A stretch of 64,000 nt of DNA from the NCBI RefSeq assembly GCF_000631985.1, contig NZ_JFYN01000034.1, positions 310,001 to 374,000 of the forward strand, written 5' to 3'. The notes below the pieces were generated by a model that saw nothing but the letters and a program-made list of their open reading frames with translations, had not been told where the DNA came from and searched no databases. Positions 1 to 64,000 of the stretch are shown here, piece after piece (the first letter of the stretch is position 1; each line of letters opens with the position of its first letter). The position numbers and the translations under genes were made by a program. This stretch comes from Pseudomonas sp. RIT288 (GTDB lineage: Bacteria; Pseudomonadota; Gammaproteobacteria; Pseudomonadales; Pseudomonadaceae).

Positions 1-134
1 ATATCGACGGCGGTGAGTTGGTACAGACCATCGAGTTGCTGGAAACCCAGGGCGACAGCACCGTGCTGCGCATGAAAGACAGCAGCGCCAGTCAACCGTT
101 GAGCGAAGCGGAGCAACATGACTTTGCCGAGTGA
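1..134 (+). CDS. LolA-like outer membrane lipoprotein carrier (3' end only)
   Basis: Only the last 43 codons are present; the reading frame begins at base 3 and ends with TGA at 132-134. The visible tail (GGELVQTIELLETQGD... ending SEAEQHDFAE) resembles the C-terminus of LolA-like proteins of aryl polyene clusters, which act in the periplasm as carriers of lipidated cargo. It overlaps the start of the MMPL exporter by 17 bases, so the two are co-translated. The assignment rests mostly on position directly before an MMPL gene in an APE cluster; the fragment is too short for certainty. The protein's N-terminus, and any signal peptide, lie outside the window. Confidence 0.5.
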   Translation, partial: IDGGELVQTIELLETQGDSTVLRMKDSSASQPLSEAEQHDFAE

Positions 135-2457
135 ACGCAGGCTGCCGTGGCTGTTTCTGATCCTGCTGCTGGCGGTCGTCGCGCTGGCCGGATGGCAGTG
201 GCGCGACGGTGCACCGCTGTCGGCCAACCTCATGGAACTGGTGCCCGGGACCAATCCTGACGCCCTCGAACTGCGCGCCGAACAACGCATGCAGGAGCCG
301 CTCAATCGGGAAATGCTGGTGCTGGTCGGCCATGCCGATCGCCAGCAAGCGGTGGCCATGGCGCAGACCCTGGGCGAGCAATGGCAGGCCAGCGGTCTGT
401 TCGAAAAGGTCCAGTGGAACCTGCAGGCGGATCTGCCGGCGCTGCGCACGCAACTGCTGCAAGGTCGACTGGCGATGCTCTCGGCGGATGACCGGCAACT
501 GCTGAGCGAGCATCCCGATGCGTTCATTCAGCAACGGGTGCAGGCGCTGTTCGACCCGTTCAACGGTTTCACTCTGGTACCGAGCCAAGACGACTGGCTA
601 GGCCTGACCGGGCGCATCCAGAACAGCCAGCCGAAACACGGCGCGGTGCAACTGGACATCGGCAGCGGCGCACTGGTCGCCGATGCCGACGGCAAGAGCT
701 GGGTGCTGCTGCGCGCGCGCACCACCGGCAATGCCTTCGACATGAACCTGCCGCTGAAAGTCGCCGATCTGCTGCAGCACAGTCGCGCGCAGGCAGCGAA
801 AGCCGACGTACAACTGTTGGCCGCCAGCGGCCTGCTCTACGCCGCCAACGGTCAGCAACAAGCCACCCGCGAAATGACCTGGGTCGGCGGCGGCGCCACC
901 CTCGGGATTCTGCTGTTGCTGCTGTTGGCGTTTCGTCGCTGGCGGGTGCTGCTGGCGTTCGTGCCGGTGCTGGTGGGCATGCTGTTCGGCGCGGTGGCCT
1001 GCGTGGCGTTGTTCGGCCACATGCATGTGATGACGCTGGTGCTCGGTTCCAGCCTGATCGGCGTGGCGGTGGATTACCCGCTGCACTATCTGTCGAAAAG
1101 CTGGAGCCTCAAGCCGTGGCGCAGCTGGCCGGCGCTGCGCCTGACCCTGTCCGGACTGACGCTGAGCCTGATCACCAGCGCCATCGGTTATCTGGCGCTG
1201 GCCTGGACGCCCTTCCCGGCGCTGACGCAAATCGCAGTGTTCTCCGCCGCCGGCTTGCTCGGCGCTTATTTGTCGGCGGTGTGCCTGCTGCCGGCCCTGC
1301 TGAAAAACGTTGAACTGCAGCCGGCGCAATGGCCGCTGCGTCTGGCCGAGCGTCTGGTGCAACTGCGCGAAACCCTGCTCGAACACGTGCGCACCCCGGT
1401 GCTGCTGGCGCTGCTGATCGCCTTCTGCGCCGGCGGTCTGGTGCAGCTGCAAAGCAAGAACGACATCCGCCAGTGGGTCGGTGCGCCACAACGCCTGACC
1501 GATGAAGCACAAACCATCGCACGCATCACCGGCTATCAGCCGACCAGCCAGTTCTTCCTCGTGCGTGGCGCCAATCAGCAGCAACTGCTGGAGCGTCAGG
1601 CTGCGTTGAGCGAGCGTCTGCAGCAACTGGTCAACCTCGACAAGCTGCAAGGCTACCTGGCGCTTGATCAACTGCTCAGTCCGCCGAGCCAGCAACAGCA
1701 GGTTCGCGAAGCGCTGAGCAAAATGCCGCAGTTCTGGCAGCCGTTGCTCGACCTCGGCGTACCGCTCGCGGCGTTGCAAACCGAGTTGCAACAGTTGCAG
1801 AAGCTGCCCGCCGAGGACATCGACGCGGCACTGGCCGGGCCGTTGGGCGAGCCTTACCGCACGCTGTGGCTCGGGCCGACCGATGACGGCGTGGCGGCGA
1901 TGACCAGCCTGCAAGGGCTGAACAATCCGTCACTGCTGCGGGTGCAGGCGCTGGACTTGCCGGGGGTGATGCTGGTCGATCGTCTCGGCGAATTGAACGC
2001 GGTGTTCGCCGAGACCCAAATCAGCGCCGCCGAACTGAAACTCGCCTCCTGCGTGTTGATCGTGCTGGTGTTGATCGTGCCGTTCGGCTTCGGCGGCGCC
2101 TTGCGCATCGTCGCCCTGCCGTTGCTGGCGGCACTGTGCAGCCTGGCCAGCCTCGGTTGGCTCGGCCAGCCGCTGACGCTGTTCAGCCTGTTCGGCCTGC
2201 TGCTGGTAACGGCGATCAGCGTCGATTACGCGATCCTCATGCGTGAGCAGGTCGGCGGTGCGGCTGTCAGCCTGCTGGGCACCTTGCTGGCAGCGCTGAC
2301 GACCTGGCTGTCGTTCGGGCTGCTGGCGGTGTCCAGTACGCCGGCGGTGAGCAACTTCGGCCTGGCGGTAAGCCTCGGGCTGGCCTTCAGTTTCATTCTG
2401 GCGCCGTGGGCCGGACGTCACGTCCACCGCGCCGCCGTCGTGGAGTCGGCAGCATGA
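118..2457 (+). CDS. MMPL/RND-family exporter of the aryl polyene cluster
   Basis: A 779-residue inner membrane protein with the duplicated RND/MMPL layout: one N-terminal membrane helix (about residues 10-28), a periplasmic domain, a five-helix block (about 258-400), then a second helix near 430, a second periplasmic domain and a second block (about 640-770). Each block carries the hallmark VDY motif (GVAVDY with Asp near residue 319; ISVDY with Asp near 703), the likely proton-relay residues. In APE clusters such a protein is thought to move the aryl polyene-lipid toward the outer membrane with LolA-like and lipoprotein partners; the substrate here is inferred from context. It overlaps the upstream gene by 17 bases and the next by ATGA. 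Confidence 0.85.
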   Translation: MTLPSERRLPWLFLILLLAVVALAGWQWRDGAPLSANLMELVPGTNPDALELRAEQRMQEPLNREMLVLVGHADRQQAVAMAQTLGEQWQASGLFEKVQWNLQADLPALRTQLLQGRLAMLSADDRQLLSEHPDAFIQQRVQALFDPFNGFTLVPSQDDWLGLTGRIQNSQPKHGAVQLDIGSGALVADADGKSWVLLRARTTGNAFDMNLPLKVADLLQHSRAQAAKADVQLLAASGLLYAANGQQQATREMTWVGGGATLGILLLLLLAFRRWRVLLAFVPVLVGMLFGAVACVALFGHMHVMTLVLGSSLIGVAVDYPLHYLSKSWSLKPWRSWPALRLTLSGLTLSLITSAIGYLALAWTPFPALTQIAVFSAAGLLGAYLSAVCLLPALLKNVELQPAQWPLRLAERLVQLRETLLEHVRTPVLLALLIAFCAGGLVQLQSKNDIRQWVGAPQRLTDEAQTIARITGYQPTSQFFLVRGANQQQLLERQAALSERLQQLVNLDKLQGYLALDQLLSPPSQQQQVREALSKMPQFWQPLLDLGVPLAALQTELQQLQKLPAEDIDAALAGPLGEPYRTLWLGPTDDGVAAMTSLQGLNNPSLLRVQALDLPGVMLVDRLGELNAVFAETQISAAELKLASCVLIVLVLIVPFGFGGALRIVALPLLAALCSLASLGWLGQPLTLFSLFGLLLVTAISVDYAILMREQVGGAAVSLLGTLLAALTTWLSFGLLAVSSTPAVSNFGLAVSLGLAFSFILAPWAGRHVHRAAVVESAA

Positions 2458-3617
2458 TGGTCGTCAGCTTCTGGCTGATGGCCCTGGCACTGTTCGCTGT
2501 GGCGACCGGTGTCGGTCGGCATTTCGGCCTGATCCCGATCGTCAGCCAGTTGCTGCTGGCCAGCTTCGGTTTGCCGCTGCTGATGTATTTCTGGATCGAA
2601 CCGGGCTGGCAGCTCAGCGGCGCCGAACTGATTGCGCCGGGGTGGCTGAAAGACCTCTACAGCCTGAGTTTTGCGCTGTTGCTCGGGCACATTCTCAGTG
2701 ATGTGATCGACCTGCGACTGGACCGCCAGAGCGTGAAAATCGCCGTGCCGAGTTTTGCCGTGCCGTTCGCTTGCGGTCTGGCCGCCGCCTGCTGGCTGCT
2801 GCCGGCGCAACCGTGGCTGAACTCGCTGGCGATCGGTCTGGTGTTCGCGATCACGGCGATCCCGGTGCTGTACCTGTACCTGCGCCACATCGACTATCCG
2901 CCCGCCGCCACCCGGCGTCTGGTGCAGACCGCCATCCTCATCGACCTGACCTGCTGGACACTGTTCGGCCTCGCTCAGGGCAGTCTGCATTTGAGCAGTC
3001 TGTTGCTGCCGCTCGGCTTGGCCTGCGTGCCGGTGCTGCTGCATCTGTTGCGCGTGCGTCGACCGCTGACCTACAGCCTCGGCTTCTTCGCGCTGCTGGT
3101 GCTGGCCGAGCACTACAAGCTCAACGCGCTGATTTTCGGCATCGGTTATCTGCTGTGCATGGCCTTGCTGAAAGTGCCATTGGTGCTGCCATTGCCCGCG
3201 CGGTGGATGAGCCGTTTGCAGACGTGGATCGCGATCCCGCTGATCCTCACCTTCGGCATCGTGCAGATCGACGTGCACAGCGCCCTCGCCAGCCTCGGCG
3301 CAGTGCAATGGGCGGCGCTGCTGCTGTTGCCGATTGCCAGTAAACTGCTCGGCAACTGGCTGGGTCTTGGCTGGGCCGGTGCCTCGTTCGAAGGCGCCAG
3401 CCGCTGGCGTGAAAGCGTGCTGCTGAACATTCGCGGCTTGAGCGAAATCGTCTTTCTCAATCTGTTGCTGCAACAACAGCTGATCAGCCCGGCACTGTAC
3501 TTCGCGCTGATGCTGATGGGCCTGATCGCGACGCTGTTGCCGGCCCTGATCGGCCTGCACCGCGCGCCCCTGAAAACCATCGCCACTGCGCCCGGGAGTT
3601 CACGTGCCAACCGTTGA
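2454..3617 (+). CDS. CPA2 cation/proton exchanger-like membrane protein in the APE cluster
   Basis: A 387-residue, very hydrophobic protein with about 11-12 predicted membrane helices. I start it at ATG 2454, which overlaps the MMPL stop as ATGA and follows a GGAG at suitable spacing. Two stretches resemble the Na+/H+ exchanger (CPA2) fold: ITAIPVLYLYL followed by a helix ending ILIDLTCW, and NIRGLSEIVFLNLLL (Arg near residue 327), which matches the NTRGLxELIVLN block of CPA2 antiporters. The usual Asp-Asp ion-binding pair of VDDVLAW is reduced here to Ile-Asp (Asp near residue 164). It may be an exchanger of altered mechanism or a scaffold recruited to pigment export. Family assignment is by eye. 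Confidence 0.6.
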   Translation: MMVVSFWLMALALFAVATGVGRHFGLIPIVSQLLLASFGLPLLMYFWIEPGWQLSGAELIAPGWLKDLYSLSFALLLGHILSDVIDLRLDRQSVKIAVPSFAVPFACGLAAACWLLPAQPWLNSLAIGLVFAITAIPVLYLYLRHIDYPPAATRRLVQTAILIDLTCWTLFGLAQGSLHLSSLLLPLGLACVPVLLHLLRVRRPLTYSLGFFALLVLAEHYKLNALIFGIGYLLCMALLKVPLVLPLPARWMSRLQTWIAIPLILTFGIVQIDVHSALASLGAVQWAALLLLPIASKLLGNWLGLGWAGASFEGASRWRESVLLNIRGLSEIVFLNLLLQQQLISPALYFALMLMGLIATLLPALIGLHRAPLKTIATAPGSSRANR

Positions 3618-4851
3618 AATGCAACGTCGTCAGGTAGTGATCATCGGTGCCGGCCCGTCCGGCGCCATCGCCGCTGCGCTGCTCACGCGCAAGGGCCACG
3701 ATGTGCTGGTGCTCGAGCGCCAGCACTTCCCGAGGTTCTCCATCGGCGAAAGCCTGCTCAGCCATTGCCTGGATTTCGTCGAAGAGGCCGGTATGCTCGA
3801 CGCCGTCAACGCCGCCGGCTTCCAGCACAAGACCGGTGCTGCGTTCGCCTGGGGCGAGCGCTACAGCGCCTTCGATTTCAGCGACACCTTCACCGCAGGT
3901 AAACCCACCACGTTCCAGGTGCAGCGCGCCGATTTCGACAAGCTGCTGGCCGATCAGGCTGAATTGCAGGGTGCCGAAATCCGCTACGGCGACGCCATCG
4001 TCCGCGTCGATTTCGACCGCGCCAAGCCGCAGCTCGACGTGCTGCGCGAAGACGGCAGCGAGTACCGCGTCGACGCGGATTTTGTACTCGACGCCAGCGG
4101 TTACGGGCGCGTGCTGTCGCGCTTGCTCGAGCTGGAAGCACCATCGAATTTCCCGGTGCGCCAGGCGGTGTTCACCCACGTTGAAGATCACATCGACAAC
4201 CCGGCCTTCGACCGCGAGAAGATCCTCGTCACCACCCACCCCGAGCACCGCGACATCTGGTTCTGGACGATCCCGTTCAGCAACGGTCGCTGCTCGGTGG
4301 GCGTGGTGGCTGCCGCCGAACACTTCAAGGGTCGCGACAGCGATCTGGACGCCTGCCTGCGCGGCTTCATCGCCGAAACCCCGAGCCTTGCAGGCGTGCT
4401 GGACAACGCCGTGTGGGACACCCCGGCGCGCACCCTCGGCGGTTATGCGGCCAATGTGAAAACCCTGCATGGTCCGGGCTTCGCCCTGCTCGGCAACGCC
4501 GCGGAGTTTCTCGACCCGGTGTTCTCTTCGGGCGTGACCATCGCCATGCGTTCGGCGAGCATGGCCGCCGCCGTCCTGCACCGGCAGTTGCAGGGCGAAA
4601 CCGTCGACTGGCAGCGCGAGTTCGCCGAGCCACTCAAACGTGGTGTCGACACGTTTCGCTGCTACGTCGAAGGCTGGTACGCCGGCACCTTCCAGGACGT
4701 GATTTTTTATCAAGACAGTCAGGCCGACATACGCCGAATGATCTGCTCGATCCTCGCCGGCTACGCCTGGGATGAACGCAACCCGTTCGTCAGCGAAGCG
4801 CGCCGCCGGTTGAAGATGATTTCCGAACTCTGTGCAAAGGACGCCCCATGA
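3604..4851 (+). CDS. FAD-dependent halogenase-like oxidoreductase
   Basis: A 415-residue flavoprotein of the tryptophan halogenase/geranylgeranyl reductase superfamily. The GTG start at 3604 has GGGAG five bases upstream; ATG 3619 has none. It shows the N-terminal FAD dinucleotide fold (VVIIGAGPSG, residues 11-20), the acidic end of the second strand (LERQ), the FSIGES segment near 46-50, and WFWTIP at 219-224, which fits the WxWxIP signature of flavin-dependent halogenases. Lys76, in FQHKTGAAFAWG, lies where the catalytic lysine of halogenases sits. It may halogenate the aryl head group or the polyene, or it may be a plain flavin oxidoreductase. It overlaps its neighbours on both sides within the APE operon. 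Confidence 0.75.
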   Translation: MPTVEMQRRQVVIIGAGPSGAIAAALLTRKGHDVLVLERQHFPRFSIGESLLSHCLDFVEEAGMLDAVNAAGFQHKTGAAFAWGERYSAFDFSDTFTAGKPTTFQVQRADFDKLLADQAELQGAEIRYGDAIVRVDFDRAKPQLDVLREDGSEYRVDADFVLDASGYGRVLSRLLELEAPSNFPVRQAVFTHVEDHIDNPAFDREKILVTTHPEHRDIWFWTIPFSNGRCSVGVVAAAEHFKGRDSDLDACLRGFIAETPSLAGVLDNAVWDTPARTLGGYAANVKTLHGPGFALLGNAAEFLDPVFSSGVTIAMRSASMAAAVLHRQLQGETVDWQREFAEPLKRGVDTFRCYVEGWYAGTFQDVIFYQDSQADIRRMICSILAGYAWDERNPFVSEARRRLKMISELCAKDAP

Positions 4852-5573
4852 ATTACTTGAGCGACAGCTACGTCGAGGAAACCCGCTTCGGTTTCTGGTT
4901 CCTGCGCAGCCACACCTGGCAGCACCATGTGTTACGCGTGGCGATCAACGACCTGCGCGGGTTGTTCAGCGAGTCGCTGCCGGCCAATCCGGTGCTGCTG
5001 GATGCCGGCTGTGGTCAGGGCAAATCGTTCCGCCACCTGCGCCAGACCTTCGCCCCACTGCGTCTGATCGGCGTCGATGCCGATCCGCACAGCCTGCAAC
5101 TGAGCGCCGAAGAAGCGGTGCGGCAGGGCTTCGACGTCGAGCTGATCGGCAGCGACTGCGCAACGCTAAATGTGGCCGATGCCAGTGTCGACCTGCTGTT
5201 CTGCCATCAGACCTTTCATCATCTGGTCGAACAGGAAAAAGCCCTCGCCGAGTTCTACCGCGTACTGAAGCCGGGCGGTTATCTGCTGTTCGCCGAGTCC
5301 ACCGAGGCTTACATTGATACTTGGGTGATCCGCTGGCTGTTCCGCCATCCGATGCATGTGCAGAAGAGCGCCGCGCAGTACCTGGAGATGATTCGCCAGC
5401 AGGGTTTCGAGTTTGGCGAGCGCAATGTCTCGTACCCATATCTGTGGTGGAGCCGGTCGCAGGATTTCGGACTGCTGGAACGATTCGGATTGCGCCGGCC
5501 AAAGCCGTTTGGCAAGCGTGAGGAAACGTTGGTGAATGTCGTTGCCCGCAAGCCGCTTGAAGGTGATCGTTGA
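4848..5573 (+). CDS. Class I SAM-dependent methyltransferase of the APE cluster
   Basis: A 241-residue cytoplasmic enzyme with a Rossmann-type SAM fold: motif I is LLDAGCGQGKS (about residues 46-56), followed by the acidic residue in LIGVDADP, then a post-I/II region with SVDLLFCHQTFHHL and LKPGGYLLFAEST. These match the methyltransferase 11/25 families. Its start overlaps the halogenase-like gene stop as ATGA. APE head groups carry ring methyl and methoxy decorations, so methylation of the aryl unit or of a lipid carrier is the likely role, but the substrate cannot be read from the sequence. The stop codon is followed within 15 bases by a REP dyad. Confidence 0.75.
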   Translation: MNYLSDSYVEETRFGFWFLRSHTWQHHVLRVAINDLRGLFSESLPANPVLLDAGCGQGKSFRHLRQTFAPLRLIGVDADPHSLQLSAEEAVRQGFDVELIGSDCATLNVADASVDLLFCHQTFHHLVEQEKALAEFYRVLKPGGYLLFAESTEAYIDTWVIRWLFRHPMHVQKSAAQYLEMIRQQGFEFGERNVSYPYLWWSRSQDFGLLERFGLRRPKPFGKREETLVNVVARKPLEGDR

Positions 5574-5587
5574 TGCGACACATAACC

Positions 5588-5678
5588 TGTAGGAGTGAGC
5601 CTGCTCGCGATAGCGATGGGTCAGCCAGCCTCTTTGTTGAATGTGCCGGCGTCTTCGCGAGCAGGTTCGCTCCCACAG
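5588..5678. repeat. REP dyad, family A (at a gene start)
   Basis: TGTAGGAGTGAGCCTGCTCG at the left is inverted at the right as CGAGCAGGTTCGCTCCCACA, separated by about 50 variable bases. It sits in frame in the extended start of the DUF3261 gene. Confidence 0.85.
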
Positions 5679-6169
5679 TGTCCGCGTTGTGGCGACTTTT
5701 TGTGGTCAGCATGATGCTTCTGTTGAGCGCCTGCGCCAGCCAGGCCCCGCTGCCAGCGGGCAACCCGACGCTGCCGTTACCGCTGCAACTGCACATCGAA
5801 CGCCAGCAAGCCGATCAGCGTCAGGACTGGTTGTTGGTGATCCAGCGCGAAGGCCCCGGCATCCGCTGGTCGATGATGGACCCGCTGGGCATCCCGCAGG
5901 CGCGTCAGCAACTGATCGACGGTCGCTGGCAGGCCGACGGGCTGCTGCCGCCCAACCCGGAAGCCCGGGAGCTGTTTGCCGCGTTGCTGTTCGCCCTGAC
6001 GCCGTCCGGCGAACTGGCGCGCAATTATCCCGTCGCACAACAGCAGGGCGAGCAACGCACGCTGGCGCCGCGCTGGACGATCCGTTATGCACAACCGTTG
6101 AGTTTCCAATTGAACCTGCCCCAAGGCCCGCACTATCGGGTTTCTGCCCTCGGTGAACCGACGCCATGA
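5678..6169 (+). CDS. DUF3261-type lipoprotein of the APE cluster
   Basis: A small exported lipoprotein: LFVVSMMLLLSAC is a signal peptide with a lipobox ending in Cys, followed by about 145 residues containing GIRWSMMDPLGIPQARQQL and a C-terminal beta-rich region, as in DUF3261 proteins of APE clusters. The start is unclear. The frame is open back to ATG 5573, which overlaps the methyltransferase stop (TGATG), but codons 5-35 of that version are a REP dyad and would put 52 residues before the lipobox Cys. I prefer GTG 5678, which gives a normal signal peptide although its ribosome binding site is poor. It overlaps the next gene by ATGA. Confidence 0.7.
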   Translation: MSALWRLFVVSMMLLLSACASQAPLPAGNPTLPLPLQLHIERQQADQRQDWLLVIQREGPGIRWSMMDPLGIPQARQQLIDGRWQADGLLPPNPEARELFAALLFALTPSGELARNYPVAQQQGEQRTLAPRWTIRYAQPLSFQLNLPQGPHYRVSALGEPTP

Positions 6170-7362
6170 CTGCCTACCTCAATGCCCTCGGCGTGATCTG
6201 CGCCTTGGGCCGCGACAAGCAACAGGTCGCGCACAACCTGTTTGCCGGTGACTGCTCGGGCATGCGCCGCGAGTCCGGCTGGGTGGCCGGGCGTGAGTTG
6301 CCGGTGGCGGCGGTGCACGGTGAGCTGGCGGCGATTCCGGCCGAACTGGCCGACCAGAGCAGCCGCAACAATCAACTGCTGCTGGAAGCCGCGCTGCAGA
6401 TTCGCGAGGACATCGACCGGGCGATCCAAATCTATGGTCGCGAACGCATCGGCGTGGTGCTCGGCACCAGCACCTCGGGGATCGACGAAGCCAGTCGCGG
6501 GTTGGCGCATTACCTTCGCGAGCAGCAGTTCCCTGCTGAGTACGACTATCGGCAACAGGAGCTCGGCGCCCCGGCGAATTTTCTTGCCGACTGGCTGCAA
6601 CTGAGCGGCCCGGCCTATGTGATTTCCACTGCCTGCACTTCCAGTGCGCGGGCGTTGATGAGCGCGCAGCGCCTGCTCGATCTCGGCCTGTGCGACGCGG
6701 TGCTGTGCGGCGGGGTCGACAGCCTGTGCAAACTGACGCTCAACGGTTTCACTTCACTGGAAGCGGTGTCCGACGAGCGCTGCAATCCGTTCTCGGCCAA
6801 CCGCAATGGCATTAATATCGGCGAAGCGGCGGTGCTGTTTCTGATGAGCAAGCAACGCGGCGACGGCCCGGCCATTGCCCTGCTCGGCAGCGGCGCCAGC
6901 TCCGACGCGCACCACATTTCCGCGCCGGAACCGAGCGGCCGCGGCGCCCTGCAAGCGATGCAGAAAGCCTTGCACCGCGCGCAACTGCAAGCCGGTCAAA
7001 TCAGCTACCTGAACCTGCACGGCACCGCGACCCAGCACAACGATGCGATGGAAAGTCTGGCGGTCGCCACGCTGTTCCCTGAAGGCGTGGCCTGCTCGTC
7101 GACCAAGCCGATGACCGGGCACACTCTCGGCGCTGCCGGTGCCCTCGAAGCGGCGTTCTGCTGGCTGAGCCTGAGCGCCGACAACCCGCAGCAAGCGTTG
7201 CCGCCACACGTCTGGGACGCCCAGCCCGAACCCGACTTGCCGGCGCTGAAGTGGGTGACCGCGAGCGAACGCCTGTCGTCCATTGCACCCCGCTACTTGA
7301 TGAGCAACTCGTTTGCTTTCGGCGGCAACAACGTCAGCCTGATTATCGGAGACGCCCCATGA
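6166..7362 (+). CDS. apeO: Beta-ketoacyl synthase, ApeO-like
   Basis: A 398-residue thiolase-fold ketosynthase with a complete Cys-His-His triad: Cys157 in STACTSS, His285 in LHGTATQ and His319 in GHTLGAAGALE. It therefore catalyses decarboxylative condensation and is not a chain length factor. In the characterised APE system of Xenorhabdus, the KS encoded after the lipoprotein gene is ApeO, which pairs with the chain length factor ApeC; the matching CLF gene would lie left of this window. The start overlaps the lipoprotein stop as ATGA and the stop overlaps the dehydratase start as ATGA, so the PKS proteins are made in a fixed ratio. Family assignment is firm; the O versus R assignment rests on gene order. 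Confidence 0.85.
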   Translation: MTAYLNALGVICALGRDKQQVAHNLFAGDCSGMRRESGWVAGRELPVAAVHGELAAIPAELADQSSRNNQLLLEAALQIREDIDRAIQIYGRERIGVVLGTSTSGIDEASRGLAHYLREQQFPAEYDYRQQELGAPANFLADWLQLSGPAYVISTACTSSARALMSAQRLLDLGLCDAVLCGGVDSLCKLTLNGFTSLEAVSDERCNPFSANRNGINIGEAAVLFLMSKQRGDGPAIALLGSGASSDAHHISAPEPSGRGALQAMQKALHRAQLQAGQISYLNLHGTATQHNDAMESLAVATLFPEGVACSSTKPMTGHTLGAAGALEAAFCWLSLSADNPQQALPPHVWDAQPEPDLPALKWVTASERLSSIAPRYLMSNSFAFGGNNVSLIIGDAP

Positions 7363-7823
7363 ACGACTGGCCGCTCGCCGAATTGCTGCCCCACGCTGGC
7401 GACATGATTCTGATCGAGCACATCCTCGGTTTCGACGAAGAGCAGATCCACACCCGCCTCACGGTCAAGCCCGACGGCTTGTTCAGCCTGCCCGACGGCA
7501 GCCTGCCGGCGTGGGTCGGCATCGAGTTGATGGCGCAGAGCGTCGCCGCGTTCGCCGGTTGCCATGCACGGCAGAAGGGCAACCCGGTGGAGCTGGGTTT
7601 CCTCCTCGGCACGCGCAAATTCGAGTGCAACGTCGAGGCGTTTCCGGCCGGCAGCGAACTGACCATCCACGGTATCCGTTCGCTGGAAGACGACAACGGC
7701 ATGGGTGTTTTCGAATGCCACATCAACGCCCCCGGCATCGAGGCCAGCGCACGCTTGAACGTGTTCCGCCCGCCGCAGCCCAGCCAATACCTTGAACAAA
7801 ACAGAGAGTCGAACGATGACTGA
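7359..7823 (+). CDS. apeP: ApeP-like hotdog 3-hydroxyacyl-ACP dehydratase
   Basis: A 154-residue single hotdog domain. LLPHAGDMILIE carries the catalytic His (residue 12), and GIELMAQ contributes a Glu/Gln pair (residues 56 and 60), as in FabZ/FabA-like and ApeP dehydratases. In APE biosynthesis the dehydratase removes water from the 3-hydroxyacyl-ACP intermediate after ketoreduction, and the missing enoyl reduction leaves the conjugated double bonds. ApeP is reported to work as a heterocomplex with a second hotdog protein, ApeI, which would be encoded upstream of the window. The ATG at 7359 overlaps the KS stop as ATGA. Confidence 0.85.
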   Translation: MNDWPLAELLPHAGDMILIEHILGFDEEQIHTRLTVKPDGLFSLPDGSLPAWVGIELMAQSVAAFAGCHARQKGNPVELGFLLGTRKFECNVEAFPAGSELTIHGIRSLEDDNGMGVFECHINAPGIEASARLNVFRPPQPSQYLEQNRESNDD

Positions 7824-8544
7824 ATCCGTACTGGTCACCGGCTCCAGCCGTGGCATCGGCCGCGCCATTGCCTTGCGTCTGGCGCAGGCCGGGCATGACA
7901 TCGTCTTGCATTGCCGCAGCGGCGTGGCTGAAGCCCAGGCCGTGAAAGCCGAAGTCGAAGCACTGGGGCGTCACGCGCGCATCCTGCAATTCGACGTCGC
8001 CGACCGCGAAACCTGCAAAATCATTCTCGAAACCGACGTCGAAACCCACGGCGCCTATTACGGCGTGGTGCTCAACGCCGGCCTGACCCGCGATGGCGCT
8101 TTTCCGGCGCTGAGCGATGACGATTGGGACGTGGTGCTGCGCACCAACCTCGACGGTTTCTACAACGTCCTGCACCCGGTGATGATGCCGATGATCCGCC
8201 GTCGCGCCGCCGGTCGGATCGTCTGCATCACCTCGGTGTCGGGTTTGATCGGCAACCGTGGCCAGGTCAACTACAGCGCCTCAAAGGCCGGGGTGATCGG
8301 CGCCGCGAAAGCGTTGGCGATTGAACTGGGCAAGCGCAAAATCACCGTTAACTGCGTCGCGCCGGGCCTGATCGATACGGCGATGCTCGACGAAAACGTG
8401 CCGGTGGAAGAACTGATGAAAATGATCCCCGCACAACGCATGGGCACCCCGGAAGAGGTCGCTGCTGCGGTGAATTTCCTGATGTCGGCGGAAGCCTCGT
8501 ACATCACCCGTCAGGTCCTGGCGGTCAACGGAGGCCTGTGCTGA
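7816..8544 (+). CDS. apeQ: 3-ketoacyl-ACP reductase, ApeQ/FabG-like
   Basis: A 242-residue short-chain dehydrogenase. The NADPH-binding motif is TGSSRGIG near the N-terminus, NAG follows the fourth strand, and the catalytic set is Ser140, Tyr153 and Lys157 (YSASK). The C-terminus (INGG-like VNGGLC) is FabG-like. It reduces the 3-keto group of the growing polyene on its carrier protein. The ATG at 7816 is inside the end of the dehydratase gene (8-base overlap). An upstream in-frame start at 7792 would lengthen the overlap without a better ribosome binding site. It is distinct from the housekeeping fabG, which is normally in the fabD-G-acpP cluster. Confidence 0.88.
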   Translation: MTESVLVTGSSRGIGRAIALRLAQAGHDIVLHCRSGVAEAQAVKAEVEALGRHARILQFDVADRETCKIILETDVETHGAYYGVVLNAGLTRDGAFPALSDDDWDVVLRTNLDGFYNVLHPVMMPMIRRRAAGRIVCITSVSGLIGNRGQVNYSASKAGVIGAAKALAIELGKRKITVNCVAPGLIDTAMLDENVPVEELMKMIPAQRMGTPEEVAAAVNFLMSAEASYITRQVLAVNGGLC

Positions 8545-9770
8545 TGAAGCGCGTCGTCGTCACCGGCATGGCCGGCATCACTTCGTTGGGCAGCGACTGG
8601 CAGACCATCGCCGGCAACTTCGCGGCCAACCGCAGCGGCATTCGCCGCATGGACGAGTGGGACCGCTTCAGCGAACTCAACACCCGTCTGGCCGGGCCGA
8701 TCGATGATTTTGAAGTTCCCGCGCACTGGACTCGCAAGCAACTGCGCAGCATGGGTCGGGTGTCACGGCTGGCAGTGGGCGCGGCGGAACAGGCACTGGC
8801 CGACGCCGGCCTGCTCGGTGACGAATCGATCAAGGACGGGCGCATGGGTGTGGCGTGTGGCTCATCCACCGGCAGCACCGACGAGATCAAGGCCTTCGGC
8901 AACATGCTGCTCAACTCGGTGGCCGAGGGTCTCAACGCCAACTCCTACGTGCGGATGATGCCGCACACCACCGCGGCCAACATCAGCATTTTCTTCGGCC
9001 TCACCGGGCGCCTGATCCCGACGTCCAGCGCCTGCACCAGTGGCAGTCAGGGCATCGGCTACGCCTACGAGGCGATCAAGTTCGGGCGTCTGCCGCTGAT
9101 GCTCGCCGGCGGTGCCGAAGAGCTGTGCCCGACCGAAGCCATGGTGTTTGACGCGCTGTACGCCACCAGCCTGAAAAACGACGCGCCACAGACCAGCCCA
9201 CGTCCGTACGACAAGGGCCGCGATGGTCTGGTGATCGGCGAAGGCGGCGGCATGCTGGTGCTCGAAGAGCTGGAGCATGCGCTGGCTCGCGGCGCGCGGA
9301 TCCACGCCGAGGTCGTCGGTTTCGGCAGCAACGCCGACGGCCAGCACACCACCCGCCCCGAGCAGGTCACCATGCGCCGTGCCATGGAACTGGCGCTGGA
9401 AGATGCCGGGCTTGCGCCGGATGACATCGGTTACGTCAATGGTCACGGTACCGCTACAGAACAGGGCGACATTGCCGAAACACTGGCAACCAGCAGTCTG
9501 TTCGGCGAACACATGCCGATCAGCTCGCAGAAGAGTTTTCTCGGCCACACACTCGGGGCCTGCGGCGCGCTGGAGTCGTGGTTCAGCATCGAAATGCTCA
9601 ATCGCGACCTGTACGTGCACACGCTCAACCTCGACGAGGTCGATCCGCACTGCGGCAAACTCGATTACCTGCGCGGCGAATTCCGCCAGATGCATCACGA
9701 GCACGTGATGAACAACAATTTCGCTTTTGGTGGCGTCAACACCTCGTTGATTTTCCGCCGCTGGCACTGA
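8544..9770 (+). CDS. apeR: Beta-ketoacyl synthase, ApeR-like
   Basis: A 408-residue ketosynthase with an intact triad: Cys164 in SSACTSGS, His301 in NGHGTATE and His335 in GHTLGACGALE. It is closer to FabF than the first KS of the cluster. By order it corresponds to ApeR of the characterised APE pathway, a homodimeric KS thought to act in early elongation of the aryl starter. ATG 8544 shares its A with the preceding stop and has a GGAGG eight to nine bases upstream, which decides it over the in-frame GTG at 8538. It is the last recognisable APE gene; the next gene is separated by 25 bases and is unrelated to PKS chemistry. Confidence 0.86.
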   Translation: MKRVVVTGMAGITSLGSDWQTIAGNFAANRSGIRRMDEWDRFSELNTRLAGPIDDFEVPAHWTRKQLRSMGRVSRLAVGAAEQALADAGLLGDESIKDGRMGVACGSSTGSTDEIKAFGNMLLNSVAEGLNANSYVRMMPHTTAANISIFFGLTGRLIPTSSACTSGSQGIGYAYEAIKFGRLPLMLAGGAEELCPTEAMVFDALYATSLKNDAPQTSPRPYDKGRDGLVIGEGGGMLVLEELEHALARGARIHAEVVGFGSNADGQHTTRPEQVTMRRAMELALEDAGLAPDDIGYVNGHGTATEQGDIAETLATSSLFGEHMPISSQKSFLGHTLGACGALESWFSIEMLNRDLYVHTLNLDEVDPHCGKLDYLRGEFRQMHHEHVMNNNFAFGGVNTSLIFRRWH

Positions 9771-9795
9771 CCGCAACACGTTTGGAGTGAAGGGA

Positions 9796-10599
9796 ATGAC
9801 TCAGTTTCACCGCATCGCCGCCCTGCTGGCCCTGGCCCTTGTGCTCGGCGGTTGCACCAGCAAACCGGTTTACAACGCCAAGGAAGAGTTCTCGCCCAAC
9901 CTCGGCTTCACCCAGGCGCAGATGAGCCGCGCCATCGTCACCGCACTCAACGACCGCCAGTGGGTCGTGCAGTCGGTGCGCCCGGGCATGATCAAGGCAG
10001 CGATTACCGTACGCGGCCGTCACCACGCCGAAGTCGACATCCCGTTCAGCCCGACCTCGTTTGAAATCGACTACCGCAGCAGCTACGGCCTCGACGCCAA
10101 GGACGGCAAGATCCACGGCAACTACAACCGTTGGGTCAACCGTCTGCGCGACAACGTGCTCAAGGAGTTGTCGATCAACCCGGACATCGAGTTCGTCAAC
10201 GACCTGGGCATCGTCAAGCAAGGCGCCGACGAGCCGACCTACCTGAGCTTTCGCGAAGGCGTCAAACGCGCCACCGACGCCGGCCTGCTGGACGGCAGCG
10301 TGAAGTTCTACCTGGCCGGCGAAACCCTGCCCAAGCAAGTGCGCAAACTCGACACCGTGAGCAGCAGCCGCAAGACCAACGGTTCGAACAAATCCGACAC
10401 CGACGCCTGCTTCTGGGCCCTGCAATCGGCCCTCGCCACCCTGCAGAACGCCGCGAAAAAAGCCGACGCCAACGCCGTGATCAACATCGCCAGCGTCGAC
10501 CAGCGCGACCTGTACAAAGACACCGAGAAATTCCAGTGCCGCGCCGGCTTGGTGGTGTCGAGCGTGGCGTTGCGTGGGGATTTGGCGCACGTGGATTGA
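9796..10599 (+). CDS. Lipoprotein with a duplicated C-terminal exported domain, function unknown
   Basis: A 267-residue lipoprotein; its signal peptide ends in the lipobox LGGC. Residues of about 25-150 form an N-terminal part of unknown fold. The last 105 or so residues (from AGLLDGSVKFYL to VALRGDL) are clearly homologous to nearly the whole of the small exported protein encoded at 11364-11801. Shared landmarks are LDGSVKFYL, KTNG.NKSD...C, VxNI and a final CRAGxxV..VAL.GDL; the two invariant Cys suggest a disulfide. This domain is often named excinuclease ATPase subunit in databases, but no nucleotide-binding motif is present. ATG 9796 is preferred over GTG 9787 because GGAG lies eight bases upstream. 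A strong hairpin terminator follows at 10618-10641. Confidence 0.75.
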   Translation: MTQFHRIAALLALALVLGGCTSKPVYNAKEEFSPNLGFTQAQMSRAIVTALNDRQWVVQSVRPGMIKAAITVRGRHHAEVDIPFSPTSFEIDYRSSYGLDAKDGKIHGNYNRWVNRLRDNVLKELSINPDIEFVNDLGIVKQGADEPTYLSFREGVKRATDAGLLDGSVKFYLAGETLPKQVRKLDTVSSSRKTNGSNKSDTDACFWALQSALATLQNAAKKADANAVINIASVDQRDLYKDTEKFQCRAGLVVSSVALRGDLAHVD

Positions 10600-10617
10600 T
10601 TGAACTGTAGAAACGAC

Positions 10618-10641
10618 AAAGGGCGCCTTGCGGCGCCCTTT
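10618..10641. terminator. Bidirectional hairpin terminator
   Basis: Perfect ten-base arms (AAAGGGCGCC / GGCGCCCTTT) around a TTGC loop. It lies between the lipoprotein gene and the convergent antitoxin gene and can serve both. Confidence 0.8.
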
Positions 10642-10656
10642 GCTATTCAGTTCAGC

Positions 10657-10944
10657 TCAAGTGCTGGCATGTAACTTCAAGCCCAACGCCTTCACCACTT
10701 TCAGAATCGTTCCAAACTCAGGATTTCCTTCACCTGATAGTGCACGGTAGAGACTTTCTCGAGACAGCCCGGCGTCACGTGCGACTTGGGTCATGCCTCG
10801 CGCTCTCGCAATGGTGCCCAGGGCCTTGGCGATAAAGGCAGGATCATCTCCAGCCTCCTCCATACAGGCATCCAGATAATTAGCCATGTCCTCTTCTGTC
10901 TTGAGGTACTCGGCAGAGTCCCAACGAGTGAATTGTTCGGTCAT
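10657..10944 (-). CDS. HigA-type addiction module antidote (antitoxin)
   Basis: A 95-residue protein. The C-terminal half is a Cro/CI-like helix-turn-helix (IARARGMTQVARDAGLSRESLYRALS, in which MTQVARDAGLS is the recognisable HTH core), ending FGTILKVVKALGLKLHA, typical of the putative addiction module antidote family. The N-terminal half (EYLKTEEDMANYLDACME) is the toxin-binding part. The start at 10944 overlaps the toxin stop as ATGA, so toxin is first and antitoxin second, the order usual for HigBA. The pair probably autoregulates through the palindrome at 11256-11273. Confidence 0.88.
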   Translation of the reverse strand: MTEQFTRWDSAEYLKTEEDMANYLDACMEEAGDDPAFIAKALGTIARARGMTQVARDAGLSRESLYRALSGEGNPEFGTILKVVKALGLKLHAST

Positions 10945-11246
10945 GGGTTTTGCTCCTGCCAGGACTCCGCGATGAGCCTGGCTTGCTTGATATCTCGGGG
11001 TTGGCTGCTCTTGTCTCCACCACAAAGGAGGATCACCACTTGCCGACCTTGTTGCATGAAATAGACTCGATATCCGGGGCCATAGTCAATTCTGACTTCG
11101 CTGAGCCCCTCACCGACGGCTTTGACATCACCAAAATTCCCATCGGCCATACGATCAATGCGCACCTGAATACGCATCCTGGCGCGGCTGTCAGCCAGCT
11201 TCAAAAGCCAGCTGGAGAATGTTGAACTTCGAATAATCTCGGGCAT
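10941..11246 (-). CDS. RelE/ParE-superfamily toxin, HigB (Gp49-like) type
   Basis: A 101-residue basic protein with the compact RelE/ParE fold signature: SRARMRIQVRIDRMADGNFGDVKAVGEG, then LSEVRIDYGPGYRVYFMQQG and VVILLCGGDKSSQPRDIKQARLIA. This matches phage-derived Gp49-like/HigB toxins, ribosome-dependent mRNA interferases of type II systems. It is first in the operon and overlaps the antitoxin by four bases. No good Shine-Dalgarno is seen before the ATG. The operon sits between two genes that share a paralogous exported domain and points against both. Confidence 0.88.
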   Translation of the reverse strand: MPEIIRSSTFSSWLLKLADSRARMRIQVRIDRMADGNFGDVKAVGEGLSEVRIDYGPGYRVYFMQQGRQVVILLCGGDKSSQPRDIKQARLIAESWQEQNP

Positions 11247-11255
11247 GCAAGGAAG

Positions 11256-11273
11256 TGTAGCCCTTGAGCTACA
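11256..11273. promoter_or_regulatory. Candidate operator of the toxin-antitoxin operon
   Basis: A perfect inverted repeat TGTAGC-N6-GCTACA centred 18 bases upstream of the toxin start. Its position and size suit binding by the HTH antitoxin dimer. On the - strand a TACACT hexamer (11259-11254) overlaps one arm and could be the -10 element, which would place transcription start at or next to the ATG. Confidence 0.5.
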
Positions 11274-11363
11274 AATGTTCCAGATGGTTTTTTCTGCACC
11301 GACGCACGGTGTCTACACTCGTTAAATCGTTGAATGCTGACTCGCAAAGTCAAGGAGATGACC

Positions 11364-11801
11364 ATGCAAGTGAAAGCCCTGATCACCGCCGCACTCCTCG
11401 GGCTATTGCCCAGCGCCAGCCATGCCACCAACCTGATGTACATGCCGTTCGAAACCGTGCTCTCGGATGCGATTCGCGCCGGGCGGCTGGATGGCAGTGT
11501 GAAGTTCTATCTGATCGGCAATGGGCCGCAGGGCACGCAACGCTTGTTGCGCCGCGATGTGGTCAGTGATCTGAAGACCAACGGCTTCAACAAGAGTGAC
11601 CACGATTCCTGCGAGTGGGTGCTGCAGTCGAACCTGATCAAGTTGCAGGCCGACGCCAAGCGGGTCGGGGCGAATACGGTGGTCAATATCGTCAGTTATT
11701 ACGACCAGCATGTACGCAAGGATTTGAATACTTATGAGTGCCGGGCCGGGATATTTGTGACGCGGGTGGCGTTGAAGGGGGATCTGGTGCGGTTGCCCTG
11801 A
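11364..11801 (+). CDS. Small exported protein, paralogue of the lipoprotein C-terminal domain
   Basis: A 145-residue protein with a cleavable signal peptide (MQVKALITAALLGLLPSASHA). The mature part carries the same domain as the lipoprotein at 9796-10599: LDGSVKFYL, KTNGFNKSD...C, NTVVNIVSYY and YECRAGIFV..VALKGDL. The two conserved Cys again suggest a periplasmic disulfide. ATG 11364 is chosen because AAGGAG ends six bases before it; the in-frame ATG 11358 abuts that site and the frame opens upstream only without a binding site. The family is widespread in Proteobacteria and often misnamed excinuclease ATPase subunit. Function unknown. Confidence 0.75.
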   Translation: MQVKALITAALLGLLPSASHATNLMYMPFETVLSDAIRAGRLDGSVKFYLIGNGPQGTQRLLRRDVVSDLKTNGFNKSDHDSCEWVLQSNLIKLQADAKRVGANTVVNIVSYYDQHVRKDLNTYECRAGIFVTRVALKGDLVRLP

Positions 11802-11826
11802 GGGCGTCGGTGTTTGAGTTGACGCC

Positions 11827-11888
11827 TTCGCGAGCAGGCTCGCTCCCACCTTGGAATGCGTTCCCTGTGGGAGCGAGCCTGTTCGCGA
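11827..11888. repeat. REP dyad, family A, inverted arm order
   Basis: TTCGCGAGCAGGCTCGCTCC on the left and GGAGCGAGCCTGTTCGCGA on the right, only about 17 bases apart. The arm order is reversed compared with the other four family A copies. Confidence 0.85.
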
Positions 11889-11904
11889 TTTGATTGCTCA
11901 GCAA

Positions 11905-12807
11905 TCAGGCTTTTGAAGGTTCGACCTTGCGCGTAAGCAGTTCGACAAACGCCTTGGCCATCGGCGATTTCTGATCCTTGCGCTGCACCAGCCACACCGC
12001 CGACACCGCCTCTGGATCAAGCAGTGGCCGGTAGACCACACCGTCGATGCGCATCCGCTGGTAGGACGCCGGCAACACCGAAACCCCCAGCCCCGCTGCG
12101 ACCAGACCGATGATGGTCATCGCCTCACCGGCCTCCTGGGCGAAGTGCGGACTGAATCCGGCATCGCGAGCCAGACTGAGCAGTTGCGCATACAGCCCGC
12201 TGCCGTAGCTGCGTGGAAAGAACACGAACGGTTCCAGCGCCAGCGCCGAGAGGAACAGCCCTTCTTCGCTACCCTGCGCCAAAGGATGTTTGGAGCCGAG
12301 CACCGCCACCAGCGGCTCACGCATCAGCTCCACCACACTCAGCGAATCCGGCAGGCCCAGCGGGCGCATGATCCCGACTTCGATCGACTGATCCACCAAC
12401 GCATCCGCGACCATGGTGCTGCTCATCTCCCGCAGGTTCAGGTGCACTGCCGGGAAACGCTGGCGAAAAGAAAAAATCGCCTGGGGAATGGTCGAGTTGA
12501 ACGGGGCCGACGAGGTGAAGCCAATTTTCAATTCGCCCAGTTCGCCCAGTTGCGCACGCCGGGCAACGTCTGCCGCTTTGTCGACCTGCGCCAGCACCAG
12601 CCGTGCCTCCTGCAGAAACAATCTGCCGGCCTCACTCAGCTCGACCCGACGATTGGTGCGTTCGAACAACCGCGCGCCGACCTCTTGCTCCAGCGCCTGA
12701 ATCTGCTGACTCAGCGGTGGCTGAGAGATCCCCAGCACCTGTGCGGCGCGGCCGAAATGCAGTTCTTCGGCGACGGCGATGAAGTAGCGCAGATGACGCA
12801 ATTCCAT
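11905..12807 (-). CDS. LysR-family transcriptional regulator
   Basis: A 300-residue LTTR. Residues 1-60 hold the winged HTH (ELRHLRYFIAVAEELHFGRAAQVLGISQPPLSQQIQALE, a typical LTTR start), followed by a linker helix and a periplasmic-binding-protein-like effector domain (GELKIGFTSSAPFNSTIP). The start ELRHLRYF and the effector domain are close to the BenM/CatM group that senses aromatic compounds, but the ligand cannot be deduced. It is divergent from the MFS transporter gene with a 118-base gap, the usual arrangement for an LTTR that controls its neighbour. Confidence 0.88.
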   Translation of the reverse strand: MELRHLRYFIAVAEELHFGRAAQVLGISQPPLSQQIQALEQEVGARLFERTNRRVELSEAGRLFLQEARLVLAQVDKAADVARRAQLGELGELKIGFTSSAPFNSTIPQAIFSFRQRFPAVHLNLREMSSTMVADALVDQSIEVGIMRPLGLPDSLSVVELMREPLVAVLGSKHPLAQGSEEGLFLSALALEPFVFFPRSYGSGLYAQLLSLARDAGFSPHFAQEAGEAMTIIGLVAAGLGVSVLPASYQRMRIDGVVYRPLLDPEAVSAVWLVQRKDQKSPMAKAFVELLTRKVEPSKA

Positions 12808-12925
12808 GGAAACCTCATTAGGTCGTTAAAGCTATCAAACAGGTCGAACAATATATTGGATAGAAACATTAGCCAGCTATATGATTTTTTCATTGCCTGC
12901 CTGGCCGTGTCCTCCGAGGTCTGAT

Positions 12926-14200
12926 GTGAAAACCGCCGCCGCCCCTCTTGCCCATGAAGTTCCGCCTGCCGCGACGGACGATGTCATCGCCGAGTTGCAG
13001 GAGATCTACATCGAAAAAGGCACGCCGATGTTCATGCGCACGGTGCTGGCGCTGTTCAGCGGCGGCTTCGCGACCTTCGCCCTGCTGTATTGCGTGCAAC
13101 CGATGATGCCGCTGCTGTCCCACGAATATTCGATCAACGCGGCGCAAAGCAGCCTGATTCTGTCGGTGGCGACCGGCATGCTGGCCTTCGGACTGTTGAT
13201 CACCGGGCCGATCTCCGACCGCATCGGGCGTAAACCGGTGATGGTCGCGGCGCTGTTCGCCGCCGCGCTGTGCACCATCGCCAGCTCGGTGATGCCGAGC
13301 TGGCACGGCGTGCTGATCATGCGCGCGCTGATCGGGCTGTCGCTGAGCGGCCTGGCGGCCGTGGCGATGACTTACCTGAGCGAGGAAATCCATCCGCAGC
13401 ACATCGGTCTGGCGATGGGCCTGTACATCGGCGGCAACGCAATTGGCGGGATGAGCGGGCGCTTGATCACCGGGGTGCTGATCGACTTTGTCAGCTGGCA
13501 CACGGCGATGCTGGTGATCGGCGGTCTGGCATTGGTTGCGGCGGCAGTGTTCTGGAAAATCCTTCCCGAGTCGCGCAACTTCCGCTCCCGCTCGCTGCAC
13601 CCACGCAGCCTGTTTGATGGCTTCACCATGCACTTTCGCGACGCCGGCCTGCCGCTGCTGTTTCTTGAAGCGTTCGTGCTGATGGGCGCCTTCGTCACCC
13701 TGTTCAACTACATCGGCTATCGCCTGCTGGCCGCGCCGTACAATCTCGATCAGGTGTTCGTCGGCCTGTTGTCGGTGGTGTACCTGTCGGGCATCTACAG
13801 CTCGGCGAAGATCGGTTCGCTGGCGGACAAACTGGGGCGGCGCAAAGTGTTGTGGGCAACCATCGCGCTGATGTTCGCCGGCCTTGCGCTGACTATGTTC
13901 ACGTCGCTGCTGCTGGTGATCGTCGGCATGCTGATCTTCACCTTCGGCTTCTTCGGTGCGCACTCGGTGGCGAGCAGCTGGATCGGCCGGCGCGCGACCA
14001 AGGCCAAGGGCCAGGCGGCGTCGTTGTATCTGTTCAGTTATTACGCAGGCTCCAGCATTGCCGGCACGGCGGGCGGGGTGTTCTGGCATTTGGGCGGCTG
14101 GAACGGGATTGGCCTGTTCATTGGAGCGCTGTTGCTGGTGGCGCTGCTGGTGGCGTTGAAACTGGCGAAATTGCCACCGCTCGGCGGTGTGAAAGCTTAA
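12926..14200 (+). CDS. MFS transporter, YnfM type
   Basis: A 424-residue twelve-helix major facilitator protein. It follows E. coli YnfM almost throughout: FMRTVLALFSGGFATFALLY, ITGPISDRIGRKPVM (MFS motif A), WHGVLIMRALIGLSLSG, MTYLSEEIHPQ, GGMSGRLITG and HSVASSWIGRRA. The N-terminus is a variable cytoplasmic leader of about 35 residues. GTG 12926 has GAGG seven bases upstream; ATG 13030 would be the start of the conserved part. YnfM has been linked to export of small molecules in E. coli, but its substrate here is unknown. It is probably regulated by the divergent LysR protein. Confidence 0.85.
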   Translation: MKTAAAPLAHEVPPAATDDVIAELQEIYIEKGTPMFMRTVLALFSGGFATFALLYCVQPMMPLLSHEYSINAAQSSLILSVATGMLAFGLLITGPISDRIGRKPVMVAALFAAALCTIASSVMPSWHGVLIMRALIGLSLSGLAAVAMTYLSEEIHPQHIGLAMGLYIGGNAIGGMSGRLITGVLIDFVSWHTAMLVIGGLALVAAAVFWKILPESRNFRSRSLHPRSLFDGFTMHFRDAGLPLLFLEAFVLMGAFVTLFNYIGYRLLAAPYNLDQVFVGLLSVVYLSGIYSSAKIGSLADKLGRRKVLWATIALMFAGLALTMFTSLLLVIVGMLIFTFGFFGAHSVASSWIGRRATKAKGQAASLYLFSYYAGSSIAGTAGGVFWHLGGWNGIGLFIGALLLVALLVALKLAKLPPLGGVKA

Positions 14201-14201
14201 A

Positions 14202-14286
14202 AGCAAAAGATCGCAGCCTGCGGCAGCTCCTACAGGGAAACGCGAATCCCAATGCAGGAGCTGCCGCAGGCTGCGATCTTTTGATC
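14202..14286. repeat. REP dyad, family B
   Basis: AAAGATCGCAGCCTGCGGCA ... TGCCGCAGGCTGCGATCTTT, between the MFS gene and the hemE terminator. Confidence 0.85.
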
Positions 14287-14289
14287 TTG

Positions 14290-14319
14290 AAAAACGCCCG
14301 GCACAAGCCGGGCGTTTTT
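14290..14319. terminator. Terminator between the MFS gene and hemE
   Basis: AAAAACGCCCGGC-ACA-GCCGGGCGTTTTT hairpin with T-runs on both sides. It lies 13 bases past the hemE stop and also downstream of the convergent MFS gene. Confidence 0.85.
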
Positions 14320-14331
14320 ATTGTGTGGCGA

Positions 14332-15399
14332 TCACTCGTGATACTGCGCCGACAACTCGTGCACTGCGCGCAGGAACGCGCCGGCATGCTCCGGATCGAC
14401 CTCAGGGGTGATGCCGTGGCCGAGGTTGAACACGTGGCCGCTGCCCTTGCCGTAGCTGGCCAGAATACGCCCGACTTCAGTGCGGATCGCTTCCGGTTTG
14501 GCGTAGAGCACGGTCGGGTCCATGTTGCCTTGCAGCGCGACCTTGTCGCCGACGCGGGCGCGGGCGTTGCCGATGTCGCAGGTCCAGTCCAGGCCCAGTG
14601 CGTCGGCGCCGGCCTCGGCAATGCTTTCCAGCCACAGGCCGCCGTTTTTGGTGAACAGGATCACCGGCACCTTGCGACCGTCATGTTCGCGGATCAGGCC
14701 GCTGACGATTTTCTTCATGTAGGCCAGGGAGAATTCCTGATATGCCGCCGCCGACAGGTTGCCGCCCCAGGTATCGAAGATCTGCACCGCTTGCGCGCCG
14801 GCCTGGATCTGGCCGTTGAGGTACGAGGTCACCGACTGCGCCAGCTTGTCCAGCAGCAGGTGCATGGCTTGCGGGTTGTCGTAGAGCATCGCCTTGGTTT
14901 TGCGGAAGTCTTTCGACGAGCCGCCTTCAACCATGTAAGTGGCAAGGGTCCACGGGCTGCCAGAGAAGCCGATCAGCGGCACACGGCCATTCAGCTCGCG
15001 GCGGATGGTACTGACCGCGTCCATCACGTAGCCGAGATCTTTGTGTGGATCAGGGATCGGCAACGCTTCGATGTCCGCCAGGGTGCTGACGACTTTCTTG
15101 AAGCGCGGACCTTCACCGGTCTCGAAGTACAGGCCCTGGCCCATGGCATCGGGGATGGTGAGGATGTCGGAAAACAGGATCGCCGCGTCCAGTTGCGGGT
15201 AGCGGTCGAGCGGTTGCAGGGTGACTTCGCAGGCGAACTCCGGATTCATGCACAGGCTCATGAAATCACCGGCCTGGGCACGGCTGGCGCGGTATTCCGG
15301 CAGGTAGCGGCCGGCCTGGCGCATCATCCACACCGGGGTGACGTCAACGGGTTGCTTGAGCAGGGCGCGGAGGAAACGGTCGTTCTTCAGGGCAGTCAT
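14332..15399 (-). CDS. hemE: Uroporphyrinogen III decarboxylase
   Basis: A 355-residue cytoplasmic enzyme, the normal length for HemE. It converts uroporphyrinogen III to coproporphyrinogen III in haem synthesis. The N-terminal signature [16 protein letters not shown] carries the substrate-binding arginines, and [15 protein letters not shown] holds the invariant catalytic Asp. Later landmarks are [16 protein letters not shown] and [10 protein letters not shown]. It is the first gene left of gltD in the leftward block but is separated from it by 240 bases containing a REP dyad, so it probably has its own promoter. Confidence 0.97.
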
Positions 15400-15531
15400 G
15401 TCGGCATCCGGAAAAAAAGTGCGGGCATTTTCTCAGAGCGCGACGCAAAAGGCACGGATGCAGGTCAGCCTTTTGTCTATCGGGTCAATTTACTGCGCTG
15501 GAATACTGATTTTGCAACACCTCAAAACAAC

Positions 15532-15621
15532 TGTAGGAGTGAGTCTGCTCGCGATAGCGGTGTTTCAGTCAATGCATCAGGTGACCGATCTACCGTCATC
15601 GCGAGCAGGCTCACTCCTACA
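15532..15621. repeat. REP dyad, family A
   Basis: TGTAGGAGTGAGTCTGCTCG ... CGAGCAGGCTCACTCCTACA between gltD and hemE. Confidence 0.85.
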
Positions 15622-15639
15622 AGGTATTGCGTTGTTAGG

Positions 15640-17091
<1,452 letters not shown>

Positions 17092-20000
17092 TCACTGCGG
17101 GTTGGCACGAGTGCTGGAAAGCAACGATTTCAGGTTGGCAGCCTTAGGCTTGACCAGCCAGAAACGGCGCAAGTAGTCATCAAGGTTTTCGGCGAGTTCA
17201 CGACCCCACTCGCTCTCGGTTTCCTTGACGTACTCGTTCAGCACGTTCTGCAAGTGGCTGCGGTAGGCTTCCATCGCCTCGCCGCTGATACGCTGGATTT
17301 CCACCAGTTCGTGGTTGACCCGGTCAACGAAGGTGTTGTCCTGGTCGAGCACGTAGGCGAAACCACCGGTCATGCCAGAGCCGAAGTTGTAACCGGTCTT
17401 GCCCAGGACGCAGACGAAACCACCGGTCATGTACTCGCAGCAGTGATCGCCAGTGCCTTCCACGACAGTATGGGCACCGGAGTTACGCACGGCAAAACGC
17501 TCGCCTGCGGTGCCGGCAGCAAACAGCTTGCCGCCGGTGGCGCCGTACAGGCAGGTGTTACCGATGATGGCGCTGTTCTGAGTCTGATAGACGCTGCCCT
17601 TCGGCGGCACGATGACCAGTTTGCCGCCGGTCATGCCTTTGCCGACGTAGTCGTTGGCGTCGCCTTCCAGGTACATGTTCAGACCGCCGGCGTTCCACAC
17701 GCCGAAGCTCTGGCCGGCCGTGCCTTTGAAGCGGAAGGTGATCGGCGCGTTGGCCATGCCCTGATTGCCGTGCTTGCGCGCGATTTCACCGGAGATCCGC
17801 GCACCGATCGAACGGTCGCAGTTGCAGATGTCCAGTTCGAACTCGGCACCGCTGAGGTCGTTGATCGCCGAGGTCGCCATGTCGACCATTTCCTCGGCCA
17901 GAAGGCCCTGGTCGAACGGCGGGTTGCGCTCAACGCCGCAGAACTGCGGTTTGTCCGCCGGGATGTGATCGCTGCCCAGCAGCGGCGTCAGATCCAGGTG
18001 ATGTTGCTTGGCGGTCTGGCCTTCGAGGACTTCCAGCAGATCGGTGCGGCCGATCAATTCTTCGAGGGAACGCACGCCGAGCCTGGCCAGCCACTCACGG
18101 GTTTCTTCGGCGACGTAGGTGAAGAAATTCACCACCATGTCGACCGTACCGATGTAGTGATCCTTGCGCAGCTTCTCGTTCTGCGTCGCGACGCCGGTGG
18201 CGCAGTTGTTCAGGTGGCAGATGCGCAGGTATTTGCAGCCAAGGGCGATCATCGGCGCAGTACCGAAGCCGAAACTTTCAGCGCCGAGGATCGCAGCCTT
18301 GATCACGTCGAGGCCGGTTTTCAGGCCGCCGTCGGTCTGCACCCGGACTTTGCCGCGCAGGTCGTTGCCGCGCAGGGTCTGGTGGGTTTCGGCCAGGCCG
18401 AGTTCCCACGGAGCGCCCGCGTATTTGATCGAGGTCAGCGGTGAAGCACCGGTGCCACCGTCGTAACCGGAGATGGTGATCAAGTCCGCATAGGCCTTGG
18501 CCACACCGGCGGCGATGGTACCGACGCCTGCTTCTGCTACCAGTTTCACCGAAACCAGCGCCTTCGGGTTGACCTGTTTCAGGTCGAAGATCAGCTGCGA
18601 CAAGTCTTCGATCGAATAGATGTCGTGGTGCGGCGGTGGCGAAATCAGGGTCACGCCCGGCACTGCGTAACGCAGCTTGGCGATCAGCCCGTTGACCTTG
18701 CCGCCCGGCAGTTGCCCGCCCTCGCCCGGCTTGGCGCCCTGCGCGACCTTGATCTGCAGGACTTCAGCGTTGACCAGGTATTCCGGGGTTACACCGAAAC
18801 GGCCAGTCGCGACCTGCTTGATTTTCGAGCTCTTGATGGTGCCGTAGCGCGCCGGGTCTTCGCCGCCTTCGCCGGAGTTGGAACGCGCACCGAGGCGGTT
18901 CATGGCTTCGGCCAGGGCTTCGTGAGCTTCCGGCGACAGTGCGCCCAGCGAGATACCCGCGGAGTCGAAGCGCTTGAGCACCGATTCCAGCGGCTCGATT
19001 TCACTGATGTCCAGCGGCTTGTCGAGAGTCTTGACTTTGAACAGGTCGCGAATCATCGACACCGGACGGTTGTCCACCAGTGAGGTGTATTCCTTGAACT
19101 TGGCGTAGTCGCCCTGCTGCACGGCGGCTTGCAGGGTGTTGACCACGTCAGGGTTGTACGCGTGATATTCGCCGCCGTGGACGAACTTCAGCAGACCGCC
19201 CTGCTGGATCGGCTTGCGCGGACTCCAGGCTTCGGTAGCGAGGGCTTTCTGCTCGGCTTCGATATCGACGAAACGCGCACCCTTGATGCGGCTCGGCACG
19301 CCACGGAAGCTCAGCTCGCACACTTCTTCGGACAGGCCGATGGCTTCGAACAGCTGCGCACCGCGGTACGAGGCGATGGTCGAGATGCCCATCTTCGACA
19401 GGATCTTCAGCAGACCTTTGGTGATGCCCTTGCGGTAGTTCTTGAACACCTCGTAGAGGTCGCCCAGTACTTCACCGGTACGGATCAGGTCGCCCAGCAC
19501 TTCGTAGGCCAGGAACGGATACACCGCCGAGGCGCCAAAACCGATCAGCACCGCAAAGTGATGCGGATCGCGTGCGGTCGCGGTTTCTACGAGGATGTTG
19601 GAATCGCAACGCAGGCCTTTTTCGGTCAGGCGGTGGTGTACCGCGCCGGTGGCCAGCGAAGCGTGGATCGGCAGTTTGCCCGGAGCGATATGGCGGTCAC
19701 TCAGGACGATCTGCGTACGCCCGGCACGCACGGCTTCTTCAGCCTGATCGGCAACATTGCGGATCGCCGCTTCGAGGCCGACGCTTTCGTCGTAGTTGAG
19801 GTCGATGATCTGCCGCTCGAAACCCGGGCGGTCGAGGTTCATCAGCGAGCGCCACTTGGCCGGCGAGATCACTGGCGAGCTGAGGATCACGCGCGAGGCG
19901 TGTTCCGGCGATTCCTGGAAGATGTTGCGCTCGGCACCGAGGCAGATTTCCAGCGACATCACGATCGCTTCACGCAGCGGGTCGATCGGCGGGTTGGTGA

Positions 20001-21537
20001 CCTGCGCGAACTGCTGGCGGAAATAATCGTACGGCGTACGCACGCGCTGCGACAGCACGGCCATCGGCGTGTCGTCGCCCATCGAACCGACGGCTTCGTA
20101 GCCTTGCTCGCCGAGCGGACGCAGCACCTGATCACGCTCTTCGAACGTGACCTGATACATCTTCATGTATTGCTTGAGCTGATCGACGTCGTAGAACGCC
20201 GAACCGTGGTCGTTGTCTTCCATGGTCGCCTGGATGCGCAGGGCATTCTTGCGCAGCCATTGCTTGTAGGGATGACGGGACTTCAGACGGTTGTCGATCG
20301 CGTCGGTGTCGAGGATCTGCCCGGTTTCGGTGTCCACGGCGAGGATCTGACCCGGGCCGACACGGCCCTTGGCGATCACGTCTTGCGGCTGGTAGTTCCA
20401 GACGCCGATTTCCGAAGCAACGGTGATGAAACCGTTGGTGGTGGTGACCCAGCGCGCCGGACGCAGACCGTTTCGGTCGAGCAGGCACACCGCGTAACGA
20501 CCATCGGTCATCACCACGCCGGCCGGGCCGTCCCACGGCTCCATGTGCATCGAGTTGTACTCGTAGAACGCACGCAGATCCGGGTCCATGGTTTCAACGT
20601 TCTGCCACGCTGGCGGAATGATCATCCGCACGCCACGGAACAGGTCGATGCCACCGGTGACCATCAGTTCGAGCATGTTGTCCATGCTCGAGGAGTCGGA
20701 ACCGACACGGTTGACCAGCGGGCCGAGCTCTTCCAGATCCATCAGATCGTTGGTGAACTTGGTCCGACGGGCCTGCGCCCAGTTACGGTTACCGGTAATG
20801 GTGTTGATCTCGCCGTTGTGCGCGAGGAAGCGGAATGGCTGGGCCAGCGGCCATTTCGGCAGGGTGTTGGTGGAGAAACGCTGGTGGAACACGCAGATCG
20901 CGGTTTGCAGGCGCTGATCACCGAGGTCCGGATAGAACGCGGCCAGGTCGGCCGGCATCATCAGGCCTTTATAGATGATGGTCTTGTGCGAAAAGCTGCA
21001 GATGTAGTGGTCGGTGTCGGCGGCGTTGGCCACGGACGAGCGACGACGGGCGCTGAACAGCTTGACCGCCATGTCCTGATCGCTCAGACCTTCACCGCCG
21101 ATGTACACCTGCTCGATCTGCGGCAGGCGCTCAAGGGCCAGGCGGCCGAGGACGCTGGTGTCGATCGGCACTTTGCGCCAGCCGATCAGTTGCAGGCCTT
21201 CAGCGAGGATCTCGCGGTTCATGTTCTCGCGAGCAGCTTCGGCCTTGGCCGGATCCTGGTTGAAGAAGACCATGCCCACGGCATATTGCCTGGGCAGCTC
21301 GACGCTGAAGTTTTCCTGGGCCATCGCCCGCAGGAACGCGTCAGGCTTTTGAATCAGCAGACCGCAACCGTCACCGGTCTTGCCGTCGGCATTAATCCCA
21401 CCGCGGTGGGTCATGCAGGTCAGGGCCTCGATGGCCGTTTGCAAAAGGGTATGACTGGGCTCGCCCTGCATATGGGCTATCAGGCCGAAACCGCAGTTAT
21501 CCTTGAATTCATCTGGTTGGTACAGACCTGCTTTCAT
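17092..21537 (-). CDS. gltB: Glutamate synthase [NADPH] large subunit
   Basis: A 1481-residue GOGAT alpha subunit. A short propeptide precedes Cys in [12 protein letters not shown], the N-terminal nucleophile of the class II glutamine amidotransferase domain. A central domain and an FMN-binding synthase barrel follow ([19 protein letters not shown]), then the 3Fe-4S cysteines in [12 protein letters not shown], and a C-terminal beta-helix of GxxGG repeats ([21 protein letters not shown]). ATG 21537 has GGTGAG nine bases upstream; GTG 21543 is also in frame but too close to that site. A good sigma-70 promoter with nested palindromes is visible upstream. Confidence 0.97.
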
Positions 21538-21646
21538 AGACACTTTCTCACCAGGCTGCCTCTTTACGAGGCAAATTTCTTTTCAATTCAACCACTTGCT
21601 TGCCGCGCCGAACGTACGCCGGCTTTGCGGGGGCAAAAGGGTGGTC

Positions 21647-21675
21647 ATTGTACACAGCGACACAGAGGCTCACAA
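21647..21675 (-). promoter_or_regulatory. Predicted sigma-70 promoter of gltBD
   Basis: On the - strand TTGTGA (-35, 21675-21670), exactly 17 bases, then TACAAT (-10, 21652-21647), giving a leader of about 100 bases before gltB. The -35 overlaps the left arm of an inverted repeat at 21671-21715. Confidence 0.6.
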
Positions 21676-21715
21676 ATTTGACGACGAAATGTCGCAAATT
21701 CATGTCGCATTTGTG
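21671..21715. promoter_or_regulatory. Nested palindromes and direct repeats upstream of gltB
   Basis: Outer arms CACAAAT (21671-21677) and ATTTGTG (21709-21715) enclose CGAC-GAAAT-GTCG (21682-21694), and ATGTCGCA occurs twice, 13 bases apart (21689 and 21702). The block overlaps the gltB -35 and extends upstream, as a regulator site would. The remainder of the 350-base gap between gltB and damX (21538-21887) shows nothing else except a GC hairpin at 21861-21881. Confidence 0.45.
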
Positions 21716-21860
21716 AAAGGTTTAAAGCGATCTGCTGTGCTAGTCAAAACTTTTTTAATTTTGACCGCAACGACTCAAAGACTACTGTGACGCAGACACC
21801 GCAAGGCACGCGGCCCGAAAGGGCGGCGCGCACTTGTAGAAATTTTGAGGTGCTTGGAGA

Positions 21861-21881
21861 GGCGGCCTGGGTAAGGCCGCC
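21861..21881 (-). terminator. GC-rich hairpin after damX
   Basis: GGCGGCC-TGGGTAA-GGCCGCC, starting 7 bases past the damX stop. There is no clear U-run on either strand, so termination is only probable. Confidence 0.4.
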
Positions 21882-21887
21882 GAATCT

Positions 21888-23480
21888 TCAGCGAGTTGTT
21901 GCCAGTTCCTGTTGGACGCTGGCGACAGTGCGAGGCCAAGGTTTACCAGCCTGAACCTTCGCTGGCAAGGCCTTGATGGCAGAAACGGCTGCATCACGAT
22001 TGGCGAAGTTGCCGTAGGTGATCACGTAGAGAGGCTTGCCGTTGAGGACTTTCTTGAAATAACGGTACTCGCCGCCCTGCTCCTTGACGAAGTTCTGCGC
22101 GGTCGCTTCGGAACTGGTGCCGAGGATCTGCACCACGTAATTGCTGGTCGGTTGACCGGCGTACCAGCTACCACCGGCAGCCTTGGCCACAGTAACCGGC
22201 TTCTCGGCCGGTTTGGCGGCCGCAACAGGCTTGGCCGGGGCCGGAGCCGGTTTGGCCGCCGGCGCTGCCGGAGCAGGCTTGGCGGTGGCCACCTGAGTCG
22301 GTGCCGGAGTCGGCTTGGCGGCTGGCACCGGAACCGGGGTTGGCGCCGGGCCGGCCGGAACACCTGCCGGAGGTGCGGAAGTCGTTACGGTCGGTGGCGT
22401 TGCGCTGGAGCCTTCGACTGGCACACCGTCGTCACCTTCGGTAATGCCACCCGCAGCTTCAGCCAACGGGCCGCGCATCACCGGCTGCGAGTTGCCGACC
22501 AGCGGCAGCGGCATCGGTTGCGTGTTACCGGCGAACTCGACGTTTGGTGCGCCACCATTGGCTGCGCCCTGACCCAATGGCAGTTGTGCCTGTTCGTTGG
22601 CAGGTGCGCCGGTGGTTGGCGCCTTGTTGCGACCCGGCATCAGCCAGGCGGCGGCGACCGCGACCACAACGACGGCGGAAATCGCCAATACGTGTTTCTT
22701 CGGCATGTTGAACCCCATACTTGGACGCTTGACCGCAGAGCGGCTGGCAATCATGACTTCGATCAGTGCATCGCGAGCGACCTGGTTGATGTTGCCAGGC
22801 CAACCCTCGGCGCTTTCGTGAATCTCAGAGATCTGATCCGCGGTGAAAAGTTCGACACCCCGACCCGCACCTTCGAGCCGTTGGTCGAGATATTCGCGAG
22901 TCTCCTCTTCGGTGTACGGTTGCAACTCGATGACGTGGAAGCGCTCTTCCTCGAGGTGCAAGGCCTCCAGTTGCGCGATCAGCGACGACTCACCGAACAG
23001 GAACACATGCGGGCGACCTTCCGGTGCACCGGCCCCCAGCGCCATCAGCGCTTCGAGAGCGGACTCGTCGAGCTGCTCGGCGTCATCCACCAGCAGATAG
23101 ACTTCCTGCCCGGTCAGCGCCAGCTGCACCACTTGCGCCAGAATTGCGCCGACCTCGGCCTGCGCCACGTCCAGCGCCTGAGCAACCTGACGCAGAATAC
23201 CGGCAGCATCGCCAGCCCCACGGGCCGACACTACAACACTTTGCACCGATTGCTTGTTGGTGCTGGCCACCAGCGCCTGACGCAGCAAGGTCTTGCCGCT
23301 GCCCTGCGGTCCGGTGACCACCAGCAGCAACTGGCTGTAACGCGCCAAGTGGTGCAGTTGCCCCAGCACCGGCTTGCGCTGGGCCGGGAAGAATTTGAAG
23401 CCCGGCACCCGCGGCGCGAAAGGGTCGTGACTTAACTGGAAATGGCCGAGGAACGCCTCGTCGGCATGCAAACTAGTCAT
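21888..23480 (-). CDS. damX: DamX-like AAA ATPase/SPOR division protein
   Basis: A 530-residue inner membrane protein. Residues of about 1-260 are an ExeA-type AAA domain with Walker A GPQGSGKT and Walker B YLLVDDAEQ. One membrane helix follows (HVLAISAVVVVAVAAAWLM, near 270-290), then a long Ala/Pro/Lys-rich periplasmic linker, and a C-terminal SPOR domain (SNYVVQILGTSSEATAQNFV ... YVITYGNF) that binds septal denuded peptidoglycan. Enterobacterial DamX lacks the intact ATPase, so the fused form is the Pseudomonas type. It is 10 bases downstream of aroB, the conserved aroK-aroB-damX order. Confidence 0.88.
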   Translation of the reverse strand: MTSLHADEAFLGHFQLSHDPFAPRVPGFKFFPAQRKPVLGQLHHLARYSQLLLVVTGPQGSGKTLLRQALVASTNKQSVQSVVVSARGAGDAAGILRQVAQALDVAQAEVGAILAQVVQLALTGQEVYLLVDDAEQLDESALEALMALGAGAPEGRPHVFLFGESSLIAQLEALHLEEERFHVIELQPYTEEETREYLDQRLEGAGRGVELFTADQISEIHESAEGWPGNINQVARDALIEVMIASRSAVKRPSMGFNMPKKHVLAISAVVVVAVAAAWLMPGRNKAPTTGAPANEQAQLPLGQGAANGGAPNVEFAGNTQPMPLPLVGNSQPVMRGPLAEAAGGITEGDDGVPVEGSSATPPTVTTSAPPAGVPAGPAPTPVPVPAAKPTPAPTQVATAKPAPAAPAAKPAPAPAKPVAAAKPAEKPVTVAKAAGGSWYAGQPTSNYVVQILGTSSEATAQNFVKEQGGEYRYFKKVLNGKPLYVITYGNFANRDAAVSAIKALPAKVQAGKPWPRTVASVQQELATTR

Positions 23481-23490
23481 CGGAATCTTA

Positions 23491-24591
23491 TTAACCTTTA
23501 AGCTGAGCCAGAGCGCGGTAATCCGCTCCCAGCGTGGCCTGTAGAACCTCTTTCGGATAATCGGCGGTCACCACCGCTTCGCCCATCCGGCGCAGCAGCA
23601 CCAGGCGCAGACGACCGTCGATCACTTTTTTATCAATTGCCATATGTTCGAGAAAATCGGCTTCGGTCATTTCTTCCGGCGGAATCACCGGCAGCCCGGC
23701 ACGCTGGAACAGACGAATGCCGCGATCACGTTCCTGCTCGCTGATCCAGCCCAGACGCGCGGACATGTCCAGCGCCATCACGGTGCCAGCGGCGACCGCC
23801 TCACCATGCAACCAGACACCATAGCCCATGTGGGTCTCGATGGCGTGGCCGAAGGTGTGGCCGAGATTGAGCGTGGCGCGCACGCCGGTTTCCTTCTCAT
23901 CGGCACCGACCACCGCTGCCTTGGCTGCGCAGGAACGCTCGATGGCGCAGGTCAGGGCCTTCTGGTCCAACGCGCGCAGGGCGTCGACGTTGTCTTCGAG
24001 CCAGGTCAGGAATGGCTCGTCGCAGATCAGGCCGTACTTGATGACTTCGGCCAGACCGGCGGACAGCTCACGCGCCGGCAGGGTTTTCAGCGATGCGGTA
24101 TCGATCAGCACCACGTTCGGCTGATAGAACGCGCCGACCATGTTCTTGCCCAGCGGATGGTTGATGCCGGTCTTGCCGCCCACCGACGAATCGACCTGGG
24201 ACAGCAGCGTGGTAGGAATCTGGATGAAGTCGACGCCACGCTGGTAGCAAGCGGCGGCAAAACCGGCCATGTCACCGATGACACCACCGCCGAGGGCGAT
24301 GATCGTGGTGCGGCGGTCGTGACGGGCAGTCAGCAGGCCGTCGAAGATCAATTGCAGGGTTTCCCAGTTCTTGAAGGCTTCGCCGTCCGGCAGCACCACC
24401 GAGATCACCGAGAACTGCGCAAGACTGCGGGTCAGACGTTCGAGATAGAGCGGTGCAACGGTCTCGTTGGAGATGATCGCCACTTGCCGCCCGTGGATAT
24501 GCGGCGCCAGCAATTCGGGCTGATCCAACAAACCTTCGCCAATATGAATCGGGTAGCTGCGCTCGCCTAGATCGACCTTGAGTGTCTGCAT
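23491..24591 (-). CDS. aroB: 3-dehydroquinate synthase
   Basis: A 366-residue NAD- and metal-dependent enzyme of the shikimate pathway. It converts DAHP to 3-dehydroquinate. The NAD-binding glycine run is [32 protein letters not shown] and the metal-binding histidines in [11 protein letters not shown] and [10 protein letters not shown] are all present. The length is normal. It lies 151 bases downstream of aroK and 10 bases upstream of damX in one leftward operon. Confidence 0.97.
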
Positions 24592-24742
24592 GTGTCCCCA
24601 CAGTGAAGATGGAAGCAGGCGTCCTGCCCTGAATTATTGGTTGTCTGCGGCCTCTAGCGAATCTGACGCCGCTCGCACGCCATCCGCCACAACCTCGACG
24701 GATGTGACAGGACGCCGAGGATAGCGCATTTCGGGCGGCGCT

Positions 24743-25261
24743 TTAACGGGGTGGCAGCTGTGCCAGACGGTCGAGAATGTCGAGCACCACCATGCGCGGT
24801 GGCCGTTCGTCGGTTTCCACCACCAGATCGGCAATTTCCCGATAGAGCGGATCGCGGATCTCGAGCAGGTCTCGCAGGGTTTTCGCCGGATCGGCGGTGC
24901 GCAGCAAAGGACGATTGCGATCACGCGACGTACGCCCGACCTGCTGCTCGACCGACGCGTGCAAATACACCACCCGCCCGCCCGCGTGCAGGGCCTTGCG
25001 GTTGGCATCGCGCATCACCGCGCCGCCACCGGTCGCCAGCACCACGCCGTCGAACGCGCACAGCTCGGCGATCATCGCCTGCTCACGGTCACGAAAGCCG
25101 GGCTCGCCTTCCTTGTCGAAGATCCACGGGATATTGGCGCCCGTGCGCAGTTCAATTTCCTTGTCGGAATCTTTGAACGGCAGGCGCAGCTCTTTGGCCA
25201 GCAACCGGCCGATGGTGCTTTTTCCAGCGCCCATCGGTCCTACAAGAATCAAATTTCGCAC
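24743..25261 (-). CDS. aroK: Shikimate kinase
   Basis: A 172-residue P-loop kinase. Walker A is [15 protein letters not shown]; the shikimate-binding DSDKEIE, FRDREQ and ATGGGAVM follow, then the lid region around [11 protein letters not shown]. It phosphorylates shikimate at the 3-OH. The pilQ stop lies only 4 bases upstream of its start, so shikimate and pilus genes are probably cotranscribed, an arrangement conserved across Pseudomonas and many gammaproteobacteria. Confidence 0.97.
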
Positions 25262-25265
25262 AGAA

Positions 25266-27338
25266 TCAACGACTCACAGCAATCGCCTGGTTATTCATGA
25301 TACGCGGAGTGAGAAATACCAGCAGCTCGGATTTTTTCTCCGAAACCACATCACGCCGGAAAAGGCGGCCAAGATACGGCACATCGCCAAGAAATGGCAC
25401 CTTATCTACGACCTTGCTTTGAGTATTTGAGAAAACGCCCCCAATCACGATGGTCTCGCCGTCGTTTACCAGCACCTTGGCGTTGACCTCGTTCTTCTTG
25501 ATCGGCGGTACATCCTGCACTTTGTTCAGGTAGTCCGGTTCGTCCTTGGTGACCTTGACCTCCATGATGATGCGGTTGTCGGGGGTGATCTGCGGCGTCA
25601 CTTCCAGCGACAGCGAAGCCTCCTTGAAGGACACCGACGTCGCGCCGCTGGAGCTGGCCTCCTGATACGGAATCTCGGTGCCCTTGAGGATCTTCGCCGT
25701 CTCCTTGTCGGAGGTGACCACTTTGGGCTGCGAGACGATCTCACCGTTGCCGGTCTTCTCCATGGCGGTCAGCTCAAGATCGAGCAGCACATTGTCGGTG
25801 ATGAAGGCGATGCCGATCCCCGAGGTATTACCGACCGTGCCCATGTCGACGAACGGCGAGTTGGTGCTGGTGCTGCCCGGGGTACCGATGGTGGTCGAGG
25901 AGCCGTTACTGACCCCGGAGGTGTTCCAGTTGCCCTTGTTCTGGATCGAACCGCCCCAGCGCACGCCCAGACTCTTGTCGTAATCGACGTTGGCCTCGAC
26001 GATCCGCGCCTCGATCATCACCTGGCGCACCGGAATATCCAGTTGCGCCACGATCCGCCGCAGTTCGTCGAGGCGATCCTGGGTCTGATAGGCAATGATG
26101 TTGTTGGTGCGCTCATCGACGGTGATCGAGCCACGCTCGTCGATTTTCGCCTCGGCGCTGGTCACCGACTGGAACAGCTTGGCGATGTCCGCGGCCTTGG
26201 CGTAGTTCACTTGCAGCAGCTCGCGGCGCAGCGGCGCCAGTTCGGCGATCTGTTTCTGCGACTCCAGTTCCTGGCGTTCGCGGGCGGCGATTTCGTCGGC
26301 CGGCGCCACCAGCAACACGTTGCCGATCTTGCGTTTATCCAGCCCCTTGGTTTTCAGCACCAGGTCCAGCGCCTGATCCCACGGCACGTTCTGCAGACGC
26401 AAGGTGATCCCGCCCTGCACCGTATCGCTGGCCACCAGATTGAGGTTGGTGAAATCGGCGATCAGTTGCAGCACCGAACGCACGTCGATGTCCTGAAAAT
26501 TCAGCGAGAGTTTTTCGCCGCTGTAGCTGTTGCGGTCGGCGTTGCGCTTTTGCAGGTCATCGACGGTCATCGGGCGAATGCTGACGGTCAGTTTGTTGTC
26601 GGTCTGGTAGGTGGAATAGTCGAACGTACCGCTGGGTTCGACGGTGATGACCGCACGATCACCGGTGGCGGCAGCGTTGACGAACTGCACCGGGGTGGCG
26701 AAATCCTTGACGTCGAGGCGTACCCGCAGCCTGTCGGGCAACTGCGTGCGGGCGAAACTGAGGATGATCTTGCCGTCGTGCTCCTGAATGTCCGGGGCGA
26801 TGGTCGGGTCCGACAGGTCGATGACGACGTTGCCCTCCCCGGCGGTGCCACGCTGGAAGTCGACGCCACGAATGGTTTTGGCGACGGGGGTGTAAGTCTT
26901 CGCCGGGGCCGCGACCGGTCGCGGCGCAACAGCGGCTGGCCGTGGCGCAGCAGGCTTGGCGCCCTGCCCGACCACCACCAACAGATTGTTGCCCTCGACC
27001 CGCGAGGTGTAGGGCGTCAGTTGCGTCAGGTTGATGATCAGGCGGGTGCGGTCGTTGGCCTCGACCACCGTTGCGGTTCGCGCGTTGCCGCTGCCCAGAT
27101 CGCGGGTCTTGTTCGTCAGTTGGCTGGCGACACCCGGCAGATCCAGGGCGATGCGCGCCGGCGATTCGGTGGTGTAGCCCTTGGGTTGCGGTGGCGGGCT
27201 GTCGAACGACAGCTTCAACTCGATGCGGTCACCCGGTAACGCCGCGACATCCAGCGTCTTGAGGTTGGCCGCCTGAACCATCGGTGAAAGCAGCGCTATC
27301 CATAGCGAAAAACCGAGGGTGGAGAAAATCCTGTTCAT
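25266..27338 (-). CDS. pilQ: Type IV pilus secretin PilQ
   Basis: A 690-residue outer membrane secretin. It has a signal peptide (ending VQAANL), two AMIN peptidoglycan-binding domains (about 25-250), a STN/N0 domain ([19 protein letters not shown]), an N1 domain, and a C-terminal secretin barrel ([17 protein letters not shown] ... [11 protein letters not shown]). The oligomer forms the channel through which the pilus leaves the cell. It is the last gene of the pilMNOPQ operon and is followed at once by aroK. Confidence 0.96.
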
Positions 27339-27351
27339 TGTTCGACTTCCA

Positions 27352-27879
27352 CTATGAGTGCTCTTTCAAAGGAATGGTGCGCGGACGTTCCAGCCAGGCG
27401 CCTTCGCCGTCGGGCACGATCTCGACCACATCGACCTGAGTGGCGCTGATGGCGACGATGCGCCCGTCGTTACGCCCCAGGTAGTCGCCGACTTTCAACC
27501 GATGCACTGCACCCGCCCCGCGCAGCAAGGCAAAGGAGCCGGTGGCATTGGAGATCGTGCCGACCATTTCAAACTGCTCGATGTTGAAACCTTCGAGGTA
27601 TTGCTTGACCCGGTTGGGGTCGGGTTTGACGTTACGCGAGCCACGCTGCTGCCCGGCCAGATCGACTCGCAACTGGCGCGAGAACGGGCTGCGCAGGTTG
27701 GCCGCGCTGTAGGTAAAGGTGGGATAGGAACGGAACGTCGGCGTCGGCTCGATCCGGCCGGCCGGCCGCAGACGCACTTCGTTCATGTAAGCATCGAGGT
27801 CGCTGAACTCGTCACTGCTGCCGCAACCATTGAGGCCGAGTAACAGCACCAACAGGGCGAAATAACGGATCGGGGTCAT
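27352..27879 (-). CDS. pilP: Type IV pilus lipoprotein PilP
   Basis: A 175-residue inner membrane lipoprotein with lipobox LGLNGC. A flexible Pro/Arg-rich stretch is followed by a C-terminal beta-sandwich (MVGTISNATGSFALLRGAGAVHRLKVGDYLG) that contacts the N0 domain of PilQ. It links the PilNO inner membrane dimer to the secretin. Its ATG overlaps the pilO stop as ATGA. Confidence 0.95.
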   Translation of the reverse strand: MTPIRYFALLVLLLGLNGCGSSDEFSDLDAYMNEVRLRPAGRIEPTPTFRSYPTFTYSAANLRSPFSRQLRVDLAGQQRGSRNVKPDPNRVKQYLEGFNIEQFEMVGTISNATGSFALLRGAGAVHRLKVGDYLGRNDGRIVAISATQVDVVEIVPDGEGAWLERPRTIPLKEHS

Positions 27880-28499
27880 TTGTCCAACCCCTTGTCGTTA
27901 TAGCGGTAGGTCTTGGCAAGGATGCTCATGCGCAACTTCGCCCCGCCGTCGGGATTGGCCGGTGCCAGTTCGAAATCGTGCAAGGTGACGATCCGCGGCA
28001 ATCCGGCGACGCCACTGACGAAGGTCGCGAGGTCGTGGTAAGCCCCGGTCACGGTGATCTGGATCGGCAACTCGATGTAGAACGGCTGAGCCACCTCCGG
28101 CAACAGCTTGATTTCTTCGAATTCGAGACCGCTGCCCAGCCCGGTGCGTGTGATGTCTTCGAGCAATCCCGGGACTTCGGTGTCGCTGGGCAATTGACGC
28201 AGGAGCACACCGAAGGTGTTTTCCATCTCCTTCATCTGCTGGGTGTACAGCTCCAGGTTGGCAGCCATACGCGCCTTGCTGGCGAATTGCTCCTTCAAGG
28301 TGTCTTCTTCCTGGCGCTTGGCCTCCAGCTGGTTTTCCATGTCACTGATGAAAAAGTTATAGCCAAGCGCCAGCACCAGTACCATCAACAGCGCCCCCGC
28401 CATGGCTTTCACTGCGGCCGGCCAGGAACCGATATTGCTGGTGTCCAGATCATTGAAGTCGATATTGCGCAGACTCTGCAGCCATTCGGACGGCTTCAT
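27876..28499 (-). CDS. pilO: Type IV pilus inner membrane protein PilO
   Basis: A 207-residue bitopic protein with one membrane helix (about 32-52, MAGALLMVLVLALGYNFFI), a coiled-coil (MENQLEAKRQEEDTLKEQF), and a C-terminal ferredoxin-like core. It forms the alignment complex with PilN and PilP. It overlaps both neighbours by four bases, which keeps the pilus alignment proteins in fixed ratio. Confidence 0.95.
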   Translation of the reverse strand: MKPSEWLQSLRNIDFNDLDTSNIGSWPAAVKAMAGALLMVLVLALGYNFFISDMENQLEAKRQEEDTLKEQFASKARMAANLELYTQQMKEMENTFGVLLRQLPSDTEVPGLLEDITRTGLGSGLEFEEIKLLPEVAQPFYIELPIQITVTGAYHDLATFVSGVAGLPRIVTLHDFELAPANPDGGAKLRMSILAKTYRYNDKGLDK

Positions 28500-29061
28500 T
28501 TGTCGCCCTCCGTCACCACTGGCTGGGTCTGACGCACGGTCAGCTGAAAGACGTTTGCCTGATCCACCTGACCGGCGGTCATCGCTTTCACCTCGTTCAA
28601 GCTGGGCGCATCAAACCAGTCGGAAGCGTCCAGATTGCGCATCAGCTCCGAAACGCGATTGTTCGACTCCGCCGCGCCGCTGATCGACAGCGTCTTGTCG
28701 ACCAGTTTCACGCTGGTGAAATACACACCGTCCGGCAGCGTGCGCGCCAGCTGATCGAAGATCCGCCCGCTGATCTGCCGGTTGCCCTGCAAGTCCTGGA
28801 TGATGCGCATGCGCTCGACCAGTTGCTGGCGCCGCGCCTTGAGCTCGCTGATCTGCTTGATCCGTTCGTCGACCACGGCGATCTGTTTACCGATGTAGGC
28901 ATTGCGCGCTGCCTGCCGCTCGATGGCGGTACTGACGATCTGATCGGCGATGAACACTGCGCCCACCGAACCGACGAAGACCCCGATCAGGATCAGCAGA
29001 AAGCGTTTGCGCCGCTCTTCGCGGCGCTCCTCACGCCAGGGGAGAAGGTTGATCCGCGCCA

Positions 29062-29062
<1 letters not shown>
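28496..29062 (-). CDS. pilN: Type IV pilus inner membrane protein PilN
   Basis: A 188-residue bitopic protein. The N-terminus INLLPWREE is the cytoplasmic peptide that docks into PilM; a helix (FLLILIGVFVGSVGAVFIAD) and a periplasmic coiled-coil plus ferredoxin-like fold follow. It heterodimerises with PilO. It overlaps pilO by four bases and shares one base with the pilM stop. Confidence 0.95.
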
Positions 29063-30153
<1,091 letters not shown>

Positions 30154-30234
30154 TTACGGACTCTGTAATACGCATTGCGTTCCTTCACCCCGTCTTGACA
30201 GAAGCGCAAATGACGCCCCCAGCAGAAAAGTGCT

Positions 30235-30240
30235 TATAAT
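30235..30240 (+). promoter_or_regulatory. Possible -10 element of ponA
   Basis: A consensus TATAAT 103 bases before the ponA start. No good -35 is found at 16-18 bases. A TTGACA at 30195-30200 is 34 bases away, too far to pair with it. Nothing convincing for pilM was found on the other strand in this 216-base gap. Confidence 0.35.
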
Positions 30241-30342
30241 GCCCAGCGTTTTTTTCCGCTTTTTACTGCCGGCGCGGGCCGTTCTGTGTGTAACCGGAAC
30301 CCTGTCGCCACATTCATTCTTTGCCCTGGGTGCCCAAAAGCC

Positions 30343-32790
30343 TTGATTCGTCTGCTGAAATTTTTCGGTTGGTCCATCGTCGCCGTTTTCTGCGGACTGC
30401 TTTTAGGTCTCAGCGGCGCGTTTCTTTACCTTAGTCCGGGTTTGCCGTCTGTGGAGGCGCTGAGAAGCATTCAGTTGCAGATTCCGCTCCGGGTCTACAG
30501 CAGCGACAACAAGTTGATCGCAGAATTTGGCGAAATGCGCCGTACTCCGATCCGTTTCGCCGACATTCCACCCAATTTCATTAATGCGTTACTAAGTGCT
30601 GAAGACGACAATTTCGCCAACCACTATGGCGTCGATCCGAGCAGCCTGATGCGTGCCGCGACCCAACTGGTGAAAAGCGGGCACATTCAGTCCGGCGGCA
30701 GCACCATCACCATGCAGGTGGCGAAGAACTTCTTCCTGACCAGCGAACGCAGCTTCTCGCGCAAAACCACCGAGATTCTGCTGGCCCTGCAGATCGAACG
30801 GCAGCTGACCAAGGACGAGATCCTTGAGCTGTACGTGAACAAGATTTATCTGGGTAACCGCGCCTACGGCATCGAGGCGGCGGCGCAGGTGTATTACGGC
30901 AAGTCGATCCGCGACGTCAGCCTGGCGCAGATGGCGATGATCGCCGGCCTGCCGAAAGCCCCGTCGCGCTTCAACCCGCTGGCCAATCCGGCGCGCAGCA
31001 AGGAACGCCGCGACTGGATCCTCGGGCGCATGTACAAGCTCGGGAAGATTTCCGAGGCCGACTACACCGCCGCGATCAACGAGCCGCTGAACGCCAGTTA
31101 TCACGTGCCGACCCCGGAAGTGAACGCACCGTACATCGCCGAAATGGCCCGTGCCGAAATGGTCGGCCGCTATGGCAGCGACGCTTACACCGAAGGTTTC
31201 CGCGTCACCACCACGGTGCCGAGCAACCTGCAGGAAATGGCCAACACCGCGCTGCACGAAGGCTTGATGACCTACGACCAGCGTCACGGCTACCGAGGCC
31301 CCGAGTCGCGCCTGCCGGGCAAGACCCACGAGGCATGGGCGACCGAGCTGACCAAGCAGCGCACCATCAGCAGCCTGGAACCGGCCATCGTCACCCAGGT
31401 CGACAAGAATGGCTTGCAGGTGCTGACCCGTACCGGCGAAGAACACGTCGCCTGGGACACCATGAAATGGGCGCGGCCGTTCCTCAATACCAACAGCATG
31501 GGCGCGGCCCCGCGTCAGCCGTCGGATGTGGCGCAGGTCGGCGATCTGATTCGCGTGCAGCGTCAGCCGAACAATTCGCTGAAATTCAGTCAGATTCCGC
31601 AGGCGCAAGGCGCGCTGGTGTCGCTGGATCCGCAGAACGGCGCGATTCGCTCGCTGGTCGGTGGTTTCGCCTTCGAGCAGAGCAACTACAACCGCGCCCT
31701 GCAGGCCAAGCGTCAGCCGGGTTCGAGCTTCAAGCCGTTCGTCTACAGCGCTGCGCTGGACAGCGGTTACACCGCCGCGACCCTGGTCAACGACGCCCCG
31801 ATCGTGTTCGTCGACGAGTACCTGGACAAAGTCTGGCGGCCGAAGAACGACACCAACACCTTCCTCGGCCCGATCCGTCTGCGCGAGGCGCTGTACAAGT
31901 CGCGTAACCTGGTGTCGATCCGCTTGCTGCAGGCGATGGGCGTGGGCAAGACCATCGACTACATCACCCGCTTCGGCTTCAACAAGCAGGACCTGCCGCC
32001 GAACCTGTCGCTGGCGCTGGGCACCGCGACCCTGACACCGATGGAGATCGCTACCGGCTGGAGCACCTTCGCCAACGGCGGCTACAAAATCACCCCGTAC
32101 ATCATCGACAAGATCGAAAGCCGCAACGGCGACACGCTGTTCGTCGCCAACCCGCCGACCGTGCCACAGGGTGGCTCGGCGACCGATGGCATCGCGGCGC
32201 CGACACCTCAGTCGATCACCGTCAACGCCGCTCCGGTTCCGGGTGAAGCACCGGGCGCTGCCGCCGCACCACAAGCGCCGGCCGTGGCTGAGCGGATCGT
32301 CGATGGCCGCACCACGTACATCCTCAACAGCATGCTGCAGGACGTGATCAAGCTCGGCACCGGTCGCCGTGCACTGGCCATGGGTCGCAGCGACATCGCC
32401 GGCAAGACCGGTACCACCAACGAATCGAAGGATGCATGGTTCTCCGGTTACAACGCCGATTACGTGACCACCGTGTGGACCGGCTTCGACCAGCCGGAAA
32501 GCCTTGGTCGCCGCGAGTTCGGTGGCACCGTGGCGCTGCCGATCTGGATGAACTACATGTCGGCCGCCCTCAAGGACAAGCCGCCACACGTGCAGCCTGA
32601 GCCGGAAGGCATTCTCAGCCTGCGGGTGGATCCGGTCAGCGGTCGTGCCGCCACTCCGAGCACGCCGGGCGCGTACTTCGAACTGTTCAAGTCCGAAGAC
32701 ACGCCGCCCTCGGTGAATGAGCTGGGCAACGGCGCCATACCGGGCAGCCCGCTGCCGGCGGATGAGCAGGCGCCGATCGATCTGTTCTGA
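30343..32790 (+). CDS. ponA: Penicillin-binding protein 1A
   Basis: An 815-residue bifunctional peptidoglycan synthase. After the N-terminal membrane anchor (LLKFFGWSIVAVFCGLLLGLS) comes the glycosyltransferase GT51 domain (LLSAEDDNFANHYGVD with catalytic Glu; GGSTITMQVAKN), an OB-like insertion typical of PBP1a, and the transpeptidase domain with SSFK (catalytic Ser), the SxN motif in YKSRN, and KTGTT. The TTG start at 30343 gives LIRLLKFF, matching the MRLLKF start I recall for the P. aeruginosa orthologue; the open frame continues upstream without homology. It is divergent from pilM. Confidence 0.95.
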   Translation: MIRLLKFFGWSIVAVFCGLLLGLSGAFLYLSPGLPSVEALRSIQLQIPLRVYSSDNKLIAEFGEMRRTPIRFADIPPNFINALLSAEDDNFANHYGVDPSSLMRAATQLVKSGHIQSGGSTITMQVAKNFFLTSERSFSRKTTEILLALQIERQLTKDEILELYVNKIYLGNRAYGIEAAAQVYYGKSIRDVSLAQMAMIAGLPKAPSRFNPLANPARSKERRDWILGRMYKLGKISEADYTAAINEPLNASYHVPTPEVNAPYIAEMARAEMVGRYGSDAYTEGFRVTTTVPSNLQEMANTALHEGLMTYDQRHGYRGPESRLPGKTHEAWATELTKQRTISSLEPAIVTQVDKNGLQVLTRTGEEHVAWDTMKWARPFLNTNSMGAAPRQPSDVAQVGDLIRVQRQPNNSLKFSQIPQAQGALVSLDPQNGAIRSLVGGFAFEQSNYNRALQAKRQPGSSFKPFVYSAALDSGYTAATLVNDAPIVFVDEYLDKVWRPKNDTNTFLGPIRLREALYKSRNLVSIRLLQAMGVGKTIDYITRFGFNKQDLPPNLSLALGTATLTPMEIATGWSTFANGGYKITPYIIDKIESRNGDTLFVANPPTVPQGGSATDGIAAPTPQSITVNAAPVPGEAPGAAAAPQAPAVAERIVDGRTTYILNSMLQDVIKLGTGRRALAMGRSDIAGKTGTTNESKDAWFSGYNADYVTTVWTGFDQPESLGRREFGGTVALPIWMNYMSAALKDKPPHVQPEPEGILSLRVDPVSGRAATPSTPGAYFELFKSEDTPPSVNELGNGAIPGSPLPADEQAPIDLF

Positions 32791-32804
32791 TCCAGCGGCA
32801 TTGG

Positions 32805-32839
32805 AAAGCCCCGCCTTCGATTGAAGTGCGGGGCTTTTT
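32805..32839 (+). terminator. ponA terminator
   Basis: AAAGCCCCGC ... GCGGGGCTTTTTA hairpin 15 bases after the ponA stop. Confidence 0.85.
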
Positions 32840-32855
32840 ATTGCCTGAAGATCAA

Positions 32856-32941
32856 GATCAAAAGATCGCAGCCTGCGGCAGCTCCTACATTTGGAATTTG
32901 CTCCCCCTGTAGGAGCTGCCGCAGGCTGCGATCTTTTGATC
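32856..32941. repeat. REP dyad, family B
   Basis: GATCAAAAGATCGCAGCC ... GGCTGCGATCTTTTGATC; sits between two convergent terminators. Confidence 0.85.
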
Positions 32942-32949
32942 TGCCTAAC

Positions 32950-32984
32950 AAAAAGCCCCGACTCATTACGAGCCGGGGCTTTTG
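32950..32984 (-). terminator. Malic enzyme gene terminator
   Basis: GCCCCG ... CGGGGC flanked by A- and T-runs, 19 bases past the malic enzyme stop. A REP dyad at 32856-32941 sits between this and the ponA terminator. Confidence 0.8.
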
Positions 32985-33002
32985 TTGAAGCGCTACAACG
33001 AC

Positions 33003-34271
33003 TTAGCCGTTGAACACGTCATCCACGCTTTTCAGCGGGTAGTTCTTCGGATACGGCAGGGTCGCCACACCGGTCTCGATCGCAGCCTTGGCCACGGCGT
33101 CGGAGATCAGGGTGATCAGGCGCTTGTCCATTGGTTTCGGAATGATGTACTCACGGCCGAATTCCAGCGGCGCACCACCGTAGGCGTCGCACACGTCCTG
33201 TGGCACTGGCAGTTTGGCCAGTTCGCGCAGGGCGTTGGCCGCGGCCACTTTCATTTCTTCGTTGATGCGCTTGGCGCGAACGTCCAGGGCACCACGGAAG
33301 ATGAACGGGAAGCCCAGTACGTTGTTGACCTGATTCGGGTAGTCGGAACGACCGGTGGCCATGATCACGTCGTTGCGGGTGGCGTGCGCCAGTTCCGGGG
33401 AGATTTCCGGATCCGGGTTCGAGCAGGCGAAGACGATCGGGTTGGCCGCCATCGACAGCAGGCCTTCAGCGCTCAGCAGGTTCGGGCCGGACAGACCGAC
33501 GAACACGTCAGCGCCTTTCAGAGCGTCAGCCAGGCTGCGCTTGTCGGTGGCGTGAGCGAATACCGCTTTGTACTGGTTCAGGTCGTCACGGCCGGAGTGG
33601 ATCACGCCGGTACGGTCAACCATGAAGATGTTTTCGATTTTTGCGCCCATGCTCACCAGCAACTTCATGCAGGAGATGGCCGCAGCGCCAGCGCCGAGGC
33701 AGACGATCTTGGCTTCCGGCAGGGTTTTGCCGGCGATTTCCAGGGCGTTGATCATGCCGGCAGCGGTCACGATCGCGGTACCGTGCTGATCATCGTGGAA
33801 TACCGGAATGTCGCACTGCTCGATCAGAGCACGTTCGATCTCAAAGCACTCAGGTGCCTTGATGTCTTCCAGGTTGATGCCACCGAAAGTGATGGAGATG
33901 CGTTTTACGGTGTCGATGAAGGCTTGCGGGCTTTCGGAGTCGACTTCGATGTCGAAAACGTCGATGCCGGCGAAGCGCTTGAACAGCACGCCTTTACCTT
34001 CCATCACTGGCTTGGAAGCCAGTGGGCCGAGGTTACCCAGGCCCAGAATCGCGGTGCCATCGGAAATGACTGCAACCAGGTTGCCCTTGCCGGTGTATTT
34101 GTAGGCCAGTTCAGGATCGCGGGCGATCTCACGCACTGGTTCAGCTACGCCGGGGCTGTAGGCCAGCGACAGGTCGCGGGCGGTAGCAGTGGCCTTGGTG
34201 AGCTCGACACTCAGCTTCCCTGGACGAGGATTGGCATGATATTCGAGAGCGGCAGTTTTCAGATCAGACAT
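33003..34271 (-). CDS. maeB: Malic enzyme, short form (oxaloacetate-decarboxylating)
   Basis: A 422-residue NAD(P)-dependent malic enzyme. Catalytic and metal-binding regions are YSPGVAEP (Tyr), GKGVLFKRFAGIDVFD (Lys), and VFHDDQHGTAIV; the nucleotide-binding loop is CLGAGAAAISC. It converts malate to pyruvate and CO2. Unlike the long MaeB of enteric bacteria there is no phosphotransacetylase domain; the 422-residue form is the one seen in P. aeruginosa. ATG 34271 begins the conserved MSDLKTAALEYH and has GGAA upstream. The open frame extends 40 codons further without homology. It converges with ponA. Confidence 0.92.
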   Translation of the reverse strand: MSDLKTAALEYHANPRPGKLSVELTKATATARDLSLAYSPGVAEPVREIARDPELAYKYTGKGNLVAVISDGTAILGLGNLGPLASKPVMEGKGVLFKRFAGIDVFDIEVDSESPQAFIDTVKRISITFGGINLEDIKAPECFEIERALIEQCDIPVFHDDQHGTAIVTAAGMINALEIAGKTLPEAKIVCLGAGAAAISCMKLLVSMGAKIENIFMVDRTGVIHSGRDDLNQYKAVFAHATDKRSLADALKGADVFVGLSGPNLLSAEGLLSMAANPIVFACSNPDPEISPELAHATRNDVIMATGRSDYPNQVNNVLGFPFIFRGALDVRAKRINEEMKVAAANALRELAKLPVPQDVCDAYGGAPLEFGREYIIPKPMDKRLITLISDAVAKAAIETGVATLPYPKNYPLKSVDDVFNG

Positions 34272-34312
34272 TTTGGCATTCCGCTTTTTACTGTTGGACA
34301 GACTGGTCAGCG

Positions 34313-34341
34313 AGGATACGCGCCTCGCAAAGTCCCCACAA
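34313..34341 (-). promoter_or_regulatory. Predicted promoter of the malic enzyme gene
   Basis: On the - strand TTGTGG (34341-34336), 17 bases, TATCCT (34318-34313), about 35 bases before translation starts. The match is moderate. Confidence 0.4.
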
Positions 34342-34454
34342 GACTGAGCGGTCACCCCTGTCAAGCGCGCTGTCCTACGACTTTGGGCCAAGAGCCACGG
34401 CGCACAAGGGCTTGACTGTTCACAATCGACAGAAAAAATGTCTACAATTTTTCT

Positions 34455-35237
34455 TCAGCGAGCGCTTTGCAGCATCGACGGATCGGACAACGGCAGCAGC
34501 CAACGCGGCTGACCCGATTTCAACCCGCCACGCCGCGAACGGTCGACGATCCAGCCGCGAGCCTCGATCTGCCTGCCCTGCAGCGCCTGCAACCGGGCGT
34601 TGTCGAATTGTCCGACGAGATTGGGTGCAACGCGCAGTACAACCGAGTCCTGCAACTCGATCCAGATTCCGCCGCGATTGCGTTGAACCTTGCTCACACG
34701 TCCACTGACCACGGCGAAACCCGAAGCGCGGATCTGCTCCGCTTTCAGTACAGGTGACTGGCGCCACAGGCCTCGACCGGCCTGCCGAGCGCTGCGTTCG
34801 GCCGCTTGCTGACAGGCCACAAGATCGACATTCGGCGCCACCGCCACCTGAAAACCAAGGCCGTCGGCGAGCATTTGCGCTTCAAGATTGGTGCCGCTGG
34901 TGCTGTAGACATGCGCAAGGGTGCGGCCGTAATGGTCTTTGGCCTGCTTGCCCGGCAGCAGACCGACCCGACCGCCGCTGTCCGCCACCAGTGCGTCAAG
35001 GCGTTTGCGCGCCGCCACGGCGAAGGGTTCGTCACTGCGGCCCTGCTTGCCCAGCTCCGGCGTGTTGAGACCGATCATCCGCACACTGCGCCCATCGCTC
35101 AGGCGTAGCGTGTCGCCATCGACCACGCGCTGGACGCTGACGCTGCTCAGGCCGGCAGGCGTGGGGCAAAATGCCTGGGCAGCGGACAGCCAAGTCGCGG
35201 ACACAAAAAAGGCGCCCACAAGGGACGCCTTTTTCAT
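34455..35237 (-). CDS. Exported thermonuclease-family (SNase-like) protein
   Basis: A 260-residue protein with a signal peptide (MKKASLVGAFFVSATWLSAAQA), then a staphylococcal nuclease-like OB fold: VQRVVDGDTLRLSDGRSVRMIGLNTPE, YGRTLAHVY and AERSARQAGRGLW. These correspond to the SNase metal-binding Asp and active-site Arg/Glu regions. An additional C-terminal domain of about 110 residues (from SGFAVVSGRVSKVQRN) resembles a second OB fold and distinguishes it from plain SNase. ATG 35237 gives the clean signal peptide; an upstream start 13 codons earlier does not. It probably acts on nucleic acid in the periplasm or outside the cell. Confidence 0.82.
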   Translation of the reverse strand: MKKASLVGAFFVSATWLSAAQAFCPTPAGLSSVSVQRVVDGDTLRLSDGRSVRMIGLNTPELGKQGRSDEPFAVAARKRLDALVADSGGRVGLLPGKQAKDHYGRTLAHVYSTSGTNLEAQMLADGLGFQVAVAPNVDLVACQQAAERSARQAGRGLWRQSPVLKAEQIRASGFAVVSGRVSKVQRNRGGIWIELQDSVVLRVAPNLVGQFDNARLQALQGRQIEARGWIVDRSRRGGLKSGQPRWLLPLSDPSMLQSAR

Positions 35238-35278
35238 CAGCCTGGAGAAACCGTCGAAGTTTTCCAGAATGATCAATC

Positions 35279-35494
35279 TTACTTCTTGGCGCCGAAGGCA
35301 CCGAAACGGTCGGCGAACTTCTGAACGCGGCCACCGGTGTCCAGAGTCTTCTGCTTACCGGTGTAGAACGGGTGGCACTCGTTGCAAACGTCGATCGCCA
35401 GGGCTTTGCCGAAGGTCGAACGGGTTTCGAACTTGTTGCCGCAGCTGCAGGTTACTGCAACTTCTGGGTAATTCGGGTGGATATCAGCTTTCAT
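35279..35494 (-). CDS. rpmE: 50S ribosomal protein L31, zinc-binding type
   Basis: A 71-residue protein beginning [20 protein letters not shown]. The cysteines in TCSCG and DVCNEC form the zinc site of C+ type L31. KFADRFG near the C-terminus is also typical. The upstream frame extension (18 codons) is non-conserved. It lies 41 bases upstream of the nuclease start, and the two may be cotranscribed. Confidence 0.96.
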
Positions 35495-35643
35495 GATGTC
35501 TTCCTCAGCTAGCGTGCCGCCACCCAACACTATTGTTGAATACCGCACGTAATTAGGCCGCGGATTCTACCAGACAATGTCAATCGCGCAAGCTGTCCCT
35601 GAGACCGACCGTCTGCTAGGCTCCCGGCCCATTGCGCTGCCCC

Positions 35644-35736
35644 CTGTGGGAGCGAGCCTGCTCGCGAAGACGATCTATCAGCCAGCATATCAGCCGCCTG
35701 ACACACCGCTTTCGCGAGCAGGCTCACTCCTACAGG
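35644..35736. repeat. REP dyad, family A
   Basis: CTGTGGGAGCGAGCCTGCTC ... GAGCAGGCTCACTCCTACAG between rpmE and priA. Nothing else was recognised in the 290-base gap. Confidence 0.85.
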
Positions 35737-35784
35737 GTTATGTGCCTAGTCCTTTTTACCGTTTGTTGATAGAGATCCCCCCGC

Positions 35785-38004
35785 GTGCCCGACGCCATTC
35801 TGCGCCTCGCCCTGCCTTCGCCCCTGCGCCGCCTGTTCGACTATCGGGCCCCGGCCGGGGTGCTGCGCGCCCAGTTGCAGCCGGGCATGCGCCTGCGGGT
35901 GCCGTTCGGTCGGCGGGAGATGATCGGGATTCTGGTCGAGATCACCGACACCAGCGACGTGCCGCTGGAGAAACTCAAACCCGCGCTGGCCCTGCTCGAT
36001 GCCGAACCGCCGTTGCCGCCCGCGCTGTTCAAACTGTGCCTTTGGACGTCGCAGTATTACCAGCACAGCCTCGGCGACACCTTGAGCTGGGCACTGCCGG
36101 TGCTGCTGCGTCAGGGTGAATTGGCGGAGGCCCGTCAGGAGCGCTTCTGGTCGATTGCGCCCGGCGCCAGCCTCGATGATCCGCGCGTCGCCCGCGCGCC
36201 ACGGCAACGGGAAGCGCTGGCGACGCTGGCGCAGCACCCGCACGGCGTCGCCCATCAGTTGTTGAGCAAACTGATGCTGAGCAAGGACAGCCTCGACCTG
36301 CTGCTGGCCAAAGGCCTGGTGCAGGTCGAGATTCGTCGGCACGCCCCTGGCGTGCGCCATGAACACTGGTTGGCGCAACCGGAGTTGCCGCTCAATACCG
36401 AACAACGCGCCGCTTACGAAGCGATCCGCGCCGGGTTCGACAGTTATCACGCGTTTCTGCTGGCCGGGGTCACGGGCAGCGGCAAGACCGAAGTCTATCT
36501 ACAACTGATCCGCGAAACCCTCGAAGCCGGCAAGCAGGCACTGGTGCTGATTCCCGAAATCAACCTCGGCCCGCAGACCCTGGCGCGTTTCGAGCAGCGC
36601 TTCAATGCGCGTATCGCCCTGCTGCATTCGGCGGTCAACGACCGTGAGCGCCTCGACGCCTGGCTCGCTGCCCGCGACGGCGAGGCCGACATTATTATCG
36701 GCACCCGCTCGGCGCTGTTCACCCCGATGAAGAACCCGGGGCTGATCATCATCGACGAAGAGCACGACGGCTCCTATAAACAGCAGGAAGGCCTGCGCTA
36801 CCACGCCCGGGATCTGGCGCTGGTGCGCGCGCGACAGGAAAACATCCCGATCGTCCTCGGCTCCGCCACGCCTTCGCTGGAAAGCCTGCACAACGCTTAC
36901 ACCGGTCGCTATGGCCTGCTACGCCTCAACGAGCGGGCCGGCGGCGCCAGGCAGCCACGCTTCCTGCGGCTGGACGTGAAAAGCCGTCCGCTGGACAGCG
37001 GCATTTCCGGGCCGATGCAACAAGCCATCGGCCAGACCCTCGCGGCGGGCCAGCAGGTGCTGGTGTTCCTTAACCGGCGCGGCTTTGCGCCGACGTTGCT
37101 GTGCCACGATTGCGGCTGGATGTCCGAGTGCTCACGCTGCGATGCGCGAATGACCGTGCACCAGCGTTATGGCGAACTGCGTTGCCACCACTGCGGCTAC
37201 GTCGAACGCACGCCGCGCCAGTGCCCCAAGTGCAACAAGGTTGATCTGCGCCCGGTGGGTGCCGGCACTGAACGCGCCGAAGAGCGTCTGGCGATTCTGT
37301 TCCCGGACTACCCGGTGCTGCGTGTCGACCGCGACAGCACCTCGCGCAAGGACGCAATGAATCAACTGTTCGCGACGATTCAGAAGGGGCAGCCGTGCAT
37401 TCTGGTCGGCACGCAGATGTTGGCCAAGGGGCATCACTTCCCCCGGGTCACGCTGGTCTCGATTCTGGATGCCGACGGCGGGCTGTTCTCCGGCGACTTC
37501 CGCGCCAGCGAGCGCATGGCGCAGTTGATCGTGCAGGTCGCCGGGCGCGCCGGGCGGGCTGAGGAGCCGGGCAAGGTGATCATCCAGACGCACTTGGCCG
37601 ACCATCCTCTATTGGTGCAACTGACCGAGCAGGGCTACTTCGCCTTTGCCGAGCAGGCGTTGAGCGAGCGCCGCGCCGCCGGACTGCCGCCGTTTGCGCA
37701 TCTGGCGCTGTTGCGCGCCGAAGCGCACAAACCGGGGCAGGCCGAAGGATTTCTCGATGAGGCGTGCAGCGCGGCCGAGCGCTTGCTGGTCGAGCAGAAT
37801 CTGAGCGGCATCGAACTGCTCGGTCCGGTGCCGGCGCCGATGGAGCGGCGTGCCGGTCGCTATCGGGCGCAGCTATTATTGCAGGCGACGGCGCGGGCAC
37901 CGCTGCATCGGTTGCTCGCCAGCTGGTTGCTGGTGCTGGAGCAGATGCCGAGCGGGCGCGCGGTGCGCTGGTCGCTGGATGTCGATCCCGTGGATCTGTA
38001 CTGA
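35785..38004 (+). CDS. priA: Primosomal helicase PriA
   Basis: A 739-residue superfamily 2 DNA helicase that restarts stalled replication forks. The N-terminal 3'-OH-binding domain (residues 1-105) precedes Walker A GVTGSGKTEVYL, the DEEHD box, GSATPSLES, then the PriA-specific zinc region (CHDCGWMSECSRCD ... CHHCG ... CPKC) and the C-terminal motifs (VGTQMLAKGHHFP, VAGRAGR). GTG 35785 is the only start consistent with the conserved N-terminus. It is transcribed away from rpmE; a family A REP dyad lies between. Confidence 0.96.
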   Translation: MPDAILRLALPSPLRRLFDYRAPAGVLRAQLQPGMRLRVPFGRREMIGILVEITDTSDVPLEKLKPALALLDAEPPLPPALFKLCLWTSQYYQHSLGDTLSWALPVLLRQGELAEARQERFWSIAPGASLDDPRVARAPRQREALATLAQHPHGVAHQLLSKLMLSKDSLDLLLAKGLVQVEIRRHAPGVRHEHWLAQPELPLNTEQRAAYEAIRAGFDSYHAFLLAGVTGSGKTEVYLQLIRETLEAGKQALVLIPEINLGPQTLARFEQRFNARIALLHSAVNDRERLDAWLAARDGEADIIIGTRSALFTPMKNPGLIIIDEEHDGSYKQQEGLRYHARDLALVRARQENIPIVLGSATPSLESLHNAYTGRYGLLRLNERAGGARQPRFLRLDVKSRPLDSGISGPMQQAIGQTLAAGQQVLVFLNRRGFAPTLLCHDCGWMSECSRCDARMTVHQRYGELRCHHCGYVERTPRQCPKCNKVDLRPVGAGTERAEERLAILFPDYPVLRVDRDSTSRKDAMNQLFATIQKGQPCILVGTQMLAKGHHFPRVTLVSILDADGGLFSGDFRASERMAQLIVQVAGRAGRAEEPGKVIIQTHLADHPLLVQLTEQGYFAFAEQALSERRAAGLPPFAHLALLRAEAHKPGQAEGFLDEACSAAERLLVEQNLSGIELLGPVPAPMERRAGRYRAQLLLQATARAPLHRLLASWLLVLEQMPSGRAVRWSLDVDPVDLY

Positions 38005-38093
38005 AAAGCAAAAGATCGCAGCCTGCGGCAGCTCCTACAGAATCGAGCGTGTTTCCCTGTAGGAGCTGCCGCAGGCTGCGATCTTTTGCTTTT
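38004..38093. repeat. REP dyad, family B
   Basis: AAAGATCGCAGCCTGCGGCA ... TGCCGCAGGCTGCGATCTTT, beginning at the last base of the priA stop. Confidence 0.85.
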
Positions 38094-38217
38094 AATGTCA
38101 CCACATATCCACATCCTGCCTGCTAAGGTTGGCAAGCCCGTCTTCGCAACGGATAATGCCCAGTTTTTCCACCCGCGCATCGATGCGCCGCCGCGCTTGC
38201 GGTCGAAAGAGAAGACC

Positions 38218-39954
38218 ATGAAAGACACCATTCGCCAGCTGATCCAACAAGCCCTCACCCAACTCGTCAACGAAGGTGTGTTGCCTGAAGGCCTGTCGCC
38301 GGCGATTCAGGTGGAGAACGCCCGTGACAAGACCCACGGTGACTTCGCCAGCAACATCGCCATGATGCTGGCCAAGCCTGCGGGCATGAAGCCGCGCGAT
38401 CTGGCAGAGAAAATCATCGCCGCACTGCCGGCCGACGAGAACGTCACCAAGGCCGAAATCGCCGGTCCAGGCTTCATCAATTTCTTCCAGAACACCCAGG
38501 CTCTGGCCTCGCGCCTCGACACAGCCCTGGCTGACGCACATGTTGGCGTGCGCAAGGCCGGCCCGGCGCAGCGCACCGTGGTCGACCTGTCGGCGCCGAA
38601 CCTGGCCAAAGAGATGCACGTCGGCCACTTGCGCTCGACCATCATCGGCGACGGCGTGGCCCGTGTTCTCGAGTTCCTCGGCGACGAAGTGATCCGCCAG
38701 AACCACGTGGGCGACTGGGGCACCCAGTTCGGCATGCTGATGGCGTATCTGCAGGAAAACCCGATCACCAGCGACGAGCTGTCCGATCTGGAAAACTTCT
38801 ACCGCGCCGCCAAGCAGCGTTTCGACGAATCCGAAGAGTTCGCCGACCGCGCCCGTGGCCTGGTGGTCAAGCTGCAGGCCGGCGATGCCGAATGCCTGGC
38901 GCTGTGGACCAAGTTCAAGGATATCTCGCTGTCGCACTGCCAGAAGATCTACGAACTGCTCAACGTCAAACTGACCATGGCCGACGTGATGGGCGAAAGC
39001 GCCTACAACGACGACCTGATCAACGTGGTCAACGACCTGAAAGCCGCCGGCATGCTGGTCGAGAGCAACGGCGCCCAGTGCGTGTTCCTCGACGAGTTCA
39101 AGAACGCCGACGGCGATCCGCTGCCAGTGATCATCGTCAAGGCTGACGGCGGTTACCTGTACGCCACCACTGACCTGGCGGCCGTGCGCTATCGTTCTGG
39201 CAAACTGAAAGCTGACCGCGCCCTGTACTTCGTCGACCAGCGTCAGGCCCTGCACTTCCAGCAAGTGTTTGCCGTGGCGCGCAAGGCCGGTTTCGTGACC
39301 CATCCGATGGAAATGGAGCACATGGGCTTCGGCACCATGAACGGCGCCGATGGCCGTCCGTTCAAGACCCGTGATGGCGGCACCGTGAAGCTGATCGACC
39401 TGCTGACCGAAGCCCAGGAACGTGCCTACAACCTGGTCAAGGAGAAGAACCCGACACTGGCCGAAAACGAACTGCGCAATATCGCCAAGGTCGTCGGCAT
39501 CGGTGCGGTGAAATACGCCGACCTGTCCAAGCACCGCACCAGCGACTACAGCTTCAACTTCGACCTGATGCTGAATTTCGAAGGCAATACCGCGCCGTAC
39601 CTGCTGTACGCCTACACCCGTGTCGCCGGTGTGTTCCGCAAACTGGGCAAGGACTTCAGCGAAGTCGACGGCCAGATCGTCCTCGAAGCCGAGCACGAGC
39701 AAGAGCTGGCAGCGAAGCTGGCGCAGTTCGGCGAAGTGCTGAACAACGTCGCGGAAAAAGGCACGCCGCACATCCTCTGCACCTACCTGTATGACGTCGC
39801 CGGTCTGTTCTCCAGCTTCTACGAGAACTGCCCGATCCTCGCCGCCGAGACGCCGGCCCAGATGCAGAGCCGTCTGCGTCTGGCCGCGCTGACCGGTCGT
39901 ACTCTCAAGCAAGGCCTGGAACTGCTGGGCCTGGAAACTCTGGAGCGCATGTAA
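38218..39954 (+). CDS. argS: Arginyl-tRNA synthetase
   Basis: A 578-residue class Ia synthetase. It has the N-terminal Add-1 domain ([17 protein letters not shown]), the HIGH motif as HVGHLRST after [11 protein letters not shown], and [11 protein letters not shown] in place of a canonical KMSKS, as is normal for many ArgRS. The anticodon-binding DALR domain ends the protein. ATG 38218 is chosen because the conserved domain begins there; the frame is open for 44 more codons, the first few within a REP dyad. Confidence 0.96.
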
Positions 39955-39955
39955 G

Positions 39956-40663
39956 TTGGCTGCCAAGAAAAAACCTGCACCCAAGCGTGGCGCCAGCCGT
40001 TACCAAGCTCCTGCAAAGCAACCGATTCCGGGCTGGCTGTGGATGGCCATCGGCCTGACGGTCGGTGCGTTCATCGTTTTCCTGATGAAACTGGAGCCGG
40101 GCAAGGGCAGCGACACGGTCAAGCGCGAGAAGATCGAGCAGGCGCAACAGCAGAAAGCCACGAAAATCGCCGAGGCCAACAAGACCCCGCCGAGCCCGAC
40201 GCAACCGGTGAAGCCGAAGTACGACTTCTACACGCTGCTGCCGGAATCGGAAGTGATCGTGCCGCCGGATGCCGTGCCGGAGAAAACCCTGCCGACGCCA
40301 CAAGTGCCGACCACGCCGGTCACCCCGGCGGAAGCGGCGAAGATCGACACGGCACGGGCGCAGGCTGCGCTGTCGGGCATTACCCCGCCACCCGCGCCGC
40401 CAGTGGCGAAAGCGGCGCCGGTGACCAAGTTCTTCCTCCAGGCCGGTTCGTTCCGCAAAGAGGCGGACGCGGACAAGGTGCGGGCGCAGATCATTCTGCT
40501 GGGCCAGGCTGTTTCGGTTGAGTCGGGCACGGTGAAGGATGAGACCTGGTATCGCGTACTCGTTGGCCCGTTCAGCAACCGCGAACAGTTGACTACTGCG
40601 CAGAAACAACTGGCCGGCAGCGGCTTCAGCAACCTGTTGTTACAACAACGCCAGAGCCGCTGA
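39956..40663 (+). CDS. SPOR-domain membrane protein (FtsN-like)
   Basis: A 235-residue bitopic protein. A short basic cytoplasmic tail (AAKKKPAPKRGASRYQ), one helix (GWLWMAIGLTVGAFIVFLM, about 24-44), a Pro/Ala-rich periplasmic linker, and a SPOR domain from about residue 155 (KFFLQAGSFRKEADADKVRAQI ... WYRVLVGPF) that binds septal peptidoglycan. The layout is that of FtsN, but it is not certain to be the essential divisome FtsN. The start is TTG 39956, one base after the argS stop, with GGAG inside the end of argS. Confidence 0.82.
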   Translation: MAAKKKPAPKRGASRYQAPAKQPIPGWLWMAIGLTVGAFIVFLMKLEPGKGSDTVKREKIEQAQQQKATKIAEANKTPPSPTQPVKPKYDFYTLLPESEVIVPPDAVPEKTLPTPQVPTTPVTPAEAAKIDTARAQAALSGITPPPAPPVAKAAPVTKFFLQAGSFRKEADADKVRAQIILLGQAVSVESGTVKDETWYRVLVGPFSNREQLTTAQKQLAGSGFSNLLLQQRQSR

Positions 40664-40668
40664 CCTCT

Positions 40669-40691
40669 CGCCGAACGTAAATCGTTCGGCG
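40669..40691 (+). terminator. Hairpin after the SPOR gene
   Basis: Perfect nine-base arms CGCCGAACG / CGTTCGGCG around TAAAT, starting 6 bases after the stop. There is no U-run, so termination is uncertain. Confidence 0.45.
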
Positions 40692-40696
40692 GACTT

Positions 40697-40830
40697 TGTG
40701 GCGAGGGAGCTTGCTCCCGCTGGGGTGCGAAGCGCCCCCAAATCCTGTGATTCCAGTGCGTCAGACAGCCTGGGATTGCAGGTTTTACGACTGCTGCGCA
40801 GCCGAGCGGGAGCGAGCTCCCTCGCCACAG
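40697..40830. repeat. Long inverted repeat, family C
   Basis: TGTGGCGAGGGAGCTTGCTC on the left, GAGCGAGCTCCCTCGCCACA on the right, about 90 bases between. A second copy lies at 60963-61093. Confidence 0.85.
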
Positions 40831-40880
40831 AGGTTTGCACCACCCCTTCATCACCGCTCGTCCCCTCTCTCCGCCCCCGG

Positions 40881-40907
40881 TTGAAATCCTCTCCAGCACC
40901 CCCATAT
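40881..40907 (+). promoter_or_regulatory. Sigma-32 heat-shock promoter of hslVU
   Basis: GTTGAAA (TTGAAA at 40881-40886), 13 bases, CCCCATAT (40900-40907). This is one mismatch from the E. coli sigma-32 consensus CTTGAAA / CCCCATNT at an allowed spacing, 47 bases before the hslV start. Confidence 0.8.
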
Positions 40908-40953
40908 GAATGGGCATAAGGCATTTTCGCCCCGCTGCGTGGAGACTCTTCCC

Positions 40954-41484
40954 TTGACCACCATCGTTTCAGTCCGCCGCCACGGCAAAGTCGTCATGGG
41001 CGGCGACGGCCAGGTTTCTCTCGGCAACACCGTGATGAAAGGCAACGCCAAAAAGGTGCGTCGCCTGTACCACGGCCAGGTCATCGCCGGTTTCGCCGGT
41101 GCCACCGCCGACGCCTTCACCCTGTTCGAACGTTTCGAAGGCCAGCTCGAGAAACATCAGGGCCACCTGATCCGCGCCGCTGTCGAACTCGCCAAAGAAT
41201 GGCGCACCGACCGCTCCCTGAGCCGCCTCGAAGCCATGCTCGCGGTCGCCAACAAGGACGCCTCGCTGATCATCACCGGCAACGGTGACGTGGTCGAACC
41301 GGAAAACGGCCTGATCGCCATGGGTTCCGGCGGCGGCTATGCACAGGCAGCAGCCAGCGCACTGTTGAAAAAGACCGACCTGTCGGCCCGTGAAATCGTC
41401 GAAACCGCATTGGGCATCGCTGCCGACATCTGCGTATTCACCAACCACACTCAGACCATTGAGGAGCAGGATCTCGCTGAATAA
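40954..41484 (+). CDS. hslV: ATP-dependent protease subunit HslV
   Basis: A 176-residue proteasome-like peptidase. The start is TTG 40954, with GGAG nine bases upstream, so that after Met removal the protein begins TTIVSVRR with the catalytic N-terminal Thr. The second hallmark is [12 protein letters not shown], and [14 protein letters not shown] is also conserved. It forms a dodecamer that degrades proteins unfolded by HslU. Longer in-frame starts would bury the catalytic Thr and can be excluded. It is followed by hslU after 55 bases. Confidence 0.97.
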
Positions 41485-41539
41485 GCCTGACGCGGCCTAA
41501 GTGCCACGGCTTGTTTCTGCTTGAGGACCGTCAATTACT

Positions 41540-42877
41540 ATGTCCATGACTCCCCGCGAAATCGTCCACGAACTCAACCGCCATATCATCGGCCAGGACG
41601 ATGCCAAGCGCGCCGTCGCGATTGCCCTGCGCAACCGCTGGCGCCGCATGCAGCTGCCTGAAGAGCTGCGCGTTGAAGTGACCCCGAAAAACATTCTGAT
41701 GATCGGCCCGACCGGCGTCGGTAAAACCGAAATCGCCCGTCGTCTGGCGAAACTGGCCAACGCGCCGTTCATCAAGGTCGAAGCGACCAAATTCACCGAA
41801 GTCGGCTACGTTGGCCGCGACGTTGAATCGATCATCCGTGATCTGGCCGACGCCGCGATCAAGATGCTCCGCGAGCAGGAAATGACCCGCGTGCGCCACC
41901 GTGCCGAAGACGCTGCCGAGGACCGTATCCTCGACGCACTGCTGCCACCGGCACGCATGGGCTTCAGCAATGAAGAGGCACCGAGCAGCGATTCCAACAC
42001 CCGTCAGCTGTTCCGCAAACGCCTGCGCGAAGGTCAGCTGGACGACAAGGAAATCGAAATCGAAGTCGCCGAAGTGTCCGGCATCGAGATCGCTACGCCG
42101 CCCGGCATGGAAGAAATGACCAGCCAGTTGCAGAACCTGTTCGCCAATATGGGCAAGGGCAAGAAGAAAGCGCGCAAGCTCAAGGTCAAAGAAGCGCTGA
42201 AACTTGTGCGCGACGAAGAGGCCGGGCGCCTGGTCAACGAAGAAGAGCTGAAGGCCAAGGCGCTGGAAGCGGTCGAGCAGCACGGCATTGTGTTCATCGA
42301 CGAAATCGACAAGGTCGCCAAGCGCGGCAATGTCGGCGGCGCCGATGTCTCCCGTGAAGGCGTACAGCGCGACCTGCTGCCGCTGATCGAAGGCTGCACA
42401 GTCAACACCAAACTGGGCATGGTCAAGACCGACCACATCCTGTTCATCGCCTCCGGTGCGTTTCACCTGAGCAAGCCGAGCGATCTGGTGCCGGAGCTGC
42501 AAGGCCGTCTGCCGATCCGTGTCGAGCTCAAGGCCCTGAGCCCGGAAGACTTCGAGCGCATCCTCAGCGAGCCGCACGCTTCGCTCACCGAGCAATACTG
42601 CGCACTGCTGAAAACCGAAGGCCTGAACATCCAGTTCCAGCCGGAAGGCATCAAGCGTCTGGCGGAAATCGCCTGGCAGGTCAACGAGAAGACCGAGAAC
42701 ATCGGTGCCCGTCGTCTGCACACGCTGCTTGAGCGTCTGCTGGAAGAGGTGTCGTTCAGTGCCGGCGACCTGGCCAGCGCGCATGACGACAAACCGATCC
42801 TGATCGACGCTGCGTACGTCAACAGCCATCTGGGCGAATTGGCGCAGAACGAAGACCTGTCCCGTTATATCCTGTAG
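41540..42877 (+). CDS. hslU: HslU ATPase (unfoldase)
   Basis: A 445-residue AAA+ protein. Walker A is [15 protein letters not shown] (near residue 56), the pore motif is GYVGRDVES, the I-domain lies at about 110-240, and Walker B is [14 protein letters not shown]. The C-terminus LSRYIL is the peptide that inserts into HslV. It unfolds substrates for HslV. It is downstream of hslV under the same heat-shock promoter; a family B REP dyad follows within 15 bases of the stop. Confidence 0.97.
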
Positions 42878-42887
42878 GTCACCTTCT

Positions 42888-42968
42888 CTGTAGGAGCTGC
42901 CGCAGGCTGCGATCTTTTGATTTTGCTTTTCAAGATCAAAAGATCGCAGCCTGCGGCAGCTCCTACAG
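42888..42968. repeat. REP dyad, family B, reversed arm order
   Basis: TGTAGGAGCTGCCGCAGGCT first, AGCCTGCGGCAGCTCCTACA last, after hslU. Confidence 0.85.
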
Positions 42969-42995
42969 GGGTTCATCACAGTCGGATGACCTGCA

Positions 42996-43373
42996 ATGAC
43001 CAATATTCCCACCGACATCAAACTGCACAAAGCCTCGAAAACCCTGACGCTCAAATACGCGTCCGGCGAGGAGTACACCCTGCCCGCCGAATTTCTGCGC
43101 GTGCATTCCCCTTCCGCCGAGGTCCAGGGCCACGGCAAACCGATCCTGCAATTCGGCAAGCTCAATGTCGGCCTCAGCGGCCTGGAACCGGCCGGTCACT
43201 ACGCACTGAAACTGACCTTCGACGACGGTCACGACAGCGGCTTGTTCACCTGGGATTACCTCTACGAGTTGGGGCGACGTCATGACGCACTCTGGGCCGA
43301 TTATCTGGCCGAGCTCAAAGCGGCCGGGAAAACCCGTGATCCGGACGAGTCAATCGTCAAGCTGATGCTCTAG
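42996..43373 (+). CDS. DUF971 protein (gamma-butyrobetaine hydroxylase-like N-terminal domain)
   Basis: A 125-residue protein. It has an LKYASGEEYTLPAEFLRVHSPSAEV block and ends with GLFTWDYLYELG, the pattern of DUF971/GBBH-like_N domains. These are small beta folds, one of which forms the N-terminal domain of gamma-butyrobetaine hydroxylase and is also found in Fe-S-related proteins. No catalytic role is known for the stand-alone form. It lies between hslU and phaC1 as in other Pseudomonas and has its own ATG with no overlap. Confidence 0.85.
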   Translation: MTNIPTDIKLHKASKTLTLKYASGEEYTLPAEFLRVHSPSAEVQGHGKPILQFGKLNVGLSGLEPAGHYALKLTFDDGHDSGLFTWDYLYELGRRHDALWADYLAELKAAGKTRDPDESIVKLML

Positions 43374-43471
43374 TCCGAGACTCTTGCTCTTTAGAGGGCA
43401 TTTTCTAAATTCATCTGTTTGAATGCTCTGCTGTGTGGCCGAGGATCGGCCTGCTTGCGAAAAAAATTAAA

Positions 43472-43554
43472 CTCGGGTAACCAATGGAGCTGGCAAGTTC
43501 CCTGCAGTGCTCTACGACTGTAAAGCAGCTATGCAGAATTAACGGTCACCCGAG
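43472..43554. promoter_or_regulatory. Inverted repeat flanking the phaC1 promoter
   Basis: CTCGGGTAACC (43472-43482) and GGTCACCCGAG (43544-43554) are inverted with one mismatch in 11 and enclose the sigma-54 candidate. Half-sites of the form GGGTxxCC also occur at the phaI promoter. Confidence 0.45.
43491..43506 (+). promoter_or_regulatory. Candidate sigma-54 promoter of phaC1
   Basis: TGGCAAGTTCCCTGCA fits TGGCAC-N5-TTGCA with the invariant GG and GC correctly spaced and two mismatches. Transcription would start near 43517, about 114 bases before phaC1. A sigma-54 site has been proposed for phaC1 in P. aeruginosa. Confidence 0.5.
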
Positions 43555-43630
43555 CAGTAGTACCTGGCATTCGCTGTGGAACTGCACAGCAGAAACCGGG
43601 TACTCGTCTCAGGACAATGGAGCGTCGTAG

Positions 43631-45310
43631 ATGAGTAACAAGAATAACGATGACCTGAAGTACCAAGCCTCGGAAAACACCCTGGGGCTTAATCCCGTCG
43701 TTGGGCTGCGCGGAAAGGATCTGCTGGCCTCTGCTCGTATGGTGCTGACCCAGGCCATCAAACAACCGATCCATAGCGTCAAGCACGTGACTCATTTCGG
43801 TCTTGAACTGAAGAACGTGCTGTTCGGCAAATCCGAACTGCAACCGGCCAGCGATGACCGTCGCTTCGCGGATCCGGCGTGGAGTCAGAACCCGCTCTAC
43901 AAACGTTATCTGCAAACTTACCTGGCGTGGCGCAAGGAGCTCCACTCCTGGATCGACGACAGCAGCCTGTCACCCAAAGACATCGCGCGCGGCCACTTCG
44001 TGATCAACCTGATGACCGAAGCCATGGCCCCGACCAACACCGCAGCCAACCCGGCAGCGGTCAAACGCTTCTTCGAAACCGGCGGCAAAAGCCTGCTCGA
44101 CGGCCTCTCGCATCTGGCCAAGGATCTGGTACACAACGGCGGCATGCCGAGCCAGGTCAACATGGGCGCGTTCGAGGTCGGCAAGAGCCTCGGCGTGACC
44201 GAAGGCGCGGTGGTGTTTCGCAACGACGTGCTGGAGCTGATCCAGTACAAGCCGATCACCGAGCAAGTCCACGAGCGCCCGCTGCTGGTGGTGCCGCCAC
44301 AGATCAACAAGTTCTATGTTTTCGACCTGAGCCCGGACAAGAGTCTGGCGCGCTTCTGCCTGCGCAATAACGTGCAGACCTTCATCGTCAGCTGGCGTAA
44401 CCCGACCAAGGCCCAGCGCGAGTGGGGTCTGTCGACCTACATCGATGCGCTCAAGGAAGCGGTCGACGTGGTCACGGCGATCACCGGCAGCAAAGACGTG
44501 AACATGCTCGGCGCCTGCTCCGGCGGCATCACCTGCACCGCCCTGCTCGGCCACTACGCCGCCCTCGGCGAGAACAAGGTCAACGCCCTGACCCTGCTGG
44601 TCAGCGTGCTCGACACCACACTGGACAGCGACGTCGCTCTGTTCGTCGACGAGCAGACCCTCGAGACCGCCAAGCGCCACTCGTACCAGGCCGGCGTGCT
44701 CGAAGGCAAGGACATGGCCAAGGTCTTCGCGTGGATGCGCCCCAACGACCTGATCTGGAACTACTGGGTCAACAACTACCTGCTCGGTAACGAGCCGCCG
44801 GTGTTCGACATCCTGTTCTGGAACAACGACACCACCCGCTTGCCGGCCGCGTTCCACGGCGACCTGATCGAGATGTTCAAAAACAACCCACTGATCCGCC
44901 CCAATGCACTGGAAGTGTGCGGCACGCCGATCGACCTCAAGCAGGTCACCGCCGACATCTTCTCGCTGGCCGGCACCAACGACCACATCACCCCGTGGAA
45001 GTCCTGCTACAAGTCGGCGCAGCTGTTTGGCGGCAAGGTCGAGTTCGTGCTGTCGAGCAGCGGGCACATCCAGAGCATCCTGAACCCGCCGGGCAATCCG
45101 AAATCGCGCTACATGACCAGCGAAGGCATGGCCGCCAATGCCGACGAATGGCAAGAGAACTCGACCAAGCACACTGATTCCTGGTGGCTGTACTGGCAGG
45201 CGTGGCAGGCCGAGCGCTCGGGCAATCTGAAAAAGGCGCCGACCAAACTCGGCAACAAAGCGTATGCGCCAGGTGAAGCATCGCCGGGCACTTATGTACA
45301 TGAGCGGTAA
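43631..45310 (+). CDS. phaC1: Class II medium-chain-length PHA synthase 1
   Basis: A 559-residue PHA polymerase that links (R)-3-hydroxyacyl-CoA units of C6-C14 into storage polyester at the granule surface. It has an alpha/beta-hydrolase core with the synthase lipase-like box GACSGG. The triad Cys296, Asp451 (NDHITPW) and His479 (SGHIQS) falls at the positions known for class II synthases. It is the first gene of the pha cluster. The codons after the ATG form an A-rich Hfq/Crc-type motif. A REP dyad separates it from phaZ. Confidence 0.97.
   Translation: MSNKNNDDLKYQASENTLGLNPVVGLRGKDLLASARMVLTQAIKQPIHSVKHVTHFGLELKNVLFGKSELQPASDDRRFADPAWSQNPLYKRYLQTYLAWRKELHSWIDDSSLSPKDIARGHFVINLMTEAMAPTNTAANPAAVKRFFETGGKSLLDGLSHLAKDLVHNGGMPSQVNMGAFEVGKSLGVTEGAVVFRNDVLELIQYKPITEQVHERPLLVVPPQINKFYVFDLSPDKSLARFCLRNNVQTFIVSWRNPTKAQREWGLSTYIDALKEAVDVVTAITGSKDVNMLGACSGGITCTALLGHYAALGENKVNALTLLVSVLDTTLDSDVALFVDEQTLETAKRHSYQAGVLEGKDMAKVFAWMRPNDLIWNYWVNNYLLGNEPPVFDILFWNNDTTRLPAAFHGDLIEMFKNNPLIRPNALEVCGTPIDLKQVTADIFSLAGTNDHITPWKSCYKSAQLFGGKVEFVLSSSGHIQSILNPPGNPKSRYMTSEGMAANADEWQENSTKHTDSWWLYWQAWQAERSGNLKKAPTKLGNKAYAPGEASPGTYVHER
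43637..43648 (+). promoter_or_regulatory. Hfq/Crc target motif at the phaC1 start
   Basis: Four consecutive AAN triplets (AAC AAG AAT AAC) at codons 3-6 of phaC1, the CA-motif pattern bound by Hfq-Crc. Crc is known to repress phaC1 translation in P. putida. Confidence 0.65.
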
Positions 45311-45326
45311 CTGACACCTCGCCCTG

Positions 45327-45407
45327 CGTAGGAGCTGCCGAAGGCTGCGATCTTTTGATTTTGCTTTTCAAGATCAAAGGATCGCAGCCTCCGGCAGCTC
45401 CTACAGG
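45327..45407. repeat. REP dyad, family B, reversed arm order
   Basis: GTAGGAGCTGCCGAAGGCTG first, inverted with one change at the right end, between phaC1 and phaZ. Confidence 0.85.
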
Positions 45408-45442
45408 GGAGCGGGGATGAATTAATCCACAGGGCCTGAAGC

Positions 45443-46297
45443 ATGCCGCAACCGTTCATTTTCCGTACCGTCGATCTGGATGGGCAGACCCTCCGCACGG
45501 CGGTACGCCCCGGCAAGCCTCATTTGACGCCCTTGCTGATTTTCAACGGCATCGGTGCCAACCTGGAGCTGGTGTTTCCATTTGTCGCGGCGCTGGACCC
45601 GGATCTGGAAGTGATCGCCTTCGACGTGCCCGGTGTCGGCGGCTCGTCGACGCCCAACCGACCGTATCGCTTTCCCGGATTGGCGAAGCTGACGTCGCGG
45701 ATGCTCGACTACCTCGACTACGGTCAGGTCAACGTCATCGGCGTGTCCTGGGGCGGTGCGCTGGCGCAGCAATTCGCCCACGACTACCCCGAACGCTGCA
45801 AGAAACTGGTGCTGGCGGCGACTGCGGCCGGCGCCTTCATGGTGCCGGGCAAGCCGAAAGTGCTATGGATGATGGCCAGCCCACGCCGTTACATCCAGCC
45901 ATCGCACGTGATCCGCATCGCACCGTTGATCTACGGCGGCTCGTTCCGCCGCGATCCGACCCTGGCTGCCAGCCATGCGGCGAAAGTGCGTTCGGCGGGC
46001 AAGCTCGGTTATTACTGGCAGCTGTTCGCCGGCCTGGGCTGGACCAGCATTCACTGGCTGCACAAGATCCATCAGCCGACCCTGGTGCTGGCCGGCGATG
46101 ACGATCCGCTGATCCCGCTGATCAACATGCGCATGCTCGCCTGGCGCATCCCCAACGCCCAGTTGCACATCATCGACGACGGTCATTTGTTCCTGATCAC
46201 CCGCGCCGAAGCCGTAGCGCCGATCATCATGAAATTCCTTGAGGAGGAACGGCAGCGCGCCGTGATGCACCCGCATCCGACCCCGCTGGGCGGATAA
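45443..46297 (+). CDS. phaZ: Intracellular mcl-PHA depolymerase
   Basis: A 284-residue alpha/beta-hydrolase. The nucleophile is Ser102 in GVSWGGAL, and DDDPLIP and DDGHLFLIT supply the acid and His, matching the Ser-Asp-His triad of P. putida PhaZ. It degrades stored polymer for reuse during carbon starvation. It sits between phaC1 and phaC2, as in all mcl-PHA producers of this type. Confidence 0.95.
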   Translation: MPQPFIFRTVDLDGQTLRTAVRPGKPHLTPLLIFNGIGANLELVFPFVAALDPDLEVIAFDVPGVGGSSTPNRPYRFPGLAKLTSRMLDYLDYGQVNVIGVSWGGALAQQFAHDYPERCKKLVLAATAAGAFMVPGKPKVLWMMASPRRYIQPSHVIRIAPLIYGGSFRRDPTLAASHAAKVRSAGKLGYYWQLFAGLGWTSIHWLHKIHQPTLVLAGDDDPLIPLINMRMLAWRIPNAQLHIIDDGHLFLITRAEAVAPIIMKFLEEERQRAVMHPHPTPLGG

Positions 46298-46436
46298 ATC
46301 ACAGCGGCAGGTTTTATGCAGGGTTTTGAACAAAGTGCGCGGCAGGACGCCGCGCAGGCAGCAACCCGTAACAGCGACTATGGTGTTCTGGTTCGGTGAG
46401 TTTGTTTTTGACCTGAAGACGAAGGAGTGTTGAGTC

Positions 46437-48119
46437 ATGCGCGACAAACCTGCGACGGGCGTAGTGCCCAGTCCCGCCGTTTTCATCAATGCACAAAGTG
46501 CAATGACTGGCCTGCGCGGGCGGGACTTGCTCTCGACTTTGCGCAGCGTCGCAGCCCACGGTCTGCGCAACCCGTTCCACAGTGCGAAACACGCCTTGAA
46601 ACTCGGCGGCCAGCTCGGTCGCGTGTTGCTCGGTGAAACCCTGCACCCGACCAACCCGCAGGACGCGCGGTTCGCCGATCCGGCGTGGAGCCTCAATCCG
46701 TTCTACCGGCGCAGCCTGCAGGCGTATCTGGCCTGGCAGAAACAGGTCAAGAGCTGGATCGATGAAAGCAGCATGAGCGAGGACGACCGCGCTCGCGCGC
46801 ACTTCGCGTTCACCCTGCTCAACGATGCCGTCGCACCCTCCAATACCTTGCTCAATCCGCTGGCGGTGAAGGAACTGTTCAATTCCGGTGGCCAGAGTCT
46901 GGTGCGCGGCCTGAGCCATCTGTTCGATGATCTGCTGCACAACGATGGTCTGCCACGCCAGGTCACCAAGCAGGCTTTCGAGGTCGGCAAGACCGTTGCC
47001 ACCACCACTGGCGCCGTGGTGTTTCGCAACGAGATGCTGGAGCTGATCCAGTACAAGCCGATGAGCGAAAACCAGTACGCCAAGCCGCTGCTGGTGGTGC
47101 CGCCGCAAATCAACAAGTACTACATTTTCGACCTCAGCCCGCAGAACAGCTTCGTCCAGTACGCGCTGAAGAACGGCCTGCAGACCTTCATGATCAGCTG
47201 GCGCAACCCGGACGTACGCCATCGCGAATGGGGCCTGTCGACCTATGTCGAGGCGGTGGAAGAAGCGATGAACATCTGCCGGACGATCACCGGCGCGCGC
47301 GAGGTCAACCTGATGGGCGCCTGCGCCGGTGGCCTGACCATCGCCGCGCTGCAGGGTCATCTGCAGGCCAAACGGCAACTGCGGCGGATCTCCAGTGCGA
47401 CCTATCTGGTCAGCCTGCTCGACAGCGAGATCGAAACCCCGACCACCCTGTTCGCCGACGAACAGACCATCGAAGCAGCCAAACGCCGTTCCTATCAGAG
47501 AGGCGTGCTCGACGGTCGCGACATGGCCAAGGTGTTCGCCTGGATGCGGCCCAACGATTTGATCTGGAGCTACTTCGTCAATAACTACCTGCTCGGCAAG
47601 GAGCCGCCGGCCTTCGACATTCTCTACTGGAACAACGACAACACCCGCCTGCCCGCCGCATTCCACGGCGACCTGCTGGACTTCTTCAAACACAATCCGC
47701 TGACCCACCCGGGCGGACTGGAAGTCTGCGGTACGCCGATCGATCTGCAAAAAGTCACCGTCGACAGCTTCAGCGTGGCCGGCATGAACGATCACATCAC
47801 GCCGTGGGACGCGGTGTATCGCTCGACCCTGCTGCTCGGCGGTGAGCGGCGTTTTGTGCTGTCCAACAGTGGTCATGTGCAAAGCATCCTCAACCCGCCG
47901 AGCAACCCGAAAGCCAATTACGTCGAGAACGGCAAGCTGAGCAGCGATCCGCGCGCCTGGTATTACGACGCCAAGCGCGTCGACGGCAGTTGGTGGCCGC
48001 AGTGGCTGGAGTGGATTCAGCAACGCTCCGGCGCCCAACGCGAAACCCTGATGACCCTCGGCAACCCGAACTATCCACCGATGGAGGCAGCACCCGGCAC
48101 CTACGTGCATGTGCGCTGA
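46437..48119 (+). CDS. phaC2: Class II medium-chain-length PHA synthase 2
   Basis: A 560-residue paralogue of PhaC1. The box is GACAGG with Cys296; Asp452 is in NDHITPW and His480 in SGHVQS. It keeps all catalytic residues, with shared blocks such as VVPPQINKYYIFDLSP and FAWMRPNDLIW, and differs mostly at the N-terminus. The two synthases probably arose by duplication around phaZ. phaD follows 30 bases later and is likely cotranscribed. Confidence 0.96.
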   Translation: MRDKPATGVVPSPAVFINAQSAMTGLRGRDLLSTLRSVAAHGLRNPFHSAKHALKLGGQLGRVLLGETLHPTNPQDARFADPAWSLNPFYRRSLQAYLAWQKQVKSWIDESSMSEDDRARAHFAFTLLNDAVAPSNTLLNPLAVKELFNSGGQSLVRGLSHLFDDLLHNDGLPRQVTKQAFEVGKTVATTTGAVVFRNEMLELIQYKPMSENQYAKPLLVVPPQINKYYIFDLSPQNSFVQYALKNGLQTFMISWRNPDVRHREWGLSTYVEAVEEAMNICRTITGAREVNLMGACAGGLTIAALQGHLQAKRQLRRISSATYLVSLLDSEIETPTTLFADEQTIEAAKRRSYQRGVLDGRDMAKVFAWMRPNDLIWSYFVNNYLLGKEPPAFDILYWNNDNTRLPAAFHGDLLDFFKHNPLTHPGGLEVCGTPIDLQKVTVDSFSVAGMNDHITPWDAVYRSTLLLGGERRFVLSNSGHVQSILNPPSNPKANYVENGKLSSDPRAWYYDAKRVDGSWWPQWLEWIQQRSGAQRETLMTLGNPNYPPMEAAPGTYVHVR

Positions 48120-48149
48120 CGCTTAACCGAACTTTTCTAAGAAGACTGG

Positions 48150-48770
48150 ATGAAAACCCGCGACCGGATTCTCGAATGTGCCCTGCAACTGTTCAACGAA
48201 AAGGGTGAGCCCAACGTCTCCACCATGGAAGTTGCCAACGAAATGGGGATCAGCCCCGGCAATCTCTACTACCACTTCCACGGCAAGGAACCGTTGATTC
48301 TCGGCCTGTTCGAACGCTTCCAGAATGAACTGGCGCCGCTGCTCGATCCACCGTCGGACGTCGAGCTGGCGCCGGAGGACTACTGGCTGTTTCTGCACCT
48401 GATCGTCGAGCGTCTGGCGCAGTACCGGTTCCTGTTCCAGGACCTGTCGAACCTCGCCGGGCGCCTGCCGAAACTGGCCAAGGGCATTCGCAACCTGCTC
48501 AACGCCCTCAAGCGCACGCTGGCGTCATTGCTGGCGCGGTTGAAGGCTTCGGGGCAACTGGTCAGTGATACCCAGGCGTTGGGGCAACTGGTGGAGCAGA
48601 TCACCATGACCCTGCTGTTCTCGCTGGACTATCAGCGGATTCTGGATCGCGAGGGTGAGGTCAGGTTGGTCGTGTACCAGATCATGATGCTGGTGGCACC
48701 GCATCTGCTGCCGCCAGTGAAAGTCGCCACCGAACGGATGGCCCTGCAGTACCTTGAAGATCACGAGTGA
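48150..48770 (+). CDS. phaD: TetR-family PHA regulator PhaD
   Basis: A 206-residue TetR-type regulator. The N-terminal HTH is RILECALQLFNEKGEPNVSTMEVANEMGISPGNLYYHF-like, with NLYYHFHGKEPLI as the recognition end. The C-terminal ligand domain is helical. In P. putida PhaD activates phaC1 and phaI according to carbon source; the effector is thought to be an acyl-CoA. Candidate operators are visible at both promoters in this window. It is convergent with phaF, with a REP dyad and a terminator between. Confidence 0.92.
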   Translation: MKTRDRILECALQLFNEKGEPNVSTMEVANEMGISPGNLYYHFHGKEPLILGLFERFQNELAPLLDPPSDVELAPEDYWLFLHLIVERLAQYRFLFQDLSNLAGRLPKLAKGIRNLLNALKRTLASLLARLKASGQLVSDTQALGQLVEQITMTLLFSLDYQRILDREGEVRLVVYQIMMLVAPHLLPPVKVATERMALQYLEDHE

Positions 48771-48800
48771 CCCACATCTTTTCGCCTGACCAACACCCAT

Positions 48801-48890
48801 TGTGGGAGCGAGCCTGCTCGCGAATGGATCCTGTCAGTTGATTTCCATGTAGCTGATACACCGCTTTCGCGAGCAGGCTCGCTCCCACAG
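48801..48890. repeat. REP dyad, family A
   Basis: TGTGGGAGCGAGCCTGCTCG ... CGAGCAGGCTCGCTCCCACA between the convergent phaD and phaF. Confidence 0.85.
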
Positions 48891-48926
48891 GGATCTACAG
48901 TGGTTTGGAGATTGTCTGCACAAAAC

Positions 48927-48962
48927 AAAACGCCCGACCTTCACAGGCCGGGCGTTTTTTTT
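48927..48962. terminator. Bidirectional terminator between phaD and phaF
   Basis: AAAACGCCCG ... CGGGCGTTTTTTTT hairpin, 12 bases past the phaF stop; the U-run is strongest for rightward transcription. Confidence 0.8.
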
Positions 48963-48973
48963 GCCCTGAAAAA

Positions 48974-49894
48974 TCAGGACTGACTGGTTGGCGTCGACGG
49001 GGTCGATGCAGCAGTCGGGGTGGCTACCGGAGTCGGTGCAGCGGCGGAGTTCGACGCGCTGGCCGGGGTTGCCGGGGTGGCAGGCTTGGCTGCTGGGGCA
49101 GCCGGCTTCGGCGCAGCGGCTTTCGGCGCGGCCGGTTTTTTCACTGCCGGTTTTTTCGCCGCAGCCGGTTTGGCCGCAGGTTTGGCAGCCGGTTTGGTAG
49201 CCGGTTTGGCGGCAGCGGTTTTCGCTGCTGGCTTGGCGGCGGGTTTTGCTGCGGGTTTGGCCGCAGGTTTCGCAGCAGCTTTGGCAGCAACCGGTTTGGC
49301 AGCAGCTTTGGCGGCCGGCTTGGCAGCGGCCGTTTTAGCAGCAGGCTTGGCGGTCGCGGTTTTCGCCGCAGGCTTGGCCGCAGCTTTGGCAGCTGGTTTC
49401 GCAGCCGCTTTAGCCAATGGCTTGGCGGCGGTTTTGGTTGCCGGTTTGGCTGCTGCGGTTTTCGCCGCGACCGGTTGGGTTTTCAGACCGGTGAGTTTCT
49501 CGATCTGCTTGGTCAGGGTTTCGACCTTGCTGTGCAGCGCTTTGACTTCATTGCGGCTAGGCACACCCAGGCGCGAAATCGCGCTGTTCAGGCGCTTGTC
49601 GAAAGCCCCTTCCAGCTCGTCCCACTTGCCCAGTGCGCGATCTTTCACGCCGCTGATACGCGACTTGGCCGAAGAAGCGGAATCCTTGGCGGCATCGACT
49701 TTCTTGCCGACTGCAGACTTGGTGAGCTTCTCGGCCTTCTCGCCGTCTTTGACCAATGTATCGAAGAGCTTGCTGCCGTCAGTGTCGATCTTCGAGTACA
49801 CGCCTAAACCAGCCAGCCAGATTTTGCGGGAGTAGTCTTCGACTTTCCCAATCCACGAGCTGCCTTCTTTATCGGTGTTCTTTTTACCAGCCAT
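48974..49894 (-). CDS. phaF: Phasin and nucleoid-binding protein PhaF
   Basis: A 306-residue granule protein. The N-terminal half (about 1-150) is a phasin domain with a coiled-coil and KIWLAGLGVYSKI near the start; it coats the PHA granule. The C-terminal half is a histone H1-like tail of AAKPAAK repeats, highly basic and low complexity, that binds DNA and distributes granules between daughter cells. The repeats are coding and in frame, not satellite DNA. It lies 10 bases downstream of phaI and shares the phasin N-terminal motif with it. Confidence 0.96.
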   Translation of the reverse strand: MAGKKNTDKEGSSWIGKVEDYSRKIWLAGLGVYSKIDTDGSKLFDTLVKDGEKAEKLTKSAVGKKVDAAKDSASSAKSRISGVKDRALGKWDELEGAFDKRLNSAISRLGVPSRNEVKALHSKVETLTKQIEKLTGLKTQPVAAKTAAAKPATKTAAKPLAKAAAKPAAKAAAKPAAKTATAKPAAKTAAAKPAAKAAAKPVAAKAAAKPAAKPAAKPAAKPAAKTAAAKPATKPAAKPAAKPAAAKKPAVKKPAAPKAAAPKPAAPAAKPATPATPASASNSAAAPTPVATPTAASTPSTPTSQS

Positions 49895-49904
49895 CCCGTT
49901 CTCC

Positions 49905-50327
49905 TTAAGATTTACGCGCGACGCGTTCGAGCAATGCCGTCAGCTCATCGAGCTTAGCAGAGAGTGTCTCAACGTCATGTTTAGACGGAATGCCGATACG
50001 ATTCAAGGCGCTTGCTACACGGGAGTCGAACGCCTTCTCGACCTTGTCGAGCTGAACTTCGACGCGACCTTTGAACGAGCTGACTTCACCCTTGACTTCA
50101 TCGATCTCGGCATTGGCGGCTTCGAGTTTTTCGGTGACGACTTTTTTGCCTTTCTTTTCAACAGTTTGACCAGCCTTGATCAACTCCTGAAAGTACTCGC
50201 TGCCCTCTTGGCCGACCTTGGCGTAGGCACCCAGGCCTGCCAGCCAGATCTTGCGGGCATAGGATTTGACGTCGCTCAGAGCAGAAGTCGAAACGTCGAT
50301 TTTTTTCTTCAGAATTACTTTGGCCAT
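49905..50327 (-). CDS. phaI: Phasin PhaI
   Basis: A 140-residue phasin, homologous to the N-terminal half of PhaF (ARKIWLAGLGAYAKVGQEG; RVEVQLDKVEKAFDSRV; LNRIGIPSKHDVE) but without the basic tail. It coats PHA granules. ATG 50327 begins MAKVILKKKI; an in-frame upstream extension of 20 codons is not conserved. A promoter with an inverted repeat lies at 50404-50446. First gene of the leftward phaI-phaF operon. Confidence 0.95.
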   Translation of the reverse strand: MAKVILKKKIDVSTSALSDVKSYARKIWLAGLGAYAKVGQEGSEYFQELIKAGQTVEKKGKKVVTEKLEAANAEIDEVKGEVSSFKGRVEVQLDKVEKAFDSRVASALNRIGIPSKHDVETLSAKLDELTALLERVARKS

Positions 50328-50403
50328 GGTGCACCTCACGCGCAGAAGGTTTGAGGAACTGCCCGCAAAGGTGTCGGGCTCAGGCACAAAGTAGGGAGAA
50401 AAA

Positions 50404-50446
50404 TTAGAAACGGCACCCTAACAACTGACATAAAAGAGGGGTGCCT
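50404..50446 (-). promoter_or_regulatory. Predicted phaI promoter with overlapping operator
   Basis: On the - strand ATGTCA (50432-50427), 17 bases, TCTAAT (50409-50404). An inverted repeat GGCACCC (50413-50419) / GGGTGCC (50440-50446) has one arm in the spacer and the other just upstream of the -35, as expected for a TetR-family site such as PhaD. Confidence 0.5.
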
Positions 50447-50452
50447 GAATGA

Positions 50453-50533
50453 AAAGATCGCAGCCTTCGGCAGCTCCTACAGGGACACACATTCCCATGT
50501 AGGAGCTGCCGAAGGCTGCGATCTTTTGATCTT
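50453..50533. repeat. REP dyad, family B
   Basis: AAAGATCGCAGCCTTCGGCA ... TGCCGAAGGCTGCGATCTTT between the PHA-system gene and the phaI promoter. Confidence 0.85.
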
Positions 50534-50808
50534 CAGACCAGCGCCTTGTCCAGCGCCTTCTCGATCTCGGCTTTGATCATGCCGCTCATGGCCGACATCA
50601 TGATGCCCAGTTCCACGTCAACGCGGATCGAATCGTCGGCCACATGCACCGCGCCTTTCACGCCCGAGCGCTTGAGATTCAGGGTGTCACCCGACCACTG
50701 CGGCTCCAGTCCATATTGATCGGAGAGTTTCTGCGCCAGCTTGTCGGCCTTCTCGCGGGCGGCTTCCTTGCCCAGGCTGTGGGCACGCTCAACACTGATT
50801 TTGGCCAT
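50533..50808 (-). CDS. Small PHA-system protein (PHA_gran_rgn family)
   Basis: A 91-residue protein beginning MAKISVERAHSLGKEAAREKADKLAQKLSD-like, followed by WSGDTLNLKRSGVKGAVHV and a helical C-terminus. It matches the putative polyhydroxyalkanoic acid system protein family found next to pha genes; the molecular role is unknown. ATG 50808 begins the conserved part, while the frame is open 36 codons further. A REP dyad adjoins its stop and separates it from the phaI promoter. Confidence 0.85.
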   Translation of the reverse strand: MAKISVERAHSLGKEAAREKADKLAQKLSDQYGLEPQWSGDTLNLKRSGVKGAVHVADDSIRVDVELGIMMSAMSGMIKAEIEKALDKALV

Positions 50809-50904
50809 CGAATGACTCCTGCTTGATGAATAGGTGACGGTAAATCTTGACCGCGTCTGCGGCAAATCGTCCCGAAGGTCGCCCATCTTACCTTTAGCCA
50901 TTCC

Positions 50905-50933
50905 AAGACAAAGCATGGCTTGGGGATTAGAAT
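50905..50933 (+). promoter_or_regulatory. Predicted promoter of ubiE
   Basis: AAGACA (50905-50910), 17 bases, TAGAAT (50928-50933), 30 bases before ubiE. A small palindrome GAATG-TCGCG-CATTC (50930-50944) overlaps the -10 and the start site. Confidence 0.55.
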
Positions 50934-50962
50934 GTCGCGCATTCTCTTTTGGTGACAGCGAT

Positions 50963-51733
50963 ATGACTGATCAGCGCAAAGGCAGCGATGCCGAACCCAC
51001 CACTCACTTCGGCTTCAAAAACGTTCCGGAAAGCCAGAAAGCGGAAAAAGTCGCTGAGGTGTTCCACTCCGTAGCCGCGAAGTACGACCTGATGAACGAC
51101 CTTCTGTCGGGCGGCATGCACCGTCTGTGGAAGCGTTTCGCGATCGAACTGTCCGGTGTGCGTGCAGGCAACCGCGTGCTCGACATCGCCGGCGGCACTG
51201 GCGACCTGACCAAGAAATTCTCGCACCTGGTTGGCCCGACCGGTCAGGTGGTCTTGGCCGACATCAACGAATCCATGCTCAAGGTTGGCCGTGACCGCCT
51301 GCTGGATCTGGGTGTGTCGGGCAACGTTGAATTCGTTCAGGCGGACGCGGAAAAACTGCCGTTCCCGGACAACCACTTCGACTGCGTGACCATCGCTTTC
51401 GGCCTGCGCAACGTGACGCACAAAGAAGATGCGCTGCGCTCGATGCTGCGCGTGCTCAAGCCCGGTGGCCGCCTGCTGGTGCTGGAGTTCTCCAAGCCGA
51501 CCAACGCGCTGATGTCCAAGGCCTACGACGCCTACTCGTTCGCCTTCATGCCGCTGATGGGCAAGCTGATCACCAATGATTCGGAAAGCTATCGCTACCT
51601 GGCCGAATCGATCCGCATGCACCCGAATCAGGAAACCCTGAAGTCGATGATGGTCGACGCCGGTTTCGACCGCGTGACCTATCACAACATGACCGCAGGC
51701 ATTGTCGCCCTGCACCGCGGCATCAAGCCCTGA
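50963..51733 (+). CDS. ubiE: Ubiquinone/menaquinone C-methyltransferase UbiE
   Basis: A 256-residue SAM-dependent enzyme of ubiquinone synthesis. The family signatures are [18 protein letters not shown] (UbiE motif 1), [15 protein letters not shown] (SAM motif I), and [17 protein letters not shown]. It methylates carbon 2 of the benzoquinol ring. ATG 50963 starts the conserved protein; the 43-codon upstream extension is not conserved and includes the promoter. ubiJ begins at the last base of its stop. Confidence 0.96.
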
Positions 51734-52356
51734 TGTTGCTCACCGGGCTGCTCGCCAGCGTCGAACTCGGCCTCAACCGGGTGCTGCGTCTCGACAGCAC
51801 GGCGCTGCCGCGGCTGGCGCATCTGACTGGCAAAGTGATTGCCGTCGATTGCCGCAGCCCGGCACTGCAACTGTTCATTCTGCCCAGCGATGAAGGTCTG
51901 ATGCTCGCCTCGCACTGGGAAACCGGCGTCGACTGTACCCTTCGCGCCCCGGCTTCAAGCCTGGTGAAACTGGCTGTGAGCAAAGACAAGACCGCGGTGC
52001 TGCACGCCCCGGAAGTCGAGCTCGACGGTGACAGCGGCGTGCTGCTGGAATTGGCCGGCGTGCTGCAGGACCTCGAGCTGGACTGGGAGTACGAACTCTC
52101 GCGCTGGCTCGGCCCGGTTGCCACGCAACTGATCGGCGGTCACCTGCGCAGCCGTGCACGCTGGTATCAACAAGGATTTGCCAGCCTCAACCAGAACCTC
52201 GCCGAATACCTCGCCGAAGAATCGCGCACCCTCGTCGGCCAGCGCGAAGCCGAAGCGCGGTTCAGCGAACTGGACCGGATCAAACTTGATCTGGAACGTC
52301 TCGAGGCGCGTTTCGAGCGCCTTTCCCGATCCCTCGACCCAAGCGATAACGCATGA
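51733..52356 (+). CDS. ubiJ: Ubiquinone biosynthesis accessory protein UbiJ
   Basis: A 207-residue protein with an SCP2 sterol-carrier-like domain (about 15-110) and a C-terminal coiled-coil ([20 protein letters not shown]). UbiJ holds hydrophobic ubiquinone intermediates in the Ubi metabolon with UbiK. It starts at the last base of the ubiE stop (TGATG) and overlaps ubiB as ATGA, so all three are coupled. Confidence 0.92.
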
Positions 52357-53957
52357 AGCTGCTTGCCGTCCGCCGTCTGTTGCGCATCCAGCGCGTCGTG
52401 ATCCGCTACCGCCTCGATGACCTGCTTTTCGACCTGCCGCTGCCTTGGTTTCTCCTGGCGCTGCGCTACGTGCTGCCGTGGCGCTGGTTGCCGCGCAAGC
52501 CGCTGGAGTTGAGCCGTGGCGCGCGTCTGCGTCTGGCGCTGCAGGATCTGGGGCCGATCTTCATCAAGTTCGGGCAGATTCTTTCAACCCGCCGCGATCT
52601 GCTGCCGGAAGACATCGCCGACGAGCTGATGCTGCTGCAGGACCGCGTGCCGCCGTTCGATTCGCAGCTGTCGATCAAGCTGATCGAAGAACAGCTGGGC
52701 AAGAAAATCAGCGAAGTGTTCAGCCGTTTCGACGTCGAACCGCTGGCCTCGGCCTCGGTGGCGCAGGTGCATGCCGCGCAGCTGAAAACCGGCGAAGAAG
52801 TGGTGGTCAAGGTGATCCGCCCGGGCCTGAAACCGGTGATCGCCCAGGATCTGGCGTGGCTGTTCATCCTTGCCCGCGCCGCCGAAAAGGTCTCCGCCGA
52901 CGCCCGCCTGCTGCACCCGGTGGACGTGGTGCAGGACTACGAAAAAACCATCTACGACGAACTCGACCTGCTGCGCGAGGCGGCCAACGCCAGCCAGTTG
53001 AAGCGCAACTTCGAAGGCTCTCCGCTGCTCTATGTGCCGCAAGTCTATTGGGACTGGTGCCGGCCGAAAGTGCTGGTGATGGAGCGCATCTACGGGATTC
53101 AGGTGACGGATCTGGCGACCCTCGCCGACCAGCGCACCGACATGAAAATGCTCGCCGAACGCGGCGTGGAGATCTTCTTCACCCAGGTGTTCCGCGACAG
53201 TTTCTTCCACGCCGACATGCACCCGGGCAACATCTTTGTCAGCACCGTCAACCCGTGGAGCCCGCAGTACATTGCGATCGACTGCGGCATCGTCGGCAGC
53301 CTGACCCCGGAAGACCAGGACTACCTGGCGCGCAACCTGTTCGCCTTCTTCAAGCGCGACTACCGCCGCGTGGCGCAGTTACACATTGATTCGGGCTGGG
53401 TGCCGGCGGAAACCAAGCTCAACGAGTTCGAAGCGGCGATCCGTACCGTGTGCGAACCGATCTTCGAAAAACCGTTAAAAGATATTTCATTTGGTCAGGT
53501 GCTGATGCGTCTGTTCCAGACCGCGCGACGCTTCAACATGGAAGTCCAGCCGCAACTGGTATTGCTGCAAAAGACCCTGTTGAACATCGAGGGCCTGGGC
53601 CGTCAGCTGTATCCGGATCTGGATCTGTGGAACACCGCGCAGCCGTTCCTCGAGCGCTGGATGCGCGAGCGCGTCAGCCCGAAAGCCTTGCTCGGCAACG
53701 TGCAGAGCCAGTTCGAGCAACTGCCGCACCTGGCCAACATGGCCCGCGATCTGCTCGAACGCATGTCGCAACCGCACGCCTACGATCCGCCGCCACCGTG
53801 GCACAAACGCAAGGACGACTGGTTCCTGCGCCTGCTCGGTTGCGCGCATCTGGCGGGTGGGGTGATCCTTGCCATCGGTGGCCCGCTTAACGAGTTGGGG
53901 CATTGGCCTGCGGGAATCATGGTGGCAGTCGGCTTGTATCTGGTCGTTCGCCGATAG
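52353..53957 (+). CDS. ubiB: Ubiquinone biosynthesis kinase-like protein UbiB
   Basis: A 534-residue ABC1/ADCK-family atypical kinase. The KxGQ motif is [11 protein letters not shown], the Ala-rich loop is [15 protein letters not shown], and the catalytic region is [13 protein letters not shown] with [11 protein letters not shown]. Two C-terminal membrane helices end the protein (about 495-533). It has ATPase activity that supports ubiquinone assembly at the membrane. It overlaps ubiJ by four bases; hisI follows after 80 bases. Confidence 0.95.
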
Positions 53958-54037
53958 CCAGTTCGCTGATCGGCTGGCACACTGTTTCAACGCCTGAACC
54001 TGACTATTGAAGTGCGGGTTCGCTGTCGGAGTCGAAG

Positions 54038-54439
54038 ATGAAAAACTGGCTGGACGAGATCAAGTGGGACGCTGACGGCCTGGTGCCGGCGATTGCCCAG
54101 GATCACAAGACCGGACGCGTGCTGATGATGGCCTGGATGAACCGCGAAGCGCTGGAGCTGACCGCCGCGGAAAACCGTGCAATCTACTGGTCACGTTCCC
54201 GTGGCAAGCTGTGGCGCAAGGGCGAAGAGTCCGGCCACGTACAGACCCTGCATGAAATGCGCCTGGACTGTGACGCCGACGTGATCATCCTGATGGTCGA
54301 ACAGATCGGCGACATCGCTTGCCATACCGGCCGTCAAAGCTGCTTTTACCGCGTCTATGAAAACGGCGACTGGAAAACAGTCGACCCGGTTCTGAAAGAC
54401 CCGCACGCCATCTATTCCGCAGGACACAAACATGAGTGA
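54038..54439 (+). CDS. hisI: Phosphoribosyl-AMP cyclohydrolase
   Basis: A 133-residue single-domain enzyme of histidine synthesis (third step). It has the metal-binding segments [12 protein letters not shown] and [10 protein letters not shown], with [16 protein letters not shown] as the substrate loop. It is separate from hisE here, not fused as in E. coli. The last 8 bases overlap hisE. Confidence 0.96.
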
Positions 54440-54764
54440 CACCCTGACCCGTCTGGCCGAGGTGCTCGAAGAGCGCAAAGGTGCCGCAGCCGACAGCTCA
54501 TATGTGGCTAGTCTGTATCACAAGGGCCTGAACAAGATTCTGGAGAAAGTCGGCGAAGAGTCGGTCGAAACCATTATTGCCGCCAAGGACGCCGCCATCA
54601 GCGGTGACTGCAGCGATGTGATCTACGAGACTGCCGACCTGTGGTTCCACAGCATGGTCATGCTCGCCCAACTGGGGCAGCATCCGCAGGCCGTACTGGA
54701 TGAACTGGATCGTCGCTTCGGTCTGTCCGGACACGTCGAGAAAGCCTCGCGTCCGTCCGCCTGA
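54432..54764 (+). CDS. hisE: Phosphoribosyl-ATP pyrophosphatase
   Basis: A 110-residue all-alpha MazG-fold enzyme that removes pyrophosphate from PR-ATP (second step of histidine synthesis). Its core is [19 protein letters not shown] with the metal-binding acidic residues EE..E, followed by [14 protein letters not shown]. It overlaps hisI by 8 bases, so the two successive enzymes are coupled. tatA follows 25 bases later. Confidence 0.96.
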
Positions 54765-54789
54765 ACAATTTTTAGAGAGGAACAGCAAC

Positions 54790-55071
54790 ATGGGCATTTT
54801 TGACTGGAAACACTGGATCGTCATTCTGGTAGTCGTGGTGCTGGTGTTCGGCACCAAGAAACTGAAAAACCTCGGCACCGACGTCGGCGAGTCGATCAAG
54901 GGCTTTCGCAAAGCCATGAACGATGACGAAAAGCCGGCCGCCGATCCGACCGTAACACCTGCGCAGCCGGTACCACCGGTGCAGCCGCAAGCCACCGCTC
55001 AGGCCAACCCGCCGCACACCATCGACGTGCAGGCGCAGAAAGTCGAAGAGCCGATCCGCAAAGACGTGTGA
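54790..55071 (+). CDS. tatA: Twin-arginine translocase subunit TatA
   Basis: A 93-residue protein. One N-terminal helix ([17 protein letters not shown]) is followed by the amphipathic helix ([16 protein letters not shown]) and a Pro-rich tail. It forms the translocation pore for folded proteins. ATG 54790 has GAGAGG nine bases upstream; the open frame extends further without homology. First of tatABC. Confidence 0.96.
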
Positions 55072-55081
55072 GCACTGACTA

Positions 55082-55546
55082 ATGTTTGGTATCAGCTTCT
55101 CTGAACTGCTGCTCGTCGGCCTCGTCGCCCTGCTGGTGCTGGGCCCCGAGCGTCTGCCGGGCGCTGCGCGCACCGCCGGCCTTTGGGTCGGCCGGCTGAA
55201 GCGCAGCTTCAACGCGATCAAACAGGAAGTTGAACGTGAAATCGGTGCCGACGAGATTCGTCGGCAACTGCACAACGAGCACATCTTGTCGCTGGAGCAG
55301 GAGGCGCGGAAGATTTTCACGCCGGTTCAGCAGGAGCCAACGCCGGTTGAGCATGTGGGTGAGCAGACGATTCATGCGCCAGCCGCGCCCGCTGTAACAG
55401 CTCCGACACCTGCACCTGCCGCCGCTGTAGCGCCGCCAGCCCCCGTGTCGGCGGCTACAGAAGCCTCGGTTGAACACGTATCTCAAACCGCCGCGCCGAT
55501 CACACCAGCGCCTCACGACACCACTCTGCCGCCGCGAGCCCCATGA
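55082..55546 (+). CDS. tatB: Twin-arginine translocase subunit TatB
   Basis: A 154-residue protein. The N-terminus [26 protein letters not shown] is the conserved TatB helix with the Glu and Pro residues; an amphipathic helix and a long Ala/Pro-rich tail follow. With TatC it recognises twin-arginine signal peptides. It lies 10 bases after tatA and overlaps tatC as ATGA. Confidence 0.95.
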
Positions 55547-56334
55547 GCGATCTCCCCGAAAACGACCAGCACATGCCGCTGGTTTCGCACCTCACCGAGT
55601 TGCGTACCCGCCTGCTGCGTTGCGTGGCGGCGATCTTCATCATCTTCGCCGGGTTGTTCGCCTTCACCCAGCAGATCTACACCTTCGTCTCGACGCCGCT
55701 GCGCCAGTACCTGCCGGTCGGCGCGACGATGATTGCCACTGATGTGTCGTCGCCGTTCCTGACGCCGCTGAAGCTGACGATGATGGTCTCGCTGTTCCTC
55801 GCGATCCCGGTGATCCTGCATCAGATCTGGGGCTTCATCGCGCCGGGCCTGTACAAGCATGAGAAGCGCATCGCGGTGCCGCTGCTGGTGTCGAGCATCC
55901 TGCTGTTCTACACCGGCATGGCGTTCGCCTATTACTTCGTGTTCCCGCTGATCTTCAAGTTCTTCGCCGCCGCCACCCCGGCCGGCGTGGAAATGATGAC
56001 CGACATCGCCAGCTACCTCGACTTCGTGATGACGCTGTTCTTCGCCTTCGGCGTGGCGTTCGAAATCCCGGTGGCCGTGGTGCTGCTGGTGTGGATCGGC
56101 GTGGTCGACGTCGCCTACCTGAAGAAAATCCGCCCGTACGTGATCATCGGCTGCTTCGTGGTCGGCATGATCCTCACCCCGCCGGACATCTTCTCGCAGA
56201 CCCTGCTGGCGGTACCGATGTGGATGCTGTTTGAAATCGGCATTCTGTTCGGCGGCCTGATCAGCAAGCGCGAACGTCCGGACGAAACGCCGGCCGACGA
56301 TCACAACGACCAGCCGCCAGCGACCCAGGCATGA
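55543..56334 (+). CDS. tatC: Twin-arginine translocase subunit TatC
   Basis: A 263-residue protein with six membrane helices. It has the conserved [11 protein letters not shown] start (Glu in the signal-binding site), the [15 protein letters not shown] loop, and FGVAFEIPV. It binds the twin-arginine signal. It overlaps both neighbours by four bases. Confidence 0.96.
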
Positions 56335-57038
56335 ACCTGCTGTTGCTCGAAGAGGCCGACTTTATCGCGGTCGACCGCGTCGTGCTGCGTGACCGGCGCC
56401 TGACCCACATGCAGGAGGTTCACCGCTCGGAAGTCGGTGACAGCCTGCGCGTGGGGCGGATCAATGGCTTGATGGGCTCGGCTGAGCTGCTGCGCCTTGA
56501 GGCCGGCGAGGCGGAATTGCGCGTCAGCCTCGATCAACCGCCACCGGCCAAGCTGCCGCTGACTCTGGTACTGGCCTTGCCACGGCCGAAAATGCTGCGA
56601 CGGGTGTTCCAGACCGTGGCGACCATGGGCGTGTCGAAGGTGATTCTGCTCAACAGCTACCGCGTCGAAAAAAGCTTCTGGCAGACGCCGTTTCTGGAGC
56701 CGGAAGCGATCCGCGAGAATCTGATCCTCGGCCTCGAACAGGCCCGCGATACCGTGCTGCCGGAAGTCATCATCGAGAAGCGCTTCAAACCGTTCGTCGA
56801 AGACCGCCTGCCGGCGATCAGCGAAGGCACCCTCGGCCTGGTTGGCCATCCCGGCAATTACCCGCCATGCCCACGGGCAGTAAGCGAACCGGTAACGCTG
56901 GCGATCGGCCCCGAGGGCGGCTGGATCCCCTACGAAATCGATCTGTTGGGCAAGTCCGGCCTGCAACCGGTGCAACTGGGCGAACGCATCCTGCGCGTCG
57001 AAACCGCCGTCACCGCACTGCTCGCCCGCCTGTTCTGA
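56331..57038 (+). CDS. rsmE: 16S rRNA m3U1498 methyltransferase RsmE
   Basis: A 235-residue SPOUT-family enzyme. The N-terminal PUA-like domain ([17 protein letters not shown]) precedes the knotted SAM-binding domain with [16 protein letters not shown] and [19 protein letters not shown]. It methylates U1498 of 16S rRNA. The start overlaps tatC as ATGA. A family B REP dyad follows within 15 bases of the stop. Confidence 0.95.
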
Positions 57039-57050
57039 CATACCACTCCC

Positions 57051-57134
57051 CTGTAGGAGCTGCCGCAGGCTGCGATTTGATTTTGTTTTTTAACAGCAAG
57101 ATCAAAAGATCGCAGCCTGCGGCAGCTCCTGCAG
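57051..57134. repeat. REP dyad, family B, reversed arm order
   Basis: TGTAGGAGCTGCCGCAGGCT first, inverted at the right, after rsmE. Confidence 0.85.
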
Positions 57135-57227
57135 AGGGGCGGTGTCGGACAAATCGGTTACAGATTGCCATCACCCAGCCGATACAGTCCCCATAAGTCC
57201 AATTAGTGGTCTGAGGGGAGTCGTCGC

Positions 57228-59144
57228 ATGTACCGTTGGTTAGCCGAGAATCTTGGGAACGTCAGCGTCAAACGCAAGCTGGGCATTGGTTTCGGCCTGG
57301 TGCTGTTGCTCACCCTGCTGATTACCTTTACCGGTTGGACCGGCATGGGCGGCATCATCAGCCGTGGCGACAAGCTCGGCTTCATCTCCAGCCTCAATGA
57401 GCTGACCAAGGACCTGCGCCTGGCGCGCATGGACTACGACATGCGTCGCGGCGAGCAGGGACCGGGCGCCGTCAATGAATTGCTGGCCAAACTCGAAAGC
57501 GGTCTGCAATCGGCGCGCAGCATGATCGAACAACCCGCCGATGCAGCGATGGTCGACCAGCAACTGGCGGCCGTAGCCGAGTACAAGCGCGCGTTTGGGG
57601 AAATGACCCAAGCCACCGTGCAACGTGAGGACGCTCGCAACAAGCTGGGTGCAAACGCGGACAATGCCGTGGCCAAGGTCAGCGAAGTCGAAAATGCACT
57701 GCTGCAGGGTGACAGCGTCGCGCAGTTCAACGCCGTGATTGAGATGAGCAAACTGCTGCAGCAAGCGCGCTATCAGGTACGCGGTTACACCTACAGCGGT
57801 AAGGCCGAGGCCGAACAACCGGCGCTGAAGGCTATCGATAATGCGCTGAAAAACCTCGAAAGCCTGCCGGCTCGGGTACCGGAACAGCACATCGCCAACC
57901 TGCAACAAGCCACAGATTCGCTCAAGGCCTACCGCGCCGCAGTCAGCCAATTCCGTGACTCACAGGTGAAGAACGCCGCAGCGCTCGCGAGTATGGCGGC
58001 GCAGGGCGACATTTTGATCGCCGTCAGCAAGAAGCTCACTGAATCGCAGACTGTGGTTCGGGACACTGACGCCGCACGCGCCAAGAACTTGCTGCTGATC
58101 GCCACCTCGCTGGCCTTGGCCTTCGGCCTGCTGGCAGCCTGGGCGATCACCCGGCAGATCATCATTCCGCTGAACCAGACCCTGAAAGTCGCTGAACAAG
58201 TGGCCGCCGGCGATCTGACCCACAACCTGGTGTCGCAGCGTCGCGACGAACTCGGCCAGTTGCAACGTTCGATGCAGAGCATGACCCAAGGCCTGCGCGA
58301 GTTGATCGGTGGCATCAGCGACGGCGTCACGCAGATCGCCAGCGCCGCCGAAGAGCTGTCGGCGGTGACCGAGCAGACCAGCGCCGGGGTCAACAATCAG
58401 AAGATCGAGACCGATCAGGTCGCCACCGCCATGAACGAAATGGCCGCCACCGTGCAGGAAGTCGCGCGCAACGCCGAGGAGGCTTCCGAAGCCGCCGTGG
58501 CCGCCGACCAGCAGGCCCGCGAAGGCGACAAGGTGGTCGGTGAAGCCATCGCGCAGATTGAGCGTCTGGCAGCTGAGGTGGGTCATTCGACCGAAGCCAT
58601 GGGCGAACTCAAGCGTGAAAGCGACAAGATCGGCAGCGTGCTCGACGTGATCAAGTCCGTGGCCCAGCAAACCAACCTGCTGGCGCTGAACGCCGCGATC
58701 GAAGCGGCGCGTGCCGGTGAGGCCGGGCGTGGTTTTGCGGTGGTTGCCGATGAAGTGCGCAGCCTCGCCCAGCGCACGCAGAAGTCCACCGAAGAGATCG
58801 AAGAGCTGATCGTCGGCCTGCAGAACGGCACCCAGCAGGTGGCAACGATCATGGACAACAGCCGCAGCCTGACCGACAGCAGCGTCGAACTGACCCGCCG
58901 TGCCGGTGGTTCGCTGGAAAGCATCACCCGCACCGTGTCGGCGATTCAGGCGATGAACCAGCAGATCGCCGCAGCGGCCGAGCAGCAGAGCGCCGTGGCT
59001 GAAGAGATCAACCGTAGCGTGCTGAATGTGCGGGATGTGTCGGATCAGACGTCGGCGGCGAGTGAAGAGACCGCGGCTTCCAGCGTTGAGTTGGCGCGGT
59101 TGGGGACGCATCTGCAGACGCTGGTGGGGCGGTTCAAGGTCTAA
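57228..59144 (+). CDS. Methyl-accepting chemotaxis protein, HBM-type sensor
   Basis: A 638-residue chemoreceptor. TM1 is at about 17-37, followed by a long helical periplasmic ligand domain (about 40-285) of the size and helical character of the HBM (helical bimodular) class. TM2 is at about 287-307, then a HAMP domain and a signalling domain whose hairpin tip is [19 protein letters not shown]. From position it corresponds to P. aeruginosa PA5072 (McpK, reported to bind 2-oxoglutarate); HBM receptors often bind organic acids. Ligand assignment here is inference. Confidence 0.85.
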
Positions 59145-59152
59145 GCATCACA

Positions 59153-59234
59153 GCAAAAGATCGCAGCTTTCGGCAGCTCCTACAGGTGTACACATAACTC
59201 TGTAGGAGCTGCCGAAGGCTGCGATCTTTTTTGC
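59153..59234. repeat. REP dyad, family B
   Basis: AAAGATCGCAGCTTTCGGCA ... TGCCGAAGGCTGCGATCTTT between the convergent chemoreceptor and ABC ATPase genes; no separate terminator is seen there. Confidence 0.85.
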
Positions 59235-59235
59235 T

Positions 59236-59970
59236 TTACAAGACCTGACGCAGGAAAGCCTGAGCGCGCGGGTCCTTCGGCGCATCAAAGAACTCCGCCG
59301 GAGAAGCATCTTCCAGCAATTTTCCGTGATCAAAGAACAACACCCGATCCGCCACTTCCCGGGCGAAGCCCATTTCGTGGGTGACGCAAACCATGGTCAT
59401 GCCCTCCACGGCCAGGTTCTTCATGACATCCAGCACTTCACCAACCATTTCCGGATCGAGGGCCGAAGTCGGTTCGTCGAACAACATCACTTTCGGGTCC
59501 ATCGCCAGCGCCCGGGCAATCGCCACGCGCTGTTGCTGACCGCCGGACAAACGTGACGGGTATTCGCGAGCCTTCTGCGCAATACCGACTTTCTCCAGCA
59601 ACGCCAGGGCCTTGGCCTCGCTTTCCTTCTGCCCGCGCTTGCGCACGACTTTCTGCGCCAGGCAGAGGTTTTCCAGCACGGTCATGTGCGGGAACAGGTT
59701 GAAGTGCTGGAACACCATGCCGACTTCACGGCGGTAGGCGTTGACATCGGTTTTCGGGTCAGCCAGTTGCAGACCGTCGATGCTCACCGAGCCCGAGTCG
59801 AACGCTTCCAGGCCGTTGAGGCAGCGCAGGAAGGTCGACTTGCCCGAACCGGACGGACCGATCACCACCAGCACTTCGCCCTTGGCAACGGTGGTGGTGA
59901 CGTTATCCACAGCCCGAACTACCTGGCCACGGGTGTCGAAAACTTTTACCAGATCGCGGACTTCAATCAC
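59236..59970 (-). CDS. Amino-acid-type ABC transporter ATP-binding protein
   Basis: A 244-residue ABC ATPase: Walker [10 protein letters not shown], signature [15 protein letters not shown], Walker [15 protein letters not shown] and a switch His in VCVTHEMGF. It is of the GlnQ/HisP group that imports polar amino acids. GTG 59970 is preferred over TTG 59991 because GGAGG lies nine bases upstream. Its first 8 bases overlap the permease stop. It is the last gene of the leftward binding protein-permease-ATPase set. Confidence 0.93.
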
Positions 59971-60922
59971 TTTGCGCGAGCCTCCGCTCAAGACGGCTGG
60001 CGATTTTCGACAGCGGCAGGTTGATCAACAGGTACAGGCCGGCGACGCAGAACAGGATTTCGAACGGCGAGAACGAGGTGGTGATGACTTCACGACCACT
60101 TTTCAGCAGCTCGGTGATCGCAATCACCGACACCAGCGAGGTGTCCTTGACCAGACTGATGAACTGCCCAGCCAGCGGCGGCAGCACGCGCTTGAACGCT
60201 TGCGGCAATACCACGTGGCGCATCGACTGGCCGGCGCTCAGACCGAGCGAACGCGCCGCTTCGTTCTGGCCACGGGCAATCGACTGCACCCCGGAGCGGA
60301 TGATCTCGGCCACGTAGGCGCCGGTAAACAACGACAGCGCGGCGATCCCGGCGAACTCGCGGGACAGGTTCATCACCGTGCCGATGAAGAAGTAGAAAAT
60401 GAAGATCTGCACCAGCAGCGGCGTGCCGCGCACCAGTTCGACGTAGATGCTCGACAGGTCGCGCAGGGTCGGGTTGCTCGACAGACGGCACAGTCCGGTG
60501 ACCAGACCGATCAGCAGACCGAGTACGCCGGACACCACCGACAGCCACAGCGTCGTCCAAAGGCCCCACAGCAGCGGCCCTGCCGCCCAGTGCCGGGTCA
60601 CGCCCACGACGTCGCCTTCCGCCACATCGTCGCCCTGAGCGAATTGCAGGCTGTTCTCGTCGACGGTCAGGCGCTGCTCGTCACCGGCATCGTTGCGCAG
60701 AGTGACCTGCGCGCTGCCACCCTTGCGCACCAGTTCGGTGACGGTGGAGATATCGGTGGCACGCTGAGATTCTTCGGCCTGATAGGCGAAGTACTGCGGC
60801 ACGCGGTTCCAGCGCCATTCGTAGGACATCAGCGACGTGGCGTAATACAACGCGCCCGCCAGGCCGACCAGCACCAACACGGTCAGGACGTGCCAGGGCC
60901 ATTGGGCTTTTTTCTGTTTCAT
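59963..60922 (-). CDS. Amino-acid-type ABC transporter permease
   Basis: A 319-residue inner membrane protein. A first helix ([19 protein letters not shown]), a periplasmic region of about 100 residues, then a HisM/GlnP-type permease domain (from about residue 115) with the ATPase-contact EAA loop [22 protein letters not shown]. It is longer than most HisMQ permeases because of the extra N-terminal helix and loop. It probably forms a homodimer, as only one permease gene is present. The solute is unknown. Confidence 0.9.
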
Positions 60923-60962
60923 CTAAGAGCAAATCCATATCGATCAGGATGCTCGCTCCCTC

Positions 60963-61093
60963 TGTGGCGAGGGAGCTTGCTCCCGCTGGGGTGCGGAGCA
61001 GCCCTGAAATCAGCCACCGCGCAACGTCGGGTAGAACGAGTCAACCGGTTTAGACTGCTTCGCAGCCGAGCGGGAGCAAGCTCCCTCGCCACA
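60963..61093. repeat. Long inverted repeat, family C
   Basis: Second copy of the 40697-40830 element: outer arms of about 37 bases are nearly identical and the centre differs. It lies between the permease and binding-protein genes of one ABC operon. Confidence 0.85.
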
Positions 61094-61103
61094 ACGACCG
61101 GCG

Positions 61104-61901
61104 TTATTCCATGTCCTTGAGCCACTCGGTGCTCTTGAACCACTTGTCATGAATGCGATCGTAGGTGCCGTCTTCGTGGATCTGGTGCAGGAAATTGTTG
61201 ATGAAGTTGATGCTGTCGTAATCACCCTTCTTCAGACCGAAGGCCAGCGGCTCGTAGGTGAACGGCTTGTCGAGGAACACCAGTTTGCCGGCGCCGACTT
61301 TGTTCACCGCGACCACGTTGTACGGCGCGTCGTAGATGAAGGCGTCGGCCTTGCCGTTGACTACATCGAGCACCGCTTCCTGCTCGTTGTCGTAGCCGTG
61401 GTACTTGGCTTTGGCGATCAGCTTCCTGGCAACCATTTCACCGGTGGTGCCGAGCTTGGAGGTGATGCGATAGTCCGCGGTGTTCAGGTCTTTATAGGAC
61501 TTGATGGTGCCTTCCAGCTCCTTGCGGATCAGCAGGGTCTGACCGACGACGATGAACGGTTCGCTGAAGTTCAGGCGCAGGTTACGCTCCTGAGTCAGGG
61601 TCATGCCGCTGCCGATCATGTCGAACTTGTCGGTCATCAGGGCCGGGATGATCCCGTCGTAACCGGTGGACACCAGCTCGAGCTTGACACCCATGGCCTT
61701 GGTCATGGCTTTGAGGATGTCGACTTCGAAACCGATGATTTCGCCGCGCTTGTTGGTCATTTCGAACGGCATGTAGGTCGGATCCATACCGACTTTCAAC
61801 GTGCCGCGCTTGACCGCGTCATCGATTGCGCCGGCCTGCGCCGCAGTGACTGCAACCAGTGCCGTGACGCCGACCAGCAGCATCGACAGATACTTCTTCA
61901 T
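61104..61901 (-). CDS. Periplasmic amino-acid-type ABC substrate-binding protein
   Basis: A 265-residue class II binding protein (SBP_bac_3). The signal peptide is MKKYLSMLLVGVTALVAVTA, followed by LKVGMDPTYMPFEM, FEVDILKAMTKAMG and WDGIIPAL-like YDGIIPALMTDKFD, all typical of polar amino-acid receptors. It delivers the solute to the permease at 59963-60922. It is the promoter-proximal gene of the set, separated from the permease by a family C repeat of about 130 bases. Ligand not inferable. Confidence 0.93.
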   Translation of the reverse strand: MKKYLSMLLVGVTALVAVTAAQAGAIDDAVKRGTLKVGMDPTYMPFEMTNKRGEIIGFEVDILKAMTKAMGVKLELVSTGYDGIIPALMTDKFDMIGSGMTLTQERNLRLNFSEPFIVVGQTLLIRKELEGTIKSYKDLNTADYRITSKLGTTGEMVARKLIAKAKYHGYDNEQEAVLDVVNGKADAFIYDAPYNVVAVNKVGAGKLVFLDKPFTYEPLAFGLKKGDYDSINFINNFLHQIHEDGTYDRIHDKWFKSTEWLKDME

Positions 61902-62053
61902 CTTCAAGTCCCCAAAACCATTGCGTTTGCGGCGCGAAAACCGACAGAAATGGACAAGATTGTCCGGGTGCGCCAATTCGGGGACGGATGCTAACGCACT
62001 CGTCCGTTTGCACAAGGTTTTTTGCCGGGATTTGTTGTTACGGGGAGGGTTTC

Positions 62054-62136
62054 AAAAGCAAAAGATCGCAGCCTCCGGCAGCTCCTACAGGGTGTACACC
62101 CATTTCGTGTAGGAGCTGCCGAAGGCTGCGATCTTT
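62054..62136. repeat. REP dyad, family B
   Basis: AAAGATCGCAGCCTCCGGCA ... TGCCGAAGGCTGCGATCTTT, directly adjoining the opgH terminator. Confidence 0.85.
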
Positions 62137-62168
62137 AAAAAAAGCCCCGCATTGGCGGGGCTTCTTTT
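62137..62168 (-). terminator. opgH terminator
   Basis: AGCCCCGC-ATTG-GCGGGGCT hairpin flanked by A- and T-runs. Its right edge touches the opgH stop. Confidence 0.85.
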
Positions 62169-64000
62169 TAGGCCGGTTGAGCCTGCACGCTCAGCGGTCG
62201 CAACGGCAACAGCGGTGCATGCGGATCGGCTTTCACCGAAGCGCGCCAGGCATCCAGCCATTCCTTGTGGTCTTCGGACCAGACCAGCTCGTGCAGACGC
62301 GCCAGCGCCACCGGATCGCTCAGCAGTTGCAGACGATCATGGTTGTTCAGCCCGGCCGGGCCGACCTTGATCGCGTGACGCACACGCTCCTGACGCAGCC
62401 ACTCGATCGGCTCGGCCTGACCGTGACGGGCCGTCGCCAGCGAGCACGCCAAGGCGTTCTGCTGCGGATCGACCACGGCGCGGATGAAGCCGTCGTTCAG
62501 TGCATGCCAGCGGTTCTCGTGGGTGTACTGGTCAGTCGCCAGCAAGGCCTGCGGCGGATTGTATTCCTCAGGAATGAGGAACAGGCTCTCGTCACGGGAT
62601 TTGAGGCCCAGACCAACACGGCTGGAAATCACCGATACCGGGATCGACAGCATCAGCGAACCGACGATCGGCACCAGCCACCACAGGAAGCTCGGGTTCA
62701 GCCAGATCACCAGCAATGCCCAGCAGAAGCCCAGCAGGGTCTGCGGACCGTGGCGTTTGACCGCCTCGCTCCATGGCGTGGAGTCGTCGTCACGTTGCGG
62801 CGAGTTCCAGGTCGCGGCCCAGCCGAGGAACGCGGCGAGGACGAAACGGGTGTGGAAAATCATCCGCACCGGCGCCAGCAGCATGGAGAACAGCATCTCC
62901 AGCAGCATCGACAGGGTCACCTTGAACTTGCCACCGAACTCTTTCGCGCCCTTGGCCCAGATCAGGATGATGCTCAGCAGTTTCGGCAGGAACAGCAGCA
63001 CGATGGTCGTCGAGAACAGCGCGATCGCCTTGTCCGGGTGCCATTGTGGCCACAGCGGATAGAGCTGACGAGGTTCCAGGAAGTACTGCGGCTCCATCAG
63101 CGTGTTCACCGCCAGCAGCGCGGTCGACAGCACCAGGAAGAAGAACCACAACGGCGCCGACAGGTACGACATCACGCCGGTCAGGAACACCGCGCGGTGC
63201 ACCGGGTGCATGCCTTTGACCAGGAACAGGCGGAAGTTCATCAGGTTGCCGTGGCACCAGCGACGGTCACGCTTGAGCTCGTCGAGCAGGTTCGGCGGCA
63301 GTTCTTCGTAGCTGCCCGGCAGGTCGTAGGCAATCCACACGCCCCAACCGGCACGGCGCATCAGCGCGGCTTCAACGAAGTCGTGAGACAGAATCGCCCC
63401 GGAGAACGCACCTTTACCCGGCAACGGCGCCAGGGCGCAGTGGTCGATGAACGGCTTCATGCGGATGATCGCGTTGTGACCCCAGTAGTGGGATTCACCC
63501 AACTGCCAGAAGTGCAGACCGGCGGTGAACAGCGGACCGTACACGCGGGTGGCGAACTGCTGCATGCGCGCATACAGGGTGTCCATGCCCGACGCACGCG
63601 GCGCGGTCTGGATGATCCCGGCGTCCGGCGTGGCTTCCATCAGGCGTACCAGACTGGTCAGGCACTCGCCGCTCATCACTGAGTCGGCGTCGAGCACGAC
63701 CATGTACTTGTAGTCACCGCCCCAGCGACGGCAGAAGTCGTCGAGGTTGCCGCTCTTGCGTTTCACACGGCGGCGGCGACGGCGATAGAAGATCTTGCCG
63801 AAACCCTTGGCTTCGCGGCAGACATCCAGCCAGGCCTGTTGCTCGGCGACGCAGATATCGGTGTCGTTACTGTCGCTGAGGACGAAGAAGTCGAAGCGAT
63901 CCAGATCACCGGTCGCGGCGACCGATTCGAAGGTGGCGCGCAGACCGGCGAATACCCGAGGCACGTCTTCGTTGCAGATCGGCATCACCAGCGCAGTACG
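62168..64000 (-). CDS. opgH: Osmoregulated periplasmic glucan glucosyltransferase OpgH (3' part)
   Basis: 610 codons of a larger membrane glycosyltransferase (family GT2); the N-terminal roughly 250 residues lie beyond the right edge and the frame remains open at base 64000. Visible are [16 protein letters not shown], the DxD-type [12 protein letters not shown], and QxxRW-type [13 protein letters not shown], then several C-terminal membrane helices. It polymerises glucose from UDP-glucose into osmoregulated periplasmic glucans and moves them across the inner membrane with OpgG, which in Pseudomonas is encoded just upstream (out of window). Confidence 0.95.

Follow-up and report, generated by a model that had tools for sequence, protein, structure and literature searches.

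The window, by which we mean the whole 64,000-nucleotide stretch of Pseudomonas sp. RIT288 DNA analysed here, carries an aryl polyene (APE) cluster with a flavoprotein gene whose product resembles flavin-dependent halogenases. Does this cluster make a halogenated aryl polyene, or has a halogenase fold been reused for another reaction? A preliminary description of this DNA had raised both readings from WFWTIP at residues 219–224 and from Lys76; translation of 3604–4851 (+) confirmed both features. The gene lies between the MMPL exporter and a KS-DH-KR-KS block (KS, beta-ketoacyl-ACP synthase; DH, dehydratase; KR, ketoreductase), as listed here.

118–2457, +, APE-cluster exporter of the MMPL family (19.2 bits for Pfam MMPL, slightly below the cut-off of 20.5)
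2406–3617, +, protein of 403 aa, N-terminus hydrophobic, without a Pfam family; lies between the exporter and flavoprotein genes
3604–4851, +, halogenase-like flavoprotein of the APE cluster (clade A, defined below), 415 aa, GTG start, from translation
3829–3831, +, Lys76 codon AAG; the residue lines up with the catalytic Lys in flavin-dependent halogenases
4258–4275, +, WFWTIP (WxWxIP motif), residues 219–224
4507–4533, +, FLDPVFSSG (halogenase motif 3, Fx.Px.Sx.G), residues 302–310
4848–5573, +, SAM methyltransferase, adjoining the flavoprotein
5570–6169, +, small protein, start uncertain, no Pfam match; the slot is DUF3261 in Acinetobacter, Pseudoalteromonas and E. coli records
6166–7362, +, beta-ketoacyl-ACP synthase, first KS (KS1)
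7371–7823, +, ApeP-like dehydratase (PF22817), approximate start
7792–8544, +, ketoreductase (SDR)
8538–9770, +, beta-ketoacyl-ACP synthase, second KS (KS2)

Motifs, fold and cluster setting of the flavoprotein

The FLDPVFSSG string is a third halogenase motif beyond the two described earlier, and a GxGxxG motif (GAGPSG from residue 15) is present near the N-terminus. The flavoprotein thus carries the halogenase sequence features GxGxxG, WxWxIP, the catalytic Lys and Fx.Px.Sx.G. The roles of these motifs in flavin-dependent halogenases are described in PMC5945002, PMC10696468 and PMC12645471, the last of which also defines Fx.Px.Sx.G. According to the same source, the hypohalous acid is held by the Lys together with an Asp of motif 3 or its vicinity (PMC12645471), and by analogy Asp304 is a candidate for this Asp in the flavoprotein. 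WxWxIP is not a chance string, as only 24 of 200,000 shuffles of the 415-aa protein gave the motif; across the window, it occurs in one of 262 segments that run for 100 aa or more without a stop. The Pfam Trp_halogenase model matches the protein with E=9e-27 (94.5 bits, cut-off 21), and the flavoprotein gene is the sole match to PF04820 at 1e-10 in the source genome. The gene is overlapped by an antisense open frame (3484–4713, 409 aa), for which a Pfam search gave no match at 0.01.

The structure model of the flavoprotein has a mean pLDDT of 91.1 and a pTM of 0.90. Its best solved match is 3NIX (Z 52.9 over 403 residues; 41% identity by Foldseek), a structural genomics entry from Cytophaga hutchinsonii whose title reads only “flavoprotein/dehydrogenase”. 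This protein belongs to the same clade and shares the Lys, WxWxIP, FLDPxFSSG and the GN variant. The next matches are ChlB4 (Z 43.4), PltA (43.0), Mpy16 (42.7), FasV (42.2) and Bmp2 (41.6), followed further down by RadH (38.5), CndH (37.9), the p-hydroxybenzoate hydroxylases (PHBH, ∼35.0) and CmlS (34.7). The fold by itself cannot tell halogenases from hydroxylases. Lys76 aligned with a Lys of 3NIX, Mpy16, FasV, CmlS and CndH, the reference residue being K79 of PrnA, which lies outside this alignment. CmlS, CndH and FasV keep the motifs as well as the Lys but belong to other pathways and are 26–30% identical to the flavoprotein in structural alignments. PltA, Mpy16, Bmp2 and ChlB4 resemble it in fold (Z 41.6–43.4), and Mpy16 also in the motifs and Lys of the alignment, whereas their identity to it is 23–29% and they too serve other pathways. 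The substrates of PltA, Mpy16 and ChlB4 are carrier-bound. A carrier-bound substrate is also described for Bmp2 (PMC12645471).

The cluster extends beyond the window. Upstream of it, the same genome encodes a KS-like N-terminal-domain protein (PF13723), an acyltransferase, two carrier proteins, an AMP-ligase fused to an ApeI-like dehydratase, a glycosyltransferase, a lipid-A-type acyltransferase, an aromatic amino acid lyase, a thioesterase and a LolA-like protein. The best NCBIfam model for the lyase is tyrosine ammonia-lyase BagA/FevW (419 bits, under the cut-off of 1000). Because the cluster includes this aromatic amino acid lyase gene, its product is predicted to have a phenolic, tyrosine-derived head, which would be a good target for electrophilic halogenation. 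No flavin reductase was found among the cluster genes scanned, and this observation counts against a halogenase.

Distribution of clade A and its optional slot in APE clusters

A homologue of the flavoprotein was found in 111 of 149 sampled Pseudomonas genomes, with a single match each at 1e-60. At the class level, matches at 1e-40 came from 51 of 369 genomes, and their identities are separated by a gap: 17 show at least 45%, the remaining 34 at most 36%. We therefore define clade A as the class-level group at ≥45% identity to the flavoprotein and refer to the 30–36% group as clade X. Among the matches listed, clade A is also present in Acinetobacter, Cupriavidus, Burkholderia, Achromobacter, Shewanella, Methylococcales and Corallococcus. 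A plasmid collection yielded 24 records at 1e-40, including one from Variovorax at 33% identity. These plasmid matches add Cupriavidus, Burkholderia, Caballeronia, Acinetobacter, Pseudoalteromonas, Neisseria and the Bacteroidota genus Aureispira, and one Pseudoalteromonas record labels the homologue “tryptophan 7-halogenase”. In the genome family reached via RNA family sX9 the clade-A gene was absent, with matches of 28–32% in 4 of 20 genomes.

Conservation was read from 123 aligned clade-A rows (122 distinct sequences plus the query; segments <330 aa, sequences <39% identical and alignments of ≤300 columns were left out). All 123 rows share Lys76, W219, W221, I223 and P224, as well as F302, D304, P305, F307, S308, S309 and G310. 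In the one column of GxGxxG that was checked, Gly17 is present in 122 rows and one row has a gap. Residue Asn298 is also invariant in clade A, at a position where QhpG, clade X and the aligned solved halogenases have an Asp; this replacement of the usual Asp counts against the halogenase reading.

Two further alignments were built. A1 comprised the query (P0001), a single locus from the genus and, of the 16 other class-level clade-A matches, all but L028 (internal stop), L031 (partial) and L032, which leaves 13. A2, the input to the structure model, comprised 28 of the 80 named loci, that is, the closest named relatives, which are the best 80 among 593 confirmed loci. In a tree built without the Aureispira sequence (L184), clade A and 3NIX fall on their own side of a branch with support of 99/99. 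The solved halogenases Mpy16, CmlS, FasV and CndH lie within the same assemblage as clade A, their exact positions being unsure owing to long branches, and QhpG sits on a long separate branch.

The flavoprotein gene is closely linked to APE genes. KS1 (at least 42% identity) was found in all 80 named loci (best 80 of 593), and a KS2 at a separate place, KR and DH were each found in 78 of these 80. The gaps are in L055 and L110, which are on contigs of 4 kb and 8 kb, and, for DH, in L104; in L110 the KS2 match is a cross-match to KS1. The 403-aa protein had a tblastn match in 37 of the named loci (best 80 of 593). Likewise, 110 of the 111 Pseudomonas genomes with the flavoprotein also have KS1, the exception being a 650-contig assembly. 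Among the 51 class-level genomes with matches, neighbourhoods were drawn from 20 (9 of clade A, 11 of clade X), and APE genes were present in 8 of the 9 more distant clade-A neighbourhoods. Two homologues at the edge of the clade lack this setting: no APE gene or KS was found beside L136 (45% identity, 11-kb contig), and no KS is annotated near the homologue on the Aureispira plasmid (L184, 41% identity). The lack of a KS near these two homologues also counts against the halogenase reading.

The reverse linkage is looser. In E. coli CFT073 the APE cluster runs MMPL, DUF3261, KS, DH, KR, KS; the MMPL and DUF3261 genes overlap by 4 bases, leaving the flavoprotein slot empty, and no flavoprotein was found elsewhere in the annotated cluster. 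The contrast with the E. coli APE drawn in the preliminary description therefore holds, and PMC8253772 describes that APE as methylated rather than halogenated. KS1 was detected in 116 of the 149 Pseudomonas genomes, 110 of which also have the flavoprotein and 6 of which do not. All six clusters without it keep the lyase, LolA, exporter, small protein, KS, DH, KR and KS in the 18 kb examined. Of the 23 class-level genomes whose KS1 matches are strongest (E up to 3e-89), 15 have clade A and 8 lack it. The flavoprotein is thus not present in every APE cluster, as a core gene would be. Since the slot is empty in some clusters, and since flavoprotein without methyltransferase and methyltransferase without flavoprotein both occur, the gene behaves as an independent tailoring gene, neither a core gene nor an obligate partner of the methyltransferase.

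Clade X, Steroidobacter and brominated pigments

Halogenase genes in APE clusters are already in print. Wang et al. (2013; PMC3691225) draw them in several such clusters, beside the KS/CLF pair, and note that they are missing from Lysobacter, the pigment of which does not show the bromine pattern. Schoner et al. (2014; PMC3949708) list arcA of Azoarcus BH72 as a halogenase, and its pigment, arcuflavin, is assigned there as non-brominated. This pairing is the strongest warning against inferring halogenation straight from the gene, and the non-brominated pigment itself counts against the halogenase reading. Because of these reports (PMC3691225, PMC3949708), the novelty of our locus is smaller than the preliminary description had implied. 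What is new here is that clades A and X are separated, that the slot is shown to be optional and that gene loss provides natural pairs. Among the papers listed in our literature search, none describes a halogenated APE from a Pseudomonas; as the search ran without most subscription papers, we make no claim of absence from print. Nor did the papers listed include an enzymatic or product report for clade-A members, including the source organism.

The genes of the ArcA/XanB1 type, which occur in the arcuflavin and xanthomonadin clusters (PMC3949708, PMC3838355), resemble the flavoprotein gene in being halogenase-like genes of APE-type clusters. In Azoarcus, arcA lies next to arcB (PMC3949708), and in Xanthomonas, XanB1 lies next to XanB2, with a separate halogenase gene also named in the cluster (PMC3838355). 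We considered whether this type is clade A and rejected the assignment, as it is a member of the 30–36% group that adjoins a XanB2-like chorismatase and the tree separates that group from clade A. The clade-X sequences (L137–L147) have the same motifs and are 30–36% identical to P0001, which does not group with them (branch support 99/99). One of them, L142, lies beside a XanB2-like chorismatase, and a XanB2-like match was present in 6 of the 10 other clade-X neighbourhoods. The position of arcA beside the XanB2-type gene arcB suggests that ArcA belongs to clade X, and from gene order we infer the same placement for ArcA and XanB1 together. Clade X is not cleanly one group (2 changes; single origin in 42% of bootstrap trees).

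Steroidobacter brings clade A closest to a brominated pigment. The clade-A gene was found in 11 of 14 genomes of this genus, where orthologues 57–64% identical to the flavoprotein occur in XanB2-containing clusters. For eight of these 11 genomes the neighbourhood was examined (L104, L167–L173). In six of the eight loci, clade A is joined in its cluster by a XanB2-like gene and by another, very different flavoprotein (WAWLIP, FLDPFYSPG); the other two showed neither a XanB2-like gene nor a second flavoprotein within 20 kb. The pigment of S. cummioxidans 35Y is given as C27H28Br2O3, and in a table of the same paper as C27H28Br2O2 (PMC5979037), so that clade A and a dibrominated pigment are linked only at the level of the genus. 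Matches to PF04820, split ones included, number 7 to 12 per genome in six genomes with the clade-A gene, and 0, 1 and 7 in three genomes without it. With a second flavoprotein in 6 of 8 loci and 7–12 such matches per genome, the bromine of Steroidobacter is not assignable to clade A. The presence of two halogenase-like proteins and two bromines suggests that each enzyme may place one bromine.

Halogenation and the alternatives

We consider it probable that the flavoprotein is a flavin-dependent halogenase that tailors the phenolic aryl head of the cluster's aryl polyene. This reading draws together the motifs, the predicted fold, the halogenases in the tree assemblage, the linkage to APE clusters, the tailoring pattern, the XanB2-containing clusters of Steroidobacter and the aromatic lyase. 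The halogenation chemistry is ascribed to the protein from its family, and a carrier-bound substrate, an ortho position and Br or Cl as the halogen may tentatively be predicted. A separate reductase would supply reduced FAD, whose reaction with O2 would give the C4a-hydroperoxide; halide attack on this species would then yield hypohalous acid. The acid would move past WxWxIP to Lys76, which, perhaps with Asp304, would position it. Electrophilic substitution would most likely take place ortho to the phenol OH of the tyrosine-derived 4-hydroxyphenyl head, while this head is still on the acyl carrier protein.

The main rival is a monooxygenase: the halogenase fold, reused, would add an OH to the aryl ring, and this OH would then be methylated by the adjacent methyltransferase. 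The methyltransferase gene does adjoin the flavoprotein gene in the window, hydroxylases of the PHBH family have the same fold (Z ∼35), and a member of the wider flavoprotein family, QhpG, is a proven tryptophan hydroxylase (PMC7876137) that shares with our protein the fold family, the FAD-binding N-terminus and WxW. The NCBIfam QhpG model scores 128.6 bits against the flavoprotein (E=2.9e-37), under its cut-off of 240. QhpG differs, however, in its substrate and in its active site: all six Pseudomonas QhpG sequences compared have no Lys at the Lys76 position, WxWMAR in place of WxWxIP and AVDPLSGNG in place of motif 3. As clade A keeps every motif and QhpG, the one proven reuse compared, is without them, we prefer halogenation to reuse of the fold, and of the two outcomes offered by the preliminary description it is the halogenated APE that is favoured. 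Nor is the flavoprotein tied to the methyltransferase. The latter had a tblastn match in 44 of the named loci (best 80 of 593) and no match above 45% in 36 of these 80, counts on which the cutting of some loci by contig ends bears, and it is kept in 5 of the 6 Pseudomonas clusters without the flavoprotein. We thus regard a hydroxylase as unlikely.

Two other possibilities were weighed. The geranylgeranyl reductase model TIGR02032 scores 124.2 bits against the protein (E=8e-36), which would fit a saturase or other redox enzyme of this type acting on the polyene chain; since the score is under the cut-off of 158.8 and the closest solved folds after 3NIX are halogenases, such an enzyme seems very improbable. 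The protein could also be a competent but mostly idle halogenase, with a non-halogenated product in the usual media and a gene that matters only when bromide is present. Azoarcus, with a halogenase gene and a pigment assigned as non-brominated (PMC3949708), provides a possible precedent, and bromide is the preferred halide of BrvH and CHEESY1 (PMC5945002, PMC12645471). The invariance of the active-site residues in all 123 rows nevertheless argues for steady selection on catalysis, and we give an idle enzyme little credence.

Going from a halogenase in this cluster to the whole branch is a larger step, and we suggest only tentatively, with more doubt than belief, that the large clade-A branch of APE clusters normally makes halogenated aryl polyenes. 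If so, clade A would rank with the most widespread dedicated halogenases of bacteria (111 of 149 sampled Pseudomonas genomes and other taxa). APEs would then have been drawn without halogen because the known structures come from clusters with an empty slot, such as that of E. coli, or from bromide-free cultures. Where a XanB2-containing cluster has two different halogenase-like flavoproteins, each enzyme would add one of the two bromines. Many aryl-polyene lipids of Pseudomonas may bear an overlooked halogen, and if the branch halogenates, a large class of outer-membrane pigments would have been drawn minus one atom in many taxa. As the slot is optional, Pseudomonas species with and without the gene form natural matched pairs, which makes the role of halogenation in these pigments directly testable.

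Residue 298 of the flavoprotein

In the flavoprotein of the aryl-polyene cluster (window 3604-4851, plus strand), residue 298, which lies in the GN(A) motif, is an asparagine that is invariant across its close relatives (clade A). The same asparagine is found in 3NIX, the Cytophaga hutchinsonii structure with the nearest solved fold, whereas the position is taken by aspartate (GD) in QhpG, a proven flavin hydroxylase of the wider family, in the distant clade X and in those solved halogenases that were included in the alignment.

The neighboring 403-aa protein

One further protein is encoded between the exporter and the flavoprotein:

2406-3617, 403-aa protein with no Pfam family

A protein of this type is absent along with the flavoprotein in five of the six Pseudomonas gene-loss clusters, and is matched in only 37 of the 80 named loci. 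It is kept in the Pseudomonas locus L192 (genome G093), where the cluster lacks both the flavoprotein and the methyltransferase.

Relatives on plasmid records and in XanB2-containing loci

In the plasmid collection, a clade-A relative of about 55% identity was found in two pieces on NZ_CP119140.1 and NZ_CP119142.1. These records are filed as Neisseria gonorrhoeae plasmids but, at about 2.17 Mb each, look like misfiled chromosomes. Another relative (41%; L184) is located on the Aureispira anguillae plasmid pAUEa. Close to it are a gene for a trifunctional MMPL/acyltransferase/methyltransferase protein and one for a second FAD oxidoreductase, and the annotation of this stretch of pAUEa shows no KS. 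The L184 genes possibly belong to a flexirubin-type cluster.

A XanB2-like chorismatase gene was seen near a distant halogenase-like clade (30–36% identity to the query) in the gammaproteobacterial loci L140-L145 and L147. L142 also holds KS, MMPL, LolA and MipA genes, the make-up of a xanthomonadin-type cluster. The Steroidobacter loci L104 and L167-L171 combine a clade-A gene, a XanB2-like gene and a second halogenase-like flavoprotein in one cluster. This second flavoprotein, with open frames of 533–574 aa and the motifs WAWLIP and FLDPFYSPG, is very divergent (about 25% identity to the query).
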